DNA of 45,795 nucleotides. It comes from a virus. Of this stretch, positions 1 to 45,795 are shown in pieces; position 1 is the stretch's first letter; each line of letters opens with the position of its first letter. The notes below the pieces were generated by a model that had not been told where the DNA came from, did not search any database, and saw nothing but the letters and a program-made list of their open reading frames with translations. The stretch spans positions 1 through 45,795 of the IMG/VR virus record IMGVR_UViG_3300024308_000036. One strand, 5' to 3'. The position numbers were made by a program, and so were the translations under genes.

Positions 1-237
1 GTGCACACGAGTATTGAGCATAGTCGAGATTGGTGCAGATCACTTCTGATATTGGACTGTCAGGAGCTGGCTGCACAACAGCCGCTACACTCAATCAACT
101 GGTGCAGTCGTCTTCTGAAAATGACACAGGGGAGGCAGAAGAGGTTCCGCAGGTGAGTGAAAAGCAAACCCCGGGGTGATCTCTTCTCCGCGGGCCAAGC
201 CGAAGGCGCAGGCCTTGCGCGAGCGAAGCGAGCGCGT

Positions 238-347
238 AGGTTCCGAGACTTGGGAGATAAGCTATACTAACTTGCAGTTTTTGGTTTTCAAAATTCCGGA
301 TAAGCTATACTGAACTATCATCACTTTTTGTTGCTTCTACTATTTAT
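238..347 (+). repeat. Partial copy of the origin-side inverted-repeat element
   Basis: AGGTTCCGAG at 238-247 and the block at about 317-345 (core ATCACTTTTTGTTGCTTCT) match, in the same order, one arm of the inverted repeat at 21940-22070 read on its minus strand (core ATCACTTTTTGTCGCTTCT). Here the two blocks are separated by about 70 bases that hold the duplicated GATAAGCTATACT word. The match is visible in the sequence; its function is not known. Confidence 0.6.
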
Positions 348-417
348 AAGAACTTTTTTCTTAAAAAAATAAAAACATAGACGCGCGCGCACGCGCGAAT
401 ACATCAAAACGCTCGGA

Positions 418-433
418 AAGTCAATATTTACTG
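418..433. promoter_or_regulatory. Degenerate copy of the 16-bp operator
   Basis: AAGTCA-ATAT-TTACTG matches the arms CAGTAA/TTACTG at 10 of 12 positions. No start codon is obvious next to it, so its target is unknown. Confidence 0.35.
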
Positions 434-597
434 ATTTGGTGTTAGCGAGGAATGGAAAAACAAGACCAGCTTTCGCTGGCCCTGATTTCTATCTTGAACG
501 TATCGCATCGACACATTTCCAGACGCAATAGAATCGATTTACAGCGAATCCAGAGTCTTTCTGCTAGTGTCAGATGCCCCAGCGCGTCTGAATCGCT

Positions 598-897
598 CTA
601 AATCAATTCTGCGCAGCTTTCCGCGAGCTTCGCCCCTCCCTCTCCGGTGACTGTTGTCATCTGATAGCCGAGTTTGGTTATCCGATACACAACTCGGCTT
701 CTTCCACGCCGGCACTCTCTGCCAGCCTTTTCGATGACCCCCTTCTCGATCATGAACCGGAGGGTGTGCTGGATGGCCTGCTTCGTCACCTCATAACCGG
801 CTCGCTCGATGAGCTGGTCAAGATCAACAAGCGATCCGTCAGGGTTTCGTTTTTTGATTACCTCGATCAGGAGGAACATTCGCATGGTGAGGATCAT
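598..897 (-). CDS. Winged-helix DNA-binding protein
   Basis: A 99-residue protein whose residues 10-75 read as a winged-helix fold: DLDQLIERAGYEVTKQAI looks like the recognition region, followed by MIEKGVIEKAG and a basic wing (RRGRSRVVYRITKLGY). The start overlaps the stop of the GNAT-like gene by four bases, so it is the last gene of the ParB/COG2401-like operon and is translated with it. It may regulate that operon or act as a DNA-binding partner of its products. The exact family is not recognised. Confidence 0.6.
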   Translation of the reverse strand: MILTMRMFLLIEVIKKRNPDGSLVDLDQLIERAGYEVTKQAIQHTLRFMIEKGVIEKAGRECRRGRSRVVYRITKLGYQMTTVTGEGGAKLAESCAELI

Positions 898-1763
898 GAG
901 AGCTCCAGTGGTTGATTTACAGGTTGTCGGTCAAATGCCAGGAGAGGAAGCGAGGCGGGCATCGGCCGGCCCCAATCAGGGTTCTCATAGAGGGCATAAA
1001 CGGTGTACCCGAAGATGAGCTGCTGCAGCTCCCGAACAAGGTCGTGATCGCTCATTGTCATCAGGTCGTCAGCCGTCTTGCCGAGATTCTGGCCGGTCTT
1101 TTCGCGAGAGCTGTGCCGGTAGTAGAAGTCGATCATCTGCTTCCGCAACGCTTGGTAAACGGGCTTCGGCTGTGAAATGAGCTCCTGGTACACCGCTTCG
1201 CGATCGGCCGGATGGCATTCGAATGTTTCGGCCATAAACTTCAGACCGACCTCGTAGGCCGCGGCCCTACGCAAAGGCGCCCTGACGAACCCGGCCTTTG
1301 TGTCGAACGGGTTGTATTTGGCCATCGAGCTCACGATCTCGACATAACGCTTACCCTCCATTCGGCAGACAAGGTTCATCATCCGGTAGGAAACACCGGT
1401 CCCGCGGTACATGGTCGATGTCACGATGCGCCCGATCCGACGCATGTTTGCATTCAGCCAGGCAGGGCGATGCTTATTGGTCAGAGTTGTATCCGCGCCA
1501 GGCTTGAGCTTCGGCAACATGTCGTGGCGCGGGCCAAGCAACAGGGCGACGGATGAAGTGACCACCACAGCGACAATGTCGTTGGTCGTGGTCAGACGGC
1601 ATCGCCAGAATCGAGGCGCTGGAGGGAGGTTCTCGGCCTTGTAGTGCAGGTGATGGAGCTTGTCCCAATCCTCCTTCGAGCCAACCTCGACAACCATGTG
1701 CTCGAGCAGGCTGAACAGCCTGCTCTCACACTCCGGATGGCGGGTGATAATGGTCTCGCTCAT
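894..1763 (-). CDS. GNAT-like acyltransferase, similar to the acetyltransferase half of COG2401
   Basis: A 289-residue protein. Residues about 30-160 look like a GNAT fold: RIGRIVTSTMYRGTGVSYRM (110-128) has the acyl-CoA loop pattern RxxGxx, and YVEIVSSMAKYNPF (140-153) strongly recalls the conserved MAKYNPF segment of COG2401, proteins in which an ABC ATPase is fused to a predicted acetyltransferase. The matching ABC ATPase is encoded separately in the same operon (2670-3344). The C-terminal 120 residues are helical and unassigned. Starts overlap by four bases on both sides, so expression is tightly coupled. The substrate is unknown; DNA base modification of the Mom type is one idea, because Mom also has a GNAT-like fold. 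Confidence 0.6.
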   Translation of the reverse strand: MSETIITRHPECESRLFSLLEHMVVEVGSKEDWDKLHHLHYKAENLPPAPRFWRCRLTTTNDIVAVVVTSSVALLLGPRHDMLPKLKPGADTTLTNKHRPAWLNANMRRIGRIVTSTMYRGTGVSYRMMNLVCRMEGKRYVEIVSSMAKYNPFDTKAGFVRAPLRRAAAYEVGLKFMAETFECHPADREAVYQELISQPKPVYQALRKQMIDFYYRHSSREKTGQNLGKTADDLMTMSDHDLVRELQQLIFGYTVYALYENPDWGRPMPASLPLLAFDRQPVNQPLELS

Positions 1764-2218
1764 CGCTTGCCGCCCTCTTGGTAGGAGCCGGCAGAAATGG
1801 CTGCAGCCCGGGCGCGGAAAATCTCGACCCCCTTGTCAGCCAGTTTCTCGGCGGTCCGGCCACCGATGTAGCCGCCAAGACCGATTTGGACGATGTCCAG
1901 GATCTTGAGTACGACCTCCTGATCCATGTCCTGATGCGTCCATCCCATCCAGTAGATGCAGACCATGGTTGAAAGGGCCATCATGATGATCGGACGCCAG
2001 TTTCGCTGCAGCCATGACTCGCCTTGGGCTTCCGCCACAATCACAGACTTCTGAGCATCAACCTCGCGGCCAAGCAGCTCTACGACCGATGTGGTCAGCT
2101 GGGCCGTCAGGGCCGTCTCCAGCTCCTTCGCCTTGTCTTTGTCCTCAATAAACTTGCCGACAGTCCCAGAGACCACGTTGCTCACCGTCTCAAGAACACT
2201 GGATACCAATGGGATCAT
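1760..2218 (-). CDS. Phage holin, 3TM (GTA holin) type
   Basis: A 152-residue membrane protein. The start at 2218 follows a strong AAGGAGG site; a longer frame upstream lacks one. An amphipathic N-terminal half (residues 1-80) is followed by ESWLQRNWRPIIMM, typical of the 3TM holin family, then hydrophobic helices at about 84-104 and 113-133. Holins let the endolysin reach the peptidoglycan at lysis. The endolysin candidate lies 5.6 kb away on the other strand, so the lysis genes are split. The start overlaps the stop of the upstream gene in a TGATG arrangement. Confidence 0.75.
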   Translation of the reverse strand: MIPLVSSVLETVSNVVSGTVGKFIEDKDKAKELETALTAQLTTSVVELLGREVDAQKSVIVAEAQGESWLQRNWRPIIMMALSTMVCIYWMGWTHQDMDQEVVLKILDIVQIGLGGYIGGRTAEKLADKGVEIFRARAAAISAGSYQEGGKR

Positions 2219-2667
2219 CACAAACCTCCTTTGCTGATTCGGTGAGCGCTCGCGACAACACACTGTCCATCGCCGCGTTCCGCCTTGATCGGGTCTTTGT
2301 ACTTGAAGGTCTTGGCCACCTTCCGGCACCCCTTCACAACCGCCTCCTGCAGATAGGCAATCGCCTCCTGACTGTCCGCGTCGGCGGGGACGCCTACTCG
2401 TCTCAGGATGTTGAATGAGCAATGGAGCGCCTCATGGAAGAGAACGAACTCATCCTCGACATCCGGCACCCAGATCAGGTTTGCAACGCCGTTGGCAGTG
2501 GTGAAGCTCATGCAGTAGCCGCCGCAGTCCTGCAGGTCGTCTCGCGTGATCTCCCAGTCCCTCTCTTTCAGCCTTGGAGCCAGGAAATCAAGGACGCGCT
2601 GATACGGACCTGTGAAGAAATAGAACCCCGAGCGGAACAGCTCGATTGGGTAATAGGGGTGTTTCAC
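2218..2667 (-). CDS. Zincin-like protein with HEALH motif
   Basis: A 149-residue protein with FHEALHCSF at residues 77-85, the HExxH zinc-binding and catalytic signature of zincin metallopeptidases, and downstream acidic residues (ADSQEA) that could supply a third ligand. It may cleave a protein or be a phage zincin-fold protein of other function. It lies two bases downstream of the ABC ATPase and overlaps the holin start. The motif is clear; the family is not recognised. Confidence 0.5.
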   Translation of the reverse strand: MKHPYYPIELFRSGFYFFTGPYQRVLDFLAPRLKERDWEITRDDLQDCGGYCMSFTTANGVANLIWVPDVEDEFVLFHEALHCSFNILRRVGVPADADSQEAIAYLQEAVVKGCRKVAKTFKYKDPIKAERGDGQCVVASAHRISKGGL

Positions 2668-2669
2668 GG

Positions 2670-3344
2670 TCAGTACCTCGCCATGGTTTCTCGATCAGCG
2701 ACTCGGATTGAGATTTCGTCGGCGAACCGCTTGTCGATGGTCATGGTCGGCCGGAGATCCCACATGAGATCCTTGTGAGTGGTCGCCACGATGAGGGTGA
2801 TGCCGGCCTTCTCGCACATCGCACGAACCGAATAGGCCACCACCCGGGCAGTGGTTCGGTCCAGGATCGCCCCGAACTCGTCCGCCGCGATGACATCGAC
2901 ACCGGCATCGAGCAGCTTGGCGATGATGAGGCGGTATCGCTGGCCGTCAGACAGCTCCGAAGGACGGCGAATGAACAGATAGGCATCGTTGAGCCCTGCT
3001 TTTGACAGGATCTTGCAGGCCTCCTCCGTAGACTTGCCGATCTGGTCGATCAGAGGGACATCCTCCAGCTCAACATCATTCAGGGTTGCCACCTTGAGCC
3101 CGTAGTCATCGCGATACTGGCGGGCGAGCTCGCGCAGCATGATCGACTTGCCGGAACCGGACTGGCCCGTGATGTAGATGCAGTCGCCCTGTCGGGTCTG
3201 GAACTTGAGGTTGTCGTAGACCACGAACTCTTGTTCTGAAACACCAAGGCCGAAGGCCTCAGCTACCTCAAGCACTCGCTTTGACCGCTTTACGCTCGTC
3301 TGGAAGCGAACATCAACGGTGTGGTTGTAGATCTTCTGGGTCAC
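2670..3344 (-). CDS. ABC-type ATPase, similar to the ATPase half of COG2401
   Basis: A 224-residue soluble ABC ATPase without membrane segments. Walker A is GQSGSGKS (60-67), the signature LSDGQ (131-135), Walker B VDVIAADE (149-156) and the H-loop histidine ATTH (190). All catalytic residues are present, so it should bind and hydrolyse ATP. Together with the GNAT-like protein at 894-1763 it looks like COG2401 split into two genes. The start overlaps the gp49-like gene by 32 bases. No transporter permease is nearby, which argues for a DNA- or protein-directed role. Confidence 0.8.
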   Translation of the reverse strand: MTQKIYNHTVDVRFQTSVKRSKRVLEVAEAFGLGVSEQEFVVYDNLKFQTRQGDCIYITGQSGSGKSIMLRELARQYRDDYGLKVATLNDVELEDVPLIDQIGKSTEEACKILSKAGLNDAYLFIRRPSELSDGQRYRLIIAKLLDAGVDVIAADEFGAILDRTTARVVAYSVRAMCEKAGITLIVATTHKDLMWDLRPTMTIDKRFADEISIRVADRETMARY

Positions 3345-3810
3345 TGTCGAACTCCTGGGCGGCGAACCGCCTCGCGATACGGTGGCTTTCCAAACCGGCG
3401 AGGTTCTTCACAGCATCGGCATAGGCCAGCTGCTCCCCTTCCTCGCTTGTCAAAAAGTCACCGACCGGTGGGTTAATGTGTCCGACGATATGGATTCCAT
3501 CTTTAAGGTTCAGGATGCAGATAGTGGCCGAGCCCGCCTTGGCGAACTCAACATTCTCGATAAGGTCTTCGACCCCCTCGATGTGAGAGAGCGGATCTAT
3601 GACCTCGAAGCGCTCTGCAAACGCCTCTTGGGTTATCAGCTGGCCATCGATAAAGACATCGCCGACAGCTGGCTGCCGGCCTGTCTTGTTGTCCACCCTG
3701 GACACGTTCATCACCCGCATATCCCCAAGCTGGAAATAGTCAGGAGAGGCGCCCAGGGCGACAACATGCTGGAAATCAAGGCCTCGCTCTCGATGGAGGC
3801 ATCTAGGCAT
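3313..3810 (-). CDS. Phage gp49-like protein (N4 gp49/Sf6 gene 66 family)
   Basis: A 165-residue protein when started at the ATG at 3810, which overlaps the upstream stop by eight bases; a longer frame to 3846 lacks support. The C-terminal half, VEDLIENVEFAKAGSATICI through DGIHIVGHINPPVGDF to GEQLAYADAVKNL, follows the pattern of the phage gp49/gene 66 family, a widespread phage family of unknown function. The N-terminal 60 residues are extra. It lies between the ParB-like genes and the ABC ATPase. Confidence 0.55.
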   Translation of the reverse strand: MPRCLHRERGLDFQHVVALGASPDYFQLGDMRVMNVSRVDNKTGRQPAVGDVFIDGQLITQEAFAERFEVIDPLSHIEGVEDLIENVEFAKAGSATICILNLKDGIHIVGHINPPVGDFLTSEEGEQLAYADAVKNLAGLESHRIARRFAAQEFDSDPEDLQPHR

Positions 3811-4468
3811 TGAACAGGGTCTCCTCTGCATGACGGACGAGGCCACTTACGCCAGACTCTCCGTGAGAGACCAGAGCCAGGAATCGGGTCAAGATCCGAG
3901 CTTGTGACGCAGAGACGTCCTTCACTCCAAATACCTTGGCCAGCGGAACGCGAGACTCTGTGAGATCCTCAACGTGCTCTTCCTCGCCGGAAACATCCGG
4001 CATCTCTTCGGAAATACCCGGGTATTCGACAAGCAGGTCAGTGCTCATCTCGCCAAGGTCTTCCATCAGGAAATTGAGCTCGCGGTCGTCAAAGCCCAGG
4101 TCGCAGAGGTCGATCGACTCTTCAGCCAGCCAACGCAGCTCTTCCTGCAGGATGTTGGTATCGAAATCCCCCTCGCTGACCTTGTTGTCGGCCAGACGAG
4201 CGGCTGCGGCCTCGGCCTTTGTCAGGTCGTAGCGCACGAAAACAGGCAGCTTCTTCCAGCCCAGCTCGATCAGGGCAAGCGTCCGGCCGTGACCGGTGAT
4301 CAAAGTGCCATCCGGCTCAACGTTCGGCGGGTTGATCAGGCCGTGCTTCTCGATAGAGCGAGCGATTTTGGCAATCTGCTCCTTCGGGTGCTTCTTGGCG
4401 TTCTTCTCATAGGGGATGAGCCTGGAGATGTCCCACTCCTCGAGCTCCTTGGTCTTCTTATCAGCCAT
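3803..4468 (-). CDS. ParB-like nuclease-domain protein
   Basis: A 221-residue protein. Residues 10-80 form a ParB/Spo0J N-terminal domain: LIPYEKNAKKHP, IEKHGLINPPNV and the GHGRTLALIELGW motif (about 58-70), the site that binds CTP or carries nuclease activity in relatives. The C-terminal part is acidic and lacks the usual ParB HTH, so it is unlikely to be a plasmid partition ParB. It overlaps the upstream ParB-like gene by eight bases. Phages often carry such pairs near DNA-modification or packaging genes. Confidence 0.75.
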   Translation of the reverse strand: MADKKTKELEEWDISRLIPYEKNAKKHPKEQIAKIARSIEKHGLINPPNVEPDGTLITGHGRTLALIELGWKKLPVFVRYDLTKAEAAAARLADNKVSEGDFDTNILQEELRWLAEESIDLCDLGFDDRELNFLMEDLGEMSTDLLVEYPGISEEMPDVSGEEEHVEDLTESRVPLAKVFGVKDVSASQARILTRFLALVSHGESGVSGLVRHAEETLFNA

Positions 4469-5225
4469 TGAGATCCTCCATGCCGAAATCGGCCAGCAGA
4501 TCCAGCTCGGCGTCGGTCAGCATCTCGGTGCGGGCCGGCTCTTTACCGCCAAAGCTCTCTTCGTAGTTCCGGCATAGCCAGAGCAACGCTTCTCCCGCTC
4601 GAATGGCGGAGTCAGAGTCGGTGATGGCTTGCTCTTTGATGATCCGCTCGATCGTGTCTTTCACGAACTCGGAGTCCTCGACAGGCACCTTGTACTTCAT
4701 CGCCTGATGGGTCTGGATCTCACGAACCGGCGCGGCCAGAGGCTCTTCGTCCATGGCGTCCAGATCATCCAGGGCGCCGAGCAGATCGGCTTCTTCGGGG
4801 GATTCCGATGCGCCAAGCAGTGCGCCAAGCTCATCAACGCCCATGTTCATCCACTCGGCCAGCTCGTCGGCCGAACCCAGACCGGTCAGCAGCTCGCTCA
4901 GCAGGCCAGCATCGTCATGGCCATAGCGGGAGTTGTCGATCATCAGCGCTCGCTTGGCGTCTTCATCGCTGATCTGGCCAAGGTTGATAACCGGCACCTC
5001 GGTCATGCCAAGGTCGATGGAGACCTCAACGCGGTGCTCGCCGCCCACAATCTCCAGAGTGCCGTCCTCCAGGGTGCGAACCAGAATTGGACGGACATGG
5101 CCATGCTTCTGCAGACTGTTGCGGAGCTTGGCTTCTTCCTCCGGTGACATCTTGTTAGGGTTCCATTTGTTCTTAACGAGATGCCGCGGGTCTTCGAAGG
5201 TAAACTTCAGTTTTTCCTTGCTCAT
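4461..5225 (-). CDS. ParB-like nuclease-domain protein, first gene of operon
   Basis: A 254-residue protein with a ParB-type N-terminal domain: RHLVKNKWNPNKM, LQKHGHVRPILVRT and GGEHRVEVSIDLGM (about 61-74). The middle region is acidic and the C-terminal third helical. It is the promoter-proximal gene of the leftward eight-gene operon and is transcribed away from the helicase gene. The intergenic region carries a perfect copy of the 16-bp operator, so the operon is probably under the global repressor. Confidence 0.75.
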   Translation of the reverse strand: MSKEKLKFTFEDPRHLVKNKWNPNKMSPEEEAKLRNSLQKHGHVRPILVRTLEDGTLEIVGGEHRVEVSIDLGMTEVPVINLGQISDEDAKRALMIDNSRYGHDDAGLLSELLTGLGSADELAEWMNMGVDELGALLGASESPEEADLLGALDDLDAMDEEPLAAPVREIQTHQAMKYKVPVEDSEFVKDTIERIIKEQAITDSDSAIRAGEALLWLCRNYEESFGGKEPARTEMLTDAELDLLADFGMEDLNG

Positions 5226-5275
5226 TGTGATAATCTCAGTGCGTGTTTAATGAACATTTATCCGACCTTTTCGGT

Positions 5276-5291
5276 CAGTAAACACTTACTG
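5276..5291. promoter_or_regulatory. Perfect 16-bp operator between ParB operon and helicase
   Basis: CAGTAA-ACAC-TTACTG matches the palindrome at 12 of 12 arm positions. A -10-like TATAAG at 5307-5312 lies just downstream toward the helicase, so the site covers that promoter's -35 region and could control both divergent operons. Confidence 0.75.
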
Positions 5292-5326
5292 ATAGGTTAA
5301 GCAAAGTATAAGAGCTAGGCAATCCG

Positions 5327-7012
5327 ATGATCGTAAAAATGGTGTCCAACGCGGTTAACGCGAAACTGATCGACCCTCCGAAGGAGCTGAGACTGCTCGT
5401 CTCGGACATACTGAGCTACTCGGTGGAGGGGTTTGAGCACATGACAAAGCGCCCAGGTTGGGATGGCCGCTCAACGTTCTTCTCATTCAAGACAAACAGC
5501 TTCCCCGCAGGCTTTTGCTATGTCGTCAGACGGAAGCTGAGAGAGGCCGGCTACCTTGTTCAGCATGTGACTCGCCCTTTGCCTGAGCCTCTTGGGCCCG
5601 AGACTCCGGTCGTTGACGCATTCGGGTTTGACCCTCGATACGCATACCAGATGGAGACCGTCCGGAAACTGGAGAAGTTCGGGATGATGACGGCCCAGCT
5701 GGCTACCGGCGCCGGAAAGTCGCGTGTTGCCCGGCTCGCTTACGCCCGCATCAAGAGAAAGACCCTGTTCCTTACCACCCGATCGGCCCTGATGTACCAG
5801 TTCGCCGATGCCTGCCGCGAGTCATTTGGCGATCAAGAGGTCGGGATTGTTGGAGATTCGATCTGGCAAGCAGATCGCCCGCTCGTCTGCGGCATGGTGC
5901 AGACGCTCGCAAGCAGGCTCGTCAACTACACCGCTGACGAGCTGATAGAGAGGCATCTGGTTGCGCAGGCCGAGCGCGAGAAGAAGGAGATCCAGAACCT
6001 CACTGCCAGGCTTGCTCGCAAGAAAGCGCCCAATGACGAGCGAACCAAGGCCATTGCTCAACTCAAGCGAGAGCTGGCCAAGAAGCGCATGTCTGACGCT
6101 GATCTGGCCGCTCATATCGAGCGCAAGCTTGAGACACAGGCCAAGAACAGGGCTGAGACGTTGGAGCTCTTGAAGAGCTTTGAGTTCGTGATCGCAGAAG
6201 AAGCCCACGAGGCAGGCGGCAACAGCTACTTCGATTTGATGCAGTCCTGCACGAATGCCAACTACCGGCTCGCCCTGACTGCCACCCCGTTTATGAGAGA
6301 CGATGCCGAGTCAAACATGAGGCTCATGGCGGTATCCGGCGGGGTCGGTATACGGGTGAGCGAGAAGCAGCTTATCGATCTGGGGATCCTGGCCACGCCA
6401 ATCTTCCAGATCAGCCGCACACAGAAGCCTCCGAAGCTCTTCCGCAGCACGGCCTATCAGAGAGCCTACGACGTTGGGATCGTCAATCACGACTGGCGAA
6501 ACAAGCGCATCGTGGCTGAGTGCATCCGAATGAGCAGATACGGCCTGACATCAATGGTTCTTGTCCAGAGAAGAAACCACGGCGACCGGATCAATGAGCT
6601 GCTGGGCAAGGTCGGTATGAGGGCGGAGTTCATCAACGGCGATGACGATGCTGAGGGCCGCAAAAGGGCGCTGTCCAAGCTTGGAACCGGCGAGATTCAG
6701 GTCCTCATTGGGACAAATATTCTCGATGTTGGCGTGGATGTGCCCTCTGTTGGGTGCATTGTGCTGGCCGGCGGAGGCAAGGCCGAGGTGGCAAACCGGC
6801 AGCGCATAGGACGAGGCCTGCGGGCCAAAAAGACAGGCCCCAACATCTGCTTCGTGCTCGATTTTATGGACGAGCATAACCAGCACCTTCAAGAGCATGC
6901 CCTGCAGCGAAGGGCCATCATCACCGGCACCGAGGGTTTTAAAGAGAACCTGCTCCCGATGGATCAGGACTGGAATATCGCCGATTACGGCTTTCAACGA
7001 GTAGGAGGGTAA
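5327..7012 (+). CDS. SF2 DNA helicase, T5 D10/T4 UvsW-like
   Basis: A 561-residue superfamily 2 helicase. Walker A is ATGAGKS (126-132), the DExH-type box EEAHEA lies near 287, motif III is LTATP near 311, and motif VI is QRIGRGLR near 487. An insertion at about 205-275 (EREKKEIQNLTARLARKK and following) is predicted to be a coiled coil. Relatives in T4 and T5 unwind branched DNA and R-loops and help move from origin-primed to recombination-dependent replication. Its stop directly abuts the GTG start of the next gene. Confidence 0.85.
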   Translation: MIVKMVSNAVNAKLIDPPKELRLLVSDILSYSVEGFEHMTKRPGWDGRSTFFSFKTNSFPAGFCYVVRRKLREAGYLVQHVTRPLPEPLGPETPVVDAFGFDPRYAYQMETVRKLEKFGMMTAQLATGAGKSRVARLAYARIKRKTLFLTTRSALMYQFADACRESFGDQEVGIVGDSIWQADRPLVCGMVQTLASRLVNYTADELIERHLVAQAEREKKEIQNLTARLARKKAPNDERTKAIAQLKRELAKKRMSDADLAAHIERKLETQAKNRAETLELLKSFEFVIAEEAHEAGGNSYFDLMQSCTNANYRLALTATPFMRDDAESNMRLMAVSGGVGIRVSEKQLIDLGILATPIFQISRTQKPPKLFRSTAYQRAYDVGIVNHDWRNKRIVAECIRMSRYGLTSMVLVQRRNHGDRINELLGKVGMRAEFINGDDDAEGRKRALSKLGTGEIQVLIGTNILDVGVDVPSVGCIVLAGGGKAEVANRQRIGRGLRAKKTGPNICFVLDFMDEHNQHLQEHALQRRAIITGTEGFKENLLPMDQDWNIADYGFQRVGG

Positions 7013-7312
7013 GTGAGTACAGAGATCAAACGAGTCACGCTTGAGGTCAGTCCGGCCCAGCACCGGAAGTTGCGTGACGCCTGCCGCAAGTTCGACACCA
7101 CACAGGCCGAGCTCTTGGGATACCTCATAGACATAACCCTCTCCAATACCGATGTGGTCAAGACGGCCGTTGAGTCGATGGTCCGCAAGCGGAAGATTGA
7201 GGAGGAGCGTCAGCGCCAGAACGAGGACAAGGCGAAGCAGCTGGTCTCCTCTCTCCCGCCGGAGGTGCTGGCAAAACTGCTGTCTGGCGAAGCGGATCTG
7301 TCGAAGTTATGA
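7013..7312 (+). CDS. Small helical protein, possibly DNA-binding
   Basis: A 99-residue protein. The GTG start at 7013 follows the helicase stop with no gap and has an AGGAGGG site. Residues 5-45 (IKRVTLEVSPAQHRKLRDAC) recall ribbon-helix-helix proteins: one strand followed by two helices. The C-terminal half is a charged helix, RKRKIEEERQRQNEDKAKQL. It may be a helicase accessory protein or a regulator; no family is firmly recognised. Confidence 0.65.
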   Translation: MSTEIKRVTLEVSPAQHRKLRDACRKFDTTQAELLGYLIDITLSNTDVVKTAVESMVRKRKIEEERQRQNEDKAKQLVSSLPPEVLAKLLSGEADLSKL

Positions 7313-7767
7313 GTTGGTTCGCTGTTGTTGGGGACGCCGTTCCGCCCGGGCTTGAGCCGGTTCTGGTGAGGGTTCTGGAAGCTCTTAGTGCCAAGGGGAT
7401 GTCGATGCGAACCCATAAGGGCGACATCGGCAACTTGGCAATGGAGCACTTCAAGGGTGGCAAATTCTCGTTCTGGCCCGGCTTTGAGCAGACGGGCGTC
7501 ATCGTGCATGTCGATCCGCGCAATACCGACCTCACCAAGACGCTGATCAGGAGCGTCCCAGGGTTCGCCAGAGCCTCTGGTCATGAGAAGAGCCTGGCCC
7601 AGTCTGTCGCCGCATCAGTGATCGGCCTGGACGGGTCAGGTTCGTTCAAAGCATCCTTTGGGATAACGATGGAAGCGACAGAGCTTGATAAAAAGTTTCC
7701 TTGCTTCATTGCTTCAAAGCTTGGTTTGAAGTTGTATAACATCGCAGACAGAAATCAACTTTCATAG
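7309..7767 (+). CDS. Rossmann/SLOG-like phage protein
   Basis: A 152-residue protein that starts four bases inside the previous gene. The N-terminal segment AVVGDAVPPGLEPVL, then ALSAKGMSMRTHKGDIGNLA and FSFWPGF, resembles the nucleotide-binding SLOG/DprA-like fold of phage proteins whose usual pattern is GxAP...GxxxRTGxAxGxD...PW, but the canonical glycines and aspartate are altered. It may be a degenerate nucleotide-binding protein. Transcription continues from the helicase operon. Confidence 0.6.
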   Translation: MSWFAVVGDAVPPGLEPVLVRVLEALSAKGMSMRTHKGDIGNLAMEHFKGGKFSFWPGFEQTGVIVHVDPRNTDLTKTLIRSVPGFARASGHEKSLAQSVAASVIGLDGSGSFKASFGITMEATELDKKFPCFIASKLGLKLYNIADRNQLS

Positions 7768-7821
7768 CTGGTTTCGGTCATTCGTAGATAGGTGCCTTCA
7801 TTAAAACCAATGGAGGTTCAA

Positions 7822-8271
7822 ATGAACGAAGTTAAGAATGTTGTTTTGCAAGTAGCATCAAAGGAAGTTGGCAAACAAGAAATCCCCAAAGGTTCAAACT
7901 GGGGTCCTCACGTTCAGGGGTATCTGGCGGCCGTCGGTATCGGGTTCCCTGCAGCCTGGTGCGCGGCGTTTGTGTACTGGGTGTTCAAGCAGGCCGGACT
8001 GATCGGGAAGATCCCCAAGACGGGCGGTGTGCTGAAGATGTGGCGGGATGCGCCGGTATCGTGCCGAGTTACCGATCCTCAACCCGGGGACGTCTTCATC
8101 ATGGATTACGGAAAGGGCCTGGGGCACACCGGCATCATTGAGAAGGTGGATGGCGACAAGCTCTACACCATCGAAGGCAACACCAACAGCGAAGGCTCCA
8201 GGGAGGGCTACGAGGTGGCCAGGAGAGTGCGGAGCAAGGCGAAGTGCTTGGGGTTCTTGAGATTTTGGTAA
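7822..8271 (+). CDS. CHAP/NlpC-type peptidoglycan amidase, probable endolysin
   Basis: A 149-residue protein. The ATG at 7822 has an ATGGAGG site seven bases upstream; an earlier in-frame start does not. The papain-like triad is visible: cysteine in AWCAAFVYWV (about 48), histidine in GLGHTGIIE (about 112) and asparagine in TIEGNTNSEG (about 128). There is no signal peptide, so release would need a holin, fitting the holin at 1760-2218. A rho-independent terminator follows at 8286-8313. Family length is normal for a single-domain lysin. Confidence 0.8.
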   Translation: MNEVKNVVLQVASKEVGKQEIPKGSNWGPHVQGYLAAVGIGFPAAWCAAFVYWVFKQAGLIGKIPKTGGVLKMWRDAPVSCRVTDPQPGDVFIMDYGKGLGHTGIIEKVDGDKLYTIEGNTNSEGSREGYEVARRVRSKAKCLGFLRFW

Positions 8272-8285
8272 TTTGAGGTAAGAGA

Positions 8286-8313
8286 AGGGGGCGATATAGA
8301 TCGCCCTCTTTTC
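8286..8313 (+). terminator. Terminator after endolysin gene
   Basis: GGGGGCGAT and ATCGCCCTC form a stem with a four-base loop, followed by a T-rich run. Confidence 0.8.
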
Positions 8314-8359
8314 TTGTTGTAGATTCTGCTCCATCTCATAAGTGGAGTCCCAAACGAAA

Positions 8360-8836
8360 ATGAAAGTCCGAGTATTGTTCTTGGCCGTCGCGGTAGCGCT
8401 CGGCGTGACAGGATGTGCAGCGAACGGCCAGCAGGGAGGTCAGGAGCAGGGTCAGACCGTATCCAGGCCGGAGGTGCAGATCAAGGCCTCATCCGACAGG
8501 GTTAAGTCCGAGCTGGTAGGGAGACTGACGAAGGCGGGGTTCGATCTCGAGGATGAGGGCCAGTTTAAACTCACTTTTTCCAAGCCAATCACCGACCTGA
8601 AACGGATCATGAGCCTGACACTTCAAGGGGTGAACTCATCGGCATCCAAGCGAGACATTATCGACTTCACAGTCACGGAAAATTCAGGCGAAACGACCGT
8701 CATTGCAACGCAATTTGTTGGACTTGAAAACGCATTTGGCAAGCAGTTAAAGTTCGAGGAAAAGCACCAAAACGAAGCGCATGAATCGATACAAAATAGC
8801 TTGGAAAAAATGAAAAAAGAGATGGAAAAATCATAA
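8360..8836 (+). CDS. Lipoprotein
   Basis: A 158-residue protein with a lipoprotein signal: MKVRVLFLAVAVALGVTGC, lipobox GVTGC with the cysteine at position 19. The mature part has a short Gly/Gln-rich linker and a domain with FDLEDEGQFKLTF and a charged C-terminal helix (KMKKEMEKS). The ATG at 8360 starts the signal peptide; an upstream in-frame GTG adds only six residues. Being next to the endolysin it could be an outer-membrane lysis partner, but it is longer than a typical o-spanin. The last 150 bases are AT-richer than the rest. Confidence 0.75.
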   Translation: MKVRVLFLAVAVALGVTGCAANGQQGGQEQGQTVSRPEVQIKASSDRVKSELVGRLTKAGFDLEDEGQFKLTFSKPITDLKRIMSLTLQGVNSSASKRDIIDFTVTENSGETTVIATQFVGLENAFGKQLKFEEKHQNEAHESIQNSLEKMKKEMEKS

Positions 8837-8840
8837 AGAA

Positions 8841-8865
8841 AAGGCCGCAAAATGCGGCCTTTTTT
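8841..8865 (+). terminator. Terminator after lipoprotein gene
   Basis: AAGGCCGC-aaaat-GCGGCCTT followed by a run of T is a strong rho-independent terminator. Confidence 0.85.
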
Positions 8866-8940
8866 GTTCAGTAAAATCACGGGAATAATGGCAAGAAATT
8901 CAGCGGTAGGCAGCCGTCGTAAGGCGTAATCAACCTGGAC

Positions 8941-9030
8941 ACTGCGGGGGAAGAAAGCTCAATGTGCGCTCTCTCGACCAAGGTGATATGTGTGAGGCTG
9001 ACTCGCAATATTGCAAACCTCCCCCGCAGT
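8941..9030. repeat. Long-range inverted repeat with 11-bp arms
   Basis: ACTGCGGGGGA (8941-8951) pairs perfectly with TCCCCCGCAGT (9020-9030) across a 68-base loop that holds the palindrome GCAATATTGC (9005-9014). It lies ten bases before a perfect operator copy. It could be a structured RNA or a protein-binding region. The interval 8866-9366 holds no gene. Confidence 0.6.
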
Positions 9031-9039
9031 CATTACAGG

Positions 9040-9055
9040 CAGTAAGCACTTACTG
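9040..9055 (+). promoter_or_regulatory. Perfect 16-bp operator with -10 box
   Basis: CAGTAA-GCAC-TTACTG matches the palindrome at 12 of 12 arm positions and is followed by TATCAT at 9061-9066, a -10-like box pointing right toward 9367. Confidence 0.75.
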
Positions 9056-9104
9056 ACAGGTATCATACCACACCACCCCCTCCCTTCATCAACACCCTGA
9101 AACT

Positions 9105-9139
9105 AATTCATGTAACAATTTTATATTGTTACATGAATT
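9105..9139. repeat. 35-bp perfect palindrome around TTCATGTAAC
   Basis: AATTCATGTAACAAT (9105-9119) and ATTGTTACATGAATT (9125-9139) are exact inverted copies with a five-base spacer. The inner word recurs as ATCATGTAAC at 9202-9211, followed by GTTGTTACA at 9218-9226, and as CTCATGTAAC just before the ParA-like gene (26792-26801). It is a candidate centromere or operator site. Confidence 0.7.
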
Positions 9140-9227
9140 GAGGTAAGAGCATGTTTTTAAAGGGTTAAATTAGAGCGTCCGAGCTCGTCATGATACAAGA
9201 TCATGTAACTTTCAACGTTGTTACACC

Positions 9228-9277
9228 TCGCGAGATTTTCAGCTCGGCGGCGGTGATTGGCCGTCAGATCTCGCGAT
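9228..9277. repeat. Inverted repeat TCGCGAGAT/ATCTCGCGA
   Basis: TCGCGAGAT near 9228-9236 and ATCTCGCGA near 9269-9277 form a nine-base inverted repeat in the leader before the gene at 9367. A leader structure is possible. Confidence 0.4.
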
Positions 9278-9366
9278 TTCACATACGAGCTCAAATAGCC
9301 TGTAGGGGTGTTTACCCTCTGCCTCGCATCCCATAGGATCCACAAAAATTTCAACCTGGACTGACA

Positions 9367-9807
9367 ATGACCGAACAGAACCTGCCGCTCTCCTTCAAGA
9401 ACTTCATCGGGCAGAACAACACGATGCACTACGGAGTCCTCGAGAATGGCGACACCTACGCGATCACCCGGCTCATGTTCCATGTCGCGCTCTACGTGAA
9501 CCCGACTGCTGATGGTCTCTATGTCGCCTATGACGCCCGCTACTGCTACTGCGGACTGATGGTCGCCATACAGGCCGTGGATAAGTTCAACGAGACTCAG
9601 GAATGGTGGTGGTATCAGAAGGATCACAAGCGCAACCGCTCCGTCGAGGGGCGGTTCCTGGTCAACCCGTCCGGCGCACTGGAGCGGATCCTACCCTGGG
9701 ATGCCAACCTGGTGCGCGAGGGGGACCTGACCGAGCTGTCGTGCGAGGACGAAGAGGCGATCCTGGCCACCATGCCGTTCTTCATCACCATGGAGGCTCA
9801 GCAGTGA
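9367..9807 (+). CDS. Hypothetical phage-type protein
   Basis: A 146-residue soluble protein rich in aromatic residues (NNTMHYGVLENGDTY, ARYCYCGLMV, EWWWYQKDH). No family is recognised. It follows the operator-bearing leader at 8941-9277, so it may be the gene controlled by the site at 9040. The start has only a weak ribosome site. Its stop overlaps the GTG of a small zinc-ribbon gene. Confidence 0.65.
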   Translation: MTEQNLPLSFKNFIGQNNTMHYGVLENGDTYAITRLMFHVALYVNPTADGLYVAYDARYCYCGLMVAIQAVDKFNETQEWWWYQKDHKRNRSVEGRFLVNPSGALERILPWDANLVREGDLTELSCEDEEAILATMPFFITMEAQQ

Positions 9808-9908
9808 CAGAGCGACAGGTGGTGTGCGCCAAGTGCGGCAAGACGAAGGGCGACATGGACTACGCTGATGATGGCCAGCCCTGCCGGTCGCCGGTGATCA
9901 TGTCATAA
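9804..9908 (+). CDS. Mini zinc-ribbon protein, possibly cut short
   Basis: GTG at 9804 overlaps the previous stop (GTGA). The 34-residue product contains VCAKCGKTKG and a later QPC, a zinc-ribbon-like pattern. The frame ends at TAA 9906-9908, but the same frame then continues with a further plausible segment, AVGDWFCQEKPVEGEE, to a TGA. A fourth cysteine lies in that part, so the TAA may be a nonsense mutation in a formerly 51-codon gene. Confidence 0.5.
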   Translation: MTERQVVCAKCGKTKGDMDYADDGQPCRSPVIMS

Positions 9909-10040
9909 GCTGTCGGCGACTGGTTCTGCCAGGAAAAGCCAGTTGAAGGCGAAGAGTGAGAGGCTGTCCGAGAGCCGTGTCTATGCGTAAATACGCCAAA
10001 AATGAGAGAATTGCTTTTTCTGTAACCGTTTCTGGGAGGG

Positions 10041-10322
10041 ATGGTGAAAATATTGAAGTACATCGCTATAGGGATCATCGCGCTGCTAATAATCGGCAAC
10101 GCAATGAGGCCAAGCAAGGAAGAGCTTGTAGCGCAAGGGGACTGGCTGTTCACGACCTGCATCAACGAGGCTAGAGCGCACGACAGGCTCGACCAGACTC
10201 AACGAGAGATCTGTGGCACAGCTGCAGCCCGGATCAGGAAAGGCGAGGCGACTCTTAGCAAAGAGGCAATCGACAGCTTCGAAAAGGGTCTGGATTGGGA
10301 CAGGAAACCGCTGAAGGAATGA
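10041..10322 (+). CDS. Small membrane-anchored protein
   Basis: A 93-residue protein with one N-terminal membrane helix (ILKYIAIGIIALLIIGNAM, residues 3-22) and a soluble helical part with two cysteines (TTCINEAR, REICGTAAAR) that could form a disulfide if exported. It has a GGGAGGG site directly before the ATG. A strong terminator follows. Its function is unknown. Confidence 0.65.
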   Translation: MVKILKYIAIGIIALLIIGNAMRPSKEELVAQGDWLFTTCINEARAHDRLDQTQREICGTAAARIRKGEATLSKEAIDSFEKGLDWDRKPLKE

Positions 10323-10326
10323 GTGA

Positions 10327-10346
10327 GGGGCCGCGGCCCCTTTTTT
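10327..10346 (+). terminator. Terminator
   Basis: GGGGCCGCGGCCCC followed by six T is a compact rho-independent terminator. Confidence 0.85.
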
Positions 10347-10592
10347 ATTGCCTCACCGTCCAGGAGGAAACTTCTCGACCGAGGCTCGCCATGTGTCGTA
10401 TTTTTGTCTGACGAAAGCGAGCGAAAACATGCTCTGGGGACGTCGAAAATCACGCTCTGACGCGCTGCAGAAGCGCTCCGAGAGTATCGAGCGCTGTGAC
10501 GATACGTCTGCGCTGTGGGAAACGCTCTAATCGCTTTCTGTGAGACAACTAAACTTGCTTCCAAGGAAGCTTTCTTCGTTGCTGGAGTCATT

Positions 10593-11219
10593 ATGTCGGT
10601 AGGCCGGAAGCCGGGCACCCCTGGTAAACAGGGTCGGGCGCCTGTACCCACTCGTAAGCAGTTCAACATCGCCCTGCAGCGTTGCGAGGGCTACCCTCAC
10701 GCGCTTAGGAACAAGGCTCTGCTGGCCATGCTGTTCGGCCTGGGCCTTCGTCCCAAGGAGGCATCGAGCCTCACCCTGTCCGACGTTTACGACTTCAAGG
10801 CGGAGGCCCTGCTACCGGAGCTCACCCTGCTCAAGGCCTACACCAAGCGCGGGAAGGTTCGGATGTTGCCGCTGAACAACGACCTGGTGACGGAGCACAT
10901 GCTGCGGTACATCCAGTTCAGGAAGGAGAACCCACGCCACTACCGGCCGGAGGCTCCGCTGATCTTATCCCAGCGTGGCGGCCCGTTCACAGCGAACAGT
11001 CTGGGGAACCTGGCGAACGAGCTGCTGCAGGTGAGGGCGAGCATCAGCAAAGCCTGTACCTACTCCGGCCGGCGCTTCTTTGCGACCACCCTGGTGCGGA
11101 ACAGGGTCGATTTGCGGACGATACAGCGCTTGATGGGACACTCCTCACTGGCGACGACGCAGATCTACATCGAGAGCGACCCGGTCATGATGGCAGATGC
11201 GACAAAGGGCATTCTTTAA
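10593..11219 (+). CDS. Compact tyrosine recombinase (integrase/Xer-like)
   Basis: A 208-residue protein if started at the ATG at 10593. Visible catalytic elements are the arginine in LGLRPKEASSLTLSDV (about 56), the lysine in YTKRGKVRMLPL, arginines in YSGRRFFATTL where the usual HxxR first histidine is replaced, GHSSLATTQIY with the histidine, and the nucleophile tyrosine (about 194). The N-terminal core-binding domain is largely missing, so it is shorter than normal integrases (about 300). It may resolve multimers or invert or integrate DNA. No att site could be recognised. Confidence 0.75.
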   Translation: MSVGRKPGTPGKQGRAPVPTRKQFNIALQRCEGYPHALRNKALLAMLFGLGLRPKEASSLTLSDVYDFKAEALLPELTLLKAYTKRGKVRMLPLNNDLVTEHMLRYIQFRKENPRHYRPEAPLILSQRGGPFTANSLGNLANELLQVRASISKACTYSGRRFFATTLVRNRVDLRTIQRLMGHSSLATTQIYIESDPVMMADATKGIL

Positions 11220-11231
11220 TGCTGCCAACAG

Positions 11232-11351
11232 TTGACTTTCAGTAATTACTTACATATCATCGCCCCAGCTTAAAAAAAGCATCCTATCACTTTCCACCGA
11301 TAGGGATTCCAGCGATGCCCGCCTCTGTCATCCCCACGGCGGGTTTTTTTT
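11232..11351 (+). ncRNA. Operator-controlled micro-transcript 1
   Basis: The promoter TTGACT (11232-11237), 17-base spacer, TATCAT (11255-11260) carries an operator copy, CAGTAA-TTAC-TTACAT, inside the spacer (11240-11255). About 60 bases downstream is the terminator CCCGCC (11318-11323)/GGCGGG (11338-11343) with eight T. The transcript of about 85 bases (from about 11267) has no plausible reading frame and contains paired words such as CCTATC/GATAGG. I infer a small RNA, homologous in layout to the next unit. Confidence 0.55.
11240..11255. promoter_or_regulatory. 16-bp operator in sRNA promoter 1
   Basis: CAGTAA-TTAC-TTACAT matches 10 of 12 arm positions and fills the spacer between TTGACT and TATCAT. 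Confidence 0.6.
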
Positions 11352-11395
11352 GCCTTTTTGCCGCCTAAGCGCAACAAATTTACCGCCTAACAACA

Positions 11396-11484
11396 TTGAC
11401 TGTCAGCATTCACTGAAATATCCTAGCCTCAGTCGCTTCTGTGACTACCCGTAAAGCTGAGACCCGGTTATCCGGGTCATTTTT
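11396..11484 (+). ncRNA. Operator-controlled micro-transcript 2
   Basis: TTGACT (11396-11401), 17-base spacer, TATCCT (11419-11424), with a degenerate operator at 11400-11415. The promoter aligns base for base with that of unit 1. The terminator GACCCGG-ttat-CCGGGTC with ATTTTT lies at 11461-11484. The expected RNA is only about 55 bases: one small hairpin (AGTC...GACT) and the terminator. Confidence 0.5.
11400..11415. promoter_or_regulatory. Degenerate 16-bp operator in sRNA promoter 2
   Basis: CTGTCA-GCAT-TCACTG matches 9 of 12 arm positions. It is credible because its position in the promoter is the same as in unit 1. Confidence 0.45.
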
Positions 11485-11548
11485 AGGATCACAGAGGCAC
11501 CCTGGTTCGTTTTACGGCAACGACGACTGGCACTATCTACGACATGGC

Positions 11549-11578
11549 GAGCGCTCATTTAGGGGCGCTCTTTTTTTT
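11549..11578 (+). terminator. Plus-strand terminator overlapping the Fic gene end
   Basis: GAGCGC-tcatttaggg-GCGCTC followed by eight T. It stops rightward transcription, possibly of a third short unit (TTTACG, 17 bases, TATCTA upstream), before it enters the Fic gene antisense. Confidence 0.7.
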
Positions 11579-13069
11579 GGGATCCTGCACCGTTTCGTCC
11601 GTGATTTGGCCTTGTTCGTCAACGCCTATGTGCTTCGTCCACACCCTCTTTATCCCCGCCACGTCGATGTCGCTTATGTCGGTGCCTTCCCTGGATAATG
11701 GGTCTGCATTGGACGATGAGTATTCGGAGTAGTGCGAGGAGATGATCCGGTAATGGGCAAGCCGGCCTTCCCCTTCCAGACGCATGATGCCCTTGTTCTC
11801 GAGGCTCTTAATCGCCTTCGCCGCTGTGTTGTATGACACACCAAGCTTCTCAGCGACCTCTTTCACCGTCACCCCAGTTTTCCGGTACTTCTCGATCATG
11901 GAAGCCACGACCGTAGCCTCCTTCTCCCGCTTCTCACGAACAAGGCTTCCAGCAAATGACTCCGAGTCTTGGACCTCGGTCAGGCCACGCTCGTAGGCCT
12001 CGGTGAACCGTTTTATTGCTCTCTCGATGACGCTGCACTGGTACTCGACGAAGTAGGTGAGATCCATGTCGTCGGTCTCGGTATGGACGTATGAGACACC
12101 ATATGCCTTCGGCGCCTCCTTGAGCAGTGTACTGATCGCGATGTACTGGAAAGCCTCGTAACCGCTCTTGAACATGAACCAGTAAAAGAGAGACCGAGCT
12201 ACCCGACCATTCCCGTCATTGAAGGGGTGCTCAAACCCGATGTTGAAGTGGAGCACGATCGCTTTGAGCAGCGGGTGTAGAAAGGTCGGCCCGTTCGCCT
12301 CATCGTGATGTTCGTTGGCCCAGTCGCAAAGGCGCTGCAGTCTGGTGAGTATCCCGGCTGCCGGAGGCGGGGTGTGAACGACATTGTCATCGCCATCAAC
12401 AACCTCCACATTGTCACCGGTTCGGAATGCGCCAGGTGTGTACTTCCCATCCTCGATGCCCGCGACACCGCATCTGTGCATGTCCAAGATCAGCTCGATT
12501 GTGAGAGGCTTGTCCTTGTTGACCAGGGCGAACCTCATCATTTCAAAGTTGCCGATCACCATTCTCTCATCCGGGGTTCTCGGCGCCCTCTTTTGCCGGA
12601 TCATGTCCTTAGCCACGATAGTTGTCGTTGCCGCGCCCTCCAGCTGACTGCTGCTGATAGCTTCCTCTGCGATCAGCTCGTCCAGCATAAACTCGACATA
12701 CTTCGACTCCTGAACGTCCTTCTTCATCCAGTTCATAGCGGCCGTGGTGGCCGTCTTATCGACCAGTGAAGTGATCCGGTGGATGGTGGGGGTCAGGTAC
12801 AGGGTTGCCTTGTCCATATCCTCACCGACATTCATCACGAAGAACGACTGGGTGGTTCTGGCCATCTTCTTAAACTGCCATGCCAGTCTGGGGTCGATCG
12901 GCTTTTTGATGCGAAAGTAGAAGTCGTGATAGGAGAGGTATCTCCCCTTCTCGTCGCAAGGCTGCATGTGGTCAACGTATGCGCTCGCGTGTTCTCGCCC
13001 AGCACTGACGGCCAGCGCCATTGACTCGATGAACTCGCCTTTTCCGAACTTGGGAGGCTTTCTCAGCAT
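11555..13069 (-). CDS. Fic-domain AMPylase with C-terminal winged helix
   Basis: A 504-residue protein. The complete Fic motif HPFNDGNGRVAR is at 281-292, and an N-terminal inhibitory helix of the class II type (SSSQLEG, 139-145) should block ATP binding until relieved. A C-terminal winged helix (GVTVKEVAEKLGVSYNTA) suggests DNA binding, and a tail with KHIGVDEQGQI follows. Fic proteins transfer AMP to Ser, Thr or Tyr of target proteins; several act as toxins or host-control factors. The promoter lies upstream of 13069. It has no adjacent antitoxin, consistent with in-cis inhibition. Confidence 0.85.
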   Translation of the reverse strand: MLRKPPKFGKGEFIESMALAVSAGREHASAYVDHMQPCDEKGRYLSYHDFYFRIKKPIDPRLAWQFKKMARTTQSFFVMNVGEDMDKATLYLTPTIHRITSLVDKTATTAAMNWMKKDVQESKYVEFMLDELIAEEAISSSQLEGAATTTIVAKDMIRQKRAPRTPDERMVIGNFEMMRFALVNKDKPLTIELILDMHRCGVAGIEDGKYTPGAFRTGDNVEVVDGDDNVVHTPPPAAGILTRLQRLCDWANEHHDEANGPTFLHPLLKAIVLHFNIGFEHPFNDGNGRVARSLFYWFMFKSGYEAFQYIAISTLLKEAPKAYGVSYVHTETDDMDLTYFVEYQCSVIERAIKRFTEAYERGLTEVQDSESFAGSLVREKREKEATVVASMIEKYRKTGVTVKEVAEKLGVSYNTAAKAIKSLENKGIMRLEGEGRLAHYRIISSHYSEYSSSNADPLSREGTDISDIDVAGIKRVWTKHIGVDEQGQITDETVQDPKKKSAPK

Positions 13070-13200
13070 GAATACTCCGCCAGGTGAAATTGAAACGGAC
13101 GCGGCCGAAATGCGGATTCTGTTCGCAAAAGGCCGGATTATTGAGAGAGTTTATACAGGAGGGAGGGTGATTAGTCTCAAAAAACGTCAAAACTGAAACA

Positions 13201-13224
13201 AAAGGCCAACTAATGCCGGCCTTT
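13201..13224. terminator. Bidirectional terminator after the coiled-coil gene
   Basis: AAAGGCC-aactaatgcc-GGCCTTT has A and T runs on both sides and lies downstream of the minus-strand gene ending at 13234. Confidence 0.65.
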
Positions 13225-13233
13225 GTCTCAATA

Positions 13234-14046
13234 TCAGGCTGCTTTGCGCTTTTCGAGCGCCTTCAGCTGCTCCTCTTTCGACTTGCGCATCAGGTTCAGC
13301 AGGGCATTCTCTGCCGCCTTGCTCGGGGTGAACATGTTGGAGTTATCGTCTCGCGGGTCGCACAGCAGGATGGTGTCCCGCTCTGGATCATAGGCGCACA
13401 GAAGTCTCATGCCGCGCTCGTGCTCCCACCACATCGGGCTGACCAGGGCCATCCGATTGCCGCCCTCCGAAGCAACCACTACCTGATCGTGATAGGGGAC
13501 AATCTTCTCTGACCCCAGAGCCCAAATCGGCTTGTTGGCGCTGTCCATCTTCTTGCGCAGCTCTTCGTTCCGGTGATTCAGGAGCCTGTTGTTCTCGGTC
13601 AGTCTGGCGTTCTCCTTCTTGAGCTCCTCGTTGCGCTCCCTCACGCCGTCCAGACGCTTCTTCATGCCTTTGGGGTCGAGCTCACGCAGTTGCTTCACCT
13701 CTACAAGAAGGGACCCATGCTCGGTCTCCAGCTTGCGATGTCGAGAGGCCAGTTCGTCGTACCCCCGGGCAACGCGGTCTGAAATTTCAGTCAGCCGAAC
13801 GATTTCTGCATTGGCAATTTTGACCGACTCGTTGTGCTTTTCCAGAAGCGCCTTTCGGTCGTTGTGAACGTGCAAAAGAAGGCTCTCTTTCTCAGCCAAC
13901 TCAGCTCTAAGCCTTGCCAGCTCTGTCTCCAACGCCTCGTTGTCCGCAACAAGACGGTTGAAATCCGCAGTGTCCTGATTGTGGGTCTCGATGACCAGAT
14001 CGAGTGCTTCACGAAGAGTTTCCAGTGGGTGTTTTGGCTCGTTCAT
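13234..14046 (-). CDS. Long coiled-coil protein
   Basis: A 270-residue protein starting at the ATG at 14046 (AAGGAA upstream). Residues about 15-170 form a near-continuous coiled coil with heptad leucines (ETELARLRAELAEKESLL, NEELKKENARLTENNRLL). The C-terminal third is globular and ends in a basic helix (KSKEEQLKALEKRKAA). It could be a structural or DNA-associated phage protein. An operator copy lies 110 bases upstream (14159-14174), so it is probably in the repressor regulon. Confidence 0.7.
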   Translation of the reverse strand: MNEPKHPLETLREALDLVIETHNQDTADFNRLVADNEALETELARLRAELAEKESLLLHVHNDRKALLEKHNESVKIANAEIVRLTEISDRVARGYDELASRHRKLETEHGSLLVEVKQLRELDPKGMKKRLDGVRERNEELKKENARLTENNRLLNHRNEELRKKMDSANKPIWALGSEKIVPYHDQVVVASEGGNRMALVSPMWWEHERGMRLLCAYDPERDTILLCDPRDDNSNMFTPSKAAENALLNLMRKSKEEQLKALEKRKAA

Positions 14047-14158
14047 AGGGTTCCTTACGACTCGTAATTCGACAGAGCGACAATATCGGGGCATTCTCGC
14101 TCTGCACTATCTTTGACAGCGAGATTCTATTTTTGCTCAACAGGCATCGCAATGAATT

Positions 14159-14174
14159 TAGTAAGCATTGACTG
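14159..14174. promoter_or_regulatory. 16-bp operator upstream of coiled-coil gene
   Basis: TAGTAA-GCAT-TGACTG matches 10 of 12 arm positions. Read leftward it is followed by a TAAATT -10-like box, so the minus-strand gene at 13234-14046 is the likely target. Confidence 0.6.
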
Positions 14175-14187
14175 AAAAAATCGAGGG

Positions 14188-14266
14188 CTGACGCCGGTTT
14201 TTCGCAGGTATCTATCTGGCCGAAACAAAATCAGCGGATAGATACCGACCGGACTTTTGGCGTCAG
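14188..14266. repeat. Nested inverted repeat before the 271-residue gene
   Basis: CTGACGCC (14188-14195) pairs with GGCGTCAG (14259-14266), and inside it GGTATCTATC (14207-14216) pairs with GATAGATACC (14237-14246). The result is a long two-part stem of about 80 bases that ends 38 bases before the start at 14305. It could be a leader hairpin or a recombinase or regulator site. Confidence 0.65.
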
Positions 14267-14304
14267 TACCATAACAACACCAATCAGGGATAAAGAGGTG
14301 AACC

Positions 14305-15120
14305 ATGTTCAAAGGCAGTGAAGACCCGGTCAAATTTTGCGAAGACTTCCTCAAAAGCGAAATCGCCTACAACGAAGAGCACCACATTCTGAAAAGCGAG
14401 AATGCGGTAGCCAACAGGCTGCTCAAGTACCACGTCCACATGAGCTCTGTGTATAAACACCTGTGCGAAACCCTGCCAACGGCAGAGGCGGTACGCACGG
14501 TTCTGAGCGCACTTCTCTCTAGCGAGGCGTTCTGGAGCTGCGAAAGCCTGAAGGTAGCCAGGGAAGACAGGGCAAGGTTGATTCGCACCAATCAGGCCAT
14601 CGCTGATAAAGCCAAAGAAATCGCGGCGCTTATGGAAGAGAGGGAGGAGCTCCACAACAAGTCAGGCTTCAGAAGCGACACCCACTACAGCGTTACGGAC
14701 GTCATCATTCAGGCCGCACACCACACTCGAAACGGCTACTTCAAAGGCTACATAGAGAAAGAGTTTCAGCGCATCGCGAGCTTTGACCTGAAATATTGGC
14801 CATCACTGCCAGAGTTCATGAAGGAGATCAGTCGCGACTCCAGGGAGGGCTACACGGCGGCATCTGACCCGATGACAGCGGCAGGGACGAGCTCGGCTAA
14901 GGCATCCAAGGCAGACTTTATCAGAGCGTTCCTGGCCAGGCTGGCAAACAGCTACAAAGAGCGAGGCGGGCACCTGCCAGACGGTTACGTGCCTTCTGAC
15001 GTAGCGATGGCAGACATCATGAACAGCGTGATGGACCTGGAGGCTGATTGCGTAGTGACGGCCGAATACATCAAGAGCTTTCGGCAGAAGGAGCGAAAAA
15101 AGGCTTCTGTCGAAGCATGA
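14305..15120 (+). CDS. Hypothetical protein
   Basis: A 271-residue soluble, mostly helical protein with a good site (AAAGAGGTG). Segments such as SEAFWSCESLKVAREDRARL and FIRAFLARLANSYKERGGHL show alternating charged helices. No family is recognised. The long inverted repeat at 14188-14266 sits in its leader. Confidence 0.65.
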   Translation: MFKGSEDPVKFCEDFLKSEIAYNEEHHILKSENAVANRLLKYHVHMSSVYKHLCETLPTAEAVRTVLSALLSSEAFWSCESLKVAREDRARLIRTNQAIADKAKEIAALMEEREELHNKSGFRSDTHYSVTDVIIQAAHHTRNGYFKGYIEKEFQRIASFDLKYWPSLPEFMKEISRDSREGYTAASDPMTAAGTSSAKASKADFIRAFLARLANSYKERGGHLPDGYVPSDVAMADIMNSVMDLEADCVVTAEYIKSFRQKERKKASVEA

Positions 15121-15218
15121 TGGCAGCAGGTTATCGTGTAAGACTTCACAATTCCCTCTGTAGTCGTGTTCAATACCCTTCTGTGCAATCGGCACTGGCC
15201 TGAACAGGAGAGGGCATC

Positions 15219-15515
15219 ATGAGTGAGCACGACAACCATAACCAGGGTTCTCAAGAGGCGGAGGAGTTCGATCGGTTCATGTTCGAGACCAACAACCCTC
15301 GCCTCTTCGATGAGGGCAATGGCGCGGGCGGCGTTGGCGGTGGCTTTGATGACGATGATGACGACTACGACGATGAGGACGAAGAGTTCGAGCTGAACCG
15401 TCAGGCGGAAGAGGAGGAGCTGGACAGCTTCATCTTTGACGAAGACGGCGAAGGCGACTTTGACGAGTCTGGACGGGCGCCCGACGTTAACCCTTACGGC
15501 GACCCTGACGACTAA
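15219..15515 (+). CDS. Highly acidic small protein (possible DNA mimic)
   Basis: A 98-residue protein with about 38 Asp/Glu and only four Arg and no Lys. There is a Gly-rich stretch (GNGAGGVGGGF) followed by six Asp in a row and EEEELDSFIFDEDGEGD. The site GGAGAGGGC precedes the ATG. Such charge patterns occur in phage DNA-mimic anti-restriction proteins and in chaperone-like proteins. That role is an inference from composition alone, and the protein may be disordered. Confidence 0.65.
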   Translation: MSEHDNHNQGSQEAEEFDRFMFETNNPRLFDEGNGAGGVGGGFDDDDDDYDDEDEEFELNRQAEEEELDSFIFDEDGEGDFDESGRAPDVNPYGDPDD

Positions 15516-15538
15516 CACCCTCTACCCCGTCACCCTCT

Positions 15539-15570
15539 GACCCCTCGACCCGTTTACCCGTCAGGGGTCT
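15539..15570 (+). terminator. Hairpin after acidic-protein gene
   Basis: GACCCCT and AGGGGTC pair around a loop of about 17 bases, followed by TTAATA; a weak terminator. From here to 15717 no gene is seen, only GC-rich DNA with TATAAGGGT at two places (15575 and 15611 regions). Confidence 0.5.
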
Positions 15571-15717
15571 TAATATAAGGGTCGTTATCAGGTGCGCGGC
15601 GCGGGCTAGTATAAGGGTGCCGGACGGTAGGGCTGATTTTGTAGGGTGGGGATTGGGGCAACTCGATTTTTTCTAGGACTTTCGATCTCGGGGTCGGTCG
15701 TCTTTGAGTCATAAGCA

Positions 15718-15740
15718 GGGGGCGATGATCGCCCCCTTTG
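15718..15740. terminator. Hairpin terminator below the 73-residue gene
   Basis: GGGGGCGATGATCGCCCCC is a near-perfect palindrome. The sequence GCGATGATCGCCCCCT is repeated at about 15778 inside the end of the adjacent gene. Confidence 0.55.
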
Positions 15741-15750
15741 TGATCGTGAT

Positions 15751-15972
15751 TTAAGCGGCGGCTTGTTGTGCGATTGCTGCGATGATCGCCCCCTGTATTG
15801 CATCAAACAGGGCACCTTGTTTTTGCATGGTGTGGGCTTGCTCTACTACTGGGCGCATTGCGCTTTCGTTATAGGTGGCGAGGTTCAACTGGCGGCCTGT
15901 CAGGTGGCAGCGGATAGACAGGGCAAAAGCGCCATCATTTTTCATCAGTGAAATAGTGATAGATTCAAACAT
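15751..15972 (-). CDS. Hypothetical small protein
   Basis: A 73-residue protein with the start at ATG 15972, which has a GGGAG site; the frame is open further upstream without one. MFESITISLMKNDGAFALSI looks like a beta strand pair, then an alanine-rich helix (AIQGAIIAAIAQQAAA). It lies just below the gene at 16029 and is separated from it by a GC-rich hairpin. No family is recognised. Confidence 0.55.
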   Translation of the reverse strand: MFESITISLMKNDGAFALSIRCHLTGRQLNLATYNESAMRPVVEQAHTMQKQGALFDAIQGAIIAAIAQQAAA

Positions 15973-15999
15973 GGTAAAGGCTCCCAAAGCGTTTATATG

Positions 16000-16018
16000 G
16001 GGGCGCACTGGGCGCCCC
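16000..16018. terminator. Intergenic hairpin
   Basis: GGGGCGC-actgg-GCGCCCC lies between two minus-strand genes and may reduce read-through. Confidence 0.5.
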
Positions 16019-16028
16019 TTGTGAGTAG

Positions 16029-16727
16029 TTAGGCGATGGCTTTCAAGGCCATGACGACGGGGTGATCTGCTTTAATCAGACATTCCCGCGCCTCTTTACT
16101 CCCGCGCTCGGTGGCCATCCCCAGCTTGACCAGCAGACCAATGATATAGCTTGCTTGGGTCGGGCCGTTGCACTCGGCAGCCCAGTAACCGGCGGTGAAA
16201 CGCTCTTTTACTTTCATGGTGTCGATCAGGTGGGCGATGGTGTTATGCCCTGTCCGCTTGGTGGCGGCTGTCGGATCCAGTGTTTTCAGTGCGTCATTTG
16301 CTTTTGTGAGATCGATCGAGTCGGGACGCTTGTTCTGTGCGATGCAAGCAACCAAGGTTGCAATCTGTAATTTGTGTTCACGGCTGAACCCGCCAGCTTT
16401 GGGATCCCGTGCCAGTCGGGACGCATCTACGCCCAGCTGCTTAAGGATTTTCATCTCTTTGTCAGTCATACCGGAGATCAGGCCGTTGCAACGGGCATGG
16501 GTTTCGGCGGCCATTCCTACAGCGCCCAGCTTGGCGCGGCGGCTTGCCTTTTCCAGATCCAGATCTGGATTGTTCACAAGGGCGTTTTTCAAGGACTCCT
16601 CTTTGATGGCGAGGAAATCCATTGCGGAGCCAGTCATATATTGACGGATCTCGGCGTTGGTGGTCGGTGCTTTTTGTTCGGTGGCAGCGGCTACAGTGGC
16701 GGCGGCGGTGGTGATTTCTTTGGTCAT
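16029..16727 (-). CDS. Hypothetical protein under operator control
   Basis: A 232-residue protein. The N-terminal 25 residues are Ala/Thr-rich (TTAAATVAAATEQKAPTT), then a helical domain (ASRRAKLGAVGMAAETHARC) and a C-terminal part with RTGHNTIAHLIDTM and ERFTAGYWAAE. No family is recognised. The promoter TTGTCA, 17 bases, TATTAT overlaps an operator copy at 16808-16823, so it is a member of the regulon. Confidence 0.65.
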   Translation of the reverse strand: MTKEITTAAATVAAATEQKAPTTNAEIRQYMTGSAMDFLAIKEESLKNALVNNPDLDLEKASRRAKLGAVGMAAETHARCNGLISGMTDKEMKILKQLGVDASRLARDPKAGGFSREHKLQIATLVACIAQNKRPDSIDLTKANDALKTLDPTAATKRTGHNTIAHLIDTMKVKERFTAGYWAAECNGPTQASYIIGLLVKLGMATERGSKEARECLIKADHPVVMALKAIA

Positions 16728-16807
16728 GATAGGATTCCTTATTAGCGATAATTTAGAGTTAGTTTTTAGTTTTCATCGTCACGCTGTATTGCGTTTCGAT
16801 GAGCAGA

Positions 16808-16823
16808 TAATAAGTGTTTACTG
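16808..16823 (-). promoter_or_regulatory. 16-bp operator within promoter
   Basis: TAATAA-GTGT-TTACTG matches 10 of 12 arm positions. Read leftward it lies between TTGTCA and TATTAT with 17-base spacing and reaches into the -10 box, a typical repressor position. Confidence 0.65.
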
Positions 16824-17067
16824 ATCGAGTGACAATAGAAAACTTTACTTTTTTAGTGCTTAAAAACGAAAAACATGAAAATTTGCGAGCTTAAGCACAA
16901 ATTCATGATCTTTTCGCTTATGAGTGCGTTCCCGCGCTTTTCGCATCTTGTAGGCCCATTCTTTTCGTGATAATCGCGTGTCGTGCGAGTCCAGGCCGCT
17001 CCCCCGTCGTCGCCCTCAGCGCCCCAACGCTCCCCAGCTGCTCCCACCCACCATCCGCACCATCGAG

Positions 17068-17129
17068 AAAGCCACCTAGTCCTAAAGGCGCCGACCAGTA
17101 AGCCCATGGCGGCACCGGTAAGCCCATGT
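17068..17129 (+). repeat. GC-rich repeat with AGTAAGCCCATG (copy A)
   Basis: The 40 bases at 17068-17108 (ending CCAGTAAGCCCATG) match 18749-18787 at roughly four of five positions. GGTAAGCCCATG is repeated at once at 17118-17129. A related word, CGGGGAACCATGGG, is at about 17181 and 17731. The interval 16830-17834 holds no convincing gene. Confidence 0.55.
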
Positions 17130-17165
17130 GCGAGAGCCCCGCGGTCTGCCACGGCTGAACACGGA

Positions 17166-17179
17166 GAGATCAATTTGTC
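17166..17179 (-). repeat. Isolated iteron-like site
   Basis: GAGATCAATTTGTC is identical to 14 bases of the reverse complement of the iteron at 23190-23206. It lies 5 kb from the origin in non-coding DNA. Confidence 0.45.
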
Positions 17180-17311
17180 ACACCACGGGGAACCATGGGC
17201 CGGCATGGAGGCTGGCCAGCTGGGGCTGAAACGGGAGAGAACGGCGAGCGAAGGGGGAGGGAGATGGCCGGAAGTTTGGTACCGCGGCAACCCGAGGGCC
17301 GGGCAACAGGC

Positions 17312-17418
17312 AAAAAAAACGGGCTCAACACACGAGCCCGCTATCAAATCGCTAATGTCAGTGTCCCTATCAGTGACGCTGATGACGCTACTTTATCGAT
17401 GTCTTGCTGGACGTACAA
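17312..17418 (-). ncRNA. Candidate small RNA with terminator
   Basis: On the minus strand, TTGTAC (17413-17418), 17 bases, TAAAGT (17390-17395) is followed about 50 bases later by a strong terminator: AGCGGGCTC-gtgtgtt-GAGCCCG and a run of eight T (about 17340-17313). The transcript would be about 70 bases with no open frame. The terminator is certain; the promoter is modest. Confidence 0.45.
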
Positions 17419-17499
17419 CTGAGGCACGGTATAGCAACAGCAAAACCATGCTTCCCGAGCGAAAAGTCTAAATTCAAGCAGAGCTCGTCATGGGAATCG

Positions 17500-17620
17500 C
17501 GAGGGAAGCGCTCTCAGTCGCTTAAATTGCGCTTTCCAGCATGTGAGATGAGTCATCGTAGCGACTCGACAGGTCAAACGCTTAAATCGCGTTTAAGAGC
17601 GTCAAAATTCTGCAGGGGCT
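17500..17620. other. AGCG/CGCT-rich non-coding stretch
   Basis: Contains closely spaced words GCGCTC, GTCGCTTAAATTGCGC and AAACGCTTAAATCGCGTTTAAGAGCG. Similar stretches occur at 10400-10540, 21770-21840, 24005-24045 and 38175-38300. No gene is seen. Confidence 0.35.
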
Positions 17621-17834
17621 TCCTTGGGGATCCTGAAAACTGTATGCAGCTCATACACACACCACAGCCGGAGATGAAAAGACCCCTAGCCTGACGCAGG
17701 AAGACCCTCCGTCTTGGGACTCGCCCGCGGGGAACCATGGGGCGCTGGCATGTCAAAAAGGGCCAGCGATAAAACTGCCTACGCTGGCCAGATGGTGATA
17801 GGAACTGTTGTTGGTTATTCCGCAGGCTACGACC

Positions 17835-18146
17835 TCACTCGTGCTCGTAGATGGGGAACTGGTCGTAAAAGTTGCCGTCCTGGTCAAATTCGACGGCCTT
17901 GATGCCAAGGGCGTTGGCCTCGGTCAGCACATGCTGCAAGTCGGCCGGCAGCTGGAGGAAGTCCTCTCGGGACCCCTCGTCACCCTCCTCAAACCAGCAG
18001 CTCCGGCAGATGACCAGGTATCCATAATCCCGGGCGATGAAGTTGTTCCGCTCGTCCCCTTCGGTCAGAAACTCCAGGTGGCGAAGTGTGTCCATGGTGA
18101 GGTGGCCGGTGCTCAGCACCAGGGTCTTGTAGATTTCCAGATCCAT
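17835..18146 (-). CDS. DUF5983-like protein
   Basis: A 103-residue protein with ATG at 18146 and a GGAG site. The N-terminal VLSTGHLTMDTLRHLE, the middle ARDYGYLVICR and the end LPADLQHVLTEANALGIKAV followed by YDQFPIYE follow the pattern of DUF5983, small proteins frequent on plasmids and prophages with no known function. It is preceded by the gene at 18189, with a GC hairpin between them. Confidence 0.6.
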   Translation of the reverse strand: MDLEIYKTLVLSTGHLTMDTLRHLEFLTEGDERNNFIARDYGYLVICRSCWFEEGDEGSREDFLQLPADLQHVLTEANALGIKAVEFDQDGNFYDQFPIYEHE

Positions 18147-18160
18147 TTTGTTCTCCAAAG

Positions 18161-18181
18161 GGGGCAGCGCGTGACTGCCCC
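18161..18181 (-). terminator. Hairpin between two small genes
   Basis: GGGGCAG-cgcgtga-CTGCCCC; on the minus strand it is followed by CCTTTGG, so it can act as an attenuator before the DUF5983-like gene. Confidence 0.5.
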
Positions 18182-18188
18182 AGAGGTG

Positions 18189-18512
18189 TTACTTGATGAA
18201 CCACATCGGGTCGGTGTCATGTTTGACGGGAGCAACGCGCTTTTCCGGAGTACGGGCGTTCTGATGCAGGAACTCGCTCTCTGTGATGGACTTCTGCTCT
18301 ACACCGAAGCGAACGGCGAGCTCGTAGGCGTCCAGCTTCATGGACTGAGTCAGTCCTTTTGCAGCCAGGCGCTCGCTTTTTTCTTTCTGAGTACGATAGG
18401 GCTTGGTGGCACGGCCGAGACCCATCATCTTGCGCTCCCGGGGTGAGAGTGCTGAGGGGCACACGGTCACTTCTACTTCCTGATTACCGACGATAGCGAT
18501 GCGTTTTTCCAT
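18189..18512 (-). CDS. Hypothetical protein
   Basis: A 107-residue basic protein starting at 18512 with a CGAGG site. An N-terminal beta segment (KRIAIVGNQEVEVTVCPSAL) is followed by a lysine/arginine-rich part (RATKPYRTQKEKSERLAAKG) and an acidic to neutral C-terminus. No family is recognised. Confidence 0.55.
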   Translation of the reverse strand: MEKRIAIVGNQEVEVTVCPSALSPRERKMMGLGRATKPYRTQKEKSERLAAKGLTQSMKLDAYELAVRFGVEQKSITESEFLHQNARTPEKRVAPVKHDTDPMWFIK

Positions 18513-18748
18513 TATTATAACCTCGTTATTGCTTAAATCCGCGTCTGTCGTAGCAGACAACGCTAGATTAAGAGCAAAACAGAGGTGAAACTCGCTAACA
18601 TCCTACGAGACCAAAGGGTGAATCCTGCTAAAAGGATGAGTGGCGCGCCACGGGGCGCCTTGGGGGAGACAGGGAGGATATGGCGGCGGCCGGCTTGTCC
18701 TCGCCACACTCTCGACCAGAGAGCCTAACCCCTTGTGCAGGGTAGCAA

Positions 18749-18810
18749 GCATCCTAGCCTTATAGGCCCGCCCAGTAAGCCCATGCAGATGTACCGCGGG
18801 CGCCCATGGT
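18749..18810 (+). repeat. GC-rich repeat with AGTAAGCCCATG (copy B)
   Basis: Matches copy A at 17068-17108, ends in CCCAGTAAGCCCATG and continues into GTACCGCGGGCGCCCATGGTAC, which is an imperfect palindrome. Confidence 0.5.
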
Positions 18811-18848
18811 ACGTGTGATCGGACAGCAAAAGAGCCGTGGCGTGAAGT

Positions 18849-18870
18849 AAGGGGCCGCAAAGCCCCTTTG
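18849..18870 (-). terminator. Terminator of the 146-residue gene
   Basis: GGGGC-cgcaaa-GCCCC; on the minus strand the stem is followed by TTACTTC. Confidence 0.55.
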
Positions 18871-18891
18871 CTACACAAGCCAACGGCTCAA

Positions 18892-19332
18892 TCAGTGATA
18901 GTCAGCTGGCAACGCCTCGTAGTGAGGAACGTTGTGCATCGAACTACTTGCGACCCCGAAATGCAAGCCATAGGCCGGCATCGTAATACTCTCAAGAGCC
19001 TTCACCTCACTCAGCGAGAAGGTGATATAGACTGGCTCGTTCATGGCTGAAAGCAGCTTGATGGTGTCCATTTTCAGAACGCCACATTCAAGGCCAAACT
19101 GCTCATCCTGGAACAAAGCCGATCTCGTCATAGCCAGTATGTGATACCAACCAAACCGGATGTCAGTCGGCATCCAAATCTGGTCAGATTCACTACGAGA
19201 GCTCACTTGAGATACCACAGGCTCTTTGTCATCTGCCCACCCTGTCATGATGTAAACTGGGACACCAGTCTTGGAGTGGACTAACACATTCAAAGCCCCT
19301 GTCTCCGGGGTAAAACACACGCTAATCATCAA
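18892..19332 (-). CDS. Hypothetical protein
   Basis: A 146-residue protein rich in beta strands (MISVCFTPETGALNVLVHSK, VYIMTGWADD, PVYITFSLSEVKALE). There is no signal peptide and no recognised family. A terminator lies just downstream. It stands next to, and is transcribed away from, the structured RNA region. Confidence 0.55.
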   Translation of the reverse strand: MMISVCFTPETGALNVLVHSKTGVPVYIMTGWADDKEPVVSQVSSRSESDQIWMPTDIRFGWYHILAMTRSALFQDEQFGLECGVLKMDTIKLLSAMNEPVYITFSLSEVKALESITMPAYGLHFGVASSSMHNVPHYEALPADYH

Positions 19333-19369
19333 TTCCGCCTGCTTACACAGCCGGGGTTAGGAAGACCCT

Positions 19370-20105
19370 TCATCCGGTCAACCGCGCCCGACATTCGATA
19401 TAAGAACAAACGGAGCGGGCGATTACATTGTCTCGCGTTTAGAACACACCTTACACTTGCACACTAACACCCGATTATCCCCGCTCGGGCAAGGAGAGGT
19501 CTTCACTCACTCTCTCCGTTCACACGTAGCACCTTTCCTATCTCTGATACCTACACAATGGGAGGTTTGCGTAGGCCAGCCTGACCGGAAGACTCATTAC
19601 CCTGATGGTTGCCTGAACCCTATAGGCGACAGGGGATTTTTGTTATTGAGCCCATACCGCAAGAGGAGCAATTTGCTCATTACCAGAGGGCGTTGTTCTC
19701 CTGCCGTTCATTACTGAATCTGCGTCTACCGCGTACTGCTTTTCAATGCCGCGCATTTCTTTTCGTGCGTTCTGGCAGTTCGATTCAAGGAGCCCTTCCA
19801 GTGAGAAGGGTGACTGTTTGCTCCCGTTTTGCTTAACACTGTTCTATCGTCTCCATAGTGAAGGATGAGCGTTTCGCGTTCGGTTTTTAGCAAGAAAAGT
19901 TGACTCAGCGCTAATTACCTATCGAGTTGCGCAACATCCTCGCTATGGGGAGTTGAATCATTAGAACCCGTCCGATAAGGTCTCGAACGAGTTAGTGAGA
20001 GTTCTGGGGACGGCTCTGTTTTGAGGACTGGCCGTTCCCTTAACTCTCACGTTCAACCCTCGGTACAGCTTTTCACTGCACCCCCGTCCGTGTCGTATTT
20101 TTTAC
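19370..20105 (+). ncRNA. Candidate large structured RNA
   Basis: About 735 bases without a plausible gene but dense in hairpins: CCCGA/TCGGG (19470-19489), GGAGAG/CTCTCC (19493-19517), GTTGCCT/AGGCGAC (19608-19630), GCGCA/TGCGT inside TGCC/GGCA (about 19747-19776), GCCCTTC/GAAGGGT (19792-19811) and a 56-base hairpin GTGAGAGTT...AACTCTCAC with inner GGGGACGGC/GCCGTTCCC (19995-20050). Four stems contain G-T oppositions that pair as G-U only if the plus strand is the RNA. The last hairpin (GGTACAG/CTGCACC) is followed by TATTTTTTA at about 20097. Phages and plasmids are known to carry large ornate RNAs such as GOLLD and ROOL; class membership here is unproven. Ends are approximate. Confidence 0.55.
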
Positions 20106-20153
20106 TGCGTATTTGAAAAGTCATCACTTTGGTCGCCGCAGCGACAAGGCCTC

Positions 20154-20399
20154 CTAGCTGTATTGAAAAATCTTTGGAACGACCACGGGTTCGTCTTCAA
20201 CCGGGTCATCGTCTTCGCCGAAGTACACACTCAAGAGAGCGGAAAGGAATCGGCGGTTCCTCTCCTCAAACTGTTCGAGAGACTCCTCGCCCAGCGGGTG
20301 TTTGTCTCGATGCTGTTCGAAGAAGGCCTGAACCTCATCCTCGGACGTCATCTTCTCAATCTGCTGGGTCACGCTTTTGCCTTTGACCAGGATCTTCAT
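20154..20399 (-). CDS. Hypothetical acidic protein
   Basis: An 81-residue acidic protein (KMTSEDEVQAFFEQHRDK, YFGEDDDPVEDEPVVVPK), the last gene of the XRE operon. Its start overlaps the stop of the gene before it by one base (TAATG), which suggests coupled translation. No family is recognised. Confidence 0.6.
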   Translation of the reverse strand: MKILVKGKSVTQQIEKMTSEDEVQAFFEQHRDKHPLGEESLEQFEERNRRFLSALLSVYFGEDDDPVEDEPVVVPKIFQYS

Positions 20400-20776
20400 T
20401 ACATCTCCTTATGGGGAAGAAGCAGCTGTAGGCAGTGTTGAGAGATCAAATTGACCACCTCATCGTGCCCGGCTACCGATTGCTCATAGGTGTGATACCG
20501 CCATGTGCTCATATCCAGAGAGCCGCCCAGGATCATCGTCTCAAAGAGTACCGGTTCGCCCTCTTCGGCATGATCGACCCCGAGGAATACCGTGCTGACC
20601 AGCATTCTGCGAGCTCGGTGGTCGAGGACGTAGGTAGCCTTGACCAAAGTCGCCAAAGACTCTCCTGAATCGACAGAGAGCTTCAGAGCGCTGGTTAGAG
20701 ATATGGGTCGGGGGAAGTTCTCCTCGTCCAGTCGGTAACAGAGTGGACGAGAAGGCATGGGCAGCACGTTAAGCAT
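20399..20776 (-). CDS. Hypothetical protein in XRE operon
   Basis: A 125-residue protein, ATG overlapping the XRE stop. It reads as a mixed alpha/beta domain (ATYVLDHRARRMLVSTVFLG, EPVLFETMILGGSLDMSTW). An iteron-like word (GAGATCAAATTGACCAC) lies inside its coding sequence at 20442-20458. Function unknown. Confidence 0.6.
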   Translation of the reverse strand: MLNVLPMPSRPLCYRLDEENFPRPISLTSALKLSVDSGESLATLVKATYVLDHRARRMLVSTVFLGVDHAEEGEPVLFETMILGGSLDMSTWRYHTYEQSVAGHDEVVNLISQHCLQLLLPHKEM

Positions 20777-21558
20777 TACGCGCCCTCGCTCAACTCATTG
20801 AGGACGGCGTCGTATAGGAACTGGGAAGAGACCTCGCGACCGTCCTTGAGGAAGGTCAGTACGTGCTGGCCATCCGGAATGGTCAAGATCTCCTCGATAA
20901 ATACGGGGGTCTTAGCAGCCTGGAACCGAGCGTTGAGTCTGCCCTGCAGGCTGGCATGCTCCAGTCGAACGACGGTCAGCTGTTTGGCAGACAATTTGCT
21001 CTCTGCCAGGACAAGGCGAAGCTTGGCCACACCGCCTATCCGTTCCCCGTCGCTACCCTGGTAAACATGCTCGCTGTTACGAGCCACATCCATCGATGTC
21101 GCATAGATCACATCGACCGACTCATGCTGCCCATAGCGCACCGCATAGCCTGCACGAGCGAGACTGACCGCTGCCCGGGGCGTAACCATCGCCTCGAGAT
21201 TCGGATCTCTCTGAACGCGAGCCAAGAACTCTGATGCGCTGAGCGGGATGCTTGGATCTGTTGGTTCGCTGGAGACAGGACGAACGCGCTGGCGGGTGCC
21301 GGCATCCATCTTGGTAAACACGTCAGCAAAGACCGAAAGCTCGCCGAGCTCCTTCAGGTAGGTCAGGAAGGTAACGAGCCGGATTTGTCCGCCGCCCTTC
21401 TCAACGCGAACGACGGTTGTTTCGGTCATGTTCATGCACTCCGCAACGTCAACTTGGCGAAAGCCCAGGCTCTTGCGCTTGGCGGCGAGATAGTTCCCCA
21501 TGGTCTTCAAAACCATAGCCACATCAGGATCGATGTCTTTTGCTGCTTGTTTAGCCAC
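20776..21558 (-). CDS. XRE-family regulator, candidate repressor of the 16-bp operator
   Basis: A 260-residue protein. Residues about 16-72 form an XRE helix-turn-helix (YLAAKRKSLGFRQVDVAECM, NMTETTVVRVEKGGG). A C-terminal domain of about 160 residues (from PLSASEFLARVQRDPNLEAM) has no recognised family and could dimerise or sense a signal. A palindrome of the regulon type (TAGTAA-CTGC-TTATTA) lies 17 bases before its start, so it may repress itself and many other operons. Another repressor could lie outside the window. Confidence 0.7.
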   Translation of the reverse strand: MAKQAAKDIDPDVAMVLKTMGNYLAAKRKSLGFRQVDVAECMNMTETTVVRVEKGGGQIRLVTFLTYLKELGELSVFADVFTKMDAGTRQRVRPVSSEPTDPSIPLSASEFLARVQRDPNLEAMVTPRAAVSLARAGYAVRYGQHESVDVIYATSMDVARNSEHVYQGSDGERIGGVAKLRLVLAESKLSAKQLTVVRLEHASLQGRLNARFQAAKTPVFIEEILTIPDGQHVLTFLKDGREVSSQFLYDAVLNELSEGA

Positions 21559-21574
21559 GTTTATTCCCAGCGTT

Positions 21575-21590
21575 TAGTAACTGCTTATTA
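21575..21590. promoter_or_regulatory. Degenerate operator before the XRE gene
   Basis: TAGTAA-CTGC-TTATTA matches 9 of 12 arm positions and is itself a good palindrome. It fits autoregulation by a weaker site. Confidence 0.5.
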
Positions 21591-21939
21591 ATTTCAGTCA
21601 GGATAGCGAGCTTGATGACACTCGGCAACTTGTTCAACGATATTACCGAGTTACACCTCGACCTCATTCGGTGCAAAGTGTTTACAGCTAATGCTGGAGC
21701 GTTAATTTGTGCTCCTGCGAGAGACGCATATCGTTGAAAGGGGATCACTGTTCGGCGGGCTCTAGCGAAGTCTGGGGCGCATACAAACGCTAAAACGCTC
21801 GACAGTGAAACTGTGCTGAGAGCATAGCATTGCGTAAGCGGTTGATTAACATACTGCCCTTTGAGATATTTAACATAAAAAGCCGCATTGCGCAGTCAGG
21901 CCAGATTGTCCATGATGATGTCCGGGGTGGGGAGGTATA

Positions 21940-22070
21940 CAGGTTCCGAGGTGTTCGCATCATCACTTTAGGATGCTGCTCTTCTTTTTAAATATATATA
22001 TTTTATTTACTGGTTCTATTTAATAGAAGAAGCGACAAAAAGTGATTATAGGGCCAACCCTCGGAACCTG
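21940..22070. repeat. Imperfect inverted-repeat element beside the origin
   Basis: CAGGTTCCGAG (21940-21950) and CTCGGAACCTG (22060-22070) are exact inverted copies. Inside them ATCACTTT (21962-21969) pairs with AAAGTGAT (22039-22046), and GCTCTTCTTTTTA pairs with TAATAGAAGAAGC (22021-22033). The centre is almost pure A/T (about 21987-22024). The right arm recurs at 238-345. The element sits just upstream of the replication origin. Confidence 0.65.
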
Positions 22071-22120
22071 AAATCAATACCCGAGAGCGGATCCTTACTG
22101 TGATGATCGTGGCTCTTAAT

Positions 22121-22309
22121 TATCTTTAGATCTTTTTAGAGATCTTTTTAAAGATCTTTTTAGGCTCCGCCAGCCCAGTCGTGGCGCGGCCTCCAGAGGA
22201 GCGAAGTGGACAAATCGATCTCGCACGGTAGACAAACTGATCTCATATAGTGGACAAACCGATCTCTGGCAAGAATTTGAAAACACAGGATATAAACAAA
22301 TTATCCACA
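22121..22309 (+). other. Replication origin (oriV): AT-rich 12-mers, iterons, DnaA box
   Basis: Three GATCTTTTTA words at 22129-22138, 22141-22150 and 22153-22162, spaced 12 bases, form an AT-rich melting element with Dam GATC sites. Three 17-bp iterons, GTGGACAAATCGATCTC (22206-22222), GTAGACAAACTGATCTC (22228-22244) and GTGGACAAACCGATCTC (22250-22266), follow with exact 22-bp spacing. A perfect DnaA box, TTATCCACA, is at 22301-22309. This is the layout of Rep_3/iteron origins. Confidence 0.85.
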
Positions 22310-22342
22310 GCATTCAAACAGGGTTATTAACAGGCTAAGCAG

Positions 22343-22370
22343 TTGCTTGGCGCGGATATATGGGCATAAT
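22343..22370 (+). promoter_or_regulatory. rep promoter
   Basis: TTGCTT (22343-22348), 16-base spacer, CATAAT (22365-22370). The leader is only about 24 bases, has no clear Shine-Dalgarno sequence, and an ATGGTGG/CTACCAT pair could fold over the start. Rep translation may be weak or regulated. Confidence 0.5.
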
Positions 22371-22400
22371 GGTGGTCAACCGTAAAATCTGTCTACCATC

Positions 22401-23189
22401 ATGCAAACAGCCATCACCAAGAGACGCGGCCGGAAGGTCGTACAATCAAACCAGCTGACAGAGGCCGCCTACTCTCTTACCCGAGATCAGAAGCGGATCC
22501 TCTACCTCTGCATGTCAAAGATGCCGAACGTGCCGGAAGGTGAGCCTATCACTCATGACGGCAAGTTCTCTATCACTGTTGCCGAGTATGCGGAGATTTA
22601 CGATCTCCCATCGAGCGCGGCCAGCCAGGACATTCGTGCTGCACTGAGCCGGTTCAGAGGCAAAGAGGTGACGATCTACAGGCCGGAGTTCGATGACGGC
22701 GACGACAAGGGCTATGACGCATACCCGTGGCTGGTTAAGCGCAGCGTTCGCCCGAGCATCGGGGTTTACGAGATCAGCATCAACCAAGAGCTGATGCCTC
22801 TGATGGCCGGCTTGCGCCGGAACTTTACGGTTTACGACATCATCGAGGTCAACTCGATCACCAACCCTCTGGTTATGCGCCTGTACGAGACGCTTTGCCA
22901 GTTCAGGGGCAACAGAAGCGAAGGCACAATCACCCTGGCTGTAGAGTGGATCAGAGAGCGGTATCAGCTGCCGGCCAGCTACAACCGGATGCCTGACTTC
23001 CGCAAGCGCTTCCTGGATGTGGCCATTCAAGAGATCAACACCAAGAGCCCGCTTCGGGTGTCGGTCACTGAGAAGAAGACTGGCAGAAGCATCACTCACC
23101 TGGAGTTCAAGTTCACTGATACCGAAAGGAAAAAGGCGATCGGGAAGAGCTCGGAGACCGGAGAAGAGCCGGCACAGCCTAAGCTTTAG
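22401..23189 (+). CDS. Rep_3 (RepB/RepE-like) replication initiator
   Basis: A 262-residue initiator with the family opening KVVQSNQLTEAAYSLTRDQK and RILYLCMSK, then the two winged-helix domains; the second includes NPLVMRLYETLCQFRGN and WIRERYQLPASYNRMPDFRK. Length fits RepE/RepB proteins (about 250). Monomers bind iterons to open the origin; dimers usually repress rep. Iterons lie on both sides of the gene. The C-terminal tail (GKSSETGEEPAQPKL) is flexible. Confidence 0.9.
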   Translation: MQTAITKRRGRKVVQSNQLTEAAYSLTRDQKRILYLCMSKMPNVPEGEPITHDGKFSITVAEYAEIYDLPSSAASQDIRAALSRFRGKEVTIYRPEFDDGDDKGYDAYPWLVKRSVRPSIGVYEISINQELMPLMAGLRRNFTVYDIIEVNSITNPLVMRLYETLCQFRGNRSEGTITLAVEWIRERYQLPASYNRMPDFRKRFLDVAIQEINTKSPLRVSVTEKKTGRSITHLEFKFTDTERKKAIGKSSETGEEPAQPKL

Positions 23190-23206
23190 GTGGACAAATT
23201 GATCTC
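23190..23206 (+). repeat. Iteron downstream of rep
   Basis: GTGGACAAATTGATCTC, same consensus and orientation as the upstream iterons, begins at the rep stop codon region. Confidence 0.75.
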
Positions 23207-23368
23207 TGGGATAATGAGGCTTTAGGCCTTACAATGAGGCATCGGAACGAATGACCGGATGAGATAGCGTTCCCCAGCGGCGTAAGCTGTACTCGCGCAA
23301 GGCGGGTCGAAAGTGGTGGCCGGATAGGGTGCTGGCTTGGCTGGTACCAGAATATTGGAGAAATCCAG

Positions 23369-23396
23369 CGGGCGCTTAGGCGCCCGTTTTATTTTC
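23369..23396 (+). terminator. Terminator downstream of rep
   Basis: CGGGCGC-ttag-GCGCCCG followed by TTTTATTTT. The stretch 23207-23368 upstream has no gene and could be the rep 3' region or a short RNA. Confidence 0.8.
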
Positions 23397-23416
23397 CGCT
23401 TCTGACGACATCAAAG

Positions 23417-23603
23417 GTGGACAAACTGATCTCCAAGACGAGACAAAAGCGCGGCTCTCCCGCCTGAAAGGGGCCAAACCTTGATCCCGATCTCTCAAAC
23501 AGAGATCAGTTTGTCCACCTTTGGGCAAGGTAGAGATCAGTTTGTCCACCTTTCGCAGGATGCACGAAGCCATAGGGGTATGTGTGGTCAGATTTTATCC
23601 ACA
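23417..23603. repeat. Second iteron cluster with inverted copies and DnaA box
   Basis: One direct iteron, GTGGACAAACTGATCTC (23417-23433), faces two inverted ones, GAGATCAGTTTGTCCAC (23502-23518 and 23533-23549). A second perfect TTATCCACA box is at 23595-23603. Such inverted clusters act as incompatibility or copy-control loci in iteron plasmids, by Rep-mediated pairing. A weaker copy is at 23647-23663. Confidence 0.75.
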
Positions 23604-23664
23604 GAAAGCGTGGACAAGTCTGTGCATACCCCTGTAGAGCCTGGGAAAGATCAGATTGTCGTGT

Positions 23665-23895
23665 TTAGCTGTAGCGACGGACGAAGCGGTTCTGCTCTAT
23701 CTCATCCTGGCGATCGCCATACGCAAGCCACATGTCCAGCCGGTTCGGCGAGGTCGAAAGAGATTCCCAAAGCCGTTCGGCCATGTGTCGAAGGGTTTCA
23801 TCGCATTTGGCGCGACGGAAGTGAATGAGCCAATCAGCCCGGGTTTTGGGTTGGGGCGCTACTTGCTTCTGGCGCCGTGGGAATGACATATCCAT
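23665..23895 (-). CDS. Hha/YmoA-family-like protein
   Basis: A 76-residue protein when started at 23895; an open frame extends upstream without a ribosome site. KTRADWLIHFRRAKCDETLR, HMAERLWESLS and WLAYGDRQDEIEQNR follow the Hha pattern (TDYLxRxRR...TLE, then AxxHRLAEL). Hha proteins bind H-NS and help silence AT-rich or horizontally acquired genes, and several plasmids encode one. Here it is next to the second iteron cluster. Similarity is judged by eye. Confidence 0.5.
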   Translation of the reverse strand: MDMSFPRRQKQVAPQPKTRADWLIHFRRAKCDETLRHMAERLWESLSTSPNRLDMWLAYGDRQDEIEQNRFVRRYS

Positions 23896-23972
23896 GTGTT
23901 CAACTCTGAACTGTAACGTTAGTTTTAGTCGCGATGGGCATCGCTTCGAGCGTGAATATAAACGATCCTGTT

Positions 23973-23988
23973 CAGTAAGCAATAGCTG
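23973..23988. promoter_or_regulatory. 16-bp operator between Hha-like and Xre-RES genes
   Basis: CAGTAA-GCAA-TAGCTG matches 10 of 12 arm positions. It lies 78 bases upstream of the Hha-like start and could control it. Confidence 0.5.
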
Positions 23989-24047
23989 AACGCAAAGAAT
24001 GATGGAGGAGCGTTTGTAGAGCGATTGAAGCGAATTTCCGCTCTATT

Positions 24048-24080
24048 ATTTTTGTCTCACGTTAGACAAAAATGAGTAAT
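24048..24080 (+). promoter_or_regulatory. Promoter and operator of the Xre-RES module
   Basis: ATTTTTGTCT-cacgtt-AGACAAAAAT (24048-24073) is a perfect inverted repeat with 10-base arms. It covers the -35 TTGTCT (24052-24057) and the spacer before AGTAAT (24075-24080, 17 bases). This is the expected place for binding by the Xre antitoxin. Confidence 0.7.
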
Positions 24081-24127
24081 TGGTTTACGCTGAGACTGTG
24101 AAAAGCCAGCAATACCAAGGAAATCAT

Positions 24128-24535
24128 ATGAACAAGCATCTGAGCCCTGCAGCAAGCACCGGCGGGAACCGTGCCCTCGTCGCAGTCAGAGCTGCCATGA
24201 AGATCCTGGACAAATGGGGATGCACCCCCGAACAGCAACAGAACATTCTGCAGCTCTCCAAGGCCACCTTTTACCGGTATCGGGACGAAGGAACAAAAAG
24301 CGCCTCTCTGAGCCGAGACCAGCTGACCAGGATAAGCTACCTGCTCAACATGCACTCCGCATTGCGCATCGTGTTCAGCAACCCGGAGAACACTTACGGC
24401 TTCATGTCCATGAAGAACAACAACGCCTTCTTCAATGGAGCAACGCCCCTCTCCATCATCGAGAGCGGAGACTTTGGGAGTCTGCATGAAGTGGCCAAGC
24501 GCGTTGATGTCTTGCGCGGGGGCATGGCTGGATGA
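24128..24535 (+). CDS. MbcA/ParS/Xre-type antitoxin
   Basis: A 135-residue protein from the ATG at 24128 (AAGGAAAT site). An N-terminal HTH (AVRAAMKILDKWGCTPEQQQ, SKATFYRYRDEG) is followed by the DUF2384 toxin-binding domain: NNAFFNGATPLSIIESGDFG, LHEVAKRVDVLRGG. The family neutralises RES toxins and represses its own promoter. The stop overlaps the toxin start by four bases. Its operator is probably the palindrome at 24048-24073. Confidence 0.85.
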   Translation: MNKHLSPAASTGGNRALVAVRAAMKILDKWGCTPEQQQNILQLSKATFYRYRDEGTKSASLSRDQLTRISYLLNMHSALRIVFSNPENTYGFMSMKNNNAFFNGATPLSIIESGDFGSLHEVAKRVDVLRGGMAG

Positions 24536-25224
24536 TTCAAGACGGGATCCCGAGAACGGCGGTAGTTCCAATCAAGGGCTACCGCCTCATTCATACCAAG
24601 TACCCCACGATCGACATCTTTGATGATGTGGCCAGCCCGGATGAATTCGATATTCTCTTTGAAATTCAAGAGATAACGAATCCACGTTTGGCAAATGAGG
24701 TGGGCAACCTTGGGCTTTTGCCGCGTAGCGAATGGGTGCTGGGGATCCCCGGGGCCAACTACGCGATGGCAGCCTTCACTCATGTAAACCCCGAAGGGAG
24801 TCGGTTCTCAAACGGGGAATATGGCGTCTACTACATAGGCGACAGCAAAGACACTGCCATCTCGGAAATCAAATACCACTGCGAGCGCTATTGGAGGAAC
24901 GTGCCGGAACTCAAGTTCGAGCGTTTCGAGTACCGCTGCTTGGCCACCGAAATGGCCGGCGCAGTCTTTGCTGATATTACGGGCCTGCCAGATAGCCATC
25001 CGTATTATCACCCAACAGATTACCAGCCGGCGCAGGAGTTCGGCGCTCAGCTTAGGGCGAGTAACGAGATTGGTGTGACATATCGATCTGTGCGGAACCC
25101 GGGCGGGATCTGTTGGGGCCTGTTCACGCCACGACTGATCACCAGCATCATCCCTTCCTCTCTCCATCAAATCATCTGGGACCGCGGCATAATCTCCGTC
25201 AGCCAGGTCACCCCCGCATCCTGA
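24532..25224 (+). CDS. RES-domain toxin
   Basis: A 230-residue RES-domain protein: YRLIHTKYP with the first arginine, the RES core EGSRFSNGEYGVYYIGDSKDTAISEIKYH with Arg, Glu and Ser, and a C-terminal VRNPGGICWGLFTPR. Members act on NAD+ as phosphorylases or ADP-ribosyltransferases and arrest cells. It has an additional segment of about 60 residues before the RES core. The module should stabilise the plasmid or abort infection by competing phages. Confidence 0.85.
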   Translation: MIQDGIPRTAVVPIKGYRLIHTKYPTIDIFDDVASPDEFDILFEIQEITNPRLANEVGNLGLLPRSEWVLGIPGANYAMAAFTHVNPEGSRFSNGEYGVYYIGDSKDTAISEIKYHCERYWRNVPELKFERFEYRCLATEMAGAVFADITGLPDSHPYYHPTDYQPAQEFGAQLRASNEIGVTYRSVRNPGGICWGLFTPRLITSIIPSSLHQIIWDRGIISVSQVTPAS

Positions 25225-25230
25225 TAAACG

Positions 25231-25255
25231 AAAAAAGGCCCATCACTGATGGGCC
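25231..25255 (-). terminator. Terminator of the 84-residue gene
   Basis: GGCCCATC-act-GATGGGCC is preceded by six A on the plus strand, so on the minus strand it is a canonical terminator, about 95 bases past the stop at 25350. Confidence 0.75.
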
Positions 25256-25349
25256 GTACTGAACACCTCGATCTCGAGGTTGGAGGTAACAACGACGCTC
25301 GTTGTACTTAAGCAAGATGGCATACTTCTGCCATCAATACAGGCTGCCT

Positions 25350-25604
25350 TTACTCGATAAGCAGCACTGCGCAATCCGGATCTACTATCCCCTCTGGGAA
25401 GGGATGACGTGAAATGTCCTGCTCTTCCGCCAGAATGACATCCGACACCCGAGCACTGACACATGGCGCTCTGTATCTTTCGGCCAACGCATAGACGGCA
25501 CAATCAATATCTCTGGCCACAGCCCATATGCAGATGCAAAGCCGCCCATCGATGTAGAGGTGCCCCTGGTAAAGCCTGTAGCCTGCGCGAATGAGATATT
25601 TCAA
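25350..25604 (-). CDS. Hypothetical small protein with TTG start
   Basis: An 84-residue protein read from a TTG at 25604 with a GAGGGA site. The terminator at 25231-25255 points the same way, which supports a transcript here. Segments such as YRLYQGHLYIDGRLCICIWA and ARVSDVILAEEQDISRHPF look like a small beta-rich domain with three cysteines. No family is recognised. Confidence 0.45.
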   Translation of the reverse strand: MKYLIRAGYRLYQGHLYIDGRLCICIWAVARDIDCAVYALAERYRAPCVSARVSDVILAEEQDISRHPFPEGIVDPDCAVLLIE

Positions 25605-25632
25605 GCGCCATCCCTCATATCAAATTGTCTAC

Positions 25633-25655
25633 ATAGCCCTGCCCTGCAGGGCTAT
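25633..25655 (-). terminator. Hairpin after acidic-repeat protein gene
   Basis: AGCCCTG (25635-25641) and CAGGGCT (25647-25653) form a stem just past the stop of the gene at 25664; no strong T run. Confidence 0.4.
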
Positions 25656-25663
25656 TCGTCTGG

Positions 25664-26569
25664 TTACGCGGCCTTGCCTATCAGAGAGCGAAGAGACTCG
25701 GCGATCGGGCTGTCCTTGATAAGCACAAGGGAGCCAGGAACAGGGCGCTCTGCTATACCCATCGCAGGCAAGAGCTGCATCAGCTGGCCACATTGAGAGC
25801 GACTGGTCCCTTCGCTGTACGGGCGGGCCTTATAACGCTCATACAGGGCCTTGCTAGTGAGCTCGCCGGACTCCAGAAGCATCTCCAGGGCGATGCGGGT
25901 GTAGCAGGACAGACCGGCGCCTCCGGCAATGTGAGCAATGAGGTTCACCGCTTTCTCGCCTACCTTCTTCGGCAGACTGTCGAGGTCTTCCATTCGGGAC
26001 TTGATCAGCGTGGACAGGTCAGCGCGAGACAGTGTTCCGTCGCTGGCATCGATGTGCAGGTGAGCCTCTACCGCCTCCACGCTGCCGAGTCGAGCAATGA
26101 GCGCTGCGGAGGGCTTGGATGCGCCATGAGCGCGGGCCTTTATCTTGCCCGGCTTCTCACTTTCGGCCGGGGCTGCCTCAGTCTCGACAACTAGGTCTGC
26201 AGCGCCGGCAGCGTCAGCGTCGGTTTCGGCATAAAGCTCTTCGCGCGTCTCAACCATGGCCAGCTCTTGAGCGACCTCTTCGATAGTTGAGGTTGGGAAT
26301 GCAACGTCGGAACCCAGCAGCGCGTCTAGGTCATCGAGATCTGCACCGAGAGCGTCGATTTGGGCGTCAGCAGCGACATCTTCTGAGAGCGCTTCTGTGA
26401 CCGCCTCAGCGACTTCTACAGGGGAAGCATCAACAGCGTCAGCGGTCGCTTCAGGGGCTTCAAGCAGCGCTTCCAGAGCGTCCAGATCTGCATCAGCAGA
26501 TGTCACACCAGTAGCGGGCACAACATCGTCAAGTTCAAGAGAGGCGAGAGCCTTATCAAGTGCGTTCAT
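25664..26569 (-). CDS. Acidic-repeat protein with C-terminal helical domain
   Basis: A 301-residue protein. Residues 1-135 are Ala/Asp/Glu-rich with a repeated DALxALL motif (ADLDALEALLEA, DLDDLDALLGSD) and likely disordered. A basic linker (KPGKIKARAHGASKP) leads to a helical domain (KVGEKAVNLIAHIAGGAG, CYTRIALEMLLESGELTSK). The negatively charged arm could mimic DNA or bind a basic partner. No family is recognised. It is transcribed away from the ParA-like gene. Confidence 0.6.
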   Translation of the reverse strand: MNALDKALASLELDDVVPATGVTSADADLDALEALLEAPEATADAVDASPVEVAEAVTEALSEDVAADAQIDALGADLDDLDALLGSDVAFPTSTIEEVAQELAMVETREELYAETDADAAGAADLVVETEAAPAESEKPGKIKARAHGASKPSAALIARLGSVEAVEAHLHIDASDGTLSRADLSTLIKSRMEDLDSLPKKVGEKAVNLIAHIAGGAGLSCYTRIALEMLLESGELTSKALYERYKARPYSEGTSRSQCGQLMQLLPAMGIAERPVPGSLVLIKDSPIAESLRSLIGKAA

Positions 26570-26722
26570 GGTTTACTCCTTGTTCAGTGTTAGCGTTAAG
26601 CAGTCTCGTTCGACTGAGTGCATTTTCGCTGAACTGAATCGGAGTTAATCGCATTCGCCCTTCATGACCGCGACAGCAGATTCGGGATAATAGATCAGGT
26701 TAACAGCTTCGTAATGTGGCCA

Positions 26723-26808
26723 ATCTGTTACCGTCGCTTACAGATCTCAAATCCTAGGAAATACCTCCTATATGATATAAGCTGGAACCCACTCATGTAA
26801 CGTATACG
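26723..26808 (+). promoter_or_regulatory. Regulatory region of the ParA-like gene
   Basis: Contains the inverted repeat ATCTGT (26723-26728)/ACAGAT (26740-26745), a -10-like TATGATATAAG (26771-26781 region), CTCATGTAAC (26792-26801) and the palindrome CGTATACG (26801-26808). CATGTAAC is the core of the 35-bp palindrome at 9105-9139. Confidence 0.45.
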
Positions 26809-26818
26809 AAAGGATGAA

Positions 26819-27883
26819 ATGAAAACTATATCATTATTTAATAACAAAGGAGGGGTTGGTAAAACAACCTTGACTTGGAATTTAAGTGTATCTTTGTCGG
26901 CTAAAGGAAAGTCGGTTCTATTGATAGATTTTGATCCACAGTGTAACCTATCAATAGCATTGCTTGGAGAAAATAAATTTTCAAGCCTCTTGAATAAGGA
27001 TAAAGCTAACCCTTATGGCCAAACAATAAGAGCATTCTGTCAGCCATTTATCCAACAGGATATAACTCCTGTTGTGCATACATTTCAACCATATCACAAA
27101 ATGGAGAATGGGGCAGGAAGATTAGATATTGTACCTGGTGATTTTTGGTTGAATAACCTGTCAGATATAATAAGCGTAGGTACAGACTTAATTGCTGGTA
27201 ATGCTATAACTAGATTTCTGATTCCTAGCCTGATTGCCATTAAAGCTCAAGAAACAAACGATTGTGAGTATGATTACGTTCTTATCGACGTGCCTCCTTC
27301 GTTTAATACAATAGTTAGATCAGCCCTGTACTGCTCTGACTACTACTTGGTCCCATGTACGGCTGATGTGTTTTCATCTTATTGCATTGGCCTTATTGGC
27401 GAGACATTGCCGAAATTCAGAGATGACTGGGAGCAAGGGATTAAAAGGAACTCTTCTCTCAGCAACCCTTTAATAAACCATAAGGGTGCTCCCAAGTTTG
27501 GGGGCTGGATTTTTAATGGGTTTGATACAAGAAGGCAGAATGGCCAGGCGGTTTCGGGGGAGATTGCTGCGGACGCTGCTCATAGGGATAAAATAATTGA
27601 CGCTGTAAAAAACGAACTTCGCTCAAAATTGTCAGCAATCACAACGTATCCGCCTATACCTGCATTTACCCCTGACACACCAATCGCTAAGATTGAGGAT
27701 CTTAATGTTATGGCTCCAGATAGTATCCTACAAGGCGTACCACTTCGTTATCTCGATACAGTATCGCCGACTAGAGGGGTATTAGCTAGAGGTGCTTGGT
27801 CTAAACCGCAAAAACAGCTAATGAATAAAATGTCCCAACAACATGATTTACTGGCTGATTACATAATTAAGAATTTGATTTAA
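26819..27883 (+). CDS. ParA-type (deviant Walker) ATPase, AT-rich
   Basis: A 354-residue protein. The deviant Walker A KGGVGKTT is at residues 10-17 and LLIDFDPQCNLS at about 34-45; YDYVLIDVPPSFN is Walker B. The middle and C-terminal parts (GWIFNGFDTRRQNGQAVSGE) are longer than in short plasmid ParA proteins. No ParB or CTP-switch partner lies next to it; the ParB-domain genes are 21 kb away and lack an HTH. Base composition is clearly more AT-rich than the neighbours, a sign of separate acquisition. It may position the replicon or serve another role. Confidence 0.75.
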   Translation: MKTISLFNNKGGVGKTTLTWNLSVSLSAKGKSVLLIDFDPQCNLSIALLGENKFSSLLNKDKANPYGQTIRAFCQPFIQQDITPVVHTFQPYHKMENGAGRLDIVPGDFWLNNLSDIISVGTDLIAGNAITRFLIPSLIAIKAQETNDCEYDYVLIDVPPSFNTIVRSALYCSDYYLVPCTADVFSSYCIGLIGETLPKFRDDWEQGIKRNSSLSNPLINHKGAPKFGGWIFNGFDTRRQNGQAVSGEIAADAAHRDKIIDAVKNELRSKLSAITTYPPIPAFTPDTPIAKIEDLNVMAPDSILQGVPLRYLDTVSPTRGVLARGAWSKPQKQLMNKMSQQHDLLADYIIKNLI

Positions 27884-27926
27884 AAACTTACGAGACCATA
27901 ATAATCTTTTAAAGTTTAATTATTGA

Positions 27927-27947
27927 AGGGCGTCATAGTGACGCCCT
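27927..27947. terminator. Hairpin between convergent genes
   Basis: AGGGCGTCA-tag-TGACGCCCT lies between the ParA-like stop and the HAD gene stop and can terminate either transcript; preceded by an AT-rich stretch. Confidence 0.6.
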
Positions 27948-27954
27948 GTAGCGG

Positions 27955-28545
27955 TTAAGACGCAAACTCTTTCGTCTGATTCCAGACATCTTTACTTGTC
28001 AGTAAATCCGCAAAGCTTAACAAAGATGGAGGGGTGATCTCTCCGGTTACATCTGCTCGGCGCAGAACGGCCGCGCAGAACGTCTGAGGCTTCAGGATCC
28101 GAGCGTTACGGAACACCCCCTTGATGTAGGCGCAGATGGCCGGGTCATCATCGATCATGGTGAACTCGGCCTCCAGAGGGTTATCGTGGGCAACGGACAG
28201 CTGTCGCATGATGGCCTCAGCCTTGTAGAGATGGTTTTGGCGAAGGTCAGAAACATCACGCATCAGAAGCGGTACCAAAAGCGGGGCGTCGTGACGGTTA
28301 AGCCAGTTGACGGTTTGAGCGCGGACAGTCTCCGGCCGGGCGGTGAGATAGAACATTCGCACTGCGGGGATCGAACTGAGCATATTGATCAGATCGATCA
28401 TGAACGGGACCGGCAAGTCCTGCCCGCATGCCTGGTTGAAAGGCTCCCAGTCCTCGACCGTCTCGCTACCCAAAGGAGGAAGCTTGTCGGCACGGGCCCT
28501 GTTATCGGTAATGCAACCGTCCAGGTCGCAGAAGACAAAGTACAT
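27955..28545 (-). CDS. HAD phosphatase, polynucleotide kinase 3'-phosphatase-like
   Basis: A 196-residue protein starting at 28545 after AAGGAGA. HAD motifs: CDLDGCITD (motif I, both aspartates), YLTARPET (motif II) and MIDDDPAI (motif IV). The block VRAQTVNWLNRHDAPLLVPL and LLMRDVSDLRQNHLYKAEAI resembles the C-terminal phosphatase of T4 PseT, which removes 3' phosphates from nucleic acid ends. The kinase half is absent. It is the last gene of the operon that begins at 30232. Confidence 0.7.
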   Translation of the reverse strand: MYFVFCDLDGCITDNRARADKLPPLGSETVEDWEPFNQACGQDLPVPFMIDLINMLSSIPAVRMFYLTARPETVRAQTVNWLNRHDAPLLVPLLMRDVSDLRQNHLYKAEAIMRQLSVAHDNPLEAEFTMIDDDPAICAYIKGVFRNARILKPQTFCAAVLRRADVTGEITPPSLLSFADLLTSKDVWNQTKEFAS

Positions 28546-28594
28546 GGAGGTTCTCCTTGTAGATGGGATAAAACCGCGGCATTGAGCCGCGGGA

Positions 28595-28611
28595 TGTGAC
28601 AATTTGATCTC
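28595..28611 (-). repeat. Isolated iteron-like word
   Basis: GACAATTTGATCTC (28598-28611) matches the iteron core at 13 of 14 positions, between the exonuclease stop and the HAD gene. Confidence 0.35.
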
Positions 28612-29214
28612 TTAAGCGGCGAGAAGCCCTTTGGCGCGGGCGGCCTTCTCTACAGATGCGCTGAGGTCGAAGTAGCCGGCCTGGATACCGACCATGAGTG
28701 CTTCCATCATCCGATCGACGTCATAGATGGCTCGGTGAGCATCTTCCGAGTTGAACGGGACTCCCAGTGCCCAACACAGCTCGGAAAGGCGAGGAGGCTT
28801 ACCCAGAGGCGTAGCAAAGCGGCCAGACTGCATGGTGCAGAAGACCTCCATGTCCTGGTTAACCGGTTGGCCAACTCGGAGCAGCTCATAAGCGATAAAG
28901 GGGGCATCGAAGTCGGCGTTGTGGGCGATCATGATGTCGGTCGCCTTGAAGATCTTGCCGACATCGATGGCCACCTCTTCCCAGCCAGGCGCCTTCCTCA
29001 CCAGTTCGGGGGTGATACCGGTGATGCGCTGAACCTCTTCAGGGATTGTTCGATGAGGGTTGACCAGCTTGCTGTAGGTAAGCACCTTCTCAAAAGACAT
29101 GGACGCGGGGTCAACCTTGTAAACGATGGCACCGACCTCGGTGATCCGGTGCCCGTCTTCCGGCCGGAACCCAGTGGTTTCAATATCGACGCCGGTAATA
29201 ACAATGGGCTTCAT
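28612..29214 (-). CDS. DnaQ-like 3'-5' exonuclease (DEDDh)
   Basis: A 200-residue exonuclease. ExoI is GVDIETTGF (residues about 8-16), ExoII AHNADFDAPF (about 98-107), and ExoIII AHRAIYDVD (about 158-166) with the DEDDh histidine. All metal ligands are present. It could proofread DNA synthesis, degrade host DNA or trim RNA. It overlaps the upstream gene by four bases. Confidence 0.85.
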   Translation of the reverse strand: MKPIVITGVDIETTGFRPEDGHRITEVGAIVYKVDPASMSFEKVLTYSKLVNPHRTIPEEVQRITGITPELVRKAPGWEEVAIDVGKIFKATDIMIAHNADFDAPFIAYELLRVGQPVNQDMEVFCTMQSGRFATPLGKPPRLSELCWALGVPFNSEDAHRAIYDVDRMMEALMVGIQAGYFDLSASVEKAARAKGLLAA

Positions 29215-29642
29215 TTTTTTCTCCTGCCGATGCGGAACCCAGCCTCGCGGAGCTGCTCATGCTTGACGTTGGCCATGCGGAAAGCGTCTTGCTGAGAGCC
29301 GAACTCAAGGACGAAGTCCATGCTGGACGGGGCATCGGTTCTGCTGAATTTGAGGGTGCAGTCGGATATGGTCATGCGATAGAGGTGGCCATCTCTGCAG
29401 CGGTAATGGCGAGCGTAGACACACTGCCAATCCGGGGATCCGGCTACGAAGAGACTCGCCTCGGTAAGCAGGGAGTTGATGTCTACGGAGGAACTCGTCA
29501 CCCCTCCAAACCCTGTCTGAACTGCGTGTAGAAGCGCGTCAGCCTGCGCCCGGGTCAGTCCACCCTCTGATATGAGGTCGAGGACAAGCTCAAGCGTCTC
29601 AAGCGCCTTCCGGTCTATCTCGTCCTGCAGATCAATCACCAT
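29211..29642 (-). CDS. Hypothetical protein
   Basis: A 143-residue protein with an N-terminal helical part (RKALETLELVLDLISEGGLT) and a beta-rich C-terminal half (RCRDGHLYRMTISDCTLKFS). Overlaps with both neighbours show that it belongs to the same operon as the exonuclease. No family is recognised. Confidence 0.6.
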   Translation of the reverse strand: MVIDLQDEIDRKALETLELVLDLISEGGLTRAQADALLHAVQTGFGGVTSSSVDINSLLTEASLFVAGSPDWQCVYARHYRCRDGHLYRMTISDCTLKFSRTDAPSSMDFVLEFGSQQDAFRMANVKHEQLREAGFRIGRRKK

Positions 29643-30232
29643 CAGACATTCACCTGTGTCGGATTTGAGACAAATCGATCTGCGGCTTTGGACAGATCGA
29701 AAGCCACTTGGTTAGAGACTGGGCCGCACTTGGCCAAGCGAGCCAGGCATTCGGTAAATGTGTTCAGACCTCGCAGGTCGCAATTGGTCAGCGCCTTGAT
29801 CTCTGCCGAGAAGTCGGCCGGCAACATGTGATTGCTCCGGTCTCTGACAAGACTCTGGATTGCGGCGCCGTAATGGCTCGAGGCGGAAAGCTCCAGACTC
29901 TCGAACGAGATGGGGAACGGCAGAGGGGCGCGAAGACGCAAAATGGCGCAGTAACGCCCAAACACACTGCAGGGGAGATCTGAATCGGTGAGCCAGACCT
30001 TGATGCTGGAGCTCATCAAAAATGCCGAGCTCTTTGCCAGAGACTCCACCTGCCCCTTTGTGAACTGAGCACAGTAGATCTCGGAGGCGAGCATGTTCTC
30101 CAGGACAACGCTCCGCTCGTGGCTAAGTTGTGAAAGTACCTTGGAAACCTCCCCGATAAAGTGATCTCGAACGGACGCACCTACCGAAGATGATGACGGT
30201 GATGACTGGTTCAGATGACGGGCTAAAGACAT
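29642..30232 (-). CDS. Hypothetical protein, first gene of operon
   Basis: A 196-residue protein. A serine-rich N-terminus (SSPSSSSVGAS) is followed by helices (FIGEVSKVLSQLSHERSVVL) and a hydrophobic segment (RLRAPLPFPISFESLELS). An operator copy lies 60 bases before the start, so the four-gene operon is part of the regulon. An iteron-like word (GACAAATCGATCTG) occurs near its end at 29669-29682. Function unknown. Confidence 0.6.
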   Translation of the reverse strand: MSLARHLNQSSPSSSSVGASVRDHFIGEVSKVLSQLSHERSVVLENMLASEIYCAQFTKGQVESLAKSSAFLMSSSIKVWLTDSDLPCSVFGRYCAILRLRAPLPFPISFESLELSASSHYGAAIQSLVRDRSNHMLPADFSAEIKALTNCDLRGLNTFTECLARLAKCGPVSNQVAFDLSKAADRFVSNPTQVNV

Positions 30233-30291
30233 AGCGATTCTCCGAGTGTTGCTTTTTACAACTCTATTTTAGAGAAGATATAGCGGGCATT

Positions 30292-30307
30292 CAGTAAACA
30301 CCCGCTG
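30292..30307. promoter_or_regulatory. Degenerate operator before exonuclease operon
   Basis: CAGTAA-ACAC-CCGCTG keeps one perfect arm and matches 9 of 12 arm positions; it is 60 bases upstream of the start at 30232. Confidence 0.5.
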
Positions 30308-30323
30308 ATCACTAGGCGCGAAA

Positions 30324-30896
30324 TTATAGGTGGAAACAGATAGCGGATTCAGCCCACTGGCATCGTGTTTCAAGGTCGGTCATGCCGGTCGGCATAGTAC
30401 CGTACCTGACGCCGCTGTCGGCTAAAGCGCTCTTCATCAGCCAGTGGGTCGCTTGAATGTACCCTTGGTCGATGAGGCCTTTCCCTTCAGCATGCTCCAA
30501 CGGGATGCCTGGCGGAATGTAGATAACGAAATCAAGGGTCTTACGAGCCGCCTCAAAGCACTCCTTGATGTAATCCATAACTCGCTCACTGACGTGGGCC
30601 TCCTGGTAGTGCTGTTGGTTCATGTCAGCCAGCAGATAAGCGATCATGTCGATTGGGGTTCGGTCGATAATCACCCTTTCACCGCCGGACATAACCTGCT
30701 CGAACTTTCTCAGGATCCGTTCCTGAACGGAGAGCCGAGATCTGGCGTCGAGCGTGGAACTTGGGGACAGGCCCATCTCAGCGAAAACCTTAGAGACGCC
30801 GGCATCGATCATGGTCAGAGCCATTCGATCGGCCAACAGCCTGGCAAGAGTGCTCTTGCCAACACGGTGGGCGCCGCAGATTCCGACTCGCATCAT
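30324..30896 (-). CDS. P-loop kinase/ATPase (NadR/AAA_28-like)
   Basis: A 190-residue P-loop protein: GICGAHRVGKSTLARLLADR gives Walker A (GAHRVGKST, residues 8-16), GGERVIIDRTPIDMIAYLLA the second acidic motif, and LDFVIYIPPGIPLE a core strand. The fold resembles NadR-type and deoxynucleotide kinases. With its neighbours thyA, folA and a MazG-like gene it may phosphorylate nucleotides. It overlaps the MazG-like gene by four bases. Confidence 0.7.
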   Translation of the reverse strand: MMRVGICGAHRVGKSTLARLLADRMALTMIDAGVSKVFAEMGLSPSSTLDARSRLSVQERILRKFEQVMSGGERVIIDRTPIDMIAYLLADMNQQHYQEAHVSERVMDYIKECFEAARKTLDFVIYIPPGIPLEHAEGKGLIDQGYIQATHWLMKSALADSGVRYGTMPTGMTDLETRCQWAESAICFHL

Positions 30897-31576
30897 TCCA
30901 CAACCTCAGCTTCTTCAACTTCCTCGACCTCTTTCGGCTGCATGAGCACGGCTTGATCAGAGGCGGCCATAGCAACGGCGATCTGGTCGAGAACAGATTG
31001 GAACTGCCACAAGGTCTCGCCCCGAACACCAATGGTTTCGGCGACAGTGCGCAGCTGAGCAAACGGATCCTCCGGACGACCTTCAGGGAAAACAACCTGC
31101 TCCAGCTTCGGCTCAAAGAAGGATGGCCCCTTCAAGGTTTTGCCTGTCTCGCCGTCGAACACAACGAACTTGCCCGGGATGGAAGACTCGCGGTACATGG
31201 CGTTGATCGGGGTGGTTTTGCCGTGGAAGCCGTTGCCCAGTCGGTACTGCTCAACCGCAAATACAGCATCCTGCTCGGTATCGCAGAGCTTGCTCATATT
31301 GGACAGGTAGACCTGCTCCATGATTGCGTCAGCATCCAGGCCGCAGTCGTTGGCCGCGCCGTAGACAGTCACAAGACTGTCGCCGATGGCGTCGGCGATC
31401 TGCAGGAGGTCTCGGGAGTCAAAAGCCTTTGACAGCTCGGTCTGTGACTCTTCTTTGATCATCGCCAAGCGAAGACGGCACTGACCAAGAGACGGGACGA
31501 TCGGAGTCTGAGCCACGCCTTGGCCAAGTACGGAGTTGAAGTGGGTGGTCATTTGAAAGTTGGTAAGTTTGCTCAT
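30893..31576 (-). CDS. MazG/HisE-like nucleotide pyrophosphohydrolase
   Basis: A 227-residue protein with the all-alpha NTP pyrophosphatase pattern: RLAMIKEESQTELSKAF with ExxE, then LLQIADAIGDSLVTVYGAAN with the metal-binding ExxD-like pair D-A-x-G-D, and IMEQVYLSNMSKLCD. It likely cleaves (d)NTPs to (d)NMPs, for example making dUMP for thymidylate synthase. The C-terminal tail is acidic (EVEEVEEAEVVE). Confidence 0.75.
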   Translation of the reverse strand: MSKLTNFQMTTHFNSVLGQGVAQTPIVPSLGQCRLRLAMIKEESQTELSKAFDSRDLLQIADAIGDSLVTVYGAANDCGLDADAIMEQVYLSNMSKLCDTEQDAVFAVEQYRLGNGFHGKTTPINAMYRESSIPGKFVVFDGETGKTLKGPSFFEPKLEQVVFPEGRPEDPFAQLRTVAETIGVRGETLWQFQSVLDQIAVAMAASDQAVLMQPKEVEEVEEAEVVE

Positions 31577-31578
31577 AC

Positions 31579-32067
31579 TTATCTCCGAATGTATCTAACT
31601 ATCTTGAATGAATGCTCGTTTCCTTGGTTTCTTTCAAACTTGCTTTCAATGAAGCAAGGAACGAAACAAGAAAAAAAGTTAACTGGGAAAAAATGAACCT
31701 TTCTCCCTCCCTTCGAAGCTACGCAAGCATCAACGAAGGTAATCACCAATTCATCTACCAAGCCACTTTGCAGGTAATGTTGGTAGATTTGCGCCCCGCC
31801 GATGATGTCGGCATCCGCAAGGCGCGGAGGTTCTTTCACGAAGGTAAGGTTTTCGCCATTGGCCCGTGGGGTGCGGGTGATGACGATGTTGTGGCGCCCG
31901 GGGAGGGGATGGCCAATGCTGTCAAAGGTCTTTGAGCCCATAACAACAGCCCGCCCCATTGTCAGGGCCTTGAAGTGCTTGAGGTCGTCCTTAAGAGACC
32001 ACGGCAGGTCATTGCCGATACCGATGATCCCTTCCGACGACATCGCTGCGATCAGACGAACGGTCAT
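31579..32067 (-). CDS. folA: Dihydrofolate reductase
   Basis: A 162-residue DHFR: LIAAMSSEGIIGIGNDLPWS, the acidic catalytic residue in DDLKHFKAL (27-35 region), VVMGSKTFDSIG, LPGRHNIVITR and IIGGAQIYQHYL. It regenerates tetrahydrofolate used by the adjacent thymidylate synthase. The last 40 codons are noticeably AT-richer and diverged (FPVNFFSCFVPCFIESKF), though the terminal HSFKIVRYIRR fits the family. It overlaps thyA by four bases. Confidence 0.92.
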   Translation of the reverse strand: MTVRLIAAMSSEGIIGIGNDLPWSLKDDLKHFKALTMGRAVVMGSKTFDSIGHPLPGRHNIVITRTPRANGENLTFVKEPPRLADADIIGGAQIYQHYLQSGLVDELVITFVDACVASKGGRKVHFFPVNFFSCFVPCFIESKFERNQGNEHSFKIVRYIRR

Positions 32068-32900
32068 ACCGCGACGGCTCCTTTGATGTGCGGGTGAGCG
32101 TCATACCCAGTCACATTTACGTCAGCGAATGTGTATTCATCGATACTGGATCTTGGCGTCAGAACAAGTCTTGCTTCGGCATCTTTAGGGTCTCTTGAGA
32201 GCTGGAGTTTGACCTGATCAATGTGGTTCTCATAGATGTGAACATCCCCACCAATATGGATCAACTCGTGAGCCTTGTGGCCGGTTTGTTCGGCCAGCAT
32301 GTGGGCCAAGATGCTGTAGAAAATGAGGTTGAAGGGAAGGCCCAAGAAGTAGTCAACCGACCGTTGGTAAACCTGCATAGAGAGCAGTCGCTCGCCAGTC
32401 TCCTGATCTAATTCCGAGAAGCACTGAAACATCATGTGGCACGGCGCCAGGCGCATTTCATGCAGGCGGCCAACGTTCCAGGCAGTGACGATCATGCGGC
32501 GATCGTGAGGGTTGTTTCGCAAGGTATCGATCAGGTTTGCGATCTGGTCGATGACTCGGACAGCGAGACCGTTTGGGGTCTCTTCAATAACGCGCCAGGC
32601 TCTCCATTGAGCTCCATAGACAGGCCCAAGCTCACCTTTATCGTCGGCCCACTCGTCCCATATCGTCACGCCGTTATCATTCAGGTAGCGAATGTTGGTG
32701 TCGCCGGAGAGCATCCAGATAAGCTCATGGATAACGCTCTTCAGGTGCAGCTTTTTGGTGGTGATCAGAGCGAGCTTGTTGTCGGAGAGATCGAAGCGCA
32801 TCCGAGAGCCAAACATGGCGATGGAGCGAACGTCGGTCCGGTTGTCACGTAGCTGGCCAGACCCCAAAATCTGAGATCCCAGCTCAAGATATTGCAGCAT
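32064..32900 (-). CDS. thyA: Thymidylate synthase
   Basis: A 278-residue thymidylate synthase that converts dUMP to dTMP. The catalytic cysteine is C154 in LAPCHMMFQ; QVYQRSVDYFLGLPFN ends in the asparagine (N191) that reads dUMP, so it is not a dCMP hydroxymethylase. HIGGDVHIYENH and the C-terminal IKGAVAV fit. It is first in the operon thyA-folA-MazG-kinase. Its start follows AAGGAG, which is partly held in a hairpin, and an operator plus TATAAG -10 lie upstream. Confidence 0.95.
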   Translation of the reverse strand: MLQYLELGSQILGSGQLRDNRTDVRSIAMFGSRMRFDLSDNKLALITTKKLHLKSVIHELIWMLSGDTNIRYLNDNGVTIWDEWADDKGELGPVYGAQWRAWRVIEETPNGLAVRVIDQIANLIDTLRNNPHDRRMIVTAWNVGRLHEMRLAPCHMMFQCFSELDQETGERLLSMQVYQRSVDYFLGLPFNLIFYSILAHMLAEQTGHKAHELIHIGGDVHIYENHIDQVKLQLSRDPKDAEARLVLTPRSSIDEYTFADVNVTGYDAHPHIKGAVAV

Positions 32901-32902
32901 GA

Positions 32903-32927
32903 AAGGGCTCCTTGTGATGAAGCCCTT
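32903..32927 (-). promoter_or_regulatory. thyA leader hairpin over the ribosome site
   Basis: On the minus strand AAGGGCT-tcatcacaagg-AGCCCTT forms a perfect 7-bp stem two bases before the ATG. The Shine-Dalgarno AAGGAG spans the loop and the 3' arm, so folding should limit translation. Confidence 0.55.
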
Positions 32928-32928
32928 A

Positions 32929-32944
32929 TAGTAAGTATTTACTG
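32929..32944 (-). promoter_or_regulatory. 16-bp operator in thyA promoter
   Basis: TAGTAA-GTAT-TTACTG matches 11 of 12 arm positions. Read leftward it runs straight into TATAAG, so it overlaps the -10 box of the thyA operon promoter. Confidence 0.75.
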
Positions 32945-33421
32945 ATCATCAGGCAAGAATAAGGACGCGCCGGATGACAGCGATCGCCTGAACAAGCGCT
33001 GATTGTCGGAGCCGCGCCAAGGCTTCAAGGTCTTGAGTTCTCGCTCGAACTTGCCGTCTATGATGACATCGAGGTATTGAACGACATCCAGGTTGGCGAT
33101 CTCTTCAAACAGGTATCCGGTCCACAGCCATATGTCCTTTTCAGGGTATGCCGACTTAACCCTCCGACAGAGATCTGTAATGACCTCCCGATTCCTCGGG
33201 TAGAGAGGGTCCCCTCCGGTGATGCTTAATCCGTCCCTATCAGCGAGGTCGCTGAGTATCTGCTGGGCCATCTCTTCAGAGAACAACGCTCCGCTATTGG
33301 GGTTCCATGTAGATGCGTTGTGGCACCCCTTGCATCCGTGAGAGCAGCCTGTGACAAAGAGGGTGCAGCGCACCCCCTCGCCATTCGCAAAGTCGCACGG
33401 GTAATACTGCGCAAACCTCAT
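32939..33421 (-). CDS. nrdG: Anaerobic ribonucleotide reductase activating protein
   Basis: A 160-residue radical-SAM activase. CSHGCKGC (CxxxCxxC, about 26-33) binds the 4Fe-4S cluster, and LSITGGDPLYPRNR is the SAM-contacting GGD(E)P motif. It generates the glycyl radical on NrdD. It overlaps nrdD by four bases. Its last codons lie within the thyA operator region. Confidence 0.93.
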   Translation of the reverse strand: MRFAQYYPCDFANGEGVRCTLFVTGCSHGCKGCHNASTWNPNSGALFSEEMAQQILSDLADRDGLSITGGDPLYPRNREVITDLCRRVKSAYPEKDIWLWTGYLFEEIANLDVVQYLDVIIDGKFERELKTLKPWRGSDNQRLFRRSLSSGASLFLPDDQ

Positions 33422-35250
33422 TGATGCTTCACCCTGGCCATAACCTCAAGCTGCTTGCCCGGGTTGAAGGGGCGAGCATTCGGGGAGCCAAGATAGCCGC
33501 AGACCCGCCGAGTGACAGACAGAGTGGCGCTGTCGTGGTTTCCGCAGTTAGGGCAGACAAAGCCGACGGCCGTTGCCCGAGCCTCTCCGGTGAACCCGCA
33601 GTCATAGCACTCATCAATCGGAGAGTTGGAGCCGAGATAGGGGATCTTGTCGTAGCTATAGTCCCAAACAGCCTCGAGACCTTTGATGTTGTGCCGCATA
33701 GATGGGTACTCCACGTAGGAGATGAACCCACCACTGGCCAACTCAGGATAGCCAGCCTCGAAGTCTATCTTCTCGAAAGGAGTCACCTTGCGAGCGACAT
33801 CAAGGTGAAAGCTGTTGGTGTAATAGCCCTTGTTGGTGGCGCCATCGACATGGCCAAACTTCTCAACGTCCAGCCGGCAGAAGCGATCACACAGCGACTC
33901 GCTGGGAGTGCTGTAAAGGCTGAAACCGTAGCCGGTCTCCTTCTTCCAGGCATCAACCGCTTGGCGCAGGCGAGCGACAATCTCTTTGGCCAACTGCTGC
34001 TTGGCGGGACTGTCGAAGGTGTGAGGCTCATTGCCGAGCAGCACAGTGACCGTCTCGTGCAGGCCTATGTAACCAAGAGACACAGAGGCGCGACCATGCT
34101 TGAAGATCTCGATAATGGGGTCTTCCGGCTTCAGACGAACGCCACATGCCCCCTCGCAGTAGAGGATAGGGGCAACGCTCGCGGTCACTTCCTTGAGTCG
34201 CGCAATGCGCAGGTCCAGCGCCTCTCTGGCCAGCTTCAGGCGGGCATCGAGAAGGCTGTAGAAGTCGATACCGGAGCGGGTCGCCTCGATAGCTACACGG
34301 GGCAGGTTGATGCTGACAACGCCCAGGTTGTTCCTGCCTGCATACTCGCCGCCGTGCTCGCCAAGGAAGCTGCGGCAACCCATTGGGGTTTTAAAGCCGC
34401 CGGTCACGCGCACGACTTGGTCATAGTTCAGGATGTCCGGATACATGCGCTTGCTGGAACACTCCAGGGCGAGCCGCTTGATGTCATAGTTCGGATCCCC
34501 AGCCTTGTGGTTAACGCCGTCTCTGATGGCGAACACAAGCTTGGGGAACACGGCCGTCTTCTGTGTTTTGCCGAGGCCATCAATTCGCACCTGCAGAATG
34601 GAGCGCTGAATCAGCCTGGATTCCCAGCTCGTACCGAGGCCAAGACCGAAAGTGACAAACGGGGTTTGGCCATTGGCAGTGTGAAGGGTATTCACCTCGT
34701 ACTCGAGGGACTGGAAGGCGTTGTAACACTCCCGCTCTGTCATCTTGGTAGCGTAAACAGCGGCCCGTTCCGGCCCGTCGAGCCAGAGACGGCCATCGGC
34801 GAGATGCTTGTCATAGGACGCTCTCACATAAGGGGCGAGAACCTCGTCGATCCGGTCTATCGTGTTTCCTCCGTAGATGTGACTGGCCACCTGAGCGATG
34901 ATCTGAGCAGTTACGGCGGTAGCTGTGCTGATAGACTTTGGCGTCTCAATCTCGGCATTCCCCATCTTGAAGCCGCGCTTAAGCATCCCATCGATGTCGA
35001 TCAGCATGCAGTTGAACATGGGGAAGAAAGGGGAGTAGTCGAGGTCGTGAAAATGCAGATCACCGCTCTTGTGGGCGGCAGCGATCCGCTCCGGCAGCAG
35101 ACGAGAAAGCGCGTACTCTCTGGCTACGGCGCCGGCCAGCAGGTCCCGCTGGGTTGGGATAATCCGGGCGTCCTTGTTGGCGTTCTCTGTGATAAGAGCC
35201 TGATTTGAGAGGTGGAACATCTCATCCACAACCTTCATCATTCGATCCAT
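33418..35250 (-). CDS. nrdD: Anaerobic (class III) ribonucleotide reductase
   Basis: A 610-residue class III reductase from the ATG at 35250 (AGGTGG site); an in-frame GTG nine bases earlier is less likely. The C-terminal zinc site is ECYDCGF and CPNCGNH, and RRVCGYLGSPNARPFNPGK carries the glycyl-radical glycine. It lacks an N-terminal ATP-cone and has the short form of phage T4 NrdD (about 605). It supplies dNTPs without oxygen. Confidence 0.95.
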   Translation of the reverse strand: MDRMMKVVDEMFHLSNQALITENANKDARIIPTQRDLLAGAVAREYALSRLLPERIAAAHKSGDLHFHDLDYSPFFPMFNCMLIDIDGMLKRGFKMGNAEIETPKSISTATAVTAQIIAQVASHIYGGNTIDRIDEVLAPYVRASYDKHLADGRLWLDGPERAAVYATKMTERECYNAFQSLEYEVNTLHTANGQTPFVTFGLGLGTSWESRLIQRSILQVRIDGLGKTQKTAVFPKLVFAIRDGVNHKAGDPNYDIKRLALECSSKRMYPDILNYDQVVRVTGGFKTPMGCRSFLGEHGGEYAGRNNLGVVSINLPRVAIEATRSGIDFYSLLDARLKLAREALDLRIARLKEVTASVAPILYCEGACGVRLKPEDPIIEIFKHGRASVSLGYIGLHETVTVLLGNEPHTFDSPAKQQLAKEIVARLRQAVDAWKKETGYGFSLYSTPSESLCDRFCRLDVEKFGHVDGATNKGYYTNSFHLDVARKVTPFEKIDFEAGYPELASGGFISYVEYPSMRHNIKGLEAVWDYSYDKIPYLGSNSPIDECYDCGFTGEARATAVGFVCPNCGNHDSATLSVTRRVCGYLGSPNARPFNPGKQLEVMARVKHQ

Positions 35251-35264
35251 TAAAACCACCTATT

Positions 35265-35280
35265 CATTAAGCATTTACTG
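35265..35280. promoter_or_regulatory. 16-bp operator before nrdD
   Basis: CATTAA-GCAT-TTACTG matches 11 of 12 arm positions and ends 14 bases upstream of the nrdD start. Confidence 0.7.
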
Positions 35281-35335
35281 AGCGGCCAGGGTAAGGCAAT
35301 GGCAGAGAGACAAGGTTGATTGAGATCAAATGGAA

Positions 35336-35354
35336 AGGGGGCCGAAGCCCCCTA
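35336..35354 (-). terminator. Terminator of nrdAB
   Basis: GGGGGC-cgaa-GCCCCC, just past the nrdB stop; on the minus strand it is followed by TTTCC. Confidence 0.65.
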
Positions 35355-35360
35355 TAAGTA

Positions 35361-36332
35361 TCAGTTCGACGGTGCCAAAGTATCCCAGCCCCAATCGCCA
35401 GAGAACGGCACAACGCTGTAGTCCGTCACTCGCTTCTCGAAGAAGTTGGACATCTGGTCCCCCAGTACCTCAGCCACCCAGGGCAGGGGGTTATCCTGCA
35501 CTTCCATCCAGTTCTCCTTGAACCCGATCCCGAGCAGACGGCGGTTGGCAATATAGCGAACGTACTCCTTCGTCTCGGCTGCGGTCAGCCCCGGGGCGTC
35601 GCCTTGAGAGAAGGCCAGATCGATGAACTTGTCCTCAAGCTCAACCGCATCCCGGAACATCTGGTAAACCAGGAACTTGAACTCATCGGTCAAGACCTCT
35701 GGGTTTTCCCGAATGTACTCACGGAACAGGTTCGAGATCCCATCCACATGCTCGGTTTCATCGCGAATTGACCACTCAACGACCGTAGTCATGCCCATCA
35801 TCATGCCGAACCGGCAATAGGTCAGCAGCATGATGAATGCGGAGAACAAAGCCACGCCCTCATTCACAACCGCCTTGGCCAGAGCCAGAGCAATGTCGTG
35901 AGGAGTGTCAGCTCGGTTGTCGGTCATAAACGTTGATTTGGCAGCCATCTCCTCGTACTCGAGGAAGGCGGTAAACTCGCTCTCCGGCAGCCCCAGAGTG
36001 TCATTCAGCAAGGCATACGCCCGCTGATGGATACCTTCGCGAGCGGCAAAGGCCAGCAGCATGCACCGGATCTCGTTGTTCTTGAAAATCGGGATGAAGT
36101 AGTCGCAGTAGTTGCCCGCCACGTTGGCATCTGTCTGGGTGAACAGACGCAAGATCTGGGTGATGTGGTTCTTGTGGTGGGGCAGCAGGGTGCCGTCCTG
36201 CCACTGGTTAACGTCAGCCTGCAGGTCGAGCTCATCCTCATGCCAGTGGATCAGCTCGTGACGGTTGGCGGCCTGCATTGCCCAGGGATACTGAAACGGC
36301 TTGTAAGTGCGGCTAGGGGTGATTACAGACAT
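35361..36332 (-). CDS. nrdB: Class Ia ribonucleotide reductase, beta subunit
   Basis: A 323-residue NrdB from the ATG at 36332 with AAGGAG. REGIHQRAYALL holds the ExxH iron ligands and the radical tyrosine in the E. coli Y122 position. FLEYEEMAAK, AVVNEGVALF and SIRDETEHVDG supply further ligands. The di-iron tyrosyl radical starts catalysis in NrdA. The gene begins 11 bases after the nrdA stop. Confidence 0.94.
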   Translation of the reverse strand: MSVITPSRTYKPFQYPWAMQAANRHELIHWHEDELDLQADVNQWQDGTLLPHHKNHITQILRLFTQTDANVAGNYCDYFIPIFKNNEIRCMLLAFAAREGIHQRAYALLNDTLGLPESEFTAFLEYEEMAAKSTFMTDNRADTPHDIALALAKAVVNEGVALFSAFIMLLTYCRFGMMMGMTTVVEWSIRDETEHVDGISNLFREYIRENPEVLTDEFKFLVYQMFRDAVELEDKFIDLAFSQGDAPGLTAAETKEYVRYIANRRLLGIGFKENWMEVQDNPLPWVAEVLGDQMSNFFEKRVTDYSVVPFSGDWGWDTLAPSN

Positions 36333-36343
36333 CGATGGGCTCC

Positions 36344-38071
36344 TTATGCGTGGCAAGCCAGGCATTCTTCGGTGTTCAGTTCTACTCGGGAAATACGGAC
36401 GCCAACCTTGTCGGCATTGCCTGCTGATTTGGTGCGCAGGTAATACAGACCCTTCAGGCCGGAGGTCCAGGCGCGGAGGTGAACCGAGTTCACGTAGGCG
36501 CGGTTAGCTTTTGCTGGGAAGAACAGGTTCACGCTCTGGCCTTGGCAGATGTAGATCTGTCGGTCGGCGGCATGCTGAACAACCCAGTGCTGGTCAATCT
36601 CGAAGGCGGTTTTGAAGGTGTCGCGTGTGTAATCGTCCAAGAAGTCCAGATGTGCGACAGAGCCGTTGTTGGCCACGATGCTGCTCCACACCTCATCTGT
36701 GTTGCGGCCAAGTTTCTCAAGCACCGGCTCCAGATAGGGGTTTCGGAACATGTGGGCGCCGGCACGGGTGCGGTGCATAAAGGCGTTGCTGTTGATCGGC
36801 TCGATAGAAGGGGTGCAGCCGCAGATGATAGAGCTGTTCGCATTGGGGGCGATGGCCAGCACATGAGCGTTCCGCTCGGAAGTCAGATCCGGGGCAGGGC
36901 CGCGCTCTACCGCCAGCTTGCGAGTCGCCTCTTTGGCTTTCGTCCAGATGTGCGCGAACACTCGGCGATTCAGAGAGACAGCAAGGCTTGATTCAAACGG
37001 GATACCCTTCTGCATCAGCAGGCCGTGGAAGCCCATCGCGCCCAGACCAATATCACGGCTGCGCTCTGCGCTGTAGCGAGCGCGAGAGAGCTCGTCCGGC
37101 GCATGCTCGATGAAGACGTCCAGAACGTTGTCCAGCAGGCGCACCAGGTCTTCGATAAACAACGGGTCGTCCTTGAACTCGTCCCATTTCTCGAGGTTAA
37201 GAGAGGAGAGACAGCACACTGCGGTTCGCTTCTCATCGGTCGGCAGGTGGATCTCGTTGCAGAGATTGGAGCCGCGGATCTTGAGGCCCTTGGCGGCCAG
37301 CTGGGGATGCAGGAAGCGGTTGGCGGTGTCGATAAAGTTCAAGTACGGCTCACCGGTACGGCCGCGGATCTCCAGAATGCGTTCCCACAAATGACGGGCA
37401 GGAACGGTATCCCGAACCTCTTTCGTCTTGGGGCAGACCAGATCCCAGCTGGCACCGGCCATTACGGCCTTCATAAAGTCATCGGTGATATTCAGCGCAT
37501 TGTGAATATTCAGGAACTTCCGGTTGATGTCTCCGCCGGTCGGGACACGGACGTTGATGAACTCGGCAACATCCGGGTGAGAGATGTCCAGGTAGGCCGC
37601 ATAAGCGCCCTTGCGCGTTTCACCCTGCTTGTAAGCCAGCATCGCTCGGTCAGCGACCCCAACGAAGGGGAGGGGGCCTGGCGCTTTCTTGGATACAGCA
37701 CGAACGTCGCTCCAGTGGCCACCAACGCCACCGCCCATGAGGGTAAGCCACGCAAGTTCGCTCTGGTGCTCAACCAGACCAGCGCGAGTGTCGGGGACAT
37801 AGGTCAAGAAGCAGCTGATCGGCAGAGAGTCAGGCTTCTGTCCAGGCGCAAAGGAGTTGCTGAGCACAGGGGAGGCGAACATGAACCACTGCCGGCTCAC
37901 GTAGTCGTAAATGCGCTGTGCAAAAGCCTCATCGCCCTTGCTGTAGCACTCGGCGGCACGAGCGAAAGCCTGCTGAGGAGAGGTCTCGCCGTTGCGGACG
38001 TAATAACGGGCAAGAGCAAGAGCTTGGTCGGAGAATAGAGCATCGCGCTCTAGGTTGATTTTGACTCCCAT
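36344..38071 (-). CDS. nrdA: Class I ribonucleotide reductase, alpha subunit without ATP-cone
   Basis: A 575-residue NrdA. Catalytic groups are ISCFLTYVPD (first active-site cysteine), GSNLCNEIHLPTD (Asn-x-Cys-x-Glu), AVCCLSSLNL, the tyrosine pair LKGLYYLRTK and the C-terminal redox pair ECLACHA. The protein starts right at the catalytic core, so the N-terminal ATP-cone of about 100 residues (E. coli NrdA has 761 in total) is missing and dATP should not shut it off. Confidence 0.94.
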   Translation of the reverse strand: MGVKINLERDALFSDQALALARYYVRNGETSPQQAFARAAECYSKGDEAFAQRIYDYVSRQWFMFASPVLSNSFAPGQKPDSLPISCFLTYVPDTRAGLVEHQSELAWLTLMGGGVGGHWSDVRAVSKKAPGPLPFVGVADRAMLAYKQGETRKGAYAAYLDISHPDVAEFINVRVPTGGDINRKFLNIHNALNITDDFMKAVMAGASWDLVCPKTKEVRDTVPARHLWERILEIRGRTGEPYLNFIDTANRFLHPQLAAKGLKIRGSNLCNEIHLPTDEKRTAVCCLSSLNLEKWDEFKDDPLFIEDLVRLLDNVLDVFIEHAPDELSRARYSAERSRDIGLGAMGFHGLLMQKGIPFESSLAVSLNRRVFAHIWTKAKEATRKLAVERGPAPDLTSERNAHVLAIAPNANSSIICGCTPSIEPINSNAFMHRTRAGAHMFRNPYLEPVLEKLGRNTDEVWSSIVANNGSVAHLDFLDDYTRDTFKTAFEIDQHWVVQHAADRQIYICQGQSVNLFFPAKANRAYVNSVHLRAWTSGLKGLYYLRTKSAGNADKVGVRISRVELNTEECLACHA

Positions 38072-38082
38072 GAACCACCTTT

Positions 38083-38098
38083 CAGTAAGTGTTTACTT
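38083..38098. promoter_or_regulatory. 16-bp operator before nrdA
   Basis: CAGTAA-GTGT-TTACTT matches 11 of 12 arm positions and lies 11 bases upstream of the nrdA start. A half site (TTCACTG on the minus strand) lies at about 38128. Confidence 0.7.
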
Positions 38099-38109
38099 AA
38101 GGCGTAAAA

Positions 38110-38328
38110 GGTTAGCCAATATTCAGTGAAAGTTGAATCCCGAAGGCATCATTTTTTCACTAGATCGGGGGTTCTCTGTAGCGCGTTTAAATGCGTTTTG
38201 AGCGTTCGGGGGACGCTGCGTATGCGATGACAAGCGCGAAGCTCGGGGAGCGCAACTAGAGCGCAGGGAAGCTGAATATCGAAGCGTAGAAATGACGAAC
38301 TGAGAAGACGCTGTGCAAGAAGGGAAAG
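38110..38328. other. Non-coding AGCG-rich stretch
   Basis: No gene is seen. Words GTAGCGCGTTTAAATGCG, TTGAGCG, GGAGCGC, AGAGCGC and GAAGCG recur every 10-20 bases, as in other intergenic parts of this window. Confidence 0.4.
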
Positions 38329-38360
38329 ATCTCCCTGGATTAACCCACCAGGGAGGTCTG
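38329..38360 (-). terminator. Terminator of the toxin-like gene
   Basis: ATCTCCCTGG and CCAGGGAGGT pair across a nine-base loop; on the minus strand a CTTTCCCTTC stretch follows. Confidence 0.55.
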
Positions 38361-38363
38361 ATG

Positions 38364-38774
38364 TTACGGCGTCACCAATCTCGACTGCTGAGCTGGAGTG
38401 AAGGGCGTGTGGGTGCCAATGCCAACGATCCTTACTTCAACCCCCTGAGCGGTGGTGAGCAATTGGTAGTGCAGATAGTAATCTGACACGAGTCCGTCAT
38501 TTGATGATGAATAACTGGGAACGCCAATATGGTAGTGATGCAGGTTGAAGGACTTTGCAAACTGCTTCTTAGCTTGTTTGTCTTTGATACGACGGGGTAA
38601 TACCCAAGACGGCTTGTTTCTACCTTGCAAACCTGCAAACCCATCGGCGATGAGTGTGGAGCGAAAGGCACCGACCGCTTGTTGGACGGCGGAGCTTTCT
38701 GCCTGCAAATCTGCAATTGTACTGGTCTCTATAGAGACTGTAATCGGGCCAGCGGGATAGGGGAATTTTTTCGT
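38364..38774 (-). CDS. Toxin-like protein (YafO-like?), non-AUG start
   Basis: The frame is open from a TAA to 38364 and has no ATG or GTG near its beginning. A TGGAGG site stands nine bases before ACG (38774), giving 136 residues that open KKFPYPAGPITVSIE. The next candidate is TTG at 38708 (114 residues) without a good site. The C-terminal half, FNLHHYHIGVPSYSSSNDGL and DYYLHYQLL, VRIVGIGTHTPF, recalls YafO-type mRNA interferases. It follows a 48-residue gene by 29 bases, so an antitoxin-toxin pair is possible. Both function and start are uncertain. Confidence 0.5.
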   Translation of the reverse strand, partial: TKKFPYPAGPITVSIETSTIADLQAESSAVQQAVGAFRSTLIADGFAGLQGRNKPSWVLPRRIKDKQAKKQFAKSFNLHHYHIGVPSYSSSNDGLVSDYYLHYQLLTTAQGVEVRIVGIGTHTPFTPAQQSRLVTP

Positions 38775-38803
38775 TTAGGGTGCCTCCAGTTGTTGAATGG
38801 CAC

Positions 38804-38950
38804 CTATTGTGCATTCAACCACTGGACAAAGTCATCAGCACTTTTTACCGATCCAGGGATACGGACAAAGTTGGTCTTCGCGCTCTCAACTCGGGACTTC
38901 ATAGTCTCGAGGTCGAAGTCGAAATGAGGAGGCGGAGTTTGCCTGACATG
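38804..38950 (-). CDS. Small antitoxin-like protein
   Basis: A 48-residue frame from ATG 38950 (AAAAGG site). The start MSGKTPPPHFDFDLETMKSR is followed by VESAKTNFVRIPG and ends DDFVQWLNAQ. An upstream frame from ATG 38981 (MKAAVKAKGRHVRQ) enters the same region out of register at a run of four A, so the gene may once have been longer or may shift frame. It lies directly before the toxin-like gene. Confidence 0.45.
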   Translation of the reverse strand, partial: HVRQTPPPHFDFDLETMKSRVESAKTNFVRIPGSVKSADDFVQWLNAQ

Positions 38951-39041
38951 GCGGCCTTTTGCTTTAACAGCAGCTTTCATTTAGGGCGAATCCTTAATGG
39001 ATGATAGAAGTATGACACGCAAGAGGAGGGTCAATGGACCG

Positions 39042-39055
39042 ATATGGCGCGCGCC
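39042..39055. repeat. Perfect palindrome ATGGCGCGCGCCAT
   Basis: A 14-base perfect palindrome in the upstream region of the possible toxin-antitoxin pair, 92 bases before ATG 38950; a candidate regulator site. Confidence 0.4.
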
Positions 39056-39129
39056 ATTTGGTAAATTATTGCGCAATGTGCCTAATCGGTCAACGAGTCA
39101 TTATTTATAAAGCCAAATACTGAATAAAC

Positions 39130-39150
39130 AGGGCTCCGACTAGGAGCCCA
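39130..39150 (-). terminator. Terminator of the recombination operon
   Basis: GGGCTCC-gacta-GGAGCCC just past the stop of the Pro-rich gene at 39158. Confidence 0.6.
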
Positions 39151-39157
39151 TGAATTA

Positions 39158-39439
39158 TCAGCACCAAACGGCCTTTTTCTCACAGTCATCCATGCTCAGA
39201 GGAGAGCGAGGGGTGATGACAGGCGGGGTCAGGATAGGAGTGACGATCGGCCTCTGCTTGGAGCTTGCCGGTACAGTAGCAGGCTTCACAACAGCAGGCT
39301 TTGGCGCACTGACCACAGCAGGTCGAGAGACAACCGGCGGTCGTGAAATGATGACCGGACGAGCGATAACAACAGCCCCATGCGCGAAAGATGATGCCAG
39401 CAGAAGCGAGGCCAGAAGCAACTTTTTAAGGGTACGCAT
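39158..39439 (-). CDS. Exported Pro-rich protein
   Basis: A 93-residue protein starting at 39439 with an AGGAGGAG site. The signal peptide is MRTLKKLLLASLLLASSFAHG with cleavage likely after AHG. The mature part repeats RPxVxxxP (ARPVIISRPPVVSRPAVVSA, PKPAVVKPATVPASSK), an extended chain able to span the periplasm, and ends with a cysteine pair (DDCEKKAVWC). It could be a spanin-like or envelope protein. It is the last gene of the leftward operon. Confidence 0.65.
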   Translation of the reverse strand: MRTLKKLLLASLLLASSFAHGAVVIARPVIISRPPVVSRPAVVSAPKPAVVKPATVPASSKQRPIVTPILTPPVITPRSPLSMDDCEKKAVWC

Positions 39440-39444
39440 GCTCT

Positions 39445-39585
39445 TTACTCCTCCTGCAGGAACTCTTCTTTGCAATAAAGCGGGTTGGCGTCCGGCTCAA
39501 GGCCTTCCGGATCTGTATTGGGGCAGTGAAGCGGGGTTGTGTAGCCATCACCTTCAAGACGCTCACTGCAAACAGGACAAATCAT
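39445..39585 (-). CDS. Mini zinc-ribbon protein
   Basis: A 46-residue gene: ATG 39585 preceded by AGGAGG, stop 39445-39447. MICPVCSERLEGDG has CPVC, followed by PLHCPNTDP and LYCKEEF, a treble-clef or zinc-ribbon cysteine set. It fits exactly between the resolvase and the Pro-rich gene. Such mini zinc fingers are common in phage operons; the role is unknown. Confidence 0.7.
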   Translation of the reverse strand: MICPVCSERLEGDGYTTPLHCPNTDPEGLEPDANPLYCKEEFLQEE

Positions 39586-39593
39586 GAGACCTC

Positions 39594-40178
39594 CTAAGCG
39601 ACTGACTGACGAAGACGAACGGCGGCAACCAGGCGAGCAAACTCATCGGTCAGGATGCCAGCGTGTATGGCGCCAATCGCATCGGCAATGTGCTCGTTCT
39701 TGTCGGCCAGCTCCGACTTGCCTCTGCTCTTTATCCAGTTGAGGTGGGGATACAGATCAGCTGCCCAGCTGATCATCTCCTGCTTGGAGGCTGTCTTCGA
39801 GCCAACGGCTGCCAACTTGACCTCTGTCGGAGTAACCTCGATGAGTGGTTTGTCTGAGAGCGCGGCCAGCAGGCCGATGCAGACCCCGTAAGAGGCCATT
39901 GCCCGAGCGCTTTGAGAACCGACCGGCACCTCTACAAACACGATCGATGCGTCCTTGATGTACTCTCGTGCGCCACGGAACAACTTGCGGGCCCGGGCTA
40001 GATCCTCGCTGTTTCTGCGAACAACCTTGCGAGCTGATTTGTCGGTCTCGGTGCTTACCAGGGTGATATGCTCGACCACTACCGGCAGCGTCTCGTCAGA
40101 CATATCAATGGTGCCGCGGGCAAGGCCAAAGTTGCGGAGCGAAGGGTCTATCGCCGCGATTTTCAACAGATTAGACAT
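39594..40178 (-). CDS. RuvC-like Holliday junction resolvase
   Basis: A 194-residue protein from ATG 40178 (GAGAGG site). RNase H-fold motifs: IAAIDPSLRNFGLARG with the first aspartate, IVFVEVPVGSQSARAM with the glutamate, and KNEHIADAIGAIHAG with the C-terminal aspartate. It probably cuts branched DNA before packaging or during recombination-dependent replication. It shares an operon with the gp46/gp47 pair. Confidence 0.8.
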   Translation of the reverse strand: MSNLLKIAAIDPSLRNFGLARGTIDMSDETLPVVVEHITLVSTETDKSARKVVRRNSEDLARARKLFRGAREYIKDASIVFVEVPVGSQSARAMASYGVCIGLLAALSDKPLIEVTPTEVKLAAVGSKTASKQEMISWAADLYPHLNWIKSRGKSELADKNEHIADAIGAIHAGILTDEFARLVAAVRLRQSVA

Positions 40179-40196
40179 TGTTACCTCTCTCATTAA

Positions 40197-40697
40197 TCAG
40201 GCGAATGCGCCCCAGCGGCTACCGTAGCTATCAGCCACGCGCTCTTCTTCGATGCGAGCCTCCTCTTCTGCCAGCTCGCCGCCGCTTTTCTCCATAAAGT
40301 CCGCAACCGAGCTGCCAAAGGCCTTCTTAAACGCCTCATCCAGGTTGGCCATCTTGGCCACAGACTTACCTGGCAGCTCGAGGAACTGGAACTCACCGCT
40401 CGGGGATTTCGGCTTCATCACGAAGATGAGGTCAGACTTTCCGGCGTAGACGCTGTAAACATGGAACTGCTCGCCACCGATGAAGGCCATGTTCCGGAAC
40501 TCGCCGCCCTTGAATCGCCCCTTCACGACATACATGCCGCTGGCGGAGATAGAGCAGACCTCTCTCTGGAAATTCGGGTAAGACTCATGGGAGCTGATGC
40601 GCTCGGCGAGGATTTGCAGAACGTCATGCCCGATCTTTACTGAACTCGCTGCAGGGGTTTTTCTTCCGCCCCCGCCCCTCGTTGTTGTTACAGCCAT
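40197..40697 (-). CDS. Hypothetical recombination-operon protein
   Basis: A 166-residue protein with start 40697 (GGAG site); an ATG 12 bases earlier is possible. A Gly/Thr-rich arm (VTTTRGGGGRKTPAASS) leads to an alpha/beta domain (VVKGRFKGGEFRNMAFIGGE) and an acidic helix at the end (GELAEEEARIEEERVADSYG). It lies between the SbcC-like and RuvC-like genes and may be their accessory protein or a single-strand binding factor. No family is recognised. Confidence 0.6.
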   Translation of the reverse strand: MAVTTTRGGGGRKTPAASSVKIGHDVLQILAERISSHESYPNFQREVCSISASGMYVVKGRFKGGEFRNMAFIGGEQFHVYSVYAGKSDLIFVMKPKSPSGEFQFLELPGKSVAKMANLDEAFKKAFGSSVADFMEKSGGELAEEEARIEEERVADSYGSRWGAFA

Positions 40698-40713
40698 AGA
40701 TGTCTCCATAGAA

Positions 40714-40730
40714 AGCCCCCGAAGGGGCCG
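40714..40730 (-). terminator. UUCG-type hairpin between SbcC-like gene and next gene
   Basis: On the minus strand GCCCC-ttcg-GGGGC followed by TTTCT: a very stable tetraloop hairpin, probably a partial terminator inside the operon. Confidence 0.6.
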
Positions 40731-40735
40731 GTTTA

Positions 40736-42697
40736 TTACTCGCCTACCGTGTCTCGCTCGACACAAAGAACGCCTTCCATCTCGGAAAGCCCGCCGCGCT
40801 TGCGGACAATTACATGCTGACGAACCCAGTCACGAATGGGGTTGTGACTGATGATCAGCACGGTTCCTTTCTCCTTCGCCTTCTCCTCGAGAACGGTCAT
40901 CAAGCGCTCAAGGCCGGCATCATCGACCGCATCGTCAATCTCGTCGCCAATCCACAGTCGAATTGGCTTGGCAGCCCGGGAGCTCACCAAGTCCTGCAGG
41001 GCCAGAGCGGTAGCCAGGCGCACCTTTCGCTTCTCACCACCGGACAGGGAGCGGTAGTTGGAGCCGCCCGTCGCGCTGGTGACGCTGATCTCGAACTTCT
41101 CGCGCAGCTCCCCTTTTGCTGTAGTGCTGATGGTGTTCCAGGTCGCCCGGATGTTGCCGTCGGACAGGATGCCCAGGTAGCGAGAGGTTCGATCGTTGAG
41201 GAACGGCGTGACCGTATCGAGGATGTGAGCGCGGATACCGGCAGGGCTGAACACCTCTACAACCTTCTCGGCGACAGAGAGCTCTTCACGAGCCGTCTCC
41301 AGAGAGGCTTTAAGCGCAACGATCGACTCCTCGATCTCCTGGGCCTTCAGCTCCGCCTTCTCGATGCTGCTGATGTACGGGTTGACCTCGGAATCGATGC
41401 TTTCCGCTCTTGCCCGATTGCCCTTTGCAGAATCGACAAGCGACTGCATGGACATCTTGAGGTTGTTCAGTTTGACCTGAAGAGCATCAAGCTCAGCCAG
41501 GCGCTCGGCCTCCGCAGTCAGGTCGGTCATGGATGACTTGAAAGCTTCAAGCTCGGAGGTGGCCGCAGCGAAGGCAGCCTCGGCTTCGGCAAGCTCGGCC
41601 GCGGCGTTCTTCGCGCTATGAACATGGCTTACGGCCTTGCTCTTTACGCTATCCATCCTGCCGGCTACATCGGACGCTTCCAGAACATGCCCGCAGCTCT
41701 CGCACTTGGTCCCGATCTCGGCTTCTACGTTGGCCATGATCTCTTTGCAGCGGGTGGCCTGCGCCTTTTCATCATTCAGGCGCTTTTGGACTGTCGAAAC
41801 CCGAAGCTTTGCCTCGCCATGAGCCGAGATCAGCCGGCCGAGTTCGACACGCTCTCCATCTACCGCGGCGATCCTGGCTGAGACAGCGGCGCGTTCAGAG
41901 GCAATACCGGCTTCATCCAGACTGCTTATCTCTGCCTGAATAACCTTGGCCTTGGCGACCGATTCAGCCATTGCCGCTCGCTCCGCAGAGGACTTGGAAG
42001 AGCGACTGACCTCATAATTGTCTCGCCCTTCAATGAGCTCTTTGATGCCGCTAAGACAGGCGTCCAGGGCCGCCTGGTGGGTATTTACAGAGTTCTCCAA
42101 GGATGTGACGGCGGATTTCTTCTCCACCATCCGGTTCTTGGCGATAACGTGGGCCTCCTGCATCTTGTCGATGCCGGCCGCCTCCTCCACGATCATCTTC
42201 AGGTTCTTGTCGGTGAGGCTAGGCAGATCAATATGAGCTTCCTGCCCGGAGTAGATGGCCGCGCGGAACACGTCGCTCGTGCAGCCGACAAGTTTGGTGA
42301 TCACCTCTTGAGTGGCCTTGTCGGTGCCCTGGGTCAGGTCGATAGGATCTGCAGGGTCGGTAACATCGATCAGCAGCACTCGGTTCTTGTGGACGGGATG
42401 CTTGCGATGACGGATGACGTTGTACGTGCGAGGCCCGTCTACCAACTGAACCATCACCCGGGTGCCTTTCTTGAGCTTCCGGTTGACGATCTCGTCTCCA
42501 GAATCGCCGCGGGCGGTCTCGTTGTAGAGAGCCCAGCACAGCGCCTCCGCTACAGTGGATTTACCCGCGCCGTTGCTGTTTTGAGAGGTGTCGTCGTCGT
42601 TCTCGCCCTGAATCAGGACAAGCCCCTTGCTGTCCAGGTCAACAGTGATTTGGCCAATGGCCATGAAGGCATCGACTTCTAAGCGGTTAATCTTCAT
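40736..42697 (-). CDS. SbcC/T4 gp46-like recombination nuclease ATPase
   Basis: A 653-residue SMC/Rad50-type protein. Walker A NSNGAGKST is at about 41-49, long coiled coils run at about 180-490 and are split by a zinc hook CESC at about 335, the signature LSGGEKRK is near 560 and Walker B LWIGDEIDDAVD near 595. With its partner at 43400 it resects DNA ends for recombination and replication restart. Length fits phage gp46 (560-650) rather than bacterial SbcC (about 1050). Confidence 0.92.
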   Translation of the reverse strand: MKINRLEVDAFMAIGQITVDLDSKGLVLIQGENDDDTSQNSNGAGKSTVAEALCWALYNETARGDSGDEIVNRKLKKGTRVMVQLVDGPRTYNVIRHRKHPVHKNRVLLIDVTDPADPIDLTQGTDKATQEVITKLVGCTSDVFRAAIYSGQEAHIDLPSLTDKNLKMIVEEAAGIDKMQEAHVIAKNRMVEKKSAVTSLENSVNTHQAALDACLSGIKELIEGRDNYEVSRSSKSSAERAAMAESVAKAKVIQAEISSLDEAGIASERAAVSARIAAVDGERVELGRLISAHGEAKLRVSTVQKRLNDEKAQATRCKEIMANVEAEIGTKCESCGHVLEASDVAGRMDSVKSKAVSHVHSAKNAAAELAEAEAAFAAATSELEAFKSSMTDLTAEAERLAELDALQVKLNNLKMSMQSLVDSAKGNRARAESIDSEVNPYISSIEKAELKAQEIEESIVALKASLETAREELSVAEKVVEVFSPAGIRAHILDTVTPFLNDRTSRYLGILSDGNIRATWNTISTTAKGELREKFEISVTSATGGSNYRSLSGGEKRKVRLATALALQDLVSSRAAKPIRLWIGDEIDDAVDDAGLERLMTVLEEKAKEKGTVLIISHNPIRDWVRQHVIVRKRGGLSEMEGVLCVERDTVGE

Positions 42698-43128
42698 CCG
42701 CGCACCTCATGGATCACGGGTACACTCTCGTCTCCATCCATCAAGAAATACTCGAATGGGTTGATACCTCGCAGGTTGTCGAAGATGCCCTTGCTGGTAG
42801 CGATGTTCCCCATTACAGCGACGACAGCAGACTTGGTGAGACCCAGACTCTCGTTCGACAAGAAATGAGGGATGACCAGCTGGCTACGAGCCCCCGATTC
42901 CCAGAGTTCCTTATCTTCATGCGGGTCTACTGACTTGACGAAGCACTCGAACCCCTCGCAGGCGCAGCTTCTAAGCAGCTCGTTCACCTTCTCGAGGTAG
43001 GGCTCCATGCTTGGGTGGTAATCAACCTCAAGATCGATCAGTGAGTAATTGCGGTCAGAGAACTGACGCTGCTTAACCATTGACCAGAAGAAAGTTTCAA
43101 TGTCATTCATAACGACGGCGTTGCTCAT
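42694..43128 (-). CDS. Hypothetical protein between nuclease subunits
   Basis: A 144-residue protein with a YSLIDLEVDYHPS strand region, CACEGFECFVKSVDP and a C-terminal part RGINPFEYFLMDGD. Overlaps of four bases at both ends show tight coupling with the gp46/gp47-like genes. No family is recognised. Confidence 0.6.
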   Translation of the reverse strand: MSNAVVMNDIETFFWSMVKQRQFSDRNYSLIDLEVDYHPSMEPYLEKVNELLRSCACEGFECFVKSVDPHEDKELWESGARSQLVIPHFLSNESLGLTKSAVVAVMGNIATSKGIFDNLRGINPFEYFLMDGDESVPVIHEVRG

Positions 43129-43403
43129 ACCTTAAAATCTCCAGAAAACCGTACTTCGTGAGCAGTAAAGGCGTGATGCTGCTCAACCAACTCTCTCAGC
43201 TCCGGCGTGTCGCCAAGCCCCTGCAGGATGTAGTGATTGGGGACCGTCGAGCTCTTCACGACAGCACGAACCACAGCCGCATAATCCTCACGCTCGTACA
43301 GGCGGAACACGGTGCCTATGACGAAGTAAGAGCTGCCATTAATCAGAGCCTTGTACTCTCGCCCGAGCTGATAGCAGCGCTCGGGAAGGTCGCTCAGCCT
43401 CAT
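43125..43403 (-). CDS. Hypothetical small protein
   Basis: A 92-residue protein (LPERCYQLGREYKALINGSS, RLYEREDYAAVVRAVVKSS) overlapping both neighbours by four bases. No family is recognised; it is conserved in position with the nuclease operon here. Confidence 0.6.
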   Translation of the reverse strand: MRLSDLPERCYQLGREYKALINGSSYFVIGTVFRLYEREDYAAVVRAVVKSSTVPNHYILQGLGDTPELRELVEQHHAFTAHEVRFSGDFKV

Positions 43404-44467
43404 ACCTTCGCCTCCACTTCATCCATGATCTTCTGTGACTCAATACCGACCGCCTCGTCGAACCCACGCGCACGGCACCAGTCATGCAAACTGACGCGAA
43501 TTGAGGCGCCGGCCTCGATGCTGCTTCCGCCCTCGCGGGAGACCTCCACCTTCGGAACATGGATCACCTGGACAGACGCAGCGCCCTGCTCGTTCAGGAA
43601 CTTGCGGACCTCCTCAACCTCTTCATTGGTGGCCGACTCCAGGCGAACACGAACGAAGTGGCCATTGACCTGCTCGAAGGTCTCCATCTCGTCCCATTCA
43701 GGGTCGAAATCCACAAATCGCGGGGCGTTGGAGGTGTAATGAGTCAGCAGGCCGGTTTCGCGCTCGTGGAGCACAAAGCCGGCCTTGCTGCCGACATCGC
43801 TGAATGTTTGGTGAGTCAAAGCGCCAACAGACACGACAACGCCGAAGTCCTTGTGGTTGTGGTAATGGCCACAGAACACACGCTTGAAGCCGTAGGCCTG
43901 CAGCTCTTCCGGTGAGAAGCCGTGATCTGGGATACCGGACAAGACGCCGTTGAGAGGAGCGTGCATGTAGAGGCTCCATTGAGCGATCTCTCCGGCATCA
44001 CTGCCCTTGTCACGGATGAACTTCTCGATGTGCTCGCGCACCTTGTCGCAGCTGTCGAAGTAGGGGATGAAGAGGCGCTTGTTCTTCTCGTCAGCGAAGA
44101 CGTTGGAGATAACCCAGACTCCGGCACCGGTCAGAGCCTCACCCGCATTCCCGAGGGTGGACGAGTTGTTACCCTCCAGGTCGTGGTTGCCGGCCAGAAG
44201 GTACACGTTCAGACCGAGGTCGTTGTAAATCCGGCTGTAGAGTTCCACTGTCGGGTTCAGAACGGACGGGGCTACGCTGCCGCGAACATGGAAAATATCG
44301 CCGGCATGAATGAGCGTGTCTCCGCCCTTTTCCTTGACCATCTCGGCCGCTCGCCATGTCTCGTCGAGGATGTGCTGCAGCCGGCTGTTCACGCCGTTCG
44401 ACAACTGGTGAGAAAAGACCGACCAGTTGTGGTTGTGGGTGTCAGAAATGATGCCTTCGATGCTCAC
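43400..44467 (-). CDS. SbcD/T4 gp47-like recombination nuclease
   Basis: A 355-residue calcineurin-like phosphoesterase. Motifs: ISDTHNH (8-14), HAGDIFH (about 54-60), LAGNHDLEG (about 95-103), YMHAPLNG (about 167) and CGHYHNH (about 199), all metal ligands present. It is the Mre11-like nuclease partner of the SbcC-like protein. Confidence 0.92.
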   Translation of the reverse strand: MSIEGIISDTHNHNWSVFSHQLSNGVNSRLQHILDETWRAAEMVKEKGGDTLIHAGDIFHVRGSVAPSVLNPTVELYSRIYNDLGLNVYLLAGNHDLEGNNSSTLGNAGEALTGAGVWVISNVFADEKNKRLFIPYFDSCDKVREHIEKFIRDKGSDAGEIAQWSLYMHAPLNGVLSGIPDHGFSPEELQAYGFKRVFCGHYHNHKDFGVVVSVGALTHQTFSDVGSKAGFVLHERETGLLTHYTSNAPRFVDFDPEWDEMETFEQVNGHFVRVRLESATNEEVEEVRKFLNEQGAASVQVIHVPKVEVSREGGSSIEAGASIRVSLHDWCRARGFDEAVGIESQKIMDEVEAKV

Positions 44468-44712
44468 TTGGCCATCTCCTTCTCGGTGATGGTGAAATGG
44501 GCGCGGAAAAGAGACTCGTCACAGGTCTCGTAATAGTCGGGCCAGAGATCGGACGGGAACACCCGATAGTAGGGCTTGCCATGCTTGTCGTGGGACATGT
44601 GCATGTAGCGATACTTCTCGCCGCTGACATAGCCTTCAAGGCCGCCTTTGCCACTGGGCTCAAGAATGCACTCACAGGTGCCTTGGTCTTGAATCACATT
44701 GTTGGTCGTCAT
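44464..44712 (-). CDS. Small protein at head of recombination operon
   Basis: An 82-residue protein from ATG 44712. The frame is open up to 44823, but the promoter and operator lie inside that part, so the shorter start is chosen. It reads KYRYMHMSHDKHGKPYYRVF and YYETCDESLFRAHFTITEKE. No family is recognised. It overlaps the gp47-like gene by four bases. Confidence 0.6.
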   Translation of the reverse strand: MTTNNVIQDQGTCECILEPSGKGGLEGYVSGEKYRYMHMSHDKHGKPYYRVFPSDLWPDYYETCDESLFRAHFTITEKEMAK

Positions 44713-44745
44713 AACTACTCCATAGTTCAGCTCAGTTACAAGCGC

Positions 44746-44765
44746 ATTATAGTAAGCATTTACTG
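44746..44765 (-). promoter_or_regulatory. 16-bp operator and -10 box of recombination operon
   Basis: TAGTAA-GCAT-TTACTG (44750-44765) matches 11 of 12 arm positions. On the minus strand it runs into a perfect TATAAT at 44751-44746, so a bound repressor would block the promoter. Confidence 0.8.
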
Positions 44766-44825
44766 ATCCGAAATCTATTTGCCCTATGAAAATGAGGACG
44801 AAAAGGGGAGCGTTCAGGGGCAAAG

Positions 44826-45118
44826 ATGAAGACCTTAAAGACGGCCTATGTGTTATCTTGTGGTGTCTCTAATCCAAGACGTGCTGCCGATGTGCTTCTC
44901 CACGAAAACCAGCGGCGAGGTGCCGGATAACCTGGCACCTATAGCCATCTCTAAGTCACGCGAGCGCGGAAAATTGGAGAAAAGCGCTGGAACACGCGAG
45001 AGAGTTTCTAGAACGGATAAGAGGCCGTGAAGACTTCTCGGACAGATTCAGGCAGTGCATTGAAGCCATCGCCTTCAACATCGCACACGCCTCGATACAA
45101 ATAAACGCACTGCCTTAA
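44826..45118 (+). pseudogene. Possible broken small gene
   Basis: A frame from ATG 44826 encodes MKTLKTAYVLSCGVSNPRRA and stops at 44928-44930. A second frame, open from 44945 to TAA 45116-45118, reads like a real helical protein (SLSHASAENWRKALEHAREF, REDFSDRFRQCIEAIAFNIA) but has no start codon except CTG. The two may be pieces of a gene broken by frameshift, or the second may start in an unusual way. Its stop is 17 bases before the next gene. Confidence 0.35.
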
Positions 45119-45135
45119 AGCTATAGGAACCGCCA

Positions 45136-45303
45136 ATGCCAATACACCATCATCAGTGCCGGAAGTGCTACTGCACCGTTCGAATTGACCTACACCACCT
45201 CACAGAGGAGGAGGATAAGATTTACGAGCAGGGCGGGAAGGTTAAGACGATTTGGCTGGATCAAGAGATCTGTGACATGTGCGAGCGGGAAGAAAAGCGT
45301 TAG
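45136..45303 (+). CDS. Mini zinc-ribbon protein
   Basis: A 55-residue gene starting at ATG 45136 (AGGAA site). It has a histidine/cysteine N-terminus (PIHHHQCRKCYCTVRID) and a second pair (DQEICDMCEREEKR), the CxxC...CxxC pattern of a zinc ribbon. It is probably coexpressed with the fragment upstream. Function unknown. Confidence 0.6.
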   Translation: MPIHHHQCRKCYCTVRIDLHHLTEEEDKIYEQGGKVKTIWLDQEICDMCEREEKR

Positions 45304-45331
45304 GGGAACTACTAACGCTGATTTGTGCCTG

Positions 45332-45795
45332 TCAGATTGGGCTCAGGTAGAGCACAGATAGTCCAAAGGACTTGGCGTAGAACCCCTTGCCGTAGCAGTT
45401 GGCCAACACCCCGGCCAACTCGATAGCCGGAGCAGCCAGTGTCATGCCGATGTGGTTGCGGGCGGCGTGTTCGGCAAGCACCAAGTCCTTCTCTTTGCCC
45501 CAGTAGTTCCCCTTCACTTCTGCAAACGAGAGCTCTCGCTTTACGTCATCCCACACACCGACCCGGGCGCCAACCGGCAGGCGATCGCTCCAGGCCTTCC
45601 CAATCCGGATGGTGTTGTAGAGAGGGAGATCGAGATTTGCATTCACAGCAAACCGGAGCACCGGCACGAACTGATCGCAACGCTTCTTCTGATAGCGCAT
45701 GGGGCACTCGCTAGACGCAGCACAAGCGTCACAGAGCGCGTTCCCGTTGCTTGCGCATGTCAGCGTGAAGTGATTGTCGGGGTAGCGTCTGAGCG
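45332..45795 (-). CDS. ASCH-like protein with Cys-rich N-terminus, cut by window edge
   Basis: The frame runs off the right edge without a start codon, so the gene is partial. The edge side has FTLTCASNGNALCDACAASS with SECP, a possible zinc site. Then PLYNTIRIGKAWSDRLPVGA, RVGVWDD and FAEVKGNYWGKEKDL resemble the ASCH fold (TIRxG...W...G) that binds RNA or modified bases. At least 153 residues are visible. Assignment to ASCH is tentative. Confidence 0.5.
   Translation of the reverse strand, partial: LRRYPDNHFTLTCASNGNALCDACAASSECPMRYQKKRCDQFVPVLRFAVNANLDLPLYNTIRIGKAWSDRLPVGARVGVWDDVKRELSFAEVKGNYWGKEKDLVLAEHAARNHIGMTLAAPAIELAGVLANCYGKGFYAKSFGLSVLYLSPI

What the first reader, a model, noticed from the sequence alone, without database searches (positions are those of the whole stretch)
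19370..20105. Large structured RNA on the plus strand
A gap of about 735 bases has no gene but many hairpins, including a 56-base one at 19995-20050. In four stems the only non-Watson-Crick pair is G-U if the plus strand is transcribed and A-C if the minus strand is, which picks the plus strand. Large ornate RNAs (GOLLD, ROOL) are known from phages and mobile elements, so this could be a new member or a new class.
Basis: partly seen in the sequence, partly recalled or inferred. Interest (0 to 1): 0.78.

Follow-up and report, generated by a model that had tools for sequence, protein, structure and literature searches.

The report
Large structured RNA of Aeromonas phage-plasmids

Summary
The gap is real: window 19333-20153 (821 bp) lies between two minus-strand genes, has no conserved protein and matches no Rfam family. 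Eleven Aeromonas plasmids of 103-135 kb (phage-plasmids) carry the same gap at the same place. They form two clades that are about 53% identical across the gap, yet its length barely changes (821 versus 822-827 bp). Structural alignment between the clades gives a conserved-fold score far above shuffled alignments (z = 7.8, minus strand). Coding controls from the same elements reach at most 2.2, and the first 63 bases of the gap give -0.8.

The strand must be corrected. The plus strand scores 4.2. The informative G-U/Watson-Crick switches, including those in a helix whose arms lie about 330 nt apart and in a 15-bp hairpin, form pairs only on the minus strand.

Best reading: a new sequence family of large structured phage RNA, co-directional with its neighbours. 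A roughly 680-nt core is followed by a hairpin predicted to cover the start region of the next gene. Works like GOLLD/ROOL: possible. Member of them: no. Not shown: transcription, ends, function, or occurrence outside Aeromonas.

The parts
19333..20153 (-). Gene-free gap that holds the structured RNA (m1-m821; m = 20154 minus window position)
   Evidence: No gene or conserved ORF; same position in 11 Aeromonas plasmids, length 821 versus 822-827 bp at ~53% identity; conserved structure z 7.8 on minus
20091..20153 (-). First 63 bases after the upstream stop codon: not part of the conserved fold
   Evidence: Structural z -0.8 on minus, 37% identity
19949..20090 (-). Domain I (m64-205): multibranch domain with a conserved closing helix (m93-102/197-205) and two hairpins
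   Evidence: z 3.8 on minus, 4.1 on plus; helices found in 95-100% of structural alignments, with double changes
19995..20050 (.).
   Evidence: m104-112/151-159, m116-126/136-147; G-U on plus, A-C on minus; z 5.4 minus, 4.2 plus
19853..19948 (-). Domain II (m206-301), closed by CCATAG/CTATGG, with the inner hairpin TTAGCG/YGCTAA
   Evidence: z 3.8 on minus, 3.3 on plus; invariant closing helix (helix 12)
19414..19852 (-). Domain III (m302-740): core held by long-range helices
   Evidence: z 3.9 on minus, 1.3 on plus
19765..19773 (-). 5' arm of long-range helix m381-389/705-713 (AGARCGCAC)
   Evidence: 97.8% of cells paired; G-U/A-U and G-C/G-U switches between clades (helix 23)
19441..19449 (-). 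3' arm of the same helix (GTGYGTTCT), about 330 nt downstream of the 5' arm
   Evidence: helix 23
19831..19848 (-). 5' arm of long-range helix m306-323/718-733
   Evidence: 12 pairs, all invariant (helices 17 and 18)
19421..19436 (-). 3' arm of the same helix, within the conserved block GTTCTAAACGCGAGACANTGTAATC
20083..20086 (-). 5' arm of the proposed terminal closing helix (CGGG, m68-71)
   Evidence: m68-70/736-738 in all 12 structural alignments; pair probabilities 0.78-0.86 in the window; pairs never vary, so no covariation
19416..19419 (-). 3' arm of the proposed terminal closing helix (CCCG, m735-738)
19333..19414 (-). Domain IV (m740-821): hairpin next to the following gene; its outer stem has 15 pairs
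   Evidence: 100% of cells paired in the outer stem, five one-sided G-U-type switches, on a sequence-only alignment (helix 1); z 2.8 on minus, 1.2 on plus
18892..19329 (-). Downstream gene (145 aa, no known family); its start region AGGCGGA..ATG is predicted paired in both clades
   Evidence: No Pfam or PHROG family; pairing probabilities; 47-48% identity between clades
20154..20399 (-). Upstream gene (81 aa), last of an apparent HTH regulator - 125 aa - 81 aa series

Best explanation
The gap encodes, on the minus strand, a large structured RNA (core about 680 nt, window about 20090-19416) that belongs to the resident genes of a family of Aeromonas phage-plasmids. The RNA acts as RNA: two local domains (I, II) and a core (III) are held together by long-range helices, and a 3' hairpin (IV) abuts the next gene. 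Shown by computation: conservation of the fold between two clades that are only about half identical, and the strand. Inferred: it is transcribed together with the upstream regulator genes, because no sigma-70-like promoter or intrinsic terminator was found in the gap on that strand; it is then cut out or accumulates as a stable large RNA, as GOLLD and ROOL do. Also inferred: hairpin IV covers the start region of the 145-aa gene, so that making or refolding the RNA and translating that gene are linked. Its biological role (copy number, lysogeny or particle production) is a guess.
For: Structural alignment win x L006: minus score 515.6 against 353 +- 21 for alignments shuffled with the local identity pattern kept (z 7.8, none of 24 reaches it); 138 pairs in helices of 4 or more against 52 +- 11. 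Same result in 12 of 12 sequence/parameter combinations, minus always above plus. Controls: two coding regions z -1.2 to 2.2; first 63 bases of the gap -0.8. On the sequence-only alignment A1 (not fitted to the structure, although the structure was derived from its sequences): 77.8% of cells paired against 74.7 +- 0.4 shuffled and 37-43% with partners slid by 1-3 columns; 28 double-change cells against 13.7 +- 2.7. Outer stem of domain IV: 15 pairs, 5 one-sided switches, 0 breaks. Length conserved at 53% identity. No conserved ORF. No promoter- or terminator-like site on minus within the gap in either clade. Phage-plasmid context: sister element has capsid, terminase, tail and holin genes, described as a phage-like plasmid in PMC9430807.
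Against: Only two effective lineages, so per-pair covariation is limited (14 pairs with double changes on A1, not significant by number of pairs: 64/500 shuffles). Within-clade substitutions do not discriminate (17 keep, 16 break on minus). My nulls keep column composition and local identity but not dinucleotides. The hairpin in domain I has its G-U pairs on plus. No expression data. No relatives outside 11 Aeromonas plasmids. The shared transcript, processing and link to the downstream gene are inference.
Confidence: 0.55

Rival explanations
1. Long cis-regulatory leader: the whole structure is the 5' untranslated part of the 145-aa gene's mRNA and its only job is to control that gene, for example by hiding or exposing its start region; no separate RNA exists.
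For: Same direction as the gene and ends next to its start codon; the last 120 nt are the most conserved (79% identity); start region predicted paired in both clades; no own promoter or terminator found.
Against: Size and closed multi-domain architecture far exceed usual leaders (general knowledge); domains I-III keep their fold though far from the gene; no known leader family matches.
Confidence: 0.25
2. A discrete large RNA on the plus strand.
For: The 56-base hairpin has G-U on plus and A-C on minus in both clades; domains I and II score about equally on both strands; a terminator-like site lies on plus at 19866-19882.
Against: Whole-gap z 4.2 versus 7.8, with no excess of G-U-type changes on plus; domains III and IV fail on plus (z 1.3 and 1.2); the informative pairs of the long-range helix and the domain IV stem would be A-C mismatches on plus.
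Confidence: 0.05
3. DNA-level element (for example a single-strand origin, or a protein-bound region) whose hairpins work as DNA, not RNA.
For: Lies about 2.2 kb from the replication gene and its repeats; domains I and II show no strand preference; a 24-base motif at its end recurs in a second gap.
Against: Strand asymmetry of G-U-type changes (z 3.9 versus -0.3) is expected of RNA, not of DNA; helix arms are up to ~430 nt apart.
Confidence: 0.08
4. Degenerate former coding or intergenic DNA with chance structure.
For: Overall identity is low (53%) and relatives are few.
Against: z 7.8 against shuffles and clean negative controls; near-constant length; two clades keep it between genes that are themselves 47-67% identical.
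Confidence: 0.04

Closest known systems
GOLLD RNA (Rfam RF02032)
   Same: Size about 800 nt, in phage-related elements, conserved 3' region with a less conserved 5' region (described for GOLLD in PMC12286853)
   Different: No match to the model in the window; no tRNA in the window
ROOL RNA (Rfam RF03087)
   Same: Large structured RNA on phages and on a megaplasmid; deleting the L. salivarius copy lowered the megaplasmid/chromosome ratio from 1.61 to 1.16 (PMC5643018)
   Different: No match to the model (the control genomes gave no ROOL match, so that negative alone is weak)
Unnamed ~800-nt ncRNA of Vibrio phage ICP1 between gp139 and gp140
   Same: Similar size, phage of a Gram-negative host, no tRNA array, no Rfam class (PMC7567579)
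   Different: No sequence similarity beyond chance; the ICP1 gap shows an evident terminator-like hairpin with a T run by eye, this one has none found
OLE RNA (RF01071) and HEARO RNA (RF02033)
   Different: No matches

Membership tests
GOLLD | Match to the Rfam covariance model RF02032 | tested here: not met
   no match in window or in clade B, E up to 10
GOLLD | Often near tRNA genes | tested here: not met
   No tRNA in the window; 'often' only, so not decisive
GOLLD | Forms a multimeric RNA-only cage | not testable with these tools
   Needs cryo-EM or native gels
ROOL | Match to the Rfam covariance model RF03087 | tested here: not met
   one search had no positive control
OLE | Match to the Rfam covariance model RF01071 | tested here: not met
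   one search had no positive control
HEARO | Match to the Rfam covariance model RF02033 | tested here: not met
Large structured phage/plasmid ncRNA (kind, not family) | Long gene-free region with an evolutionarily conserved secondary structure | tested here: met
Large structured phage/plasmid ncRNA (kind, not family) | Accumulates as a discrete transcript | not testable with these tools
   No expression data available here

The most novel reading that the evidence does not exclude
A new class of large ornate phage-plasmid RNA in Gammaproteobacteria, unrelated in sequence to GOLLD and ROOL, which folds into a closed core that assembles or scaffolds something during lysogeny or particle production, and whose 3' hairpin ties its folding to translation of the adjoining gene.
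Probability: 0.3. Interest if true: 0.8.

Novelty: new variant of a known kind. Interest (0 to 1): 0.55.

Why it matters
Large ornate RNAs are abundant in some phages and plasmids, form RNA-only assemblies, and have no known function. This would be a further, unrelated family, in phage-plasmids of culturable Aeromonas strains (isolates of A. caviae, A. veronii, A. hydrophila and A. jandaei carry it), several of which carry antibiotic resistance genes. That makes its role directly testable by deletion in a laboratory host.

Tried and rejected
(1) More relatives: protein probes for the flanking genes and an adjacent conserved gene in viral and bacterial genome contigs, DNA motifs, distant BLAST in phages: nothing beyond the 11 plasmids. 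The peptide and DNA patterns are exact, so distant relatives can be missed. (2) More distant plasmids with a related regulator (Raoultella, A. veronii 69 kb, A. media): no similarity to the gap. (3) RNAalifold on the sequence alignment of the whole gap: covariation term slightly unfavourable (+5.15), probably because the divergent parts are misaligned; replaced by structural alignment. (4) Within-clade substitutions as a test of strand: uninformative. (5) Protein-coding gap: rejected. (6) AlphaFold of the downstream protein without relatives: mean pLDDT 36, uninformative. (7) Same RNA as in phage ICP1: no similarity. (8) A second gap (16728-17834) as a sister structured RNA: its most conserved stretch shows no significant conserved fold (z 0.7), although an earlier, differently cut piece gave 3.5.

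Full report
WHAT IS THERE. The window is a fragment of an Aeromonas phage-plasmid. The gap searched as DNA hits 11 plasmid records, all Aeromonas, 103-135 kb, and no phage record. The window carries a Rep_3 initiator, a ParA-like protein, ribonucleotide reductases, thymidylate synthase and SbcCD-like proteins. A sister element has capsid, terminase, tail and holin genes and is described as a phage-like plasmid related to Pseudomonas phage nickie in PMC9430807. The gap is 19333-20153, between minus-strand genes. Below, m-coordinates count along the minus strand (m = 20154 minus window position).

IS IT MORE THAN CHANCE. The 12 copies, counting the window, form two clades, 96-100% identical within and 51-53% identical between. 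Flanking proteins are 47-67% identical between clades. No protein is conserved in the gap. No Rfam family matches. I wrote a small Sankoff-type structural aligner (base-pair probabilities from ViennaRNA) and aligned window against L006. The minus-strand score is 515.6; shuffles that keep the local pattern of identities and gaps give 353 +- 21 (z 7.8). Plus gives 437 against 347 +- 21 (z 4.2). Coding stretches of the same elements give z -1.2 to 2.2. The result holds for 12 of 12 sequence and parameter combinations.

STRAND. G-U pairs distinguish the strands: on the other strand they become A-C. On minus the number of one-sided (G-U-type) changes is 42 against 21 expected (z 3.9); on plus 22 against 24. 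The clearest cases lie in parts that align by sequence alone. The outer stem of the 3' hairpin (m740-758/805-820) has 15 pairs, five of which switch between clades, with none broken. Helix m381-389/705-713, whose arms lie about 330 nt apart, has two switches and one broken cell in 45. By domain: I z 3.8 minus, 4.1 plus; II 3.8 and 3.3; III 3.9 and 1.3; IV 2.8 and 1.2; first 63 bases -0.8 and 1.1. Both flanking genes run on minus too.

HOW IT MAY WORK. The conserved fold starts near m64 and appears closed by a short helix m68-71/735-738, whose core was found in every structural alignment but without variation. Hairpin IV follows, and the start region of the 145-aa gene is predicted to be paired in both clades. 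No sigma-70-like promoter or intrinsic terminator is found on minus within the gap in either clade, so I infer a transcript shared with the upstream regulator genes, from which the RNA may be processed. Whether it ends as a separate large RNA (preferred) or stays a leader (main rival) is not settled here.

COMPARISON WITH THE KNOWN. GOLLD and ROOL are the closest in size, setting and character; GOLLD too has a conserved 3' and a variable 5' part (PMC12286853), and deleting the ROOL RNA of a Lactobacillus salivarius megaplasmid lowered that plasmid's copy number (PMC5643018). Direct model searches find neither, nor OLE or HEARO; for ROOL and OLE the tool's control genomes were silent, so those negatives are weaker. 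A large orphan ncRNA of phage ICP1 (PMC7567579) is not similar.

LIMITS. Two lineages only; the number of pairs with double changes on the sequence alignment is not by itself significant (14 against 11.4 +- 1.9), although double-change cells, cells paired and covariation score are beyond all 500 shuffles, a control that the tool warns is liberal for related sequences. The structure was derived from the same sequences. My shuffles do not preserve dinucleotides; single-sequence dinucleotide shuffles also show excess stability, but on both strands. No expression evidence exists here. Metagenome collections could not be searched.

Noticed in passing
window 16728-17834, minus strand (conserved block about 17319-17685): A second unannotated gap of about 1.1 kb, 74-77% identical between clades in its core, ending in a strong conserved intrinsic terminator (GCGGGCTCGTGTGTTGAGCCCGTTTTTTTT); possibly a second non-coding transcript, without significant conserved fold.
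   Followed up: partly
window 19346-19369 (minus); L006 3654-3677 (minus); diverged copy at window ~17663: A 24-base motif AGGGTCTTCCTNNNCCCGGCTGTG is shared by the 3' end of the structured RNA and the second gap; only these places in the stretches searched; meaning unknown.
   Followed up: partly
window 16029-16727, minus strand: A 232-aa protein without known family is 94-95% identical between clades whose neighbouring proteins are only 47-67% identical.
   Followed up: no
L019:5174-5497 (NZ_CP091177.1 55174-55497): The sister phage-plasmid carries a gene annotated as RNA chaperone Hfq, which could matter for a resident large RNA.
   Followed up: no
window 22205-22266: 2.8 copies of a 22-base repeat upstream of the Rep_3 initiator gene (22401-23189), probably iterons of the replication origin.
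   Followed up: no
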